Shown in pieces: positions 1 through 64,000 of a stretch of DNA of 64,000 nucleotides. Numbering within the stretch: the stretch's first letter is position 1; each line of letters begins with the position of its first letter. Origin of the DNA: Cliona cf. orientalis (taxonomy: Eukaryota > Porifera > Demospongiae > Clionaida > Clionaidae); contig OZ005690.1 in the NCBI GenBank assembly GCA_963930775.1, positions 7,238,225-7,302,224 of the forward strand. Direction: 5' to 3'. The notes under the pieces are model-generated. The model saw nothing but the letters and a program-made list of their open reading frames with translations. It was not told the DNA's origin and did not search any database. A program made the position numbers and the translations under genes.

Positions 1-804
1 GTGCTAATTACATAAAAGAAAGCAGCCCACTCAAAAATGATACCAACTAACAGATCGTTGGATGAAGTACATGTAATCGATGCACAATCTCAACCTCTCT
101 TGATTACTCAGTTTTTCTACTTGCCAGCAGTTGGCTGTGCTTCTGCAACGTTATTGGCCATGTCCCTCCCTTTAAGATTCGCCTTGTGTGTCAGTGGATG
201 TAATAATGTTTATTTTTATGGGTGATAATTGCCGAATCAACTGTGAAAATAACAAAAATTAGCACAACTTCCCAGTACCCACCATACACTATACTCACTC
301 ACCCACACAAACAGTTGAACATTTTCACAAAAAGGTAGCAAAATTTTATATCAGGAAAAGTTGAACTGTTTGTTACCCCTCCCTAAGTGCAACAAGCATT
401 GATGCTCTTACTTGTTCTAGCAGTTCCTGTATAGCTGTGGTTGATCCAGTCGGCTGTATGCAGGTATAAAGCAAAAGTCCATTGTGTTATTATTTGACAA
501 GATGACTTACTGCTAATGATAGACTCATCAAAACCTTGGCATCATTATTGGGTTCACCAACGGAATCTGAGTAACAGGAATAACTTCACTGCAATTACAG
601 CATGCTTAGTCTACAAGGAGCATACATGCCCTACAGTAGAAATATTACCCTACAGTAGAAACATTATACCAACATTATACCAAAGCAGCATCATGGACAC
701 TTGCTCAGTTTAGCACAATTCAAGAGATTTTCATTTGCTTTGAAAATCGGTAGCTTATGACAAAGTACATTATGCTATAAGAATGTACATCTACATGTAT
801 GTAC
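1..804. other. left-edge region, expected 3' part of the GCC1-like gene, unresolved
   Basis: The golgin reading frame leaves the exon ending at 805 in phase 1, so more coding sequence should lie to the left on the minus strand. Two short open stretches could be exons: minus-strand 417-461 (contains QELLEQ) and minus-strand about 60-145 (contains VEKLSNQERLR). Neither joins in the required phase with good splice sites. No GRIP-domain sequence (the E-Y-L-K-N-I-I-Y type motif) was found here, so the GRIP exon is probably outside the window or missed. Confidence 0.4.
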
Positions 805-3800
805 CTGGATCCATCTTAGTGCTTCCAGTGGCAGCTGCAGTTGCATCTACAGGTAGAGAGCTGGTGCTCTCAATGCCTTCATGTACGCTGCTTGACACAC
901 TACCAACACTGGTACTGCGATCTAGGCTTCTCTTTCTTGAGAGCAGAGGTGAGTCTTGCACTCCTTGCAGTGAATACAGCTCTGATCTTAGCCGCTGAAT
1001 CTCCACGTCTTTTTCCGCTAACAATCTCAGAGTTCGTTCCCTTGTAGACTGAACATGTTGTTGAAGTTCATGAAGTTTGTTCTACAGACAGTAATAACAA
1101 TGGCGAGTAATATTTTCATAGAAGGCTCTGCCTAGCATGCTATAAGTGGTGATTGAAAACTAATGAGTATGAATATTGATCTATTAAAGTATGCATCCAT
1201 ATTATACCAAATAACATTGACCTTATGAGAGGTGTCTAGAGATGCTGCTTCTTGCTTGTGTTTGTTGTGCAGAGCTCTCATCTCCTCTCGAAGCTTTTGG
1301 GTTTGAATGACATGCTTCTCCTCGAGTTCTTCGCAGTCATTCCTGAGGGTATCAACTAGACGTTGAAGCTCATTATTCCTTTGTTGCAGTTCTTTTATTT
1401 CTCTATTGGTAGCATCTGATTCCTGCATGTGGAATGCCAAATCAGAACTGCAATCATGCACATGTACTTACTAGCCTCATCCCCAGGCCATCCCACGTTT
1501 TCAATGTTACATGCAGAAAAAATGTGGGATGTAACAATGAAAACGTGGGATGGCTTGGGGATGAGGTGAACTTATAACTTCACACACTTCCATGGACACA
1601 TGGTTGGATAGATGGATTGGCAAAAATAATTTTACCATAAATCCATTGTTTGTGGAGAGGGTTATAACTGTACCGATACATTGCAGTGTTTACACATGTA
1701 CACACTGTACTGTATGTGGACAATGGTAAGGTTGAGACAGAGTTACAGTGCAAACCTTGTTTCCTCTAGTCTTTAAAACAGACTGTGCTCGAGTCTTATA
1801 TCTCTCAAACTCTTCTTTTAACTGGAACAATTCTTGCTGGTACTCCTGTAGCGGGCCCAAGGTAGATACTGATAGCAGTGGAATGGAGGGTACAAGTATG
1901 GCAATACATACACCATCAGTGGCAAGGGTTGTACAAAGCAATTATCTTTATGGATAACAAGACATGCTAGTTAATTGTTAAGAATCACTACTACCATATA
2001 CGTAGAAATTTTTGCCAGGAGAAAAATTTTTTGCCTATTTCACCACCAGCTCTCATTGTTGAAAAATTTATCACGCTAATTTTTTTGTCCTATGTTAAAG
2101 ATTGCATATATAGCAGATATGGCAACTTTTACTGATTGGTAAATATTTTTTCTGCAAAAGGTTAGCTGCACTTGGCGAAATCTTATCCAGCGAAAATTTT
2201 CACATATATGGTGTAATATACAACTGCTGCATGGATTAGCAATCATAACAATATTATTATAATAGAATCAATGTGAACACAAATTCATGCACACTACTGT
2301 ATAGAAGAGTTCACATTGTCTATCAAGGCACTCAGCACATGCATAGACACAAAAGACTCGGAGAGTACCGTATTTCTTCTAAAAATTCGGCATGAAAATA
2401 ATAATATTGCTGTAGCTTCGCCGAATTTTTAGAGGTTCATGTTCAACATTCTGTCTGCGTGCGCATTCCATTCCCGTTTATAGTATATACGCATGACGAC
2501 CTTTGCCGAAAAATTAGAGACTATATTCAATCATTCGGTAAAGGGTGCCGAATAATTAGAAGGGCCGAATTTTTAGAAGAAATACGGTATTTGAACATTC
2601 TGCAAACAGACTTTAGCACAGTATAGTGAACCTAACCTTTCTTGATGGTTCTGAAGAGAGAAGCTCAGCATAGTCCGTCACAGACAATTCTAACAATCAT
2701 TGATTGCAATACTCAGCAACATGTACAATCAAGCACCAGTCTACAGATGTACATTGTAGCATACCTTCCACATCGGTAGGAAGTGTAGCTTTCTCATTTG
2801 CTTTCACTGTAGCCAGCTTAAGTAAAGCCTGTAAACGATATACATGTAGGATGTGACACAATCACATATGTACTGGAAGTGTAAAAAAATTTTCCAGTGT
2901 TTGCAAACGGATTATAATCCTAAGGAGCTCCACACTTGGTTCACATTTTTAATTGAAAGTCAAATAATTAAGTATTTATACTGGAACTTGTATATGGTGT
3001 ACCTTTAATTTGCTAACTTTTTCCTGCAGAGAAGTTACTTGTCCAGTGAGCTCAGTGTTGGCAGCCTCTTGTCTACAGTAAACATCATCATAAATCAAAT
3101 ACACATACTATATTATGACAGGAGTGATAAAAGAATCTTCCAGAAATTAGGTGGTGTGAAAGGGTCTGTTATTACCATGTGGGTGTGGCTCCTACGCAGT
3201 TATTTGTACCTTTCAATGTGTGCTCTGGTTAGAGCAGTATTTTCAGAGTCTAGCTGAGTAATTCTCTCTTTAAGTTTCCTAAGTACCAGTAACACATACA
3301 TGAGTACATACATATGTACATACAATGTATGTAGCTTCTATGAAATAGCATAATATCAGTTCTTTAACTCACAGAATTGCAGTTTGGTCCTGTTCTCTTT
3401 GACGGTCATAGTTGCCCACCATCTCGGAGAGAGATGACAGATTGGTCTCCAGGCTTGCAACGCGACGCTCCTCGTGCTAGGTTGAAAGGACATACCATAT
3501 TATACATTCTTATCACTATACACATCATTTCTCACCAGGGACTGTTTCTTTAGTCTCTCTTCAGCTTCATTGGCTCTCTGCTGCTCTCGCTGAATCGACT
3601 TTTGATGAGCCTCCTGCATGTATAACATTATCATATAGTTGTAATAAATATTGTGATCTGATTGGTCACTCAGGGGGCTCTCTTTCTCATAGCAAGAGCA
3701 TAAACTAGGGCAAAGAAAGATGCACAGTGCAAGAGTAGCCTAGTCCCAGGAGGAATGTCAAGGTTACAGTTGCTATATTCTAGCGACCTCATCCAATGGT

Positions 3801-6800
3801 CTCTATGCTTCTCGAGGGACTCAGTCTCAACTACTATAAGTATGTCAAGCTAACTAGTTACAGTCGAGAGAAATAATTAAATATACAATGTAGTTGTGTT
3901 CTTGCTGTAGTCAACATTAATTTTTGATTTAGCTGAGATCATATTTCATGGACATATTCATAGGGACTTTGCCAGAAAAGAGGTAATAAACTGGTGGTAT
4001 ATTATTATGATAGCCTACCTTTATCAATACCATGCTACAATGTATGAATGTATACATGTAGATACCTTCATCCCTACGAGTTCCTCCTGAAGTGTGAGCA
4101 GCAATGGTGGAGGCTCACTGGCTGCCTTCTCCGCCGCCTGGAGTCTTGACCTGACTTGAACAAGTTCAACAGACAAACTCTTCACCCTCTCTTCGTGGTC
4201 GTGTATTCTACAAGGTCAGTGTAAGCACTTCATCGCATAGCTATGATATGACTTGCACATGCAGAAGTGCTGCAAGTTTAATTCACACAGACTCGGTGCT
4301 ATTGGTGCATGTATTATCATAGGAAGAATAAGTATTAACTATATTGTAGGGGTGTACCTTTACAATGTTGGTTACTAGGACAAGAAAGATAAAGTAACAG
4401 TAACGTGGATATCGATACATACATTGTACACAAAATGTACCATCAAACAGAGTATTAGAATGTGCGGACACACAGACATATGTACATGTAATTATGACAC
4501 ACCTATCTTGTGTAACTTTTTCCTGCAGCCTCTCCAGTTCAGTGGTAGTGTCATTTAACTGTATGAAGAATTCCTAATAATTTTTCCCTCTAGGATTAGC
4601 ACCCTTACTGTACACAACCCACACATCCCAGTAATGCCCCTCCCTGGATGTGGCACATTTCCACAACGTAACTGCACTCACAGGAATGCCATAGATCAGC
4701 AATGATTGCATTGGTGTTATCAAGACCATACTTATAGGTGAATACCATCTAAATCTGTTTGGCACTCCATAGTGGTCCACCGATCTTTGCTTGAGGGGTC
4801 CACATGAGCAAGGCAATCATATTCATAGGACAACTGTTACATACCTGCAACTGCAAAACCTCCTTGTGATCTCGCTCAGAAGAGATGAGAGCTTGAAGCT
4901 CCTTTATCATTACAGCATGAGTGAGCTGCTCCTCCTCCCTGGAATGTTGCTCTGAACGAAGACTCTCACGCACCTATATGAATCAGTGATACATGTTTAT
5001 CATTCATAACAAATGAAAGGGCACATGCATATACCTCTTCTAGGCACTGACGAAGCTCACATATCTCTGTTTTAGCAGTCTCCTTCTCAATCTGATGCTG
5101 CTTGTTCAGTGCATCTTGCTGAGCCTGGAGGTACGTTTTATAAGCAGTATGATGATGATGAAAAAAGGCACATGTATCAACCCTTGGTAATAATTGTGAA
5201 GAAGGTGACTCCCACCCCTTGTCACAACCTTTAAGAGTACCATATCAGAACATACTAGAATAGTCTTCTTGTCGGCTTGAAAGTTACTCTCCATCTTGGA
5301 TTTCTCTTCCATAAGAGTTGCCATGGAAGATGTCAAGGTGGCTAGCTGTTGTTTTAGTTGTTGAACACCCTGGGTACTTGCAGGAGAAGGAGCAGTCAGT
5401 CTCCCGGGAGAGGAATCCTAAAACAGAGAACAACATGCAATTAATAACTTTTAACAAATCATCTCTTGATACTTATATTATATGATGCCAACATAGATAA
5501 CCCTCTTTTGTCGATGGTGCCAACTAAGGACAAATCAACATTTCTGTAATGGTAATTTGGGACCCAATAGCCAGATTACATGCATATTCTCTCGCCAACT
5601 TTTGCTGTGCAGAAGTGTCCATGCCTGTATGGTCCATGTACCTTGACCAATCTCGGTGAAGGACTAACTGGCTGTGTCTCTCTCCCACCGTGTAAGAGAT
5701 CATGACCTTCTCCATCGCTAGGCACACCTCCATCATCCACTTTTTCACTGCTCCTGTCAGCTGGAACAGGATTCTCCTCTTCCTCCACCTGCAAGGTGAA
5801 GTGGAACCTTAAGTTGTGAGGTTGCTGCATGTTATGCTTACTATACTTAGTTGAGTATGTATACATGTACATGCAGCAACCTCATAATGATAATTAGCCA
5901 CCCCTGACAAGTCACTAAGCAGTCTATAGGCAGCCAACTAAATGTACATGTACTACAGTGCACAAGCTTATGCGCACAGTTACACTAGTGGGGTATGATA
6001 CAACTCTTGGGCTAGGCAAACTGAATTACATGTAAGTTGCAGTTTATTATCACCGCCCACACAGATTTTCAACAAAATAATCAAATTTCAAAAATTGACT
6101 ACAGTTGTACAGTAGCACTTTAGCCCTGCCCCCTTGAGTGCTGCAATTGAAGGGCATGGCCTTGGCATTCACGAGTTCAAACCTAGCATTTCTCACACTC
6201 GATACTAGTTTGAAATCTGAATAATGACTGCCTGCCCACATACAAGATTGAAACGTTTGCAATGATATACTGTGAATATAATTTGCCCAGCTTTATGGTG
6301 GACTACAAGTACATGTAAAATTCAATTTGCCTGTGATGACTCATTTTCTCCACTCTCTTCTGCTGTCCACTCCTGAACAGTTCCATCACCTCCCCCTCCC
6401 TCACTATCATCCTTGGCTTTGTCTTCCTGTGGGTCATCTTCAAGCTGCTGGATGCTCAGAGCTTTAAGGCTGGCCTCAAGGGCTTCCTTTTCTTTCAACA
6501 AACCCTTGTATGCACGAACAACATCTAAACACGAGTTTAAAGTGTCAAAAGTGTGCAGCAGAAAACTACTGATGACCTACATGTACACTTTCATTGTATC
6601 AATATACAGCCCTATTCCTTTAGCCTCATTCCCAGACTCCTCCCTCTATACTATGGGAGAAGGGTCTAGCGTATGCTGATTGTTTATATACGTACACATG
6701 GTACACTAGCTGTATATATTAAATGTGCACTGCTCACATAAAGCACACGGAGAGCACAAAAGTTTAGATAAATTATGACTGACAAGCAATATGAAGCACT

Positions 6801-7047
6801 GAAGATCAACGATTTAAGGTTTAGCCCATGCTCAAATCAATGAAGTACCCCACTCCTCTTTAATAGAAACAAGGATGGGATTTGCGACCACCTCTGATAC
6901 ATATTATTCTATCATGAATGAGCCCCCTTATATACCTCTGAATCGGGTCTCAAACCGGCTTAGATGATCAATTTGCTGTTCAATATAGTCTAATAACCAC
7001 TCTTTCGAACGAGTCGAGAACTGATCACGATCATACGTCGCCATCAT
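805..7047 (-). CDS. GCC1: GCC1-like GRIP and coiled-coil golgin (3'-partial)
   Basis: Long coiled-coil protein resembling GCC1 (golgin-88), a trans-Golgi tether recruited by Arl1 through a C-terminal GRIP domain; that domain is not seen here. Exons on the minus strand: 6936-7047, 6331-6524, 5642-5788, 5256-5417, 5035-5124, 4845-4973, 4503-4573, 4066-4207, 3536-3613, 3373-3476, 3210-3278, 3003-3072, 2765-2828, 2637-2689, 1756-1845, 1222-1422, 805-1081. All phases agree and give about 683 residues. Diagnostic blocks in GCC1 order: DVVRAYKGLLKEKEALEASL near residue 38, LATLTSSMATLMEEKSKME, HAVMIKELQ, KLKERITQLDSEN, YQQELFQLKEEFERYKTRAQ and LAEKDVEIQRLRSEL. Heptad-rich throughout, with an acidic low-complexity stretch in exons 2-3. 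Intron 2 appears to use a GC donor. The start is the first of two adjacent ATGs (7045-7047). Family assignment is firm; the 3' end is open. Confidence 0.88.
1475..1566. repeat. short foldback element in a GCC1 intron
   Basis: Arms of about 36 bp starting CCTCATCCCCAGGCCATCCC and ending with its near-complement (GGGATGGCTTGGGGATGAGG) enclose a loop of about 18 bp. It lies in the intron between the exons at 1222-1422 and 1756-1845. It could be a MITE remnant; no target duplication is clear. Confidence 0.7.
2366..2589. repeat. MITE-like element, TACCGTATTTCTTC termini
   Basis: Terminal inverted repeat: TACCGTATTTCTTCTAAAAA at the left and the complementary TTTTTAGAAGAAATACGGTA at the right. The interior repeats the pattern GCCGAAT..TTAGA in both orientations. 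No coding capacity. Intronic in the golgin gene; belongs to the TACCGTAT-ended group seen across the window. Confidence 0.8.
6012..6210 (+). repeat. SINE-like dispersed repeat (copy 1)
   Basis: The segment from GGCAAACTGAATT through TTTATTATCACCGCC to a box CACGAGTTCAAACCTAGC recurs in inverse orientation at about 48640-48830, with the same order of landmarks. The GAGTTCAAACC stretch resembles a Pol III B box, so a tRNA-derived short retroposon is possible, but no full tRNA fold was made out. Lies in an intron of the golgin gene. Confidence 0.55.
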
Positions 7048-7120
7048 CTATAGGCCATGATATTTCGAAATGATGCCCACCCCATTGACGACCATTTCCT
7101 ATTTCACGGCGCCATAGCAG
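7048..7120. promoter_or_regulatory. candidate bidirectional promoter between GCC1 and IMMP1L
   Basis: Only 73 bp separate the divergent start codons of the golgin gene (minus) and the IMMP1L gene (plus). Both 5' regions must overlap here unless an upstream non-coding exon exists. No TATA box stands out. The role is inferred from gene arrangement alone. Confidence 0.5.
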
Positions 7121-9577
7121 ATGGCGTTGAAGGCGAGATTTCTCTTAGTATTGAAAGGAGCAGGATTTTTAGTGTACGGTTACTGCTTGATGTATACCGT
7201 AGCACATCATGTCATCAATTATATTGTGGTGAGTGCTCCAGAGATTCTGACACACAAGCCACACCTTCCCAATTTATGCCATGCATATTATGTGGGTAAA
7301 AAGTACAACTCTTCAGCCACTGAGAACACTTTGATAGTACATAATAGTTGAGAGGGTTGTTAACAATTCCTATAATAGGACTATGCACATGCAATTTCGC
7401 ACTGCATGCAGCTAGAAGGAGACTCCATGTACCCAACAATGAACAGCCAACTAGGAGCAAAGGATGTGGTGTTAATAGAGTACTGGAATGTTAAACGAAG
7501 ACAACTTAAATTGTAAGTGTTGTGCTCTCGGTGCATTAGGCCACACAAACTTAAATATTAGTTTCTCGCCACCGCCCGCGTCTGTTTCAACCTACCGCTT
7601 CTACCTTCATTATTGCCTTGAAACACCACCCACACCTCTTTTTTGCTAATTATTTGGGCGGCTCCAGGAAACCACACCCTCAAAATACCATAGTATTGAA
7701 TAATGACCGCCCGCCCGCCCACATAGAAATATAAAAACGGGTGGATGAGAAACTAACAATGTAGTTTGATTGGCCTTATGGCCACTTAATAGTGTAAGAA
7801 TATGGAGGCTCTTGGGATTAATTTCTGTTGAACAATTAAGTGTTGCAATACCTTTGGTGTATGTTGCTCAAGCCCAGTGTTGAACATGGTGAGATCAGTG
7901 ATGTCATTAACCCAGCCTCCTTTATCCTGGGAACTTACGGTGGGTTTGGGATAAGCTAGAAATGAACATGCAATATGCACATGTACATTAATTGTAAATT
8001 CAGAAAAGTGAAAATCTTGGTTATTAGTGAAAGTGCTTGCACTGCAATCCATAAAGATTTCTGCATAAACTGCTTCCTGTTGGTTGATGAGCTATTTCAA
8101 TGATGCTACTATTGTAGGGGCTGATCCAGGGGGGTGGATAGGGTGGCTAGCCACCCCCCTTCACTAGTTCTTTTATGTAACATAGTATAGGAGACATCCA
8201 CCATTATCAATCAGCCACCCCCCCCTACACCCCTTGCACCAGTATAGTTAACTATGGGTAGCCACCCTATCAACCACCTTCCGTGCAAAATTTCTGGATC
8301 AGCACCTGTATTGATTTTTATTATTAGCTAGTGTACCAATATTCTATAACAGGAATGATATTATAATAGCAAAGCAGCCTGATAAACCTGAAGCTCTGAT
8401 CTGCAAGAGGATAACAGCTCTGGTAAGTGCTAATACAGTTTGTGTCCACTGTATCATGGCACTACCCCGGCACACACAGGAGGGAGATAGGATACACAAA
8501 ACAGTGACTCCTTGCAAGTACAAGACTGTAAGTTAAGACCATGCTTAGCCTAGTGTCAGCTGAATACCCATTGCTGACATTGATTAGCCTAACACAGTAT
8601 GTAACACAAGTGTGTTGTCTTCACGCTGACACTTGTTGAAACTCCAAGTAACAGATCATACTTGGTCCATCCTTGTACCGTTTAGCGGGAAACTTTCAAG
8701 GGAGAAAACTTTCACGAATTTCACGATTTTTCAGCCATCTGCGAAAGTTTTCTTCACGAAATTCTAGGCATACTACACCCATCATGCGACCAGTTTCAAC
8801 ATTCCGCGAAAGTTTTCTCCGCGAAATGCTCCTTTCCTACTGATTCGCGAAAGTTTCTCCCTCGAAAATTTCCCGCTATACGGTATTCCTCTGCATTAAC
8901 AGTATACATGTACCGTAGTTAATTGAATACAATGTGTGATCCAATTTAACATAGGAAATTAGCACGAATTCTCATAACGTGTACGTATGGAGTAATTGAC
9001 GGCCTTTACCAGAAAAGTATGTGGTTTGAAAATTAAATTCCATAAGTTAGAAAGCCCCATGTACATGTATATGGGTGGTGCACCTTACGGACAGTACAGG
9101 GGTATGTGACATGGTGCACTAAGCACTAGTGTGGACTGTGTAATTTGCATCTTAAATGTAGTGTATGAAACCTATTCTCATCACTAGACTTTAGACTTTA
9201 GATCTTTGGTTGACAATCCATAGTGGGCCCCCTCCCTTGCGAGACAATCACAATTCCAATTGGTGAGCCATTGCCCATCCTGGGTAATTGCAAATAATAT
9301 TGCTGCCTGCACATTGCTTGCTTCATACATGACATTGTAGTATCATTAACGCGCTCACTCTTAGGTCCCCAAAGGTCATGTCTGGCTTGAAGGAGACAAT
9401 AAAACGTCATCATATGACTCCAGGAACTTTGGACCTCTTCCATATGCTCTTATCCATAGCAGGGTGTTTTATAGGGTGAGTATGAATGCACAAGACCATA
9501 AAATAATGAGCACATGGATGATGTTACAGTATACCCTTTTCTCCAAGCTCTTTCCCAATTTACATGAATTCTTATAG
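7121..9577 (+). CDS. IMMP1L: mitochondrial inner membrane protease subunit 1 (IMP1/IMMP1L)
   Basis: Signal-peptidase-I-like Ser/Lys protease that trims bipartite presequences on the outer face of the mitochondrial inner membrane, normally in complex with IMMP2L. Exons 7121-7228, 7412-7512, 8353-8422, 8480-8527, 9365-9475 and 9530-9577 join in phase to 161 aa, close to the 166 aa of human IMMP1L. The first exon gives a hydrophobic N-terminal anchor. Exon 2 has the catalytic-serine motif GDSMYPT (Ser about residue 41). Exon 3 has the ICKRI motif with the catalytic Lys (about residue 88), followed by EGDRI. Exon 5 has GHVWLEGDN, then SRNFGPLPYALI, the hallmark downstream box of the family. The last exon is the least certain: its 15 residues lack the IWP-type motif. 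An upstream in-frame-less ATG at 7057 was not used because its frame does not join exon 2. Confidence 0.9.
7537..7780. repeat. inverted-repeat element (TAGGCCAC type) in an IMMP1L intron
   Basis: The left end, TTAGGCCACACAAACTTAAA then GTTTCTCGCCACCGCCCGC, is mirrored by the right end, GTGGATGAGAAACTAACAAT then TTTGATTGGCCTTA. A related element lies at 48983-49389, and a solitary right end at about 46980-47025. Non-coding, probably a MITE. Confidence 0.65.
8116..8309. repeat. MITE-like element in an IMMP1L intron
   Basis: Starts AGGGGCTGATCCAGGGGGGT and ends with the complementary CTGGATCAGCACCT. An internal inverted CCACCCTATC/GATAGGGTGG pair is present. No ORF. Confidence 0.7.
8676..8885. 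repeat. MITE-like element, TACCGTTTAGCGGGAAA termini
   Basis: The left end TACCGTTTAGCGGGAAACTT is complementary to the right end AAATTTCCCGCTATACGGTA. The interior has repeated GCGAAAGTTTTC motifs in both orientations. It lies in the IMMP1L intron after the exon ending at 8527. The same subfamily recurs at 39200-39367. Confidence 0.8.
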
Positions 9578-9655
9578 TCACTTCAAGCATCTAATCATGT
9601 ACTATAGCACAACTTTTAATTGTGTCGCTTAGATTTTGCAATCAAGCCATGCAAA

Positions 9656-9877
9656 TACCGTATAGCCGGAAATATTGGCGGGCATTAAATTTGGCGGTTG
9701 AGCCCCAAATCGCTATTGCAAGAATATTGGCGGATTTAAATTTGGCGGTTCGGTACGGGATCGCCATACGTATATATGCGAGTAGGAAATTTTGGCGGAT
9801 TTTAATTTGGTGGTTGCAATATAGATCGCCAAAACCGCCAAATTTAATTCCCCGCCAAATTTTCCGGCTATACGGTA
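9656..9877. repeat. MITE-like element, TACCGTATAGCCGGAAA termini
   Basis: The left end TACCGTATAGCCGGAAATAT pairs with the right end TTTTCCGGCTATACGGTA; internal (A)TTTGGCGG motifs occur in both orientations. It lies just downstream of IMMP1L. Apparent ORFs on both strands here are by-products of the palindrome. Confidence 0.82.
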
Positions 9878-10295
9878 GTAACTGCATTGGATAATGCACA
9901 AATGTATCATTAATTTCACTTCCATATGTACATGTACATTACGTACATTGTATACCTTATGTAGGTATGGCCTCGTTCTAAAATAGGAATGATCTCGTAG
10001 ACTAAGATGATATATAGGTTGAACGAAAACAGTTCATATGGCAGACTGTTCAATCGTGTATACATGTATGGTATCATGCAGCAGTATTCATTAATAATGC
10101 ATAGTACATTAAACAAACTCAGCTAGAATTCCTTTTTATTCATGGTGTGAAAGTGTTAAAAATCAGACACTCGATTAAATGTAGAGAAGCAGTGTGTTAG
10201 TACTAAACTTCGATAGTTTCTAGATTCTAATTAATTTTGTATTTGCACACTCAACAAGTTAGCTACATTGGTTTCAAATCCAATAGTATTACTAG

Positions 10296-13200
10296 TTATT
10301 TTTTCTCCTGGTGCTGGCCATGGAGTACAGTTGACTGCAGCATTATTTCCTTCATTTCCTTCAATTCACTCTTCATGATGGCAACATTTTCACGAAGGCT
10401 GCTGAATAGCTCTTGGCCATTTTGCATGATGTCCTTCTGGCAGGCAGTCAATATTTCCAAGGTCTGTATTCGTTGTTGCATCATGTCCTCCCGAAGAGAG
10501 CCAACTGCTTCTGCAGTTTTCTGCTGGTCTAGAGCCACCTTGGTTTTCAAAGCGTTGAGTGCTTCATGAGTGACGGTCATGTCATGAGCTAGCTGTCTCA
10601 TGTGTAGATTCATACGCTCTGTGCGGCTTTTAGCCTATGCGTGCAAGGAGAGATAAAGTGCATACATGTACCACAGTATGCAAGGTATAACCTTAATCTC
10701 ATCAATGACAGCATCATTTCTGTCTTGAAACTCCTTCTGAGTGATGTCGTCAAGTTTTGTACTGGTGGATCTGATGGTTGTATCGATGAAAGAGAACTTT
10801 CTTAGGAATGGTATAGAATCCTCTATTTCAAAAATGTATTCGACCTGCACAATGGAAACGTGCCAAAATTCTATCTAGAATCCTAAGTTTGGGGTGGGGG
10901 AGTTCCGTTACTGATAGCACAGCCATAGGGGTAGGTACAGGAGGGAGGTGGAAAACTGAAGCAATTCGATACGTGACTGATCTGAGCTTAAATCAAATGA
11001 GTGACATCGCAGCTGATTACTAATTCAGTCTATATTGCAGTAACAGCAGTGCCTGACCCTGCGCAGCTGCAGCCTATTGCAGCACTTGCAGTTTACACTT
11101 GTTGATTCCACACAGCAATCGTCAACTATCACATCACTTATCGAAAATATCATAATATGCTCTGGGTATCACTGGTAAACCATTGGGCGGGGAGGGAAGC
11201 TTCCCTCCTGCGCCACCATCCCCCCCCCCCTCCAGTAGATAGCGCTATAGCTTACCTTTGTCTTAATGCTTGCTAGTTTAGCCTTCCTCCGTTCCTCCTC
11301 TGTCTCTCCAACTGCCATACCAATCTATAGATACAGTGATAATACCACCCTTAATCACCTAGCTACGATGCATTCTTAATGCTAAGTGCAAACCAGGAAA
11401 TTATTGAAGAGTATGGGCATTGCAATGATGAATATGATGAATAGAGCATAGCCAACAACAGGGTAGAGGATGCCCGGGTCATCAAAGATGGTACCAGCAT
11501 CAATATCTCCAGAAGTCTGTAAGAAAACCTTCCAGAGAGATCTCACAGGCGTGGAGAAGTCTATTAATTCCTGCATGGTTGAGTGCAGACTATAACATGT
11601 ACAGTGTTTTTGTGTATGATTCCAAGCCTTCTTTAAAGTGCTCCAAACGCACAACTTATAACTAAGTTTATCAGTATATCTATGCATGTAATAACATGTA
11701 CCTCAGCAGTGGAATTATTGCGAACGAACATCATGTAGAAAGGAAATCCAAATGTTAATATGAGCAGAATTGGAAGGTATACCAATTTAGCAAAGTTGAG
11801 GTAGACATTGAGGAGCATAGCAGCTGGACGTCCCCACACTGGCCAGTTCCTCAACAAGATGATGCAGTTGAGCCATCCTAGAAATACTGCCACAACTCCA
11901 AACTGCCATTTCCATGGTGCAGTACACCAGCACGGGTTGTTGATGGTGGGAACAACAAAGATAAATGAGCAAACAAAGAGGGCTACTTGTATGTAGTTGT
12001 CATACTCCAGAAGGTATTGCAACCTGCGACGAAACAGCTGAAGTGCCTCAAAGACCAAGTAGATGACAGCAATAAGCATTAGAAAGATTGCAGCAAAGTA
12101 GAGAAAACCTTCACGCTCAACTTGGATTTCTGAGCATAAATTGTCATAATTATTGTGAACAGCAAATAAATTGTAAGTGTACCTTTGCACATGGATGATG
12201 TCGTAACATTGATTGGACCTAACCAACAAATATATTATGGTCAAATTAGCTACCTATAATTTAGTAATTTCTTACAAACATCATCGCTGGGCGCTGGGCG
12301 GGGAATGACAAGTGCAAATGCTGTCAGAATTATCAGAAATAGCATGTAGCAGGTAAAGTAAATGATTAAACCAGGAATGCCAACTCTTCTCCACTTGTAG
12401 CTCAGTAATTCCTTGACAAGAGGATGATTCAATAGACTCTCTCTGTCATGGTCCACCTAGCAGCAATAATATATTATTATGCATTGGTGCAAATGTACTG
12501 TTTCAATACAAGAATATACCATCAATTTTAGTGGGTGGTTTGAAGTTTGATACTGCTTTGGTCCCCACTTTATGCTGGTGGTATGTACTGAATGTTTAGT
12601 AGGTGGTGAATCGATCACCTGCACTTCTGCTGAGCCATCCACAGCCAGGCTGAAAGTGGCCATGTCAGTGTCCAAGTAGGACTGCAGAGGTGGGGGTTTG
12701 TATGACTGAAAGTCCTCAAGCAATTCAAACTTATTCTCCATGGTATATCCCTTTGTCGCAGTCAATTTCTGAATACTATCGACAAGCTCTGTGTGTAAAC
12801 ATGGATTTTAATATTTACTAACTCCTTGGGTTCCCAACTTGGTTTATAACTTTCATTTGGATAACACTTACCCGTGTTATTTTCATTTTGATCATCTTCT
12901 AGACCTGCCCCATCTACTTCAATGGACACTGGATTCACTGTGTTGTTAGTCACTGTACTTTTTGACACTCCTGCTGACAAGGCACACTTATTGAGCACCC
13001 ACTCTGCAACGTCTGTGCATTAATAACAAAAATTGAAAGTGATAGTAAGTCAAGTAGACAAATTGTAAACCTGGCATGTGTTCAATTAACATCCTGAATG
13101 GGGTTATGTTTCCATCGCAGATCTGAAGAGCCTTGAGACCTTGCTTTGTATCGGACAGTATAGCCAGAGCTGTGTCTCTATTATGATGTCAAAATATAGT

Positions 13201-16186
13201 CATTAAACCATCATGCTCAAGTAATACACATACCTGTGCTTTCTCTCAATGGCTTTCATGAGACAGTTACGTCCTTCTTCATTCCTTTCAGTAACAGCTG
13301 CTCCTTTCTTGAGGAGGATCCTGACACACCTGGTGTAGCCATTTGTTGCAGCTAAAATGAGGGGCGAATGCTATAGTGCATGTAGACAACAAATTATGAT
13401 GAAATGGAAAGAAAGTACTGGCTATGTGTATGTGACAGTGTATTGCATACTTCTTGGCTAGTTGGAATGAAAGTTTCGTGAAGGCTCAGTAAGTAATTCA
13501 CAATATCATCATTCCCAGCTTTTGCTGCGCAAGAGAGAGGGGTTTCTCCACTTGACCTATTAAATCAGTAATCACATAAGTGATAAACTATATACATAAC
13601 CGCTATAATAAAAAGTGTATACATTAGGTGGTTTGGAGAGCACATCATGTCTTTAACCAGTAGTTTGACAATATCAACTGATCCATAGGAGCATGCGTAG
13701 AGAAGCAGTTTTGGACCCCACTCTTCCCAGAAACTGTCCCATGCCAATTTCTCCATATTCTGCTCTGCACAGGGCTTTGACTCCCTTTCATCAACACGCT
13801 CCTTAAGTGTTTGTATTATGCTGTGAAGAGTGAAAAGCTAAATTAAATTTTGACTGCTGGTTGCAGATTAGTTAGCATACCTTGTACGCTTATTTTCGAT
13901 TGCAATGTGCAGTGGTGTCTTTTCGTCACTGTTTTCCCACATCAATGCTGCAAACTGGCCCCTTTGAATCTTCTGTTGTGCCGACTCTCCTATTGAGATC
14001 AGTCTTCTGAACTGATTTGTAGGCTGTGCATCTCCTGTGCTTGCTGGTTCTAGCTTCAGCGATGGTAGAGGAAAAACTACCTGCAGAGCAATGCGATAAA
14101 AATCATTATACTAGCTAATAATTATAACCACACTAGACCATTGCATTAATTTCATACTTTGAATAGCTTTGAGTTTCCTGTCAGAGCAGCAATGTGACCA
14201 AGTGTGTTATCTTCATCATCAAATTTTCCAACCATCACAGTTTGGTCCAAATCACGGAGTACCTGCAGTTTGTAAATACTAAGCAGTAACTACGACATTG
14301 ATAAGATAAATTATTCAAACTTAAGGCAAGTAAAGTACCTCAAATACACAAGTGAGTTCTTCAGTTATAGCTTGTTTCCACAACTCTTCATCATTAGACA
14401 CTTTTACTACAATGAGTGTGTTGTCCTTCTGCAATATACACTCCACAACTTTTGCATGACCTCCCCGAGCTGCTTCCAATAGTGCTTTTGCCACATCACT
14501 TTTATCACCGTTTTCCGTGTACCTGCAAACAGAAGTGCACATCTCAATTACTCCATTGCCCAGTGCATGTGGTGATGGTGGTGGTGAGGGGGGTGGGAGT
14601 GGCTAAATTCATCAGTACTGAAGTAAACCCTACTAGCTGTTGATGTACAGAAGATAATGAGAATATAGAATAGTTCCTTGCAATGATACAAATTTGTACA
14701 TTTCTTTTGGCTTATTTTGACTTTTTGATGACATGCCCCTAATGGATTGGTAATTACCCTGAGTATTGTTTTTGCACACCTACATATTGCATTAAAGTAA
14801 GTGTCTCCCAATTTCAGTAAACTAATAATTATTGTTGATCTTAGACATTCATTTTCAGTCTGTGTAGTAATAGATCAGTTCATTTGAAAAAAGAAACAGT
14901 GGACAAAGTTTTAGAGTACAATGTCAAAATACATGCTCTGTGAAATGTAACAGCGCCAAATAAGAAGGCAATAATTTTTAATGTAATAGTGCACGTTTTC
15001 ATAACTATTTGCATCCAGTAACTCACATATTGAGCAAAATTCTCACTGATTCCAAATCACCTTGACCAGCAGCAATCTGTAAAGCTGTTCTTCCATTTTC
15101 ATCAGTGACAGTCAGCATACTGTCACCGTGAATTTGAAGTAGCTTTTTGATCATTTCCTTATTTCCACATGTAAGGAGTGCATGGGCAGGATGCCGACCA
15201 ACTTCACTGAACATGCTCATGGCATCTTCATTGAAGATATTCACCTCAAATACCTTTTCAATGAAGGTGAGGATTTCATGAGAAAGAAGATGCTCCTGAA
15301 GCAGCCACGAAATGTAGTGGTTGGTACCGAACTCGTAGTATTCAGAAAGGAGGTGTATTACACCAGCTGCTTCACTAGGATCAGAATCAGCAAGAATAGG
15401 ATTTGCGCCTACTTTTACCATCAGCTTTACAACATCAATTCTTTGGATCAAGATGGCTAGCTCCAGTGGAGAGCAGATGGAAATGGTTTGTCCAGTACCA
15501 ACAGCAAAAGTATGTAGGATGTTGACATTTAGATCATCACTGAGGGCTCCCTTGAGAAGATGCTCAAGTATTGCACTCTCCACCTTATTTGGACATTCAT
15601 GATGTTGGGAATATACCAAAACTTGACTCAATGGAGACCCTATCATACTGTTGCCTAAATGAAGGCCTAATTGTATAATAATACAAAATTAATAGTTGGT
15701 TAGATTAATTAAGCTGTGCACGTGTGCAACATACTTGCTCCTTCATCAATGAGCATCTCCATCATGCCCCGTTGGTTGTGAATGGCACTGTAAGCCAGCA
15801 GTGTCATGTAGTAGAGTGTACGCTGTCCCTTGCGTTTTGAAACAACTGATTGAAGGTAGTATACATCAAGGTAGTCCTCGATACCAGGGCATGTTCCAGC
15901 TGCCTCCTTCATCATATGAATTGAGTCTTTCATTTTTGCAAAATTTCCATGTTCAATAGCCTGCAGATGATTTGCATAATATAATTATTAACAATTAATA
16001 ATTTTCTTTTCATAGTACCTTCATAGCACACATAAATGATTCCTGGAAGGCAGCAGTGCAGTCCCTAAGATCAGTAAATGCAGCAGTCACCAACTCTATC
16101 TCATACTTGTAACGAAGCTCAAGCAATTTATCCATCAAAAGAGTTTTTGGTGGCAGTTGATCAACAGTTGTAGGCACTACTGCCAT
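10296..16186 (-). CDS. TRPA-like ankyrin-repeat cation channel
   Basis: Eighteen exons join in consistent phase to 1308 aa: 16019-16186, 15735-15960, 15027-15654, 14339-14522, 14158-14262, 13881-14080, 13623-13820, 13451-13556, 13234-13370, 13071-13177, 12872-13012, 12520-12788, 12254-12456, 11702-12218, 11394-11570, 11256-11324, 10692-10844, 10296-10634. The N-terminal half has ankyrin-type units (NGRTALQIAAGQGDLESVRI, GETPLSCAAKAGNDDIVNYL, HSPLILAATNGYTRCVRILL, EKTPLHIAIENK). Six membrane segments follow: S1 in 12254-12456, S2-S5 in 11702-12218 (FVVPTI in S3, FLGWLN before S4, LTFGFPFYMMFV in S5), and a pore loop (KVFLQTSGDID) with S6 in 11394-11570, ending NNFLIGMAVGE. The FLGWLN, S5 and NNFLIGMAVGE blocks fit TRPA rather than other TRP families. 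The C-terminus is a coiled coil, as expected for tetramer assembly. Ligand and gating cannot be read from sequence. Confidence 0.88.
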
Positions 16187-16733
16187 CTTTTATCTGTCAT
16201 TGTTAATAGATTATGGACATAAGTGACTAGTCAAAATAAAGCTTACATCATGGCAGATATCTAAGCTTCTGTATCAGATTCTGACCAGATTATTCCTTGT
16301 GAATTCAGCAATCCACCAGATGTAGTCACTTAGCAAGAAGGAAAGAGCTACTGCTCAGGCTGCATCTCTAGCTATTTATGCCTTTTGACTGAAAGAATAG
16401 CAGTGATCTTACTAATTACTATCAGTTGATTAATCATAATATTGTCTGTATTGTAAACAGTGCTATACAGCTATTGGCTAGTTGAAAATATTGAAACCAC
16501 TGCCTGCAAAAACCACAAACATGACTCCGTTTTATAATTATACTGGATAAAGTGTTTTGTATCAAATATAGAAAATAGTGTGGGTTTTTTGCTATAGTAG
16601 TGTATGTGTTATATAAACGTGAGTATGAGTGAGTGATCTTCTGATGCTACAATTGTACAATAATATTTAATATGCGCATGCGCCGTTGCACATGGACTCC
16701 GCGAGCTAACGACCTTTACCTATACGCTCAAAG
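16187..16733. promoter_or_regulatory. intergenic region between divergent TRPA-like and MRPL28-like genes
   Basis: About 550 bp separate the two start codons, so both promoters should lie here. AT-rich on the TRPA side, with a CpG-containing stretch (GCGCATGCGCCGTTGCA) at about 16674-16690 close to the MRPL28-like start. No clear TATA box or repeat element was seen. Confidence 0.4.
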
Positions 16734-19285
16734 ATGGTGGCTGTTGGCTACGGGTACACTTTGCTCAGGCATGTGAGGCGCAGTCTGTACCGGATAAAAA
16801 GATTCAACCCTGATACGATACTGAGAGGCGAAGAATCTGTAAAAGATATCCTTCCTTATACAATAGTTAATAAAAAGTAAGCCCGTAAGAATTAATTTTA
16901 TTAAAATCAGTGCATAATTTGATGAAATTATATGACCACTATAATATTATAAAGTCATACCATGCACGTCAGAGGATGCAAGGGCATTCATGCCTTGGAA
17001 TTCTGATTACGTAAATGGTCTGCTACATGAGCTAGCCACCTCACCAGGTTCCTCTGTATTTTCAGTGAGTACTCCTGAACATAGTACCCTTGTCCACAGG
17101 TTTAATAATCTTGTGTGCCAGCCCCTCCTATGCAAGAAGGGAGAAAGGGTTACACTAACGCATCTGGCTGGAATGCAATAATCGGGAATTCTGGTATTGT
17201 AAAATAGAAACTAACCGCCACTTCTATACTGTGTGCATAGGCCGAGCACACACAAGTACATATAGACCCAGAGGAGGTTGGATATGACGCACATCTACGC
17301 TATAGTCACATGACTTTGGTATGCAGTAATGCTGCCACATGTTCAAAAGAATGCCATTTGTAAGTGTAGCTGGTAGCTAAAATGTTTGTGTTTTTACACT
17401 ATGGCAAATTTAAAGCTGGAACAGAGATGAATCGTGTAGATTTAATGTTATAACAGCAAAAGAAACCGATATAAAAATTAATGTAAGTCACAATTTAAAG
17501 CCTTGAAGAGTTTTAGATGTTTAAATTCATGAGAAAAGAAGATCCAGCACCGTACCCCGCCCGTCCACCCCACCTACTTCTTGCAAATCAAGAAAACTCG
17601 TTTCTCAGAATATCAACACCAAAAACAGTATTTGTCGATTGCAGTCAAGTACCATAATTATGGGGCAACACGCCCACTTTTTGTGCACACATGATCATAT
17701 CCGTGTTGAAAAAGATCAGGGAGACTGGGGACAAGGCTAATCGTGTCCGACCTCCTCTGGTACAGACCACGCATAATTATATTCCAATTAATGTCATGTG
17801 ACCACAACCTGATTGGGCCGCAATGTACGTACATGTACCTTGAGGATTAGTCTCGTGACCCAGCCCCCTAAACGCATGCGAAAAGGGGTCTGATAACGTT
17901 GTGTACAACGAGTTGTCGCAGTGGAATGCAATAATTGCATACTTGCGGTTTCGTATTTTAAATTCGAAAACTATTCTACTATTTACTGGCCAAAACGACC
18001 TGTTTTACGATCGCTATCTACGATAGTTTCGTTGCCTCTATCACTCACCATTTCGAAGTAAATCTTCAGAGTTCGAGCGGTCTCTCGTTTGAATTTGAAA
18101 CTACAGTCAGCTTTTTGCGTCCAGAAATGTTCTATTTTTGCTTGCCATCAGTCCTTCGGATCGTTTTGTCGTCTTTGCCGCACACACTTCTCGAGTAGAT
18201 CAGTAGATCTTCGGTGCTGGTGGAGCACAAGCTCAAGAGAAAAAAAGATGCATATGTTTATATTACGCGAATATATAATTATAGCTATTTGATTGCAAAT
18301 GGACCGATCTGATTGGTCGCGCCACATTCCAGAGTTTGGGACAACTCGTTGTACACAATGTTGCCAGACCCCTTTTTCGCGTGCGTTTAAGGGGGCTGGG
18401 CTATGAGACTACTTGAGGATAAGGAAGTGACCCTTTTGGCCAGACCCTTTCTCACACATGCATGAAGGGGGCTGGGCACAAGACTAGGTTCTATAATTAT
18501 TATAAGGACGAGAGTAAGCACCATTAATTTTGGCATTGCATCATTATAATCTGGTACCTAGGTCAACGTTTTGAACATTCTAATTGAAGCACCAAATGCA
18601 TATCCGACTTACATGTATTTTTAGTGCTTAATTAGAACCTTTGTGGTAAACATTGAGCTATTGTTGATTCCTGAAGGAATTGCATAATAAAAATTAATGA
18701 TCAGAAATGTCGCCTCTCCCAATCATTATATTACTATACCAAGGTTGTGCTATTGTACACCATCGATGTGGCTAGATCAGAATTGATATTGACTGATGTA
18801 CCATACCCCTGTTCTTTATTTTGTCTTCCTTATTCTGCTCCGTACTATCATAGATAATTTAGACTGCGTAACCATCTATGGTACTATATAAGTGGGAACA
18901 TCTGTGTGTCAAGTAATAACTAAATTTTTTAAACCTTCACCACAGAAAACCACGCCTACGTAAGCCAGCACCTGGATGGAAGATAACCTACCACAGCATT
19001 CTTTTTCAACATGACCTGAGGGTGAGGGCGACTCTATCATGCCAACGAGCCATTGAGAAAGCGGGAGGGTTTGATCGCTACATCTACTATACTCCTGAAG
19101 AGAACCTACGCTCTCCACTTGCTGTTACTCTAAAGAGAAGAATGAATGCACTAGTGGCCAAGTACCCAACTGTTGAGCCTCCTCCTCTTGACAAACGTAA
19201 ACCCAAACCAATGCCGAAGAAGCTCAGTGTAAACATAAAACCAGTTCAGGTTTGCGACACAAACAAATATGTGTATCTGGGATAA
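16734..19285 (+). CDS. MRPL28: mitochondrial ribosomal protein bL28m-like
   Basis: Two coding exons, 16734-16876 and 18946-19285, join in phase (AA|A) to 160 aa. The second exon carries the L28-like core: GWKITYHSILFQHDLRVRAT, then CQRAIEKAGGFDRYIYYTPE and LKRRMNAL. This matches the mitochondrial L28 pattern in which a conserved beta-rich core is followed by a helix with a D-x-Y-I-L/Y-x-T-P segment. The N-terminus is basic (HVRRSLYRIKRF), as expected for mitochondrial import. The C-terminal tail is Lys/Pro-rich. The role would be a structural protein of the mitochondrial large subunit. The single 2-kb intron is filled with inverted-repeat elements. The family call rests on motif memory, not alignment. 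Confidence 0.7.
17272..17768. repeat. inverted-repeat element in the MRPL28-like intron
   Basis: Termini AGACCCAGAGGAGGTTGGA and TCCGACCTCCTCTGGTACAG are inverted complements. The interior is unique and non-coding. Probably a non-autonomous DNA transposon. Confidence 0.6.
17849..18410. repeat. inverted-repeat element, CCAGCCCCCTAAACGC termini
   Basis: Long inverted ends: AGTCTCGTGACCCAGCCCCC, then GGGGTCTG and TTGTGTACAACGAGTTGTC at the left. At the right: GACAACTCGTTGTACACAA, CAGACCCC, and GGGGGCTGGGCTATGAGACT. Arms exceed 70 bp. Related solitary ends (GGCCAGACCC..GGGGGCTGGGCACAAGACTA) lie at about 18437-18487 and 30096-30146. An ORF at 18089-18292 lies inside the element and is not considered a gene. 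Confidence 0.8.
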
Positions 19286-19816
19286 CGAAGTTGATAATTA
19301 TATAATTATTATAATTGTTTATACACAATGTATGTCATGACTGTATCAAGAAAAGTATAGCACTCAATGTGATTGGGCACTAGTTACACAGCAACTGCAC
19401 ATCCATAGTACATTGCTTGTGAGAATATGCAATACTGACAAGTCGTTGTGAGAGCCCCACACTGAAAAAAGCCACTGCTGTATAGAAACCTTGTACCAAG
19501 AGTATACGCTTGTAAGAAGGCAGCAGTGATGAACCTGAAGCATTATCAGCAGCCTATTGCGTACCTCATTTTGTCCATCACAAATTAATATCAGGAGTAG
19601 ACAAAGGATACTATCTCCATGTACATGTGTATACTCTAACATGCACAGCTTAGAGGCCACAACACAAACCAAAGGAAAGAAAATGCAGATTAAACACTTG
19701 ATACCAGCACAAACATTAGATCATTGACAAGAGACTAGGGCAATGTTACATAACAATAACTATTGATTTTATCGAGTTCAGTTCCCTTTCATGCAGAACA
19801 CACACACAGTGTTGAT
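19286..19816. other. intergenic, convergent 3' ends of MRPL28-like and Caprin
   Basis: Both neighbouring genes end here, so this must hold two 3' UTRs. AT-rich, no ORF with splice support, no repeat recognised. Confidence 0.5.
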
Positions 19817-22800
19817 TCACCTTCGTGGACCACCTCCACCGGTACGATAGTTAGGACGACCTGCAACAATGGAGCAGATTGTACGATATTAGGATCTACA
19901 GATGTACGTACATGTTAGACCACTTCTATAATATTACAGCACATCAGTATAGGTATGGGAACATGAGGCATTATCGACTCCATAGCCTGGACACACACAA
20001 TAAATGCGTATCAGATCAACATTGTAGCTAAAGCAGAAGGCAGTGTGGATCAATGCACAAACAAATCGACTTTCTCTAGAATTTTATATGGACACTTTCC
20101 AATTGTTTCAGAAAAAAAACTACCAGTGGCGGAGGTTTGATAGCAGGAGTCAGAAAGCAAACAAGCCTGGGCTTATATATGGCCTCTATAGTACAATTAC
20201 AATCTACACACAAGCCTTACCTCCACCACCACTCTTCCCTTGGTAACTTCCTCCTTGATAGCTTCGGGAGCTGTTCTGATATCCACTTTGCATCCCTTCA
20301 TATCGGCCTCCTCCTTGATAACTTTGACCATTTCTATTTATCCTGCCACCCTTTTGCTGATTACCCCATCCTCCTCCTCCTCCTCCTCCAGTACGGCGAC
20401 CCTGCCCACCAGATCCTCCCTGCTGTTGCCACCCACGGTTGTTGGGGGCATTTCGAGACTAAAAAGATCAAAACATACATGTGTACATTAACCAAGCTAC
20501 ACACAATAAAGTAATTGTACCTGTCTCTGATACGATTCCTGGTTGTATGTAGCCCCAGATCCCGGCAATGACTCCATTGTTTGACCATCAACAGCTGGAT
20601 TCGCTTGGCCTGTAGCTACATCAGTCTGATTCTCCCCACCTATTGGTTAAAGTCACATCATAACACTTGAAATTGCTAGACAGCCTGGGTACAAGACTAG
20701 AAATCACATACATATAAAAAAAGCTATTTACCCCTTCCAACTCTGCAACTTTAGCTATTGCCCCCACCATAAATTTTCTACCTATTTCGACTCTGCCTAC
20801 ATGTACCTGAATTTTCAGTTAACATAGTATCCACATGACCATTTTCTGACAGTAACTGAATGCTTTCTTGGGGTTGAGGGATTGTGCCGCCAGTAAACTG
20901 GGAGTAGTCTTGTGATGGCGGAGGCGTGATTGTTTGTGGTGCTTGTGTGACTTGTGACGTGGTGATTGGTGCAGAGGAGAGAGTTGCTTGAGGTTGTTGG
21001 AATCCTTGTGCTAAACACGACATAATTATGACATTAAAATCACTTCCATAATATGCAATTCAATGGTGAAGTCACATCCATATCCACACATTCATTAGAC
21101 ATCATAACACACTCAAATGTACACTGCATATGGCCGAAATCTGAATCCCATATAATAATATCATATTGATACCTTAAATAATATTATTATCAGTTTTACA
21201 TCACACTAAGGTATCAAAGCGCTGAACAAGATATGGACCACACACTACAAGCATTAATCATGCCAGAGGACACCCACTGTCCAATTTACCACTATCAACA
21301 GAATACAGTAGCAACATCTATACAACCATACATCTATCGACTTCTGATTCGTGCATAAAGGAGAATCCTTCTTCGGTGTTGTGTTGCAGCGGACTAGTAG
21401 CCAGGCCAGGAAACTGAGGTGATGGCGCAGAAGGCATATAACTGTACGAGGATGGAGCGAGTATGCCAAGATGAGTGGCGGGGTAATGAAGATCCCTACC
21501 CCCCCCCCCCCCCCCCAAATAAATGTGACCGTCCACGAGCAAACCGTGCATAATGCGCTGAAAAAAATTTTTGAGTTAAGGCCACCATTACCAACTACAA
21601 CCTTTGAACTATTGCTCCAGCAAATTTGAAGTCTCTAGCCCGTGTAGTCATGGAGATATGAGCAAAAATATACCCGGATCGCCCGTACTAAAGTTTTGCA
21701 AAAAATTGCAATGAACGTTGCTACGTACGTTGCACATGGAAGCCCGTATACTCACCGTTTATGGTAAATACGTGGCCCCGCCCACCAAGTCAATCAGCTA
21801 GCTGGCTGCCAAAACGCCCGAGCGAGAGCAGCAGCCAACGTTTCGATGGAAAAGAACAAGAAGGCAAGCGTTTCTAAAGATCGTTAGTACACAGAATCGA
21901 AGAAAGAAGTGGCTGGAGACTTTTTTCTGTGCAGCTGTCATACTTGCCTAGCTGCAACTATGGCAACGGCTCCGTATCATGGCCGCTCTATGTAGCCTAC
22001 TCGCCTGACTTCTTCGAGCCATAACTCGGTAAGTATAGCGTTCTAGAAGCTACGAAGCAGATTTTTGTGTAGAGGAATGATTCCTCTATCGATCTATACA
22101 AAAAAGTGAAAATCGATAGTTATCACCATAGGCGATTATTTTGGCCTGTATCTCAGACTGATATCCAGCGCATTATGCATGGTTTTCTCGTGGACGGTCA
22201 CAAATTATGATTGAAAGGGCCCACTTTGCACAAAGCATCAAATCTTATCATTAATTTTTTCCCCAAATTGTCCCTTTTGACTTTGGCATTCTACACACTA
22301 AACAAATCCAAACCAGAGATTCTCGTCCAAAACACCGAGTGCCTACCATGTCTGGGTGGGGCATGAAATTTACAAGTTAATCGTAGAGTATTTACACCAA
22401 GATTGAAGCTCATACAGCTATTACAGTGATGCATGATCAAAACCAATTGCACAAAGTGGGCTCTTTCTCTAATCTTTTCACAATAATTACATGTATTCTG
22501 TAACATATACCATACATGCAGCTTCTATATCTTTCCCTTTGTCGTGCATATACATGCACCTCAAATTGTAGTCACATGTGCTCATTCAATTGAGTGGGCG
22601 TGACCATGATTGCAAAATTTAATTGTAAACAAGCAATTCTGTTCAGGACAGAAGCATGACAGAAAACTACCTTGGCTTGGTTCTATAGTAGCATAGCTAC
22701 TTTCTTGTCAATGGCATCTAGAGTACCTAAAGTACATGTACACGTATCTTTGTTCATTTATGAATGACATTTCCAATAAGTAGTAGCCTCACTCCAAGAA

Positions 22801-25800
22801 GGCTGAAATTAGTAGTAGCCACTGCTACTATTCAAACAAAAAGGGTATACACACACATAAAAGCTGAAGCACATACCTCATCATAGTAGATTGAGTAATA
22901 ACTGACGGAGGGGCCACCATTACAGTGTGTTGGTTAATTTCACTGTCAGGTATGATCCCAGTCTCTGTGTTGATGGTCATGAAGTGGTGTTCTTCAGTGG
23001 CAGGCTCTCCTCGAACTGCCTCCTCCACAGGCAAACCTGCCTCTTCACTGTAATCAACACTCTCAGCTGCAAGGTCTTCGATATTCGAAGTCACCTGATC
23101 ATCAGCTGACTTGTAGTCATCCTCCTGATCCTCATCCTGAAGTAAGGATACAACAGCTGAATTACACGGAATGATTTTTTATGGAGGGTAATGAGGGGGG
23201 ATCTTCATCCTCCCCCAAGAGACCTTTAAAATGTAGATACATTTACATGCAGGCACACAGTAGCCACCGTTGACAGGCGTGGCCTACATGTATGTAGATA
23301 CATTCGTACAATAATAATGGTGATGTAAATCATTGAGGGGGCGAGCCTTCACCCATAGCATGTATAGCTATCTGTTCCAATTCACTCGAGCACTGGCAAT
23401 CTATCATCGCTACAAAGATCGAGAAATGAAGATAAAATTTTAAGTACAGTCAGTTGCATACTTTCCTTGTGTACACTACTCAAGCTGGATGTGAGCTGCA
23501 TCTGTTGGTGAGCTACATTTAGAGATAGTACGTGGCCAACATTTTTATCGCAATAAGTGCTATGCCAATGAGCATGTAGACAATGTTTAGTGTGGGGCTT
23601 GCTCAGCTCCGCCCCAACTATAGCATACAGAGCTACAAAATGAGCATCTCAAATAAATCCTCCAATTAGCTTTGCTTTATGACTAGCTTACACACAAAAA
23701 TTAATACGTAATTAAACAAGCAGGAGGGCAGAGAAATGCTTATCCCAGAAAAAATTCCAGGATCCAGCTAAGGTTTGAACTCGGAACCTTCTGATTACAA
23801 GTAAGACACTTTTACCACTGAGTTACTAGAGCCAAGTGGCAGCAGACTGTACAAAGATGGTACATGTATTTTCTTGCTACCTCATTCAAACGCCAGGTAC
23901 ACTTCCCTCCTCTAAAGGTGGTGCAACTGAATCATGCTTTGCTGCTGGACAGCTAGGTGCACAAGGTCCTCCTACCAGTCCTCATCATTCAAGGCTGCAC
24001 TTCTCTCCCCTTGCCTGTTAAACATCTTTCCCCAATAAACCCAGTTTACTTGTGTCCACGTCCATCCACAGTGTGTTAAAGGTACACACCATCATAGTTC
24101 AAAATACAACAGATCGACTCCAATATCAAAATACAAGATACGTGGATATACATGTACAAGGTAGACTATTCTTAAGTATCCTATTACCTGTTCCTCTTCC
24201 TCCTCCTCTTCGTTCTCTTGTTGCTGGTCAAAGTAGCCACACTCATCAACACCTTGCATCAACACGTTCAGCTGCTTGTCTGGACAAAAGTTAAGGAAAT
24301 GCCCACTTGGGACAATATCTGCAACATATTGCAGTTTCCATAACCTTAGAAAGCACAATAATTATGCATGCATAAATTTTATCTTGTTATCAAAATTGGA
24401 TTGAACAACTTGAATACACACTAATCGCTACGTAGACTATGTGGATCATGGGCTTATTGAGCCGCCAATGGATACATGTAGTTCCCATGACTTCCCTTGA
24501 ACTCTGTTCCATCATCAAAATTATACTCTCACCAGCCAGGTCTAACTCCGATTTATAACTGTAGGAAAAACATACGATGCTAGGTCAACAGTAAAGCCAG
24601 GAGTTACATACAATCAACAAGCTACAATATGAAATATGTGCAAGGTGGGCCTTTCATGAGGTTTAACACAGTTAAACCAAGTTAACCGGGAGGCAGGCCG
24701 AGCTAGTAGTGAAGGGGTGGGGTGTGCTAGCCTAGCGTAGCACCGCCAGCGAAGGTACATGTAGGTATGACGGTAATTGGTTGACGTGATCGGTGGAATT
24801 TAGCAGGTTGCTATGGTACATGTACTTAGGGATTTAAAAGGAGTATTGGTAAATGCAAACGGCAGTCTGAACTGTCTACTTAGCAACGGATGGTGAGCGA
24901 AAAAAAGGAGCATCTCCCACCATCCCTCCCTACTTGTCTACTGAGAATTTTAAGTACCAGTGACACTGGTTAGGAGATTCTCAGTGTGACCACTGTCGAG
25001 TCAGATTGGATGGATTGGAGTAATGAATCCTCCCTATTTGGATCCCTTCAAGCAAGATGAGGATGTAAAAGGGGCGTGACAGCTGTAGTGGCCCTAGCTT
25101 GGCTGCTGCTGGAGACAGTGGCATGTATATGCCGTGGGCATGCACAACATCAACAGCATATAGTAATACGAATGCCCCAAGGCAGTTCTATGCCACACCC
25201 AACAACTGACTCAGCATGACCTCCATACAAGGTAAAAGGTGAGTTACGGACGAACGAACCAGTTAATCTCACAAAATACATGTAAATGTACAATCCTTCA
25301 ACAACCAATACATTAATAATCAATGCAAATCCCATACTTGATGTTATCAGCTCTGGTTGGGGTGAGGAGTTTATAGAGCTCATCCAATCGTCCAAGGTCT
25401 TCTTCATTTAATTTCTACACAAGAATCAAGTATGACAAACTTTATATAGAATGGAATGTGTACATACCATATCATCATGAAAATAAGCACTCCCAGTAAA
25501 GATAGCCCAGGAACCACTTGTTTTTGCATATAGATGCATAATGCTTTTAATGCTGCCCTCTCCCCAAGTTTAATTAACTTACTAGCCTTTTCTACCCACT
25601 AATAATCTGAGGTATAGATAGGTGTAGGGGTCTGGTGATGTCAGTCAAAACATTAATTATTTCCAAAAAGCCGTTTAGCCAATTACTTACATTCCTTGTA
25701 CAGAGTACAAGTTTTATGACAGAGAGTACACCCCATACCTCCCTCTCTCAATATTATACTACTTGCATACCACGGCACCATTAGAACCAGCTCTAAAGTT

Positions 25801-27710
25801 TTCCTTGTCCACATCACCCATGGAGTTGAGCATGTCCTGCACTCGCAGTGTGTAGAGCACAGCCCTTTTTTGTGCATCGCGCTCAGTGTCCCGTGCCTGT
25901 TGCTTTGCAAGCTTCTGCTGACGTTTCCGAGACTTTTCATACTAAGAATGTGAACAAAACTAATAATAGTGCACACTTCATTGTGTATGTGAATAATTTA
26001 CCTCCACATTGAGAGAGGTGAATTGCTTTTGTAGCTCTTTGACAAGATCCAGCTGGAGTTGAACCTCTCCTAACTTGGCAATCGCCTCTTCTTGGTCTCT
26101 CTTCAACTGTTCACCTTGCTCAGCACTTTCTTGGAGGGATAGTAGCTTATTCTATAATCACAACAATCAATGTTTACACAGGTGTGTTACTAGTTATTAC
26201 CGTACCCTCGCAAAAGAGGGCATATGGGCGGTGCGGGCCAAGACTGGGGGATGGGCTGATATTCGAGGTATGTGTCGCATTTAGACGCAAAAGGGCGCCC
26301 AGGTGAGTTACCCACGCTATCTTCATAATTTGAATAGTAGCAGCAGCTACTACTGATTTCAACCTTATTCAAGCACAGTTACCAATCAAGAGCAAGGGCG
26401 GATGCAATATTTCACCATGTGTCATTGACTGCAGCCACAATTAGTGGGTGTGGTTACAACCGCTAGCAGTGCACAATCATTCATTTGTGCTGAAACGTGG
26501 CATATAGTTAGTTAGGCTTAGTTTTACGGCTGTTTAGCAGGTTACTTATCTTTACATAGACTATTTGAAGTTCAGTCCTCAAAACCATTTGAGCTGCATT
26601 TTCAAGGGACATGGGCACATATTCAAGTAAATATTAGACTTTAGCAGGAAATTGAGCCCAAAGTGGGGGGTGGACCGATATTCCATAGTGGGCCCTCTTT
26701 TGCAAGGGTACGGTAGTATCACTTCTACTATACTGCTAGTATGTGTAAGCCTCGAGTAAGATTGCTATTCTATCCACAAAAAAATGCTTCAAATTCAGGT
26801 TAATTGTTACTGAGAGCACCACTATCACAATCATATGGAGAGCAAGTCAAATTCTATCAGCTCATGTCTATACAGGATAGACTATTAATTGTGACCGTAT
26901 CTATGAAAATCTGGAGTGGAAGTCATAGTGGGATTAGAATACCAGGCTGAAGCCTGGACTTCCTCCCTTTTCTGCTAAATCTTTTGCATGGACACTACCG
27001 TATGGCTGGAAATTTTTTAGGGATCCAATTTTCGTGGAAGGCTCATCTTCAAAGATTTCACGATCTAATTTTCACGGATGGATGCTCCAGAGTTGCTCTA
27101 CCCACAGGCATAGCCTCTTACTGCACACACGCAGTGGCTCAAATCCTGGCCAAAAAAGTTGTGCAAAACCAGCAAGCAATCGATCGATCGTATCTGTACA
27201 TGTACTTAGCAAAGATCAAGAAACGGCACGAGTCATATATGATCGAGCCTAGTAGGATACTATCACTAGAAGGCTTGAAATAACATAACAGAGGCGTTTA
27301 TGTAGAAGCTCAACAACAATAAACTGGCATGAAGGAAACAAGTGATCCAGCAGCAGCATGCACCACGATGGCCACACCTGCTGTTACTGCATGCGTCAAC
27401 GTCGCGAGAACACTTTTTATTTCGCGCATTTAGTTTTCGTGGATCACCAGTCAACAGCAAAAACCGCGAAAATTGGCTTCCTCGAAAATTTCCAGCCATA
27501 CAGTATATCCTTCCTAAACATTTGAGATTCAGGCTATTCCCAACAATACTGAAGAATGTGAAATTTAGTACATACCTTCCTCTTTTCAAGGTTCCGGACC
27601 TTCTTGTCAATGATGGCTACTGCCGTTTGGACTGGGTCAGAGCCCTCAGGCAACACTGGCCCACCATCTCCAGCTGCCTTCTGCACCGATGAGTTCTTTT
27701 TTGGAGGCAT
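19817..27710 (-). CDS. CAPRIN: Caprin homologue (cytoplasmic RNA-binding RGG protein)
   Basis: Thirteen minus-strand exons give 590 aa in phase: 27576-27710, 26002-26151, 25771-25941, 25338-25414, 24533-24558, 24476-24503, 24188-24344, 22877-23136, 21332-21495, 20807-21010, 20521-20639, 20221-20458, 19817-19860. Caprin proteins bind mRNA and G3BP and act in translation control and stress granules. The N-terminal signature AIIDKKVRNLEKRK ends exon 1, coiled-coil exons follow, and LNEEDLGRLDELYKLL (exon 4) matches the conserved helix region. Then come an acidic stretch (EEEEEEEQ; DEDQEDDY), a Gln/Pro/Ser-rich middle, and a C-terminal RGG/YQGG-rich tail (RRTGGGGGGWG, SYQGGGRYEG) ending TGGGGPRR. 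Exons 5 and 6 are micro-exons of 26 and 28 nt found because they alone restore phase. The exon-9 acceptor follows a G-homopolymer. N- and C-terminal assignments are firm; the middle exons rest on phase agreement. Confidence 0.85.
21525..22201. repeat. inverted-repeat element in a Caprin intron
   Basis: Termini GTGACCGTCCACGAGCAAAC and its near-complement GTTTTCTCGTGGACGGTCAC; the second arm segment is CGTGCATAATGCGCTG/CAGCGCATTATGCATG. Length about 677 bp, flanked by AAAT-like bases on both sides. Adjacent on the left is a run of 18 C (plus strand). Non-coding interior. Confidence 0.75.
22209..22476. repeat. inverted-repeat element next to the 21.5-22.2 kb element
   Basis: GATTGAAAGGGCCCACTTTG at the left is mirrored by AAAGTGGGCTCTTTCTCTAATC at about 22452-22473. 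It starts within 10 bp of the end of the preceding element, so the two inserted side by side or nested. Confidence 0.6.
23750..23832 (-). repeat. tRNA-related sequence (tRNA-Thr-like pseudogene or SINE head)
   Basis: On the minus strand, TAGTAACTCAGTGGTAAAAG resembles a Pol III A box with D arm, CTTACTTGTAATCAG looks like an anticodon loop (TGT), and GAGTTCAAACC resembles a B box. The acceptor ends do not pair, so a working tRNA is unlikely. It is followed by GGAATTTTTTCT; a similar GGAATTTTTCT follows a tRNA-like B box at about 35000, so both may be heads of one SINE family. Confidence 0.5.
26198..26715. repeat. inverted-repeat element, TACCGTACCCTCGCAAAAG termini
   Basis: The left end TACCGTACCCTCGCAAAAGA pairs with the right end CTTTTGCAAGGGTACGGTA. 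About 518 bp, in the Caprin intron downstream of the exon starting at 26151. It shares TACCGTA with the other elements but has a different subterminal sequence. Confidence 0.8.
26996..27505. repeat. MITE-like element, TACCGTATGGCTGGAAA termini
   Basis: The left end TACCGTATGGCTGGAAATTT pairs with the right end AAATTTCCAGCCATACAGTA. The interior (GATCCAATTTTCGTGGAAGG, CATCTTCAAAGATTTC) is shared with 33924-34408, so these are two copies of one subfamily. It sits in the first Caprin intron. Confidence 0.82.
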
Positions 27711-28072
27711 AGTAATATATATACCACTGTCCTGTCTTATTCACACTGGCTATTCTGTGTGTGGATACACAATGTAAAGAGAAAACATCATTGCACTGTA
27801 CAAATTCCTTCCCATGCAGTTCAACAGATAGCTACATGGCCAGTTTCTCAACGTTCACAATGAACACTTTGGCAGTGGCCACATGGGCATTTCTACTGAT
27901 GTCATCAATGCCATGCAACGTACATGTACATCAAGCGTATGCTGTCATTTACATATGTATTGTGACTGTTAGTATGTTTACCACGAATCTTGATCAATAT
28001 TTTCAGCCGACAAACCTTCCAACGCCCAGCTAAACGACTGACCTACGTTGTACTGGTATAATATCTACAGAG

Positions 28073-28451
28073 TACCGTATAGCGGGAAATTTTCGTATGG
28101 TGCTAATTTTCGTATATTTCGTATGCTCCATCCCTTATACGAAAACAAAAACTACGAAAATTTAAACCTACGAAATTCTTTCTAGCGAGTGTGACCTTTG
28201 ATCTACACCACACGCAGTCGCTAGTGCAGCTGCAGGTGCTAACGATGTCTCGGTATCGGTTCTTTGCCAAGGCTTCGAATTCCGAGTCACCAACGGCAGC
28301 AGTCCAAATACTCTTGTAGACTCATGGTAGCCTCTCACCATCGCTTCAATCGACAAGCATACGAAATTAAAAAATACAAAAATATATTCTAAGGGCGCTT
28401 TTGTCAGTCATACGAAGATTAGCACCAACGAAAATTTCCCGCTATACGGTA
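28073..28451. repeat. MITE-like element, TACCGTATAGCGGGAAA termini
   Basis: TACCGTATAGCGGGAAATTT and AAATTTCCCGCTATACGGTA bound about 379 bp. Subterminal CGTATGGTGCTAATTTTCGT recurs in the element at 50717-51128. It lies upstream of the Caprin start codon. Confidence 0.82.
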
Positions 28452-28527
28452 GGTCAGGTTTTAGATACAAGGATTGCAAACGAGGCTCTTCATGCTACAT
28501 TGTGAACCTGCACTTGGTGCACACGTA

Positions 28528-28811
28528 CCCCTAGCCTCGTTCCCAGGCCCTTCAAGAGGAGGAGGAGGAGAAAGGGCCTAGTACACACTGCACGCACATG
28601 CGCTGGGGTCTCCATAGCGACCGGTCGCATTACCATAGTGATCGTTCGCGGGTTCTGCATGACGTACAGTTCTATGGACAATAAACGGAGAGTATACAAT
28701 AGAATCCAATTACCCCACATTTTTGGGGGGTTCCTGGTGCATGCACATGCAATATGTACCAGGCCCTTTCTCCTCCTGCTCTTAAAGGACCTAGGTACGA
28801 GGCTAATGTAC
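28528..28811. repeat. inverted-repeat element, TAGCCTCGTTCCCAGGCCCTT termini
   Basis: The left end CCTCGTTCCCAGGCCCTTC with GGAGGAGGAGGAGAAAGGGCCT is matched by the right end AGGCCCTTTCTCCTCCTGC, then GACCTAGGTACGAGG. The apparent 173-codon minus-strand ORF across this region (28490-29011) is probably a chance frame. Confidence 0.6.
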
Positions 28812-28982
28812 CCCTCAATCTGTGTACGACTTGAGCGACACGTCAGATAAGCTGTACATGTAAATATACGGAATCTATGGACTTGAGTCGATTGATTCTC
28901 GGATGATGGCAAGTCAAAGTAGCATAGATATAGGGGATTACACAGGAATTTTAATGACACTCGGATGATATTCGACGACCCT

Positions 28983-29732
28983 TCATGAAGTTCTAGCCCG
29001 AGTTCTGTCATGCCTATTGGTGGTAATCAAATGTACCTGTATCACACTTGATGGAAATAGTATGCATTATCGTACTAAGCAAACAGTACCTCCCTCGTAA
29101 AAGCACCTCGGCTATATAATGTACATCACCTTCAAGTGCTGCAACTATTGCCGTTTCAGTATGTCCCTTGAAGCTCGATTTGTATTGCTGCACAGTCTCC
29201 AAACGCACGCCATTCTCAGAGCGAAATACATTCAATTCCTACCAATGGGCATGAGAGTGGCAGAAACCGCCTCAAAGGGCGTTGAATACCATTTACATCC
29301 CATTAATATTATTTCTTCACATGTTCACATACAAGTATCAGGTATGTACTATCCTTTTCTTATTAATCATGAATACAACTGTATGAGCAATATCTATACT
29401 CAACACATTTCATGTCTATACGTACATGCCGACCAATTACCTAACCTACTTACTAAGAACATGCATAACATTATTTTTATTGACTAGAGGCAGGTATATA
29501 CACTGTTAGTCACAGAAGTTTCACTACATGTACACAAATACGTACCGTATACGCACTCATACAAAATCTTAGGTAACAGTAAGACACTGAATATCCTAAA
29601 TTTTGTTCAAAACCTAATGAGACATCTACCAACTCCTAGATCCTGCAACTTACGTACCACTTCTTCAAGATCATGAAACCGTTTACCACAGCCACATGGG
29701 CAAAAGTGTAACCACGTGCAGTCACGTGACAT
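28983..29732 (-). CDS. possible small Cys-containing protein, unrecognised
   Basis: Three in-phase candidate exons (29658-29732, 29090-29238, 28983-29013) would give 84 aa starting MSRDCTWLHFCPCGCGKRF and ending RTRARTS. The CxCxC segment could bind zinc. Exon 2 contains SFKGHTETAIVAALEGDVHY and looks protein-like. Splice donors (GTACGT, GTACTG) and acceptors (TTGGTAG, ACCAATAG) are plausible. Two CACGTG E-box palindromes overlap the proposed start (29713-29729), so the true start may differ. Exon 3 could instead be read in another frame that stays open much longer. No family recognised. Confidence 0.3.
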
Positions 29733-30275
29733 GTGCCTTATTTAGAATTCCAACAACGTCTCTTGATCCCGCTTCTCAAGTCATTGCGTTAGAGCACTTC
29801 TTTTATACTAAATCGTTCAATAGTTGGTTCTCTCCGTACTTTGTTTTGAGAAAGAAGACTCTACCATCTCAAATTAACTGTAATAGAGAAATTCGGTGAG
29901 TATAGGCTGTCTTCATGCATCATCATAATAAATGTGCGTGTATGAGCATGACCACTGCATGACAAAACAGTATCCAATCCAGGCAGTCCCCCAAAAATGT
30001 GTACTAAAGGGTATGTTACCAGCTTTTTGTCCACCTTTTCAGCAAAAATACGTGGCGTCATACACTCCTCGGCGACACGGGCCCTATACACGTTTGGCCA
30101 GACCCCTTCTCTCCGCGTGTGTGAAGGGGGGCTGGGCACAAGACTACAGCTGAGCTTGTTGCCTCACTCATGCTTTGCTAGCTATTAAAATTCTAATAAT
30201 TGGTGGTGACATTGATTGCTTACTGAACGATGGGCAAATCAGCCAGCCCCTTCAAGTTAGTATATGCATTGCTTT

Positions 30276-30596
30276 CAGTGGCGGATCCAGGATTTCTAGA
30301 AGGGGGTTCTGATACTGTTACTCGTGAAGCGCGTGCAAATTTTTAGAAGTCATGCCCACTTCCGGACAAAACCACACCCATTCCGATTATTTGAGACAAT
30401 CTACCAGCTGTACAAGTCCAATTGATCTGCTTTCGAACGAATTTCTTCAAAAGCATTCTAAGGTGAGCCATAGCAGCAGTTTTCTTAGTTCTGTAGCCAG
30501 AAAGCGGGGTTCCATAAGGTATACTTCTTAGTGCTAGGTGCAACCAAAAGGGGGGTTCCTGTGTACTCCTGGATCCCTCTCTGGATCCGCCACTGG
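30276..30596. repeat. MITE-like element, CAGTGGCGGATCCAGG termini
   Basis: CAGTGGCGGATCCAGGATTT at the left and CTGGATCCGCCACTG at the right. Both sides also carry GGGGGTTC near the ends. About 320 bp, no meaningful ORF. This TIR type is common in animal genomes among hAT-like non-autonomous elements (from memory; not checked). Confidence 0.8.
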
Positions 30597-30644
30597 CTTT
30601 ATTTTTTTCAAATGTAAGTATGACCATCGACAAGAGTAAATAAT

Positions 30645-31000
30645 GAGGGGAAGAGAGTATCCAACACGCTATATACTCCATATAAGAAATTTTCAAAAAG
30701 TCACACAGGAATTCAAAAATTGACCAATGAGAGCGCTCGTGGTACATTATGGGCGTGGCCTCGAGTGCAAGCTAATGCGAGCACGATTTCAATCGAAAAC
30801 GTGAGCAGATCACAATATAAAACAAGCGTTCATGAAGAATCTAGCATAAAACTCATGTAAAACGCCTGTATTCGTCACTCTTCTAAGAAAATCAAGTGTT
30901 TAGCTCCTTGAGCTAGTCACGTTTGCACAACGGCAAGTCATGTTACTCGTTGAAAACATATTACACGGGGTATAGTGTGCGTTTGACACTCTCTTCCCCT
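30645..31000. repeat. inverted-repeat element, GAGGGGAAGAGAGT termini (copy 1)
   Basis: GAGGGGAAGAGAGTATCCAA and its counterpart TTTGACACTCTCTTCCCCT form the termini. Internal landmarks (CCTTGAGCTAGTCACGT, GTTACTCG) recur in reverse order at 48114-48482, so the two are copies in opposite orientation. Confidence 0.75.
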
Positions 31001-32226
31001 GCTTATTATATACTCTTGCCATCGATGTATGGCATGACGTAGGCACCTTTTGCAATCTGATTGGCCGTACCAGAACCTTGGCACACAGAACCAAAAATTT
31101 ATGCGTACATTTCACCTGATTCTCTTCCCTTATGCAATAAAGAGACTTAGCGTGAGAGTACTCTAAGCTCTCTGACTGCAATTGTTAGCTAGCACAATGC
31201 AGATAATGTAGTATAGCACCTACATGTACATGTACACATAGCAATGGAACCATTATTATATGTACTGTATTTATTACTGCGGCTGCTGTTAATTCAGCCT
31301 TGCTAGAGTGTGGCTAATCGAGGGTGGTTTTAGAGCAATTTCAAATAGTCGAAAAATAAGCAGCAGAACCAAGCCAAGAACGACATCTACATGTATCATA
31401 CTTTTGCCTTGGTCTGTAATTTTGGCCACACCCACTTAATTGTGTTTGTGCATGCATGTGGCTTGTATTCAAGGGTGGTTACTATTTCTTTCACATAGCT
31501 TCATGTGCGGCAGTTATGATAAAGTTATTGAATAGTAAGTCTGTGCTTTATACAGAATTGGACATGGCTTGAGTATAGAAATTTCAGGTATCCAAACACT
31601 GGGTTTTGTGTAGCTGGCCAAAGGGGTTTGGGTAATCAAGGTTGGACTGAGCTTACTGTGAGTAGAGAGGGTGCAGGTGTGCTACTAAACTACCTTCTGC
31701 ATGTACACATGTAGTTGGTCAAGTTCCCTGAACATCAATTCCTATCACACAGGTGTGACACATAAACACTGGAGCACATTCATGCCACATGAACTTGCCA
31801 TTGAAGAACAGTAGTATAGACTCCAGTGTACCTCTCTCCCTACCCCACCCTACGTATACATATAATACTCAACTGCAATAATACCATAGTGTCCCGGGTA
31901 AGCTCCCATAGGCACTTACCAGAGACTCACCATTTGGCCGCATTATTTGGATGCTGCTTATTGATCCCTTGAGCTTTGCATTGTATGGATACTTACCCAG
32001 CTTTCTTGGGATGCTGTGATAATCTACTACCGTACAGCTTTCAGGCGGGGGAATTCATGGTTTTGCAGTAAAACTCCTTGAGCGAAATATGGTCTATATT
32101 CGGCCTTGACCAAGATCGTGTGGCACTTACAGGTGCATACATGTACATACATAATGTAAATGGCTGAATTATAATATGTACCATTACTTGATAATAATTA
32201 CATGTATCTATATTTTACAGAAAACC

Positions 32227-35200
32227 ATGTCAAGTGAACTAAATGCCCGTGAGTTAGCACAGTATGATGACATAGCCACCAGCCTATGTGTGGACCCGGT
32301 TGTGGAGTTTACAACACACAAGATGAATCCTCGCTTTAGACATGTCAAGGGAAGGTGAGGAGAATTATTTGTATGAGGCTTACATGTACATGTAGCTGAA
32401 AGTGTGATCGTGCAGAAGCCTAACCTCTGAAACCAGCAAGTGCTTTAGGATTCTGGGCTAATTTGAGCCCCTTGATGTCTTACATGTAATTAGGTCTTCC
32501 ATAGATAATACATGTAGAAAGGGAATAGAGATCGGAAATGCCCCAACACCTGTTTATGCTAAAATGTAATATCTAATTACCATGCTCGCTCTAATTATCC
32601 GAGCTAATTAATGTTATCATTCGGCATTAGATACATGTAGAAAGTAAACACATTTGGCCAATGGCTTGTTCGAGTGGAAACAACACATTCTGTGAAGAAA
32701 TGGAAAAGCACTAGTGACAAACAAACAGCAATCGTTAGCTCTAGTGTTGCTGTGCTCTGAGTGATCGCAAAAATTAATGATCGCCGTCAGTGTAAGTCCA
32801 TGTTACCTTTCCCAGGCGGCTCTTTAGTAAGCTATCCAAAATGTGGTAGCCACACTCTTTGATGAACATGGAAGAGCCCCTTGGACTGGTTGCTGTCACA
32901 AAATTTAAAACCACGAAAATTGAGGGCCTTTTCGGACTTTTCACGAAAATTAGCCCCCATGAAAATTACTCGCCATACGGTATACATGTACATGTACGTG
33001 TATATGTATCTTGTGAAATTCAGCACTGGAGTCATACATCGATAACATTATAACTGCCAGATTCCCTCTCTCCCTCAAGAGTTTCTTGCTGTAGGACTGC
33101 AAAGGTTGCTCTCCCTCTCTGTATGTGTCCAACTCTGTCACAAAGTACCCAATTGACCATTTTTGGATCACTCCATGATTGACGTCATAGTTGCTTTGTA
33201 CTCAAATTTCTTGGCTGATTTTTGTTAATGCTATCAGATTATCTGTTTTGATAGATTTGGTTACCTGCGGGATGTGCTGAACCGCTACATCATGAGTGGT
33301 GATGCAGAACAGGCATATGATGAGCTAGTCAGTGGTAACTGGTCCAAGACATACTTTATGGGAAAGAATAAGAAACAAATTTCTTCTTTCAAAGAGCACG
33401 TAAGTGTACAGTGTACATACATATACTGTACCACACGTACCTACTGTATGGATTTTCCAAGTGCTTATTAATGTTTCTCTCTGTACATGCTTACTGTCTG
33501 AATTTGTTTCTATACCATTTTTTGTTGCAGTTTACTCGATACCTTCGTATGTATGATCCTGATGCTGGAATTAAAGTTATTCCTTGTAATCGCTACTCTA
33601 CTGAGACTTGTGGGGCAAAAATTGTTGTCACAAAAGAATGGTAAGTTGGGTGCATGGAGACCGTAGTGTCCCAGGCAAGCGCCCATGTACCTCATTTCAA
33701 GGGGTCAATGTAGCAGCTTCTATACAAATGTATGGAAATTGTCCCGGGTAAGCGCCCATGCAGACCAAATCGTAATGCATGTTTAAGCGCCCATGGACAC
33801 TTACCCAGAACAGATATATGCACACCATGATCAAGATCTAAGAGAATTAGCATTTTGGAACATTTCATGATGTATCTCCTTTATCAGAAAATCGCACATA
33901 AGATAAAATTGTAATTACTGTAGTACCGTATGGCCGGAAATTTTCGAGGGATCCAATTTTCGTGGAAGGCCCATCTTCAAAGATTTCGCGATCTAATTTT
34001 CGCGGATGGACGTTCCAGGGTTGCTCCACCCACAATATTCGTCCGGCTCCACCTCTTACTGCACGCGCGCCGCGGCTCAAATCTCGTTGGAATCGGCCGA
34101 AAAAACCAGCAAGCGGTCGATCGATCGTACTTGTACTTAGCAGAGATCGAGAAATGGCACGAGAGTATAGCATATGATCGAGGCTAGAGATATTTGTGCA
34201 GAAGAAGCTCAATAATAATGAACTGGTGTGAAGTAAACCAGCTGTTAGTTCAATCCAGCTGAGCAGCGATATGCACCACGATGGTCACGCCCCCTGTTAT
34301 CGCGCGTGCGCGCATGCGTTTAGGCTTTTTACTTCGCGGATTTAATTTTCGTGGATCGCCAGTCAACCGCGAAAATTGGCTCCCTCGAAAATTTCCGGCC
34401 ATACGGTATGCGTTTCTAAATTTAATGCTGTATTATAACTGTATGTGTAGCCAGAAAATTTGGTGGGGAATTAAATTTGGCGGTTTGGCGGATAATTCAG
34501 ACAGCCGCCAAATTAAAATCTGCCAGTATTAAGTCATTCCTATATTTTGTGTACGCAAAGGCGATCGCGTATTGCGAAGCGAATTGGTAGGTGTTATCTT
34601 TGCACTAACTCGGTACCTGGTATCACTCGCTAGAATCACTTCTACTGCGTACGAATCCTTCAAGGCTTGTTTTCGATTTCTCTTTTAGTGCAGGATAATC
34701 TCTCACCGGTGGTTCGAGTCCAAATACTATGATGCCTCCATATGCAGGGCTCTAAACAATTCGCTCAATCGAACTGGACTGATCTAGCAAGCCACTCCCA
34801 TCAGCAATCTCAAGCGCGCATGCGCTTGCGGCATATTTGGGGCGGCTAGATCAAACTCGGCCATCCGCCAAATTAAAATCCGCAGTTCTTACTGGTTGAG
34901 ATGCAATCCACCAAATTTTCGTGCTATACGGTATTTTCACATTCTTAGAATTCATTAACATACGTGTACTGGCGGCTTAAGTCAGTGGCCCTGGGTTCGA
35001 TTCCCGACGGCTGCCCGGAATTTTTCTCTTCCAGCTAGCTTTAGGATGTAGATGGGGTGATGAGAGTGTGTGTGCCCATCCTGATTAAACTAAGAACTTT
35101 CATGTACATGTACATGGGCATTGTGTTGTAATAGTATTGCTACAAGGATAATTATAGCTCAATAAGGTCATTGCGCTGCTTGGCTGTTGATAGAACCAAG

Positions 35201-38200
35201 AGCGTATTGGCATTAAAGTATACCACCAGACAGGTTTTAATTATATACAATGTACATTGTATAATATTATGTGGTTTAATGAATGCATTCTAGTCGATCA
35301 GGCCAATAGTTGCAATGGATGATCCCGTACATGTACGCGCATATTGATCTACATGTATGTGTATAATAGGTGTGCTGGGGAACGCATCCAGAAGCTATGT
35401 GGTTGCATTGCAGAAATGTCAAAAGAAGAAGAGAGGCAGTTTCTTATTCAAGGTCAAAATGATTTCAGTGTGATGTTCTCTACACGAAAAGGATGCTCCC
35501 AACTATGGCTTGGACCTGCTGCATACATTAATCACGGTAATGCACATACATACATGACATACATGTAGTACGTAGCTTCTGAGGAAATTATATGAACACA
35601 CAACTGCATACACGTACGTACAATGTACATGTATATAGAGTTAGCAAATTATTGTTGGTAGTTGCTTAGCAACCAAAGTTTTTATAGGCCATTTGCCGGC
35701 TATGGGAAGGGGTTGGGTCATCATGAAGTAGGCCAATGATGAACAGAGGTCAACTACCATTATACTGGCAGATAACTGCTATAATTATTATACACTTATT
35801 AATCAAATATGTGCACACATACATGATTGTTCTTTCCACTGTGATCAACTAGACTGTCATCCTACATGTAAAGTGAGTTATATGTTTTCTATGTCATTAC
35901 AAGTGTATATGTTGTGTATGTGATTGTATCAAGACATACTGTATAGCCAGAAATCCAATGGAAATTAAATTTGGCAGTTAGTTCCAGAATTGCCTTGCTG
36001 TTGGCAGTTCTGTACCAGATTGCCATACGTATCTGCCTAATTTAATTTCCCACCATATTTTCCAGCTATATGATAATATTATGAATCTTGCACTTTTTAT
36101 ACTATAATTATATATATACAACGAAAAATATTTTTCAGAGCGACAAGTTTCTTATATAGTCTGTGTCCTAACGTGGAGGGCATAAAAGATGCGCTCTCCT
36201 ACAAGTTCAGAAGACTCACGATTGGTCAGAATTGTTGTGCCGTGTGCACAAATGAGGTTGCCAGGGCCTAGGGGCCATAGAGATGCGTTCTCGAGCTCGA
36301 GCGAGCGGCACAAGCGCCGTGCGTTTCGACAGGCCTGCTCGGCAGGCCATCAAGCCTCGAGCGAAGCAAGAGGCGATGTCTGCTCTTTGTCATGGTCTGG
36401 TGATAGATTCGACGTTCGAGCGGAGTGAGAACATGGAGAACGTTGCCATTCATACACGGTGAGTTTGATCAGCTACTCTTGGCCTGCAGTGAGGGGTGTG
36501 GTCTTCATCTGCGCATGCGCGCTGTACTAGAGTATGCTGTTAGTTATTCAGTCACATTATCCCATGATTGTGACATCAAACATACTTGTTATACAACGAA
36601 AAATATTTTTCAGACGGTCATTTTTCTTATATAGTCCGTGTCATTATATGAGGGCATGGATACGCGTCTTGGATGCACCCGGTTGCTATGAACGAGCCGC
36701 ACTACAAGGCTCAGGATTGGTCAGAACTGTAGGGCCGTGTGCACAAAGAAGAGTGATCTTTAATGCCTCAGGCCATAGCTACAGCTAGAGACGCATTGTC
36801 GAACGATCGGCGCGAAAGCGCCATGCGCTGGCGCTAGCCACCGAACCTTTAGCGAAGTGAGAGGTGAGGTCTGTTCATACCTGTCAGTAGTCCAGTAGCA
36901 ACGTTCGAGCAGAGCGAGAACGTTGCCATTGCACACTTAGTTGGAGCTGCTTGCTTTGCCGAAGGGGTGTGGCCTCTGCAACCGCTTCCATCTGCGCATG
37001 CACACGGTACTAATGGGCACTCTTGCCCAGGCAGGATACTGTTTGTGCATGAACTATGTCTCTATGTTTTGTGAGCATGTACTGTTAGTAGATGATCATG
37101 CATGCTAGCCACATTATCCCATGATTGTGACATACTTGTACCCAGTGTTGAAAATTTAAGCTACCAGAGTATTTTGGTGAGCATTAAAGAGCGCTGGAAA
37201 AGAAATAGCTGACAATAGCTAGCCAGTTTCCCTGTGTTGTTAGGTAACAAGAGGGACAGTTGCAAGGTTGGGGACTCAGTACACATTCAGATTTCAACTT
37301 GCATGCATGTAGCTCCACCAGTTTTGAATAATGCTGCTAAGCACGAAAGCTCACAAGTTATTTGAGTGTGATTCCATCAATTACATGTAAGGGTAAAATG
37401 TATAACCAACGTACATAATCTTCTAGTAGTTAATGCTATCACTGTTGTGGTCATGTACAATGTCATACGTTATCCAAATTGAATAAGACTGGACTACTGT
37501 GAGAGAAGGCTTACCTACTACATGTATTTTTTTGCATAATACATTATCCTACAGTATTATGTGGAGTCACAATTCGTTAGTAAGCACATGCACTTAAACA
37601 AAAAGAGAATCTGTACTTAATAGCAAAGTGCACATCATAGTGAGATACACCTAACTAAAATAGCTGCATCCAGTATGCCATCACTATGATGCTGCCTAAC
37701 TCAAAATGGCACTCACTACTTGAAGAACCTGTGATTTGATAGTAGCCATCGTGATTTCAAATTATTATCTCAAAAAGAGGCTAACTGAAACTTGGAGAGC
37801 ACGCAGATATCATGTTGTTGTTGTCGTCATGAGCGCACATAATTTCGAGATCTAGGCACCTGAGCAGCTCATAAGCATGAGGAATCAGTGAAAAACTGGC
37901 TTCAATTGATGGATACAATCTGCAAATGTCACAAAATTAATAGTGTCTTTTTGTTGTTCACCATAGCGATAGTGCCTACTCGATGCATAATGCATGCAGG
38001 CCATGTACTTCTGCTTATGCGCACAACTAACTATGCAATATGTATAGAGCTGTTCTAAGTATGTATGGCATAAATATTCTTAGCTCGCTAGGTTTAATTG
38101 TTCTCTGAACATGCACAGTGGGGTATGGTTGACCTATACTTATTCATAGGTACAGCCCAAGATACAGAACATTAAATTGAAGTGGCTCTGAGTTTATACA

Positions 38201-40976
38201 TGTATGTGCTATTATGATCTTTTATCTTCCTAAATGTATGCAGTTTGTAGCTACTGGCCGCAACACTGCCTGTGTTAAGGTGCTGAAGGACATGGCCCCT
38301 GGAGATGAAGTTACTTGTTACTATGGCAACAATTTTTTTGGTGACAACAACATCAATTGTGAATGTGAAACATGTGAAAGGTTTGCTATACCGTAAATCT
38401 GGAAATTTTCGTTGTAAAAATATTTTTGTAGTCGATGGTGGCTACGAAAATTAATCTTATGAAAATAGCATGCACTATTAACGCTAATGCGGTAAGGGGT
38501 CGTTCCTACGAAAATTTGTTTGCACGAAAATTTATCATACGAAAGCTTCTTTACACGAAAATTTCCAGATCTACAGTAATATATGTATTGTGAAATATGC
38601 ATCATAATTATTATTGGAGTTATCGTATATCGTGCAATTTTTTTGCCATTAAACTTTTTTCACCAACGACCTTTTCTAATGATTAAACAACATGCGAAAT
38701 ATTTTGTGTAACTATGTGTACATCAACCTACATGTATACCTATTTGGTCACTAAAGTCTGGCGACAAAATTTAGACTGCAAAAATTTTCAACCGAAATAT
38801 TTTATTGGCGAAAGTATCCCGATCCATGGTACATGTATGACACTGTATGCTGTGCACGTAGAATTAACATACATATATTGTTCATGGCTTGTGATTGTGG
38901 CCACGCCCACTTAATTGTGTTCGCGCATGCGTGCAGCTACCATTTCTTTCGCAGAGCTCTATGTGTGGCTACTGGAGGGTGGCTACTAATCGGGGTGCAG
39001 ATTCTACTCGAATAAATGCAGTATTATGCTACATAATATAAATGCTTTAATTGCCTACATGTACAATGTCATTAGTTCAAGGAAAAAACATGGCAGGAAA
39101 CGTCCTTGGCTTGGTTCTGCTGCTTATTTATCGATCATCCATCTCGAACATTCGAAAATCGAGTCTATTGTATCAATATCACCTAGAGATGTCGCTCCAT
39201 ACCGTATAGCGGGAAATTTTCGAGGGAGAAAACTTTCGCGGAATGCTAAAACTCTTAGATGGTCGCACAATGGGTGTGGCATGCCTAGAATTTCGTGTAG
39301 AAAACTTTCGCGGATGGCTGAAAAAACACGAAATTCATGAAAGTCGAAAGTTTCCCGCTATACGGTACTAATAAAAGCTGTTCTCGAATAAGAGCTGCCC
39401 TCGATTAGTAGCCACACTCCAGCAAGGCTGAAATTAATAGTAGTTGCAGCTAGTATTCGAATAAATACAGTATTGAGCTTATCACGTAATTTATTTGCTA
39501 TGTAGACGTGGGACTGGAGCTTTCAACAAGAGCAAGTCAGATAATCCACAGGTGCAAGATGAATCTATGAAGTATTCACTTAGAGACACAGAGAAAAGGA
39601 TTAGAACCCAAAGAAACCAAATTCAAGGTACAGCACGTACAATTATGATCCCATATACATGTATAACTGGGGTGTGTGCTTTTCCATATGCACATGTACA
39701 TGGAGAAATTTCATTGTTATTCGGGGTGAGCCTGAGCAACCCTGAATACACAAAAGACAGGAATTATTGTGTGGTAGTTGCTATGCAAAGAAGTACAGTA
39801 CCAATGTATTCTAAGACATAGTTGTCCATGTGCATTTAATTTGTAGAAAATGAGGATGAGCTGCCATTAAGCAAGAGATTGAGGTCTACTGCGTCCTCTA
39901 TTTCTACTCCTATGCCATCAAGAGGACCCGATCAGAGATTGCAGTCTACATCAAACAGACAAACGTGTACAATTGGTGCTAATCAGAAATCAATGTTACC
40001 CAATGTAACTCAATCAAGACATAAATGCCATCATAAATCAGATAAAAGCTTTCCAGTGAATAATTCCAAAGGCAAAGGACGATCAAAAGCAAAGAGTTTG
40101 ATTGTACCAAAGCGTAGCCCTCGGTTGTCTCAAGTGACTGCCTCTGTTCTTCACAAGTCAGATGAAATAGGTGAAACTAACGCTGAGCAATACAGTTCAC
40201 ATGATGTGCTTCCTCAATCTAAGAGAAAGCGAAGGTCACAAAAACTGCTTTCCATGCCACACACCAGCATCTCGGTGAATGGAGATAGCGATTCATCGAC
40301 ATTTTCTACTCGGCAGTTTACCAAGGGTATGCCTATAAAGTGTGAGAACTTTGATGATATGGATTCCAGTTTTCTGGGAAACACGTCAACAACCCTGTTG
40401 TCTGATAGTGGTGTATTAACTCGTTCTCGAACTAGATCTAATGACATTCCAAGTGCCTGTGTTAGTCCTATCAAGGCCCGTCCAAGCAGCTTTCTTCAAT
40501 CACCAGCAAGTGAACATAAGCGTGGGACTTCAAGAACACTACAGCTTCGAAATGATAGTCAAATACGTATTTCACCAATATACACCCCTGATCTGTTGTC
40601 TCCTTCCAGCTCTGGAAAGTTAGACATCAGCATTGAATGCCACACGAGAAAGTCTCTCCATGATCTTGACTTGCATGGTGCATCACCAGGTGGATCACAA
40701 TCAAAACAAGAGCCAGAAGTTCTCACCTCTAACAATGTTGTTGTTGCATTAACGTTCACTGGGGATGAGGAGCAAGTCACTGGACTTAACAGAGGAGGAA
40801 TACATCCTCATGAAATGGCTTCCCCACCTTCTAAGGTAGATCATGTAGCTTGTATTACCATTGAAAGAGGTACACAGTTAGAGGAACAGAGCAGAGCAGC
40901 TGTTGAGATCAATATTCGCCCAGATTTGTTTAATGGTCTACACAACTTTGGACCCACACTAAAGCCAGATCAATGA
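32227..40976 (+). CDS. KMT5B: SUV4-20-type histone H4K20 methyltransferase (KMT5B/KMT5C)
   Basis: Nuclear SET enzyme that di- and trimethylates histone H4 lysine 20 from the monomethyl state. Eight coding exons (32227-32354, 33255-33399, 33531-33640, 35370-35536, 35853-35872, 38244-38380, 39506-39627, 39847-40976) join in phase to 652 aa. The N-terminus [21 protein letters not shown] matches the SUV4-20 start region. Then come [61 protein letters not shown], the SET core [36 protein letters not shown] and the post-[17 protein letters not shown]. The large last exon is a Ser/Lys-rich, probably disordered tail. The 20-nt exon 5 encodes the NHDC-type motif with H and T where R and N are usual. 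One invertebrate gene usually stands for vertebrate KMT5B and KMT5C, so the symbol is approximate. A splice acceptor ends 6 bp before the ATG, so the 5' UTR is spliced. Confidence 0.93.
33924..34408. repeat. MITE-like element, TACCGTATGGCCGGAAA termini
   Basis: Ends TACCGTATGGCCGGAAATTT and AAATTTCCGGCCATACGGTA. The interior matches 26996-27505 over long stretches (AGGGATCCAATTTTCGTGGA, ATGGTCACGCC near the right). Less decayed than the 27-kb copy. Lies in KMT5 intron 3. Confidence 0.85.
34439..34933. repeat. MITE-like element, decayed, GCCAGAAAATTTGGTGGGG / GTGCTATACGGTA termini
   Basis: The left end GTGTAGCCAGAAAATTTGGT and the right end CCACCAAATTTTCGTGCTAT, then ACGGTA, are imperfect complements. 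Subterminal AATTAAATTTGGCGG links it to the 9656-9877 subfamily. It lies immediately right of the 33924-34408 element. Confidence 0.65.
34965..35095 (+). repeat. tRNA-related sequence, possible SINE
   Basis: GGGTTCGATTCCCGACGGC matches a Pol III B box (GGTTCGANTCC). The upstream GGCGGCTTAAGTCAGTGGCC could be a decayed A-box region, but no full cloverleaf forms. Followed by GGAATTTTTCTCTTCC, similar to the sequence after the tRNA-like head at 23750-23832. Confidence 0.5.
35937..36075. repeat. short decayed MITE of the GTATAGCC-GGAAA group
   Basis: TACTGTATAGCCAGAAATCC at the left and TTTTCCAGCTATATGATA at the right. About 139 bp, with internal TTTGGCAGTT and GCAATTCTG motifs. Lies in KMT5 intron 5, 65 bp after the 20-nt micro-exon. 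Confidence 0.6.
36118..37140. repeat. GC-rich tandem pair of about 475-bp units in KMT5 intron 5
   Basis: ACAACGAAAAATATTTTTCA starts both units (36119 and 36593), followed in each by TTTCTTATATAGTC.GTGTC, GATTGGTCAGAA, GCCGTGTGCACAAA, CGAGCGAAG/GAGCGAAG, ACGTTCGAGC.GAG..GAGAACGTTGCCATT, a GAGGGGTGTGG/AGGGGTGTGG block, and CATTATCCCATGATTGTGAC. Base composition is unlike the AT-rich intron around it. Confidence 0.75.
38389..38578. repeat. MITE-like element abutting a KMT5 splice donor
   Basis: TACCGTAAATCTGGAAATTT at the left and AAATTTCCAGATCTACAGTA at the right, with CGAAAAT motifs inside. It begins 8 bp after the last base of the KMT5 exon ending at 38380, so it forms most of the 5' end of that intron. 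A related GGAAGATTAGGATATTTTCG..CAATCTACAGTA element is at 45356-45562. Confidence 0.8.
39200..39367. repeat. MITE-like element, TACCGTATAGCGGGAAA termini
   Basis: TACCGTATAGCGGGAAATTT and AAGTTTCCCGCTATACGGTA bound 168 bp with internal ACTTTCGCGGA motifs, matching the subfamily at 8676-8885. Lies in KMT5 intron 6. Confidence 0.8.
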
Positions 40977-41353
40977 TCCTTCTTCACTGAAACATCCACT
41001 ATAATAATAATTATTGTTAGCTATTCATTAGCCTTTGCACTGCATTTATTTGCAGTAAAAATTATACTGCTTATGTGATGAGTACTGATTTATTTATTGT
41101 CAACAATCAACTCGTGTACTCAGCACTCACTACAATATTATATCCGACAAGATCACTGTTAATAATAATAATTAGATCCTACTTGTAACAAATACTGTGA
41201 TCTGATTGGTTAAACTGAAGTATCTATCCTTCATAGAAAATCATGTAAAGCTCTGTAGAAAATCATGTAAATTTTCTTGCCTATGGTTAGGGTTGTTGCT
41301 AGGCAGCAGTTTATGTGTCTAGCTTTTGGGCATTGTTGCTAGGATCTAAGCAT

Positions 41354-41489
41354 GTTAGACACCGTTTAGTCGGTTTCTACGTGATTTAGAAGACCTCAGG
41401 GCTCAGTAGAACCCTCGCTTTGCTCGGGATTCTACACAAAGCCCTTCGGTCTTCTAAATCACGTAGAAGCCTCCTAAACAGTGTCTAAC
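41354..41489. repeat. foldback element with long arms
   Basis: GTTAGACACCGTTTAGTCGG, TTCTACGTGATTTAGAAGAC and the complementary GTCTTCTAAATCACGTAGAA, CTAAACAGTGTCTAAC pair over nearly the whole length, with a loop of about 50 bp (GGGCTCAGTAGAACCCTCGC). Confidence 0.75.
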
Positions 41490-41542
41490 TATTATTTATT
41501 ATTAGAGCTGCATGAGCCAAATGCAAGTGTGTTTGTCATGAA

Positions 41543-41971
41543 TATCGTATAGCCGGAAAACTTGGCAGGGAATTAAATTTGGCAGTTTGGCAGTCTATAA
41601 TTAATTGTGACCAGCTATGAGAAAAGGGACCATTTGGGATCGAGTTTTTTTATTTGTAGCATGTAGCTTGTTGCGTATGGAGTAATTAATGTACTGTTCA
41701 TGTACATGTAGGTAATCATCCGCTGTTTGTTCCTATATAAACATAGGCTGTAGCTACTCGCTACCTGCTACATGTACATTTTGTTTGAAAGAAGGCTATT
41801 TGGGCATATACAAATTGAACACTATCATCGTCTACAAATGGTCCCTTTTCTCATAGCAGGTCACAATTATTACAACCGCTGAATTTAAATCCACCAATTT
41901 TGTTCTTGTAATAGTGATTTGGGGTTCAACCCCCAAATTTAATTCCCGCCAATATTTCTGGCTATACAGTA
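41543..41971. repeat. MITE of the GTATAGCCGGAAA group split by another element
   Basis: ATCGTATAGCCGGAAAACTT and CCAATATTTCTGGCTATACA form the outer ends. The inner part is interrupted at 41600-41870 by a separate element with its own perfect-looking ends (AATTGTGACCAGCTATGAGA / TCTCATAGCAGGTCACAATT). Confidence 0.75.
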
Positions 41972-42155
41972 AGTCATAACCACAGTATTCTTAGCTTGTA
42001 TAAGAATAATAATAATTATTATGTCTTGGGTACACAATGTCATAATAATAATTACTCAATTTTATGTTGCACCCCATGTTTTCAATGCCAACAATATTAA
42101 ATATTGTGGCTGATGGGCTAAGTGACTAATACAATAACAATGTCATTAATAATTG

Positions 42156-45100
42156 TCAGTTGAGAGTACTTTCATCAGGAACGCATATTGTTGAGAAGCC
42201 TGCAAAGGTTGTTAGGAAGCAGTAGCAATCAATATCATGGTTTTTTCTACACACCTCTTGATACTTTTCTTCGTTACTTCTGTAGTAATGTCCATGGCTG
42301 CAGTTAATACTAAATAACACCGTTCCTCTACTGATTGCTGACTTCTGTTGTATAACGAACACATGATGTGGTATTATTATAGTATAACTTTTACCAACCT
42401 TTCTCCACGGAAGTGCGATGCTTGGATTACTATTAATAATGGAGCCTTTGTACTGGTTGATGCACCTTTGAAGTTTTTCCACATACATTTTAACTCCTTC
42501 AAATGGAATTATTTCGTCATATCTTGCTGCTGCAATATACATAGCAGGATAATCCTAGATAAAATTAATGATGATGTACTGTAAATAGACTTACGATTGA
42601 CGTAATAAAAATAGATATTATACATGTACCATACCTGTGTTGTCAAAGAGCAATAAGGACAGATGGACCGTATATTATTGTTGCGCTGTTGTGAACTGCA
42701 GTGAAAAGTAGCAACAGAAAGTTAGTAGCAGTATAATGATTATGCAACAACACCTTACCCATCATTGCCCCCAAACTCTTCCATGTCTTTTGTACTGAGG
42801 TAACTTGAAGAATCTAAGAGGCTGTGTGCTAAATTGACAAGTGGAAACTAAGAGAAAAAGTAATGATGAACTTAACAGAATATTCATTACTGAATTAGTG
42901 ACCTGCAGTAGTGCTGCTTGTATCTTGTATGGCCATTGGTTGCAGAACATAGAAACTGGTAGTGCTCCAGCACTCCTGCCAACTAGTGCTGTTAGCTCAG
43001 GCCGAGATATGTTCAGCTCTGACTGAATGTAGTCCACACACGCATATAAATCCTGCAGAATTAAGATCATTGAACCAAATCTGCAGCTTAAGGGGCTTCG
43101 CCAAACTGAAATTGGTGCACCCATAACCATTTACTATGATATGGCATATTCAGACATGCAAGCTACCTACATGTATATGCAATATTGGGATAAGAACATT
43201 GAGGAGAGGGTGACATTAACTCACTCATGCAGAATTGTATGCACCACCTAATTCTAGTGTGATATGCCATACCATAAAACCCTTGTGTTTGTTTTCACCC
43301 ATTCCATCATAGTACCATTTCCGACCTAATTCTCCACCTCCCCGGATATGACAATACACCAATACCCAGCCTCTATCAAGCAAGGGTTGCTTTTCCGGTT
43401 GATAGGCCATACGAAGATTTTCCCCATAGGAGCCTGCAGAAATTTACCTTGTAAATCATTCTGCTGTGAGTAGCATAAATTTCATACCATATACGTGTAT
43501 CAATGAAGGAGCACTTCTATCTAGCTTGACTAAATCAGTTCTGTAGCACACTGTTAGTGGAACTTCACAACCATCCTAGAAAGGAAAAAAATAACTAGTT
43601 TACCTGCATAGCCACATGACGAAAATTAATACGCACCTTGCTAGTAGCCACATACCTCTTAGTAGAAAACCCACGCGGTGACATTGCCTTCTTTGATATT
43701 TTTTTGAGTGTTGGATCAAGAGGTTGTTTCCCTTTTAAAGATGTTAATAAGAACGGTGGTTTAACTGGAGAAGATAACCAAAAGTAGAACTCATCACTCT
43801 CAAACTGCAACGAAAATGTGTGAAAATCAGTACATACATATCCCGTATGGCGGGTAATTTTTGGGGGCACTAATATTTGTGAAGAGTCAGAGAAGGCCCT
43901 CAGAATCAATTTTCATTCCTTTAATAATTTATGTCAGCTATCAATCTAGTCCAGGGGCATGGCACTGCATAAACTATGAGGTAATCGATACATGCACTAG
44001 ATATTTAGTTGATGGCACATACTACAGCCCAACAGTTGGCCACACTACCATGTTTTGGTCATGCCCATCATTTATAAAATTTAAACATTGACTCTATATC
44101 TCCGTAGGCATTAATTTTCATGAGTGGTGATAGCAAAGTCAACCACGAAAATAATGAAAACTAGCACGCCACAAAAATTAATTACCCGCCATAATATGGT
44201 ACGTGCAGTGCACTTCAGCATAAATAACCTTATCATGGCAGGGTTTGTCCATATGATAACCTTCCTCATCATACTGGGAAATATAGTATATAATATAATA
44301 ATATTATTACTGTGTGACAGTCCACTCATTGACTTTACCAGCATCTCGTGTTGCTTTGTCCTATCATATGCATCTATTATTATGGCAACAGGAACAAGCT
44401 TCCTTAGACCATAGAGCACCACGTACTTCTGATACAGCTCCATATCTTGTAGGATGACCTATGTGAATACAAAGATAATTGACAAATTTAAGGACATGAT
44501 AATTATACAACTGGTTAATCCATACATCTTGTGTTGGAACATAGTAGTCTTTCCATTTGGATACAGCATCATCATCGCCAACCATTACCTACACTACTTA
44601 ACTTTAATAATATCAGCTCATCATAACAGAATATTTACACCTTGAACTCCTTATCTCCACTGTCATTTGAGAGAACATAAAACTGGCCATGAGCATGGTC
44701 AACATAGTACTCCACTCTCGGTTGACGTTTTCGTACGAGCTGAAGGCTGCCACGTAGACAATCCAATGGTAACTCACTAGCTCTCAGGACATGCACCTAT
44801 ACAAAGAAAGAAATATTTACAATATAGTGGGAAATTTTCAATGGATCCAATTACTGCTGATAATAGACCAACACGAAATAAGCATGATTGTATAGTGCAC
44901 ACACAATATGCATGATTGCATGCATCAGCAAGCATTAACCTAATGACAAAGATTGCCTATCCACAAAAATTGAGCCCCTTGAAAAATTTCTGCTATAATA
45001 AAATTATTATTATTATAGTAGCATGTTACCTAGGGTACCTCAGAGCTTGTCCGTGTATTTGAATTAATTGTGACAAATTTGTGATCTCTCGTTATGGCAA

Positions 45101-46093
45101 TATCAACAGTGCAGCTACAATAATTATGACATTATAAATTCAGTATTACTACTTGTTTGTATCACTATCAGTGTGATACCTTGGATTGTTTTCTTCCAGG
45201 AGTAGGTTTCTGCACCTTGATCTATGATTATACAGCCAGACCTGATAAGGCCTTCCAACTGAGTTTATCTTTGTATACAGAGTAACCTGACCAACTGTAA
45301 CTGTGAATAAAACTTGGTAAATGTACATGTGTCTATTTTATATCATTTGAGCATACGGAAGATTAGGATATTTTCGCTGATAAAAAATTTCGCTTGTAAA
45401 TTTTTCGCAGTCTTAAATTTCGTCACCTGACTTTAGCGATCAAAATAGGTATAGGTCGCCATACATGTATGGTACACAAAATAATATTTCGCGTGTTTAA
45501 TTTTCGTCGGAAAAGGTTATCAATGAAAATTTTTTAAGGCAAAAATTTCGCAATCTACAGTACAATTTAGAAAGAATGTTAGCTCTCATGGGTTCTTGTG
45601 CATGATAGTTAGTTTTCCTCTCGGATTCTTAGCTAATTCATGGTCAGGCATGATAGCCATCCAGTAACTTTGATAGACAAAGCAGCCCTGAAGGCATAGT
45701 ATATACCACTTACAGCCCTGACAAAATTAAGCTTATAGAAGTCATAACAATTACTAATTGTTTCACACTGCTTGACAATAATAATAATTATTGCATTCAT
45801 GATCTTTAATGCAAGTCCATCACACATCTGATGCGCATGTGCTGTCAGTAGCGGATTGTTAGCGCATTGCAATCTAGTTTGTGGGCTATCTGAGTTCAGT
45901 CTCAGCAATTCAGCTATATCATAGGATACAATGCACCCCTCTAAGGTATTTGGTATCCCCCTTCTGGGTATCTACTTCCCTTTATTAAGTTACCTCCACC
46001 TGTATGCATGCAGAATCACCATCCTGCCCTAGAAAATGCAGCCTTTGTGTCTGATTCCATCCGGGAGTTTCTATTTGCCAATTGGGTATGTAA
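42156..46093 (-). CDS. PREPL: PREPL-like S9 serine peptidase/hydrolase (5'-partial)
   Basis: Exons supported by phase: 45180-45300, 45039-45114, 44641-44796, 44526-44588, 44339-44458, 43637-43804, 43488-43575, 43273-43433, 42903-43052, 42759-42847, 42635-42695, 42156-42554; also a likely upstream exon 45994-46093 (IPNWQIETPGWN). At least one exon between 45300 and 45994 and the start codon are unresolved. The C-terminal half is an alpha/beta hydrolase: HIRGGGELGRKWYYDG (oxyanion region), nucleophile TALVGRSAGALPVSMF, acid in AARYDEIIPFEG, and histidine in INCSHGHYYRSNEE. The N-terminal half has beta-propeller-like segments (VEYYVDHAHGQFYVLSNDSG, VILQDMELYQKYVVLYGLRK). The Asp-Leu-x-Ala-Cys-x-x-x-Ile block after the GGGE motif fits PREPL better than classical prolyl oligopeptidase; oligopeptidase B is the alternative. 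Confidence 0.82.
43843..44201. repeat. MITE-like element, CCCGTATGGCGGGTAATTTT termini
   Basis: CCCGTATGGCGGGTAATTTT pairs with AATTACCCGCCATAATATGG; AGAGTCA/TGACTCT-like and GGCACTAATATT motifs lie inside. In the PREPL-like intron between 43804 and 44339. Confidence 0.65.
45356..45562. repeat. MITE-like element related to the 38389-38578 copy
   Basis: CATACGGAAGATTAGGATAT at the left, AAATTTCGCAATCTACAGTA at the right. Repeated AAATTTCGC and GAAAATTTTT motifs in between. Lies upstream of the PREPL-like exon 45180-45300. Confidence 0.6.
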
Positions 46094-47967
46094 CTGCATA
46101 TAGTCCCCTCCAAGAAACAAAGGCTTGTCAGTCATCTTCACTATGTGAACCAGTACTTACTTCGGCATACATTTAATCATATACTATTATATTGACGATA
46201 ATTAGGTGCCACTTTTACTTCGAAGGAAGCAGAGGACCTCTGTATGCTGCAATCAATAGTTATGTTTCCTGGAACGTTTGGGTTGCCCTTACAGAGAACA
46301 CCAAGGAAGAGCTCTGTTTCTTAAATGGTCAACTTACGTCTGGAGCTACTCAGGTAGTGTTTACAGACGCAAAATTAATGATTCTGATTATGGTGGGTAT
46401 TCTGTGTAAGTGGGACGCTGTAAGGATGATACGTTGAGTATTCACTTAATTACCAGCAGACTGCCAAGTCTCAAAAGCAATAGGACTAAATCATTTCAAG
46501 TGAAAGCGACGAGCTGCACGTGCATGCGATCTGAGTGACAACTCAGTTCAGAGAGCTGAAATGACCTATACAATGCAAAGTTGAGTGCGGGACCACTCTG
46601 GCAAGGCTCAGGTCCACAGTTAACATCACTGGTAGATGCACTTCATTAAAGCTTAGCATGAAGGTGACTCACTGCATGGAAGCAGGTACTTACAGTCATG
46701 ATGGTCATAGCTCACATGTAGACTACACTATTCACTCTGACACTATTATAATCTACTAGCAAGCTATGGTACTTTTACGATACTCTTGCGGTAGCCTAGC
46801 TATGCTACTATACTCGGTGTGCAATTGACTGACACACTGTTTAATATAGTTTGGCCATGCCTGCATGCTTTCAAAGAAATCTTGACTTTCGCGAAGGCTC
46901 ACCCCGCACAGATGATTTTCATCACCACTAGTATTGAATTGCTATCATGGACTAAATATTTGATTTTTCCTAGAAATGAAAACGGGTGGACGAGAAAGTA
47001 ATAATGTAGTTTGATTGGCCTAAGTTATTGGTAGCTATATAGGTACGTTAAAATCAAAAATGTGTATTTTAACAATAATAATTACAATATATCAGATCCA
47101 AGTGGACAGTCACAGGTGTCAGTACGCACAGCAGCACATGGAAAATTGAGGGTTTTATTTTTATCAGTACCATACACATTCTAATTAAGGTTATGGGTGA
47201 CAGTTTGTATCAATAAATTTTTGCAAATTATATACACGCTATCGCTATTAGTATCTCCACAAGGGAAGCAGCTATGAAGCTGAAACAAAACGAATATATA
47301 TAGCTAACATTATGATAGAGACAGCTGTTATACAAAATTGAAGTGACCTTCCCGTCACGAAAGTCAGGCCATGATCATGCAGGCAATGGCCGCCATTTGT
47401 CACAAACTCTTGCGTCAAGTTTTACCTAAATAAAGGCTTTTAGTCTACTTTCTACAGCTTATTTATATGAAGTACATGTACTTAACTTACTGCAGTGCTG
47501 GAGTTGGTTCCCAAGTTCATCTATAGAGGCTACACAGAGGGAAAGCTACACAAACGAAGGTAATTTATGCCAAGTTGTAATGGCAGACAACATGGCTGTA
47601 TAGCTGCTTTCTGACAGTGACCTTCAAATTTACACCAACTCCAGCCCTGCCCAGATGTCTGAGTAGTAAGATAAACACTTCCTTACGGTCAAAAGAGAAG
47701 CCATCTCCGCAAAACTTGACGCAGAGTTTTTGGTTGTGGTTTGCCTTATTTGGTATGCTCCATTACTCACTATGGGAAATGCCCGCGCATGGGGGAACTG
47801 TTACCCGTAACCGTAAAGCGTCTCTCTATCGAATGCATTACCTAGCTATGCCAAAGTTCTAATTATGTGCCATGTGGTGATGTTTAGCTAATTAACTTTT
47901 CCAGGCACATTCTAATTGGAGCGGTCCAGGTACGTAACAACTCAATAGTACCGAGTATCGCATACTA

Positions 47968-48052
47968 AGTATGTAATTAGAGCAAAAGTGTGGAAAACAT
48001 GGCTTCCTGTTTTCCACACTTCCACTCAAATTACATACGTACTTCTCTAAAT
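47968..48052. repeat. foldback with GTGTGGAAAACA arms
   Basis: AAGTATGTAATTAGAGCAAA then AGTGTGGAAAACATGG is followed after a loop of a few bases by CTGTTTTCCACACTTCCACT then CAAATTACATACGTACTT. Arms of about 38 bp, nearly loop-less. No known gene or RNA family recognised. Confidence 0.7.
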
Positions 48053-48113
48053 GCCATGCCACTTGGACCATTTCCACACTCTTTGTACCACCAAGAGTAA
48101 AATTAATAATAAG

Positions 48114-48482
48114 GAGGGGAAGAGAGTGTCAAATGCGCTATATACCCCGTGCAATATGTTTTTGGCGAGTAACGTGACTTGCAGCCATGCGCACGTGACT
48201 AGCCCAAGGGGCTAAACACTTGATTTTTCCTAGAACTGACGAGAATAGAGGCATTTTTCATGAGTTTTATGTTAGATTCTTCACAAACACTCGTTTTATA
48301 TTGTGCATCTGCTCGTGTTTTCGGTCGAAATCATGCTTGTATTAGCTTGCACTCAAGGCCACGCCCACAATATACTATTTCAATCAAGTGCTCTCATTGG
48401 TCAATTTTTGAATTCCTGGTGCATGACTTTCCGCATACATCTTACACGGAGTATATAGCACGTTCGATACTCTTTTCCCTTC
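48114..48482. repeat. inverted-repeat element, GAGGGGAAGAGAGT termini (copy 2)
   Basis: GAGGGGAAGAGAGTGTCAAA at the left and TCGATACTCTTTTCCCT at the right. The interior (CGCTATATACCCCGTG, AACACTTGATTTTTC) matches the reverse complement of 30645-31000. Confidence 0.75.
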
Positions 48483-48639
48483 ATCTTGGTACCACCCAAG
48501 GTCAGTTATTTTTAGCACAAGTGATTAATCATCAAGCCCACTATATTAGGCGAGGCAAGCTAAATTTAGTTTATCGTCGTAGATTTTTCGATTTTGCATG
48601 TGAGCGGGCAGTTATTATTCAGATTTCAAACTAATAAAA

Positions 48640-48830
48640 GAATGCGAGAAACGCTAGGTTTGAACTCGCGATTGCCAAGGCCACACCCTTCACTGCAATG
48701 CTTGAGGAGGTGGGGCCTAAGTGCCATAATAATTGCTGTCTGGAATCTGAAATTTTTTGAGAAAATCTGAAAATCCATGCAGGCGGTGATAATAAACCGC
48801 GAATTCAGTTTGCCTGGCCTTATAATACAT
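48640..48830 (-). repeat. SINE-like dispersed repeat (copy 2)
   Basis: The reverse complement shows the same ordered landmarks as 6012-6210: GGCAAACTGAATT, GTTTATTATCACCGCC, GGTGTGGCCTTGGCAAT and GCGAGTTCAAACCTAGCG. The last is B-box-like. Confidence 0.55.
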
Positions 48831-48982
48831 TATGTATTGCATTTTCATGCCCATATTGCAGATACAATTTCGTGTGTTACAGCCCAAATTATCCATGAAA
48901 ACCGTAGAAATTGGAAATCTCCCACTATACTAGTACTGTAGCATATGTGTAGTAGTAAGCACTACATGCATTATGACTACTA

Positions 48983-49389
48983 TTAGGCCACAGCAATTTA
49001 ATATTCTGTTTCTCATCCAATGCAATATAAAAAAACAATGCGGGCGGGCGGCATTGTTTACAAACACAGCTGAAAAAACACAGCACGTGATCCACAGGGA
49101 CACTGAATTGACGTTATTTAATAGTGCGCTTTAATTCTAGTAGAGTGACGTTGTGTGTTAAAGTTTGTGAGCTATTTATGTGACAGTTTGTCTGCTCCAC
49201 CACCTGTCCACGGTGCGAGAGCTCTAGTTCTATCGACTACGCATCTTTGCATGGAGAAACTTGTCATGTTTTTCAAGTGGCTGTTCTAACATTTTCAATG
49301 GGTGCTTTGTACAAGGCTACATATGAGTGTTTTTGCAAGTCAATGCGGGCGGTGGATGAGAAACAGGATATTAAATTGCTGTGGCCTTA
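48983..49389. repeat. inverted-repeat element (TAGGCCAC type)
   Basis: TTAGGCCACAGCAATTTAAT, then CTGTTTCTCATCCAATGC at the left; TGCGGGCGGTGGATGAGAAA, then ATTAAATTGCTGTGGCCTTA at the right. Related to 7537-7780 by the GCGGGCGG..GGATGAGAAAC block. Confidence 0.75.
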
Positions 49390-49407
49390 CGGATATATAG
49401 AGTGTAA

Positions 49408-49675
49408 TTATTGTTTGAACGTACACCATCGAAAAGTGTCTGCAACAGCTGTCGTTTTTGATGCATCATCAGAAACAATACGATCAATGTAGTACTGAGG
49501 ATCACTTGGATGCATCTCTGACATCCTCCTTCCATATTTCTGTTTATTTGCTGACAGTACCTCGTTGCAAAGCTGCCATTTTAGAATATCAGCACCCCGC
49601 AAATGCCACTTCAGCTTAAGTCCGTGCCATATTTTTAGATATACTTCAGTAACTCCCATCTCAATTGTGCCTTTC
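49408..49675 (-). CDS. hypothetical exon, unrecognised
   Basis: A minus-strand frame of about 88 codons ends in TAA and is preceded by an acceptor-like TTTCTGCAG. The peptide looks protein-like in composition (WHGLKLKWHLRGADILKWQL; MSEMHPSDPQYYIDRIVSDD) and ends RWCTFKQ. No family recognised and no partner exon found to the right, where the sequence turns into a diverged copy of the 410-bp repeat. It may be the last exon of a gene or a fragment of a mobile element. Confidence 0.3.
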
Positions 49676-49767
49676 ATGCAGCTGCAGAAACAATTTGTCC
49701 GACGACCTTTACCTACTCTATCTAGATATTGGGGTACTAAGCATCGCGAATTCCGTTTTATCTAGAT

Positions 49768-50045
49768 TCAAGAGGGGGAGCGATTGGAAACGGCTGGTTT
49801 CAAGGGGACCACACACTGAGCAGAAAAATGGACCATAGTAGAGCCACACAGGCACATCCAAAGCATGCAAAATGCCATGTGCACAACGTTCGGTAAAGGG
49901 TCGTCAACGTACCCCGTCAATCGTTTTGACCCATTCTGCGTGCCCTCCCCAAGTCCTCCAAAACTATAAAATTTTCGTAGTTTTCCCTTACCCCTATATT
50001 GGTTTCTGGATGTAGAGTGGATGCTTCTATTATGAGTCAGCATGT
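49768..50045 (-). repeat. dispersed copy of the 410-bp repeat
   Basis: In reverse complement this carries GGCACGCAGAATGGGTCAAA, CGACCCTTTACC, TGTGTGGCTCTACTATGG and TTTTTCTGCTCAGTGTGTGG, in the same order as the tandem units at 52.9-54.4 kb. A further partial copy is at about 51890-52060 on the plus strand. Confidence 0.6.
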
Positions 50046-52580
50046 ATTATGGGTCATCCATACTAACAAATGAGGAAGTGTCCAATTGTTGGGTCACTAA
50101 ACTGTACCTTACAAGATCTATTATCTGATAAAATGTCTCTGCTACCTGATGTATTTTCATGTGAGTTTACACATGCTTTGTGTTGAATTTATAAAAAGAA
50201 GGAATTTCCGTTTTTGCTGTCCTACCTAAGCAAAATGTATCATTCTTAGCCCATCCAAGTGCCATTAGTTTGTGTTCACACCATGCCTCACATCTAGATG
50301 GCTGCCATGGACATACCATCACTTGAAAGAACCTTGTGACTACTGATTTACATGCCAGTTAAGGTGGTGACTCATAATACCAACAGGCGACCCATAATAC
50401 ATTCAGTAATATGGCTGACAAAATAATTTTTAAAAAATCATGATTTCTTCTACATGCAATATCGTTCGCAACCCATGCAATAGACACCTTGGGAAGTCCT
50501 TAAAAAATGCAACCACAATAATAACCCCCTAATTACCTATATGTGATCTATCACTGTTTAAGTGACTCATAACTGCAACATCTACTCTACTTCACTGATT
50601 GGTCTACTGATAGAAACTTTCGATACATGGAACCATACCAATGTCGCTCCAAGCACCAAGCCTCTCTGGAGCTATCAAATTTCGAGCCCCGCCCATCAAT
50701 CGCGTTCGAAAATCGCCGTATACTATATAGCGAGAAATTTTCGTTGGTGCTAATTTTCGTATGATTGACCAAAACACCCCTAGAATAAATTGCTGCGGGA
50801 GATTGCGCGCATGCGCAGCTGATAGCGCTCACACTTACGTGCGGTATACTGTAACGCTAGCATCACTGGCTTCCTTGATCGTAATCGTTGCTGATAGCGG
50901 TCCACTGGGACCAGTCCATTTCGACGCCTCGGCAAAGAACCGATAAAAAGACATTGTTCAGTGAGTTAGCCTTGCATTTAGCACCAGCCGCTAATGACCG
51001 CGTGTGGCCGTGGTAGGCGTATAGGTCAAAGGTCAATTTTTCGCAGTTTTTATTTTCGTATAAAGGATGGAGCATACGAAATAATATACGAAAATTAGCA
51101 CCATACGAAAATTTCCCGCTATACGGTATACCACGCCATGACTCCAGCTCGTTGGAAAACAACGCAAATTTTTATCCTCGTCCTCGGGCCACTCCCACAT
51201 TGGGGGTCGAACGAGGCTAAGCAAATTAGGAAGTGCTAAGGCTTGACGACGAGAAACGTTGCAAGCACTATTACGTGTCGATCTTACCAGCTATTTATTC
51301 TGCGATTCACCGCTTTGGTCGCAATAATTTTCGCTCGCGAAATTCTACTGTAATGCACAGACAATGATTCGGTCGTAAAGTCGACCTTGCCCAGGTAACT
51401 CGCCCCCGAACATGTAGGCATGATCGAAACCACAGGCAGCTGAACTATCATCTGCCAGTCGCATGAGAAGTCGAACGACATCTGAAAGCGGGACTCTTGA
51501 AGCGCTCTGGAGATGGCAAGCCTTCCGCCCATGATTATGTTTAGAAAGATTCTGCCGATACGCGCGCTCGCAATCTTTCAGCGTAATTTTCGTCACCACC
51601 TATTGTGCGCATCGTGGCAGCGTCTTCGACACTGGATGATGCATTGTGTCGAACCTCCTCGAGCCCCTATAACTATTATATACACACCCCCTCGATAGCA
51701 GCTGAGTCCTCGCTCCGTTTGCGCTGCACAATCTTTGGGTTAGACGTTTGAAGCGCACATGACCAATTGCATCCAGCTCTTTTTGATGTCCTGCATCTTA
51801 ATACGCCCACGCGCTAAGTGAGAGGCGGGGTCACACGAGCACATTAAGAGGCTGCCTGGTTTACAAAACCAGGGATTCACCCTTACAATTTTCCCGGGGC
51901 TACGTGCGCACACAGACTTACGAATTTGGCCAAAATTGGAGCATAGATAGCCTGCTCAACTACGTCGTGGACTTCTTTGCACGCAGAATGGGTCGAAACT
52001 AGAGATTTGACGCAGTGAGGTTTTCCCATATGTGACCGAATTTGGGAAAATCCTCCGTGTGGGATCTCTTCTGAAAATTGAGTTTGATGCATGGCTGCCA
52101 TAGTTTAACCCGCGTTCAAGTCTTAGGCCGATCGCGCACTTCGTTGTGGAAATACAGTTCTTGCTTGCAAGTGCTATGCACGCGTATGGCTTTTCCACAT
52201 ACTACGCGTTGGACATGAGCGGAGCCGTACGTAAAGATCGAGCAAGAGTTAAATTTCGTACGAACGTACATGAATCTGTAGAACAACGGGCTCCGGGTAC
52301 GGCAGCTGGGCCGACTAGTATATTTGTAGACAACGCAAGAAGTGTATATAGACTTCGACAAACTTCGACCTACATAGTTGAGCAGGATGCGTAGTAGAGC
52401 AAGCAAGCTCAATTTTGACCAAAGTCGTGACGTTAATGTGCGCGCGTGACCCCGCCCCCCCCCCCCCCCCAAATAGTGCGTGGGCGGAAAACATGGCTCC
52501 TATACAAACGTGACCCGCGCGCGATGTGCGTTTTAGTAGCTTGTGATGCATATTTTTTTCTGCTTAGTAGAGTATGGTTA
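50046..52580. other. intergenic, no gene recognised
   Basis: Contains the MITE at 50717-51128 and a partial 410-bp repeat at about 51890-52060. Several overlapping ORFs of 60-118 codons around 51280-52480 on both strands show no recognisable motif; the sequence is locally CpG-rich, which lengthens chance ORFs. A C-homopolymer lies at 52450-52470. Confidence 0.45.
50717..51128. repeat. MITE-like element of the 28-kb subfamily
   Basis: The left end (GCCGTATACTATATAGCGAG, then AAATTTTCGTTGGTGC) and the right end (GCACCATACGAAAATTTCCC, then GCTATACGGTA) are inverted. AATAATATACGAAAATTAGC and ATAAAGGATGGAGCATACGA link it to 28073-28451. Confidence 0.75.
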
Positions 52581-52581
52581 A

Positions 52582-52760
52582 CCTCGTTCCCAGACTCTCC
52601 CCCTCCTCTTTACTTTATACGCGCGACACCGAACGCGTCATCAGTGTCCGCACGTGATCAAAGCCTCCCGGGCTCTCCCCTTCCCTTCTCTCAGCACAAT
52701 AATTTCGCGTAAATAAAATCGCGCGTATAAAATAAGAGGAGGGGGGAGTCTGGGAACGAG
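52582..52760. repeat. inverted-repeat element, CCTCGTTCCCAGACTC termini
   Basis: CCTCGTTCCCAGACTCTCCC, then CTCCTCTT at the left; AAGAGGAGGGGGGAGTCTGG, then GAACGAG at the right. About 180 bp. Similar outer ends (CTCGTTCCCAGGCCCTT) at 28528-28811 suggest a wider group. Confidence 0.75.
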
Positions 52761-52904
52761 CTAGTGTATAGTGTATGGTCCCTTTAAGGTACCATTAAAG
52801 TGCGTGGGCGTGAGCGTCAGGAATGGCTAATTCAATTAGCGAATCGTGAAGGGGCGTGGCCGAAGAGGCCATACGAGTGCTTTTGGTCGAATGTGGGCGT
52901 GTCC

Positions 52905-54430
52905 AGAATCGGCCAGGGAAATAATCTAATTCATGGGGGGTTTGGGAGTACTTGGGAAGATAATTATTACATGGGCACGCAGAATGGGTCAAAACTAGAG
53001 ATTTGATCCTGGGGAATATTTTGATTCATGCCTTAGAATTAAAGTTACTGCCCTTTGAAGTTTCCCCATATGTTTGTACAGGGAAGCCATGCGTTTGCAA
53101 TGTTTCCGCCCACGCGCTACGTGGGGGGCGGGGCCACGCGCGCACATAAACGTGACGACCTTTAACAACCTTTGACAAAATTCAAATTTAGGCTGCCTGC
53201 TAGCATTGTATGGTTCCACTATGCACCCAGCTCAATCATATGGTGGTTTTTGGATAATTTTTTTTTTTCTGCTTAGTGTTCAGGTCGCCTTGTTAAACAC
53301 TAAGTAGAAAAAAAAGCATATTTAAATAATTAAATAATCTAATTCATGGGGGGTTTGGGAGCACTTGGGGGACAATTTTTACATGGGCACGCAGAATGGG
53401 TCAAAACTAGAATTTTGATGGCGGGAAATTTTGATTCACACCTTACAATTAAAGTTATGGCCCTTTGAAGTTTCCCCATATGTTTGTATAGGAAGCCATG
53501 TATTTGCAATGTTTCCGCCCACGCGCTACGTGAGGGGCGGGGCTACGCGCGCACATAGACTTGACGACCTTTACCCAATTTGGTCTAAACTGAAGTATAG
53601 GTTGCCTGCTTGCATTGTATGGTTCCACTATGCATCCAGCTCAACTATGTCGTGGTTTCCAGACAATTTCTTTTTTCTGCTTAGTGTTCTGGTCGCCTTG
53701 AAAATAATTAAACACTAAGTAGTTCAACACTAAGTAGAAAAAAATATAGAAAAATAAGTCACAGGGGGATTGAGAGCACCTGGGTGCATAATTTTTATAT
53801 GGGCACGCAGAATGGGTCGAAACTAGAGATTTGACCTTAGGGAATTTTGATTCACGCCTTAGCATTAAAGTTACGGCTCTTTGAAGTTTCCCCATATGTT
53901 TGTACAGGGAAGCCATGCGTTTGCAATGTTTCCGCCCACGCGCTACATGAGGGGCGGGGCCACGCGCGCACATAAACGTGACGACTTTTACCAACTTTTT
54001 GACAAAATGAAATTTAGGCTGCCTGCTTGCATTGTATGGCTCCACTATGCATCCAGCTCGATTATATGGTGGTTTTTGGACAATTTTTTTTTCTGCTTAG
54101 TGTTCTGGTCGCCTTGAAAAAAAAAAAAAAGATGTTTAATTAATTCAGAAGGGAACTGGGAGCACTTGGGGACATAATTTTTGCACCGGCGCGCAGAATG
54201 GATCGAATGCAGAGATTTGACTTTCATGATTCACGCCTTAGAATCAAAGTTAAGGCCCTTTGAAGTTCCCCCATATGTTTGTATAGGGAAGCCATGCGTT
54301 TGCAATGTTTCCGCCCACGCGCTACGTGAGGGGCGGGGCCACGCGCACATAAACGTGACGACCTTTACCAATTTTTTTTTACAAATTTGAAATTTAAGCT
54401 GCCTGCTTGCATTATGGTTCCACTATTCAC
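52905..54430 (+). repeat. tandem array of about 410-bp GC-boxed units
   Basis: Four units. Each has GGGAGCACTTGGG-type sequence, GGCACGCAGAATGGGTC, TTTGAAGTTTCCCCATATGT, a GC box TTTCCGCCCACGCGCTACGT then GAGGGGCGGGGC (53107, 53512, 53930 and 54309 approximately), CGACCTTTACCAA, GCCTGC..GCATTGTATGGTTCCAC, and AATTTTTTTTTCTGCTTAGTG then TCGCCTTGAAAA. Unit spacing is about 405, 418 and 380 bp. Recurrent ORFs on both strands are repeat by-products. Confidence 0.85.
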
Positions 54431-55811
54431 ACGGGTATTTCAACGCGGACACTTAGTCTTTAATTAGAATTTACGGTATGGTATGGTTGTAAATTTCAAT
54501 TACACGCATAGCAACGTGAACTCATTAGCGACCTCAGTGGTTGCTATATATACCACCAGAGCCTTTTGCCATAGAAGGCAATAAAAACAGTCTTAAAATA
54601 GCAAACTAAGTCTCCTGATTCACCCAAGACCCAGTGCGCAAATATAGAACGCTTTATACTGTTGTGCGCATAGGTACAACAGTTGCCACCCTGAACAAGA
54701 TTTTTACAATGGTCATGTTTGACAGCCTACAGTGCATCTCCTGAAGTTTTCTTCTCCACTTCTGCCAGATAGCTGAAGGCCTAACAAATCCAGACATACC
54801 ATGAGTCACTTGTTACTATTTTTTTACACATGGATATCAAGGTCCAAAAATTCACGAATAATTGCTAATAAATACACTGAAACAAGCTAATCTACAGATC
54901 CAGCAGCATCATGAGGCACCAGTGGAGTTCCCTGAGACTCAGTAAAGGTGTTGTGGAATGAAGTCTTGCCTAGCCAGGCCTAATAGTCCTGCTGAGTGTG
55001 TGTAAATGTACGACAGTACTGAAATATGCAATGTTGTAATATATTGTACACAAAATGCTTATTGCACATGGCATGAGAGAGCAAAGGCAGAAGGTGAAAA
55101 GATAGAGAAAGAGAGGGAGTGAAGGATAGGGGGGAGATAGAAAGAGAGAGTAGATAGGACATGAGATGTACCCTTGCATGTTCACTGTACATATTGACTA
55201 ATAGGCCTATACGAATATATGGAGTGCACTAACCCCCACAATATCCTCCCAAGAACTGAAATACACAGCTTTTGAATGTTACCTGAGGCTGTTTTATCAA
55301 CTAACTGCCCCTTCACAACAAAACTACGTTTATTCTGGGCTTACCATTCTCACAAACGGCCAGGAACCATAGTCAGAGCTTGAAAATTTCAATAATTTTC
55401 CATCGCGTAAAACACCAACTAAAAAAATAAGTAACAACTCATACTATGGCTTACAGGTACCTTCAGTCATAGCACAAGGCTACTCAAAAACTCACCTTGG
55501 CAGGAAAACTTCACAAGAGCCAACATAGGCTGTCAAAGAGACCCATCACAAAAAGATTAGTGTGCACGCGGAGCCATAACTCGATGTAGGAATGTCGTAG
55601 AAGAGTCAACCTTGGACCACTAAAGCCAGCTTGAGTTGCTCCATCTTGCTATGCTGTGGATAACCACGTGTTTTTAACGATATTCACAGCATACCAGTGC
55701 AAAGTGCATAGAGTGGTTGCTAGGAAAGTGCATCCCTCGTTGCTAGGTGTAGGAAAAAATTATGCGTGGGCGACTAAGTTGCCGCATGCGTATTGCGCTG
55801 AAACACCCGTG
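54430..55811. mobile_element. 1.38-kb terminal-inverted-repeat insertion inside the 410-bp array
   Basis: CACGGGTATTTCAACGCG at the left and GCGCTGAAACACCCGTG at the right are inverted. Outside them, the interrupted array unit resumes with CACAGCTCAATTATATGGTG at the right, and both flanks carry TTCA, a likely target duplication. The interior has no ORF with transposase features, so this looks like a non-autonomous DNA transposon. Confidence 0.75.
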
Positions 55812-55895
55812 TTCACACAGCTCAATTATATGGTGGTTTTTGGACAATTTTTTTTCTGCTTAGTGTTCAGGTCACCTTGAAAAAAAAAAAAAAAA
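55812..55895 (+). repeat. right remnant of the split 410-bp unit
   Basis: AGCTCAATTATATGGTGGTT, then TTTTTTCTGCTTAGTGTTCA and a poly-A run match the 3' part of the units before 54430, showing that the last unit was split by the 54430-55811 insertion. Confidence 0.8.
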
Positions 55896-55918
55896 GCTTA
55901 ACATTAGTTATTACCAGA

Positions 55919-56330
55919 GAATGTCTAAAGTGTCTAATGTGTCAATATTGCATTGATTAGACTCACTATATACACACATTAGACTGCAGTTCACAATAGA
56001 CTGTATAAAGTTGGTGTGTATAAACTAGATCTACGGTGACTTTAATTAATAGATCTATAATGCAAGGCCATGTCTAAAGTGTCTAAAGTGTCAATATTGC
56101 ATTGATTAGACTCACTATAGACACACATTAGACTGCAGTTCACAATAGACTGTATAAAGTTAGTGTGTATAAACTAGATCTACGGTGACTTTAATTAATA
56201 GATCTATAATAAGGCCATGTCTAAAGTGACAGTGTCTAAAGTGTCAATATTGCATTGATTAGACTCACTATATACACACATTAGACTGCAGCTCACAATA
56301 GACTATAATTATAGAGTTGGTGTGTATAGA
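55919..56330 (+). repeat. tandem array of about 148-bp units
   Basis: Three near-identical units starting at about 55921, 56069 and 56216, each with GTCTAAAGTGTC, AATATTGCATTGATTAGACT, CACACATTAGACTGCAG and ACAATAGACTGTATAAAGTT. TCTAGATC-like palindromes (AGATCTACGG..AATAGATCTATAAT) close units 1 and 2. The third unit is degenerate at its right end. Confidence 0.85.
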
Positions 56331-56479
56331 CTACGTACAATTACTTTATAATAGAATAGAATGCCAAAAGTGTCAATGGTCGAATGCTTTCGTTTTAATG
56401 ACACATAAAATTATTAGAGGGGAAACGACTGGTCTCATTATCATTAACGTTTGACAGAGTCGTCGAGTGTTTAACAGTA

Positions 56480-56960
56480 AAAATGTATTTGGCAGGGCAT
56501 TCAAACCAAGGGGTAGTATATTCAAACATTACGTTTGGCAGGGGGTCGAAGTATTTAAACATTACATAATTTTAATACACTCGGCGGGGATCATGGCATT
56601 TAAACATTAAAATATGTTTGGCAGGAGGGTCGTGGCGTTTAAACATTGTAATATATACGTTTGGCAGGGGGATCGTGGCGTTTCAACATTAAATAGTTTG
56701 GCAGGGGGGTTGTGGCATTTAAACATTAATTTGGCAGGGGGGTCGTGGCGTCTAAACATTAAATAGTTTGGCAGGGGGGTCATGGCATTAAATATGTTTG
56801 GCAGGGGGGTCGTGGCATTTAAACATTAAATAGTTTGACAGGGGGTCATGGCGTTAAATATGTTTGGCAGGGGGGTCGTGGCGTTTAAACATTAAATGGT
56901 TTGGCAGGGGGGTCGTGATATTTAAACGTTAAGTAGTTTGGCAAGAGGATTGAGGCACTT
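56480..56960 (+). repeat. minisatellite of about 40-bp G-rich units
   Basis: Roughly a dozen copies of TTTGGCAGGGGGGTCGTGGC, then GTTTAAACATTAAATAG, with variable length. Strong strand asymmetry: the plus strand carries runs of 4-6 G in each unit. Confidence 0.85.
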
Positions 56961-57239
56961 TATATACATTACACACATACAGTATAATATTGCACATAAT
57001 ACATTATCTGTATAGAGTGTGTATATAGCGCATATAATGTAGCAACTGTAGACACTTTAGACACTGTAGATACTTCAGACAAGATTCAGTTAAGAGACTG
57101 AATTTATACAATATTATGTGATATCTAATGTATGTATACAAGGTATCTAATATTGGAGAAGCATCTACAATTCACTTTAGACAGTCTACAGTCTATAGTT
57201 ATCGTATAATGTGTCGATCTAATCTGCCAATATTGCACC

Positions 57240-57710
57240 CTTATGCGTCCATGCTACTTATCTCAGTGGAAGTATCTGTAAAAGTGGCTTGTCGGTCCAC
57301 ACATTTACTGACTGCAGCCACAGAGCCATCATCATGCTACTTATCCTAGTGGAAGTACCCGTGAGAGTGAAAGTATCTGCTTGCCAGTCCACGACAGCCA
57401 CAGACTGAAGGCACAGAGCTATCTCAATGCTACTTATACTGGTGGAAGTATCTGCGAAAGTGGCTTGTCAGTCCACGATAGCCACAGATTGCAGGCACAG
57501 AGCTATCACCATGCTACTTATTCTGGTGGAAGTATCTGTGAAAGTGGCTTATTGGTCCACGACAGCAACAAACTGCAGCCACAGAGCCATCACCATGCTA
57601 CTTATCCTGGTGGAAGTATCTGTGTAAGTGGCTTGTTGGTCCAGGAAGACACAGACTGCAGCACAGAGCTACTTATTCTGGTGGAAGTATCTGTGAAAGT
57701 GGCTCATTTT
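57240..57710 (+). repeat. 84-bp minisatellite, block 1 (plus orientation)
   Basis: Units of about 84 bp carry ATGCTACTTATCCTGGTGGA, then AGTATCTGTGAAAGTGGCTT, GTCGGTCCACGACAGCCACA, GACTGCAGCCACAGAGCCAT. Landmark positions at about 57250, 57334, 57427, 57511, 57595 and 57667. Because 84 is a multiple of 3, ORFs run through the block in more than one frame. Confidence 0.88.
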
Positions 57711-58118
57711 GAAGAATTCTACGCACCCCAAACCACCCCAAACTTAAAAATCACATGTATATGTATATATAATATTATTATGCATAATTTAGAAATTCTG
57801 GACATACTCGGCCACTTAATGCAGAATCAGCATTGTTAACAAAATAAACCCGGCAAATGATATCACTGTTGCATAAGTTCCAGTTCTGATTGTTGTTGTG
57901 AAAAAACATCTGTCGTAAGACATAAAAATGTAATGTTCAATCTCGATCCGGTTGTCCGGCTGCTAATAAACTCTTTATCCTTACTATATTCTTGGACATA
58001 TCTATAGGAGCAGGAACAAAGTACACCTTCAATTCATCACTGTTTGGGTCTAAACCGAGAGTTTTAAAAATTGACTTGTATGTTTTTTCCGTTTTTATAT
58101 GAGTTTCAGCAAATGTCA
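57690..58118. repeat. segmental duplication, left copy
   Basis: From GTGGCTCATTTTGAAGAA to the edge of the second minisatellite block this matches about 59425-59840 in the same orientation (CACATGTATATGTATATATA, GGACATACTCGGCCACTTAA, CATAAAAATGTAATGTTCAA, and the CRN tail). The duplication includes the end of the minisatellite block. Confidence 0.85.
57937..58118 (-). pseudogene. truncated CRN/RHS nuclease-tail fragment
   Basis: A minus-strand frame ends with TGA at 57937 and encodes the last 60 or so residues of the nuclease-like module: AETHIKTEKTYKSIF, LGLDPNSDELKVYFVPAP and RIKSLLAAGQPDRD. It is the counterpart of 59655-59840. Upstream the homology stops at about 58118, where the minisatellite begins, so the rest of the gene is missing. 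The reading frame here is intact, unlike the longer copy. Confidence 0.75.
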
Positions 58119-58124
58119 CGCCTT

Positions 58125-58882
58125 CAGTCTGTGACAATCGTGGACTGACAAGTCACTTTCACAAGTACTTCCACCAAAATAAGTTGCATGGTGATGGCTT
58201 TGTGGCTGCAGTCTGTGACTGTTGTGGACCAACAAACCTTTTTCACAGGTACTTCCACCTGGATAAGTAGCATGGTCATGGCTCTGTGGGTCAGTCTGTG
58301 GTTGTTAACGACCAACAAGCCATTTTTACAGAAACTTCCACTGAGATAAGTAGCATGGAGATAGCTCAGTGCCTTCAGTCTGTGGCTGTCGTGGACCGAC
58401 AAGCTATTTATACAGACACTTCCACCAAAATAAGAGTAACATGGAGATAGCTCTGTGGCTGCAGTCTGTCGCTGTCATGGACCAGCAAGCCATTTTTACA
58501 GAAACTTCCACTGAGATAAGTAGCATGGAGGTAGCTCTGTGCCTTCAGTCTGTGGCTATCGTGACCAACAAGCCACTGTCCCTGGTACTTCCACCAGAAT
58601 AAGTAGCTCTGTGCTTCAGTCTGTGGCTGTCGTGGACTGACAAGTCACTTTTACATATACTTCTACCTAGATAAGTAGCATGTAGATAGCTCTGTGCCTT
58701 TCGTCTGTGACTGTTGTTGACCGACAAGCCACTTTCACAAATACTTTCACCAGAATAAGTAGCATGGTAATGGCTCTGTGGCTGCAGTCTGTAATTATGT
58801 GGACCGACAAGCCACTTACACAGATACTTCCACCAGAATAAGTAGGATGGAGGTATCACAAAGCTAACTCCATGGTACTTAT

Positions 58883-58913
<31 letters not shown>

Positions 58914-58975
58914 TAACACTTGTAGTAGTACTTCCACCACAATAAGTTGCATGGTAATGGCTCTATGGCTGCAGC
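58125..58975 (-). repeat. 84-bp minisatellite, block 2 (minus orientation)
   Basis: About ten units in the reverse direction (CACTTTCACAAGTACTTCCA, then CCA.AATAAGTAGCATGG). Interrupted near 58880-58912 by a CT/CA microsatellite. Meets block 3 head-on at about 58975, creating a large inverted repeat. Confidence 0.85.
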
Positions 58976-59450
58976 CTGTAACACAGAGCTATCTCCATGC
59001 TACTTATCCTTGTGGAAGTATCCGTGAATGTGGCTTGTCGGTCTACGACAGCCACAGACTGAAGGCACATAGCTACGTCCATGCTACTTATCTCAGTGGA
59101 AGTATCTGTAAAAGTGGCTTGTCGGTCCACAACAGCCACCAACTGAAGGCACAGAGCTATCTCAATGCTACTTATTCCGGTGGAAGTATCTGTGTAAGTG
59201 GCTTGGTCCACACAGGTACAAACTGCAGCCACAGAGCCATAACCATGCTACTTATCCTGGTGGAAGTACCTGTGAAAGTGGCTTGTCGGTCCACGACAGT
59301 CACAGATTGCAGCCACAGAGCCATCACCATGCTACTTATCCTGGTGGAAGTAGCTATCTGTGTAAGTGGCTTGTCGGTCCAGGAAGACACAGACTGCAGC
59401 ACAGAGCTACTTATTCTGGTGGAAATATCTGTGAAAGTGGGTCATTTTGA
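58976..59450 (+). repeat. 84-bp minisatellite, block 3 (plus orientation)
   Basis: Six units with the same landmarks as block 1, ending in the same shortened unit (GACACAGACTGCAGCACAGA, then GCTACTTATTCTGGTGGAAA) before the duplicated CRN-tail segment. Blocks 1 and 3 with their right flanks are therefore one duplicated unit. Confidence 0.85.
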
Positions 59451-59654
59451 AGAACTCTACGCACCCCAAACTTAAAAATCACATGTATATGTATATATAA
59501 TATTATTATGCATAATTTAGAAATTCTGGACATACTCGGCCACTTAATGAGCATTGTTAACAAAATAAACCCGGCAAATGATATCAATGTTACATAAGTT
59601 CTGGTTCTGATTCTTGCTGTGAAAAAACATCTGTCGTAAGACATAAAAATGTAA

Positions 59655-60286
59655 TGTTCAATCTCGATCCGGCTGTCCGCCTGCTAATAAACTCTTTATC
59701 CTTAATATATTCTTCGACATATTCAGGAGCAGGAACAAAGTACAACTTCAATTTATCACTGTTTGGGTCTAAACCGAGAATTTCAAAAAGTAACCTGTAT
59801 GTTTTTTTCCGTTTTTTTATGAGTTTCAGCAGATATCACTTGAATACCACACACTTCATTCGTCGTTTCGTCCTTCCATAGCATATCGCAGGCTACAAAC
59901 TGTGGATTGACAGGCCGATAGAGAATACCAGGCTGCATCGCTCTAAGGACTTTAGTTTCTTCATGTTTAGCAACCTCCTTACCACGTTTAAATTTAACTT
60001 TAAACTCCTCTTTGGCATTCAACTTACATACTTTCCATTTATATTGTTGTGCTTTAGGTTCGGTTAATAGTGCAAATACGACGTCTTCAAACAGAATGGG
60101 AACCATTTTCCTTCCTTTGAACATACTTCTGAGTGTTGCAAGGGTCACTGATAACTGTGTATTTTCTCCACCACCAGAGTTCCACTCGTCTTTTGAGTTC
60201 CACTCCTCATTTATCACTTCCGTCCCAGTTACAATCAGTATCAACTCTGTACCAGATGGATTTAGATATGTACACATCTCAACCAC
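59655..60286 (-). pseudogene. CRN/RHS-type nuclease module, frameshifted
   Basis: The minus-strand frame from 60286 encodes the C-terminal half of a Crinkler/RHS-type protein: a DEWNS linker, then RKMVPILFEDVVFALL, QYKWKVCKLN and the restriction-endonuclease-like core LYRPVNPQFVACDMLW..GIQVISAETHKKTEK. It breaks at 59783 because a T-run at 59802-59808 has 7 bases where the sister copy has 6 (58083-58088). After the shift, homology continues (LGLDPNSDKLKLYFVPAP) to about 59655. Its 5' 31 bp overlap the start of the plus-strand NTPase ORF, so the first 30 or so residues are probably antisense artefact. Such nucleases normally follow the NTPase on the same strand. The decay suggests a non-functional copy, though an alternative splice could skip the run. 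Confidence 0.7.
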
Positions 60287-61417
60287 AGTCCGATTTCCTC
60301 CAAAGATTTGAATTTAATGCAAAGTTCACACGTCTTTTAGGTAATCTGAAGAATCTCAAGAAAATTTCACTAGGTGGAGGGGTTGAAGCATTACGAATAG
60401 AAGTTCCCTTCTCCAAAGGTCTTCAAGGAAATACGCTTTACATTCGTAGCTTCTACAGTAGCCTTTTTGATGCAATAATGGAGCGGAACGATTGTATCTT
60501 GATGGGGAATCCTGGTATTTCAAAATCATGGTTTCAACTGTATATGCTTTATCGCTTTATTAATGATACATCCAAACGTATTGTTAATATTGTTCGTCAA
60601 GTCGGAAATCAAGTGACATTGATCAATCTTGAGCAAGGCAAAGCCTTCACCTGCTCTAATAAAGAGGGTTATTATATTTTAGAATTTCTCAAGCCTGAGA
60701 AAGCCTATTATATTGTGGAACCTAAGAATTTCCACGAAGAACCTCATCAAGGAGAACACACCATAAAAACGTGCATCACAGCTTCTCCAGATGAAAGACG
60801 TTTCAAGGAATTTCACAAGAGCGGGGCAGTGAAATTGTATATGCCAGTTTGGAAACTAGAGGAGCTGCATATAGTTGGAAAGGATGTTGTTGCTAACACT
60901 ACATGTGAGCGTACAAAACGTATGTTGACAGAGCAACAAATTGAAGAGCGATTTCGGCGTTTTGGAGGTATTATTCGGTATGTAATTTCTGCCAGTGATG
61001 ACTATATTCAAGACATGCAATCGAATCAAGCCACGGCTATATCACATACTAAACCAGCGGACATTTACGTAGATGGTGATAACATAACAAACATGGATCA
61101 AATGAAATCAAATGTTAGCCACTTTGTGCTGCAATACCATGTTTATATGGATGTTCCAAATCTGTTTAGAGAGTTTAGAATGTGCTATGCCAGTGCGTAT
61201 GTGCAGGAACAGATTCGTAGAAAAATGACGATAGGTGATATTCATCATTCAGGTAAGAAGATTGTTAGGTCACTCCAACATATCCCACCCACATGTACTT
61301 ACATGTATGGAAGAACCCAAACGACCACAAGAAACGAAAAGATGAGTGGAATCCAGATGATGAGTAAAATTCAGAAGACCAGTGGAACTCCTGTAACCCA
61401 AAAGACGAGTGGAACTC
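60177..61417. repeat. 19-nt inverted repeat pair bracketing the CRN NTPase
   Basis: GAGTTCCACTCGTCTTTTG at 60177-60195 and its exact complement CAAAAGACGAGTGGAACTC at 61399-61417. Both are part of a repeated linker coding for D-E-W-N-S (minus strand at the left, plus strand at the right). The whole NTPase ORF lies between them. Confidence 0.85.
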
Positions 61418-61437
61418 CGAAGAAGAGTGGAACCTAG
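60256..61437 (+). CDS. Crinkler/RHS-type P-loop NTPase
   Basis: Starts at the ATG at 60256 (MDLDMYTSQPQSDFL); the longer ORF from 60133 is antisense to the nuclease module. Family features: Walker A MGNPGISKSWF (about residues 83-93) followed by YMLYRF, a Walker-B-like KAYYIVEP, the sensor-like block CITASPDERRFKEFHKSGAV, YMPVWKLEELH, then ERFRRFGGIIRYVIS, the usual end of this NTPase. ASAYVQEQIRR precedes a consensus donor (CAG|GTAAGA at 61253), so the real exon may end at 61252 and the Thr/Lys tail to 61437 may not be coding. CRN/RHS proteins are known as oomycete secreted effectors and trypanosome proteins and also occur in free-living eukaryotes. The usual C-terminal nuclease is absent on this strand; it lies inverted at 59655-60286. 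Whether the gene is active is unknown. Confidence 0.75.
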   Translation: MDLDMYTSQPQSDFLQRFEFNAKFTRLLGNLKNLKKISLGGGVEALRIEVPFSKGLQGNTLYIRSFYSSLFDAIMERNDCILMGNPGISKSWFQLYMLYRFINDTSKRIVNIVRQVGNQVTLINLEQGKAFTCSNKEGYYILEFLKPEKAYYIVEPKNFHEEPHQGEHTIKTCITASPDERRFKEFHKSGAVKLYMPVWKLEELHIVGKDVVANTTCERTKRMLTEQQIEERFRRFGGIIRYVISASDDYIQDMQSNQATAISHTKPADIYVDGDNITNMDQMKSNVSHFVLQYHVYMDVPNLFREFRMCYASAYVQEQIRRKMTIGDIHHSGKKIVRSLQHIPPTCTYMYGRTQTTTRNEKMSGIQMMSKIQKTSGTPVTQKTSGTPKKSGT

Positions 61438-61536
61438 CATTATCTGGTGAAAGAAATGTAGTTACAATTAACAACAAGGTAAAAAGTGTAGTATACTACT
61501 CTGATAAAGTTAAATTAAAAGTATAGTAAAAAGAGA

Positions 61537-61608
61537 GGGAAAATATCATACTCCATGCAGAAATTTCTGCATGTAGTACGATATTCTCCATTGTGGAAAT
61601 TTCTCCAC
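61537..61608. repeat. two adjacent palindromes
   Basis: GGAAAATATCATACTCCATG, CAGAAATTTCTG and CATGTAGTACGATATTCTCC form a near-perfect palindrome of about 53 bp centred on AAATTT (61537-61589). It is followed at once by TGTGGAAATTTCTCCACA, again centred on AAATTT. Downstream of the CRN NTPase; function unknown. Confidence 0.7.
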
Positions 61609-61861
61609 ACTTGACACACAATTTTTGGCTTGTATTTGTGGTCACCCACCAATTATCTTATCTCTACTCACTTACCGAGGACGATAAGGAAGACAGAGCT
61701 GAAGACGAGAAAGCTAACGATGAGGGAGCTGACAAAGAGGCCAAGCTCGAACACGAAGGGTGTCAGTTGTCGATTCACGTGATGTTCATGTGACACAATG
61801 AATGACGTCATTAGGATATTTGACGCCCTGGGCCCTTGGAACATTCGTCTGCATCGCACCT

Positions 61862-62070
61862 GGAGCTATCTCCATGCTACTTGTCCTGGTGGAAGTATCC
61901 GTGAATGTAGCTTGTCGGTCCACGACAGCCACAGACTGAAGGCACAGAGATAGCTATCTCCATGCTACTTATCTCAGTGGCAGTATCTGTAAAAGTGTCT
62001 TTTCGTGGCTTGTCGGTCCAGGAAGACACAGACTGCAGCACAGAGCTACTTATTCTGGTGGAATTAGGGA
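61862..62070 (+). repeat. 84-bp minisatellite, block 4 (plus orientation)
   Basis: Two and a half units with the standard landmarks, ending with the same short unit as blocks 1 and 3 (CAGGAAGACACAGACTGCAG, then GAGCTACTTATTCTGGTGGA). The CRN locus is thus bracketed by blocks 3 and 4. Confidence 0.8.
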
Positions 62071-62074
62071 AGTA

Positions 62075-63110
62075 TTCAGCTGAGATTGAATTCGTAGTAA
62101 TTATTGTGACCACTGAAGCCATAGAGATCAAAAGGCACCATCAGCCTATTAGCACTACTAGCAATTTATAATCTGTGGTAGCTTTACCACACAATCGATA
62201 GTGTTAAAGACCATCACCCAAATTTTCTGAATCCCTCGTTGACTCAAGGACTGAGATCAAATTTGAAAAGTTTCCATTTCTAGGAACTTTAATAAATCTA
62301 GTGGCCTCAGAAATTTGTTAACGATTTCTCTCTTCTCTGAACTACTCTAGCAATGAAGCTCTATAGTGCAAAACCCTCGGCGCTATAGCTATTAGGTAGT
62401 CTGTATATTGCAAATTTGCCAAGCAACACTGTTACTGTTCTGTAGTTGTAGAGAGTAACTACACTCAGAATGCACTAATACGGATTGCATGTAATTAGGT
62501 AATAGTACCACGTGTATGCCAGGCCAGATCAGCAGATCCAGTACAAAGTAAAGCCAAGAAGCGTAGTCGATATCCTACTGTGATCTGTGATGAGTCAGTT
62601 TAGTTACAAGAACTATCACTAGAGCTACACACTACTAATCTTGAAATGAAGCCATCACTCATGTACAGTTGATATCCATTTTACTGCACTGGACAGGTAT
62701 ACTGTTTATAGCCCAATCCCTTTCCATACTATGCAGGGTTTCATACAGGATTTTTAACTTCGGCGCATGCGTGATCCGAGGGATAAAGTAGTCATTCCGT
62801 GTGTGTGTGTGTCCGTTATCACGCCAGCTGCTACATACCTGATTTATACGATACAAACAAGGCGCCATTAGGCTTTTTATGGCATCTTCAAGGTATGAAT
62901 TGTGTGGATTTCGTTGAAAACGCTTTGTTCAAAAGTTATGATGACATTTGCTGACCACCATGGCCTTCTTCGCTTCTTGACGAGCTCTCAATCGACGAAA
63001 GAGACTAGTATCTACTGAATTTTTTCGACTAAATTGTACTACTAAGGCCACTCCCCCGGTTCCGACGCCTATGCATAACCATGTTCAGGTGCAGAGTACC
63101 GTACTCACTC
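62075..63110. other. non-coding stretch, nothing recognised
   Basis: No ORF with domain-like content and no inverted-repeat element. Includes a short (GT) run at about 62800-62812 beside CGGCGCATGCGTGATCCGAG. Confidence 0.45.
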
Positions 63111-63155
63111 TAATTATTCGAACATTCTAATAGCCCAAACGGCAAGTTTAAGTAA

Positions 63156-63955
63156 TTGGGGCGAGCCTGAGCGAGCCCCACATAGACGAGACAAACGCTC
63201 GCAATCCATATATTATTGGGGCGAGCCTGAGCGAGCCCCACATAGACGATACAAACGCTCGCAATCCATATATTATTATTATATATGTATGGTACGTCCG
63301 TCACGCGCGAACCGCCATAGACATTGTACAGCGCTGCGCGGTATATTTCAAAAGGCCGCATGAAAACATTTGCGTCAGCATAGTCACGTGTTTTTTTTGA
63401 CACATTAAATTATTTCAGTGAATTTCGCCACTTTTTTTGGCCACTTTATTACGACTATACTTATTCTTTGCTACAGTTTTAGTATGAGTTCTACTAACAC
63501 TCAATCTGCTGAAGCGAAGAGAGAGAAAAGGCTTCAAAGAAGGCGCGAAAGAGAGAGAGCGCATCATGCGTCTGAAACAGCCGAACAACGGGAACAGCGG
63601 TTGAGCAGAAGGAGAATCAGAGACAGAGCAGAGCTAGTCGTGAAGCCCAGTCAGTCGAACAAAGACAAACTCTTCTTCAACGTAGGCGGGAAAGGCTAAG
63701 CGCTGAGTCTAACAGAGGCAATTAAAATTTCAAGCTTTATTGACTGTCAGCACTGTAGGATGGAGGGGAATAGTCTATCATACAGCTGTAGACCTACAGG
63801 CCTACACGGCACTATGAGACTGTCTGTCATTGTTTGCTTGGATCTGTATCAGGGGTCTTCAAATCTATCGTGCTATGGCTTTATTCAAGTTTTCTAGTCG
63901 CAGCTCAGCTAGACATTCAGGGGCTCAGCTCAGGCTCGCCCCAAACAGGCCCTGC
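63156..63955. mobile_element. repeat-bounded element with Arg-rich ORF
   Basis: Left end: two 60-bp tandem copies of TTGGGGCGAGCCTGAGCGAG, then CCCCACATAGACGA and CAAACGCTCGCAATCCATAT. Right end: GGGGCTCAGCTCAGGCTCGC, then CCC, inverted to the left end. Outside, TATGTATGGTACGTC occurs both at about 63285 and at the very end of the window (63986-64000). The arrangement suggests a mobile element or its remnant; extent is uncertain because the window ends. Confidence 0.5.
63484..63715 (+). pseudogene. Arg-rich repeat protein fragment, frameshifted
   Basis: ATG at 63484 (MSSTNTQSAEAKREKRLQRR) leads into Arg/Glu-rich repeats (ASETAEQREQRLSRRRIRD). At about 63630 the frame breaks: the continuing repeat (EAQSVEQRQTLLQRRRERL) is in another frame that ends SNRGN-stop near 63724. 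Such Arg-rich repeats are found at the N-termini of proteins from large mobile elements with Pif1-like or Helitron helicases in some invertebrates; that link is from memory and not shown here. No helicase or Rep domain is visible in the window. Confidence 0.45.
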
Positions 63956-64000
63956 ATGACACTAGTTATGTTTATTATTATATTATATGTATGGTACGTC

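Follow-up and report, generated by a model that had tools for sequence, protein, structure and literature searches.

A split RHS/CR-like NTPase and nuclease gene copy in the sponge Cliona cf. orientalis, best read as a local rearrangement

The locus and its gene family

How two modules that are joined in related genes come to lie on opposite strands is the question raised by a locus in the sponge Cliona cf. orientalis. We analysed a stretch of 64,000 nt (hereafter the window; GenBank assembly GCA_963930775.1, contig OZ005690.1, positions 7,238,225 to 7,302,224), which belongs to contig C2 in our numbering of a 217-Mb genome with 149 contigs and one assembly. An earlier note on this DNA had described an NTPase and a nuclease-like module facing away from each other, and this placement is real. 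Specifically, an NTPase-like frame occupies the plus strand (60133-61437; 434 aa between stops, with a Met at 60256 and the P-loop GNPGISKS), and the nuclease half is covered jointly by two minus-strand frames (59783-60313 and 59590-59835), being split over these frames by a frame shift near 59.8 kb. Our preferred explanation, to which we give a probability of roughly 80%, is that one duplicate of an RHS-like NTPase/REase-like gene lost its function through local, non-homologous rearrangement, i.e., ordinary decay rather than a switch.

Two close copies of the window gene were found in the genome, on contigs C5 and C9. The C5 copy, 94% identical to that of the window, carries the NTPase and then the nuclease on one strand in a single 542-aa frame (L009:5340-6968, minus strand). 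When this frame was used as a protein query, all 25 candidates were scored and 25 matches resulted, which we grouped into 13 places: C5, C2 (the window), C9, C18 (two), C4 (three), C1, C13 (two), C6, and C14. The C6 and C14 places are fragments with a single part each. Nine of the 11 two-module loci keep the order NTPase to nuclease on one strand, the exceptions being the window and C9. Single open frames were present at five of these nine (C5, C18:4743938, C4:3025049, and the C13 pair), and the remaining four contain stops or are spread over several frames. In the C13 pair, only the NTPase was matched by the search, and the nuclease part was read from the 517- and 516-aa frames and from the alignment. 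Compared at the sequence level, these loci show that NTPase then nuclease on the same strand is the usual and presumably ancestral order. The earlier claim that the modules belong in order on one strand was borne out by these nine loci.

The nuclease module of the family was named from the alignment pattern D...Q[VM]T, which we take to be a nuclease motif, and its matches to SMEK_N were weak (E = 0.014 at best). With regard to the NTPase, the trypanosome RHS model TIGR01631 matched the C5 frame (E = 2.6e-8), a C18 frame (E = 2.5e-9), and the window frame (E = 8.5e-9; 34 bits), with scores of 32-36 bits that fall far under the model cut-off of 89.75. The more distant C4 and C13 loci gave E values of 0.008-0.064 against the same model. 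Pfam RHSP was matched by C18 only (E = 0.07), nothing exceeded the Pfam cut-offs among the family frames tried, and a PDB sequence search returned no match better than E = 0.18. The sponge family is similar to the trypanosome retrotransposon hot spot (RHS) proteins (NCBIfam TIGR01631; Pfam PF07999) in its P-loop module and in being multicopy with broken copies, but it differs in scores far below the TIGR01631 cut-off and in the weak RHSP match.

According to PMC5289972 (after Zhang et al. 2016), CR (Crinkler-RHS) proteins commonly have a C-terminal part made up of an NTPase and an REase, in free-living eukaryotes too. The sponge loci share with these CR proteins the module order, a P-loop NTPase being followed by a putative REase-type nuclease. 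They differ in that the Crinkler header domain (ubiquitin-like/LXLFLAK) had no match among the open frames scanned, and in that their nuclease is a putative one named from a sequence pattern. A surface-level literature search on this family in sponges returned nothing useful. By module order, the loci resemble, and are candidates for, an RHS/CR-like family of NTPases with a putative REase-like nuclease, which is recorded here with at least 11 two-module loci in the 217-Mb genome.

Joints in the window and in the intact paralogue

The features of the locus are given below in window positions.

57248..58119, partial second copy of satellite and nuclease 3' end, truncated (87% to 58994-59839)
58122..59440, arrays of an 84-nt satellite next to the gene, running one way at 58122-58852 and the other way at 58982-59409, and capable of forming hairpins
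59590..60144, minus strand, block A: REase-like nuclease module, corresponding to the 3' portion of the ancestral gene (94.2% to the C5 nuclease half)
60144..60145, breakpoint 1 (A-B joint): C5 nuclease homology stops, where C5 goes on into the NTPase end
60145..60211, block B: minisatellite piece with 18-nt units, matching C5:6342093-6342163 and abutting D there
60177..60195, plus strand, left arm of the 19-nt inverted repeat, in the minisatellite units of B
60211..60212, third derived joint (B-C), 5' flank U absent; C5 and C9 have another 5' flank
60212..61250, plus strand, block C: RHS-like P-loop NTPase module, without stop or indel relative to C5
61250..61251, breakpoint 2 (C-D joint): C5 enters the nuclease at this codon, the window enters D
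61251..61562, block D: minisatellite-bearing, joined to B in C5 (matches c5 14093-13792)
61399..61417, minus strand, right arm of the 19-nt inverted repeat, in the minisatellite units of D

In the c5 script coordinates, block B matches 14094-14164. Block D was present only in C5 and the window among the 40 scored of 357 candidates. Two other repeats were seen in the window. At 63155-63274 a 60-nt sequence is directly repeated (two copies, 98% alike) and has a palindrome-like GGGGCGAGCC..GGCTCG core. A repeat region at 52919-54425, apparently a dispersed repeat, also matches an extended region on the left side of the C5 copy at ~73-84%.

These boundaries modify the extents given in the earlier note. 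A minus-strand nuclease was correctly recognized there, but it does not run from 60286 to 59655; its homology to the C5 nuclease extends from 60144 to about 59590, with a shifted frame. The 31-bp overlap reported between the two modules is a chance open frame, since minus-strand 60145-60286 consists of minisatellite and the antisense of the NTPase 5' end. The NTPase frame, which continues to 61437, loses its C5 homology at 61250, and 61251-61437 is a chance extension.

Along the plus strand of C5, block A is followed by C in reverse, then by 6-7 kb rich in satellite, and finally by D in reverse and B (A-C'...D'-B, as against A-B-C-D in the window). Its unbroken joints are C to A, within a continuous reading frame, and B to D, within a minisatellite region. 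The window joints B to A and C to D are an exchange of these two, and when read base by base this exchange involves no loss and at most one shared base (a single C). The 5' flank upstream of C, termed U, is common to C5 and C9 and is replaced in the window, where it had no match over 31 nt; among the 40 scored of 1168 candidates, it was present in full only in C5 and C9. Because C5 and C9 share the U-C joint, the B-C joint of the window is the derived one, and all three window joints are therefore new. Identities to C5, with gaps left out, were 94.2% (A), 92.6% (B), 93.6% (C), and 96.4% (D). This similarity argues that one duplicate was rearranged and that its parts are without clearly different ages.

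The window split of NTPase and nuclease is best read as a derived, non-homologous local rearrangement in a satellite-rich region. That an inversion-type rearrangement broke the gene, as the earlier note had suggested, is supported by the intact C5 frame and the exchanged joints. If a C5-like ancestor had undergone one inversion between both broken joints, A-D and C-B would be expected rather than the observed A-B and C-D, and this simple path is rejected. The observed joints are compatible with two inversions in succession or with a circle that was excised and re-entered; the leftovers predicted for such a path, flank U and block Z, were not found in the window or in the 19.7 kb to its right (where hits >250 bits only were considered). 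An intron reaching from D to B is unlikely: a donor-like GTAAG opens D, but the paralogues have no intron there and B and D are contiguous in C5.

The window copy is thus a duplicate in which the module joint and the B/D minisatellite joint were broken and the ends exchanged without loss. Its NTPase now reads on into D, and on the opposite strand B stands in front of the nuclease; at least one further event created the B-C joint in place of the 5' flank common to C5 and C9. We infer that double-strand breaks or replication template switching, then end joining, could have been responsible, and that breakage may have been favoured by the 84-nt satellite arrays that lie in opposite orientations next to the gene. 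Compared among several individuals, the locus would offer a modest test of whether satellites drive gene breakage.

An assembly or phasing error, another explanation raised at the outset, would suit a satellite-rich neighbourhood whose sequence is known from one assembly. We consider it quite unlikely, however, given that both reciprocal joints are present and base-exact, that the joined blocks are ~4-7% off C5 and are thus not pieces of C5, and that several errors would be required for three joints and a lost flank; the C9 paralogue, moreover, shows a clean independent inversion.

Some minor features of the C5 surroundings were also noted. A dispersed element of ~110 bp adjoins block D (L010 3682-3791) and is found many times over in the genome, frequently in inverted pairs ~0.2-0.3 kb apart in a MITE-like manner; the window copy gave no match to it at the corresponding position. 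At L010 4230-4800, beside the minisatellite, lies what may be another P-loop gene (GPRGGGKST, read from the complement strand). It is preceded by GNGPTEGNG-type repeats and has stops in the frame tried, and a partial second copy of this stretch is found at C5:6358523.

Probable decay and possible constraint of the two halves

The two halves of the window gene have not fared alike when compared with C5. Block A has 32 substitutions and 1 internal gap, and block C has 66 substitutions, 0 gaps, and no stop. The three noncoding blocks together contain 29 substitutions and 4 internal indels, which differs from block C (Fisher p = 0.011, counting internal gaps only). Under random substitution, 2.3 stops would be expected in the NTPase block, and the probability of none is 0.10. 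The absence of stops and indels from this block means either that the break is recent or that the half-gene is still kept; the NTPase frame was probably maintained over the greater part of its history.

The reading that the two modules are head-to-head separate genes by design, with the NTPase alone as a live gene, draws on this undamaged NTPase block. Against it, the joints correspond to points within a continuous coding region of the paralogues, and a single strand and order are kept at nine of the 11 two-module loci. Furthermore, the nuclease half is broken, and nonsynonymous change between the window and C5 was not slower than synonymous change (dN/dS 1.28; 53 nonsynonymous and 11 synonymous; not different from 1, p = 0.53), which together make separate genes very unlikely. 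Under the rearrangement reading, the window nuclease half is dead, as it has no upstream module and a shifted frame. A pseudogene is the most likely state of the NTPase half as well, since this open frame is without its nuclease and probably without its promoter.

Between the window and C5, coding and noncoding divergence were similar (6.4 versus 5.6%, p = 0.65). A different pattern was seen between C5 and C9 (L009 6753-7467 in C5 versus L011 4191-4887 in C9), where 6 of 502 sites differ in the 5' flank, as against 19 differences in the adjoining first 186 bases of the NTPase block (p = 2.8e-7) and 61 of ~1273 in the inverted piece of C9 (p = 1.4e-4). The 3' flank of the same pair is not slow (8 of 136 sites differ), and this, together with the similar coding and noncoding divergence between the window and C5, speaks against a general rule of coding sequence changing faster than noncoding sequence. 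For the slow 5' flank of C5 and C9, a conversion event is at least as likely as diversifying selection.

The 19-nt inverted repeat and a second inversion in C9

The 19-nt inverted repeat flanking the NTPase block was rightly described as exact and is not due to chance (0.00 matches expected at up to 2 mismatches). The inference that it marks or mediates an inversion did not hold, as its arms lie 33 nt and 149 nt away from the breakpoints. The arms are built of 18-nt minisatellite units and have diverged units as neighbours. Counted by strand, minisatellite core sites number 5 versus 0 in C5 and 3 versus 2 in the window. Since the C5 units lie in one orientation, the inverted orientation of the units in the window is a by-product: the exchange took place at a point between blocks B and D and thereby reversed one of them. 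Within 40 nt of the true breakpoints, the best inverted match was 6 nt, a length that 70% of 300 random pairs reach. The 19-nt repeat is rejected as a recombination site, because the breakpoints lie elsewhere and have no inverted repeat above background. The repeat had also been assigned to a DEWNS-coding linker; this too is rejected, as the same block contains stops in that frame in C5 and no such linker separates the two modules of the intact paralogue.

A polymorphic or programmed inversion switch at this repeat, one of the options in the earlier note, is suggested by the exact arms around the NTPase block but is extremely improbable, given that a flip there would leave ~0.2 kb of B and D between the modules rather than a C5-type joint, that inverted matches at the segment ends do not exceed background, that the window nuclease frame is shifted, that the window has a third joint and has lost its 5' flank, and that its C9 sister flipped at different points. 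Comparison with the paralogues can thus explain the apparent switch, and the repeat itself, as a by-product of rearrangement.

Relative to C5, the C9 copy has a 1.28-kb segment in reverse orientation (C9 4890-6171 versus C5 5462-6753), which takes in the greater part of both the NTPase and the nuclease. The segment ends share microhomologies of 4 nt (ACTA/TAGT), one of the joints showing a 2-nt difference. The C9 flip differs from that of the window in its points and, on this evidence, is independent of it, so that two of the three young copies (the window and C9) are broken by different small inversions. Micro-inversions arising by microhomology or end joining can produce pseudogenes. The sponge copies are like this class in their base-exact joints with 1-4 nt of shared bases. 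They are unlike its typical members in that two of three young sisters are broken, at different sites, which is more than a casual expectation.

One might go further and suppose that small internal inversions strike the gene body of this young subfamily preferentially, that surrounding satellites of opposite orientation drive them, and that the modules are repeatedly split or reshuffled in this way, which would diversify a conflict-type family. We regard this extension as highly doubtful. Against window 57-64 kb, the C9 stretch gave 8 matches in all and C5 gave 606, and the low content of this satellite in the C9 stretch speaks against satellite-driven breakage there.

Downstream of the flipped C9 gene there is a stray 41-nt copy of the NTPase-nuclease joint (L011 6423-6463), which matches C5 5935-5895 across the intact joint at 88%.
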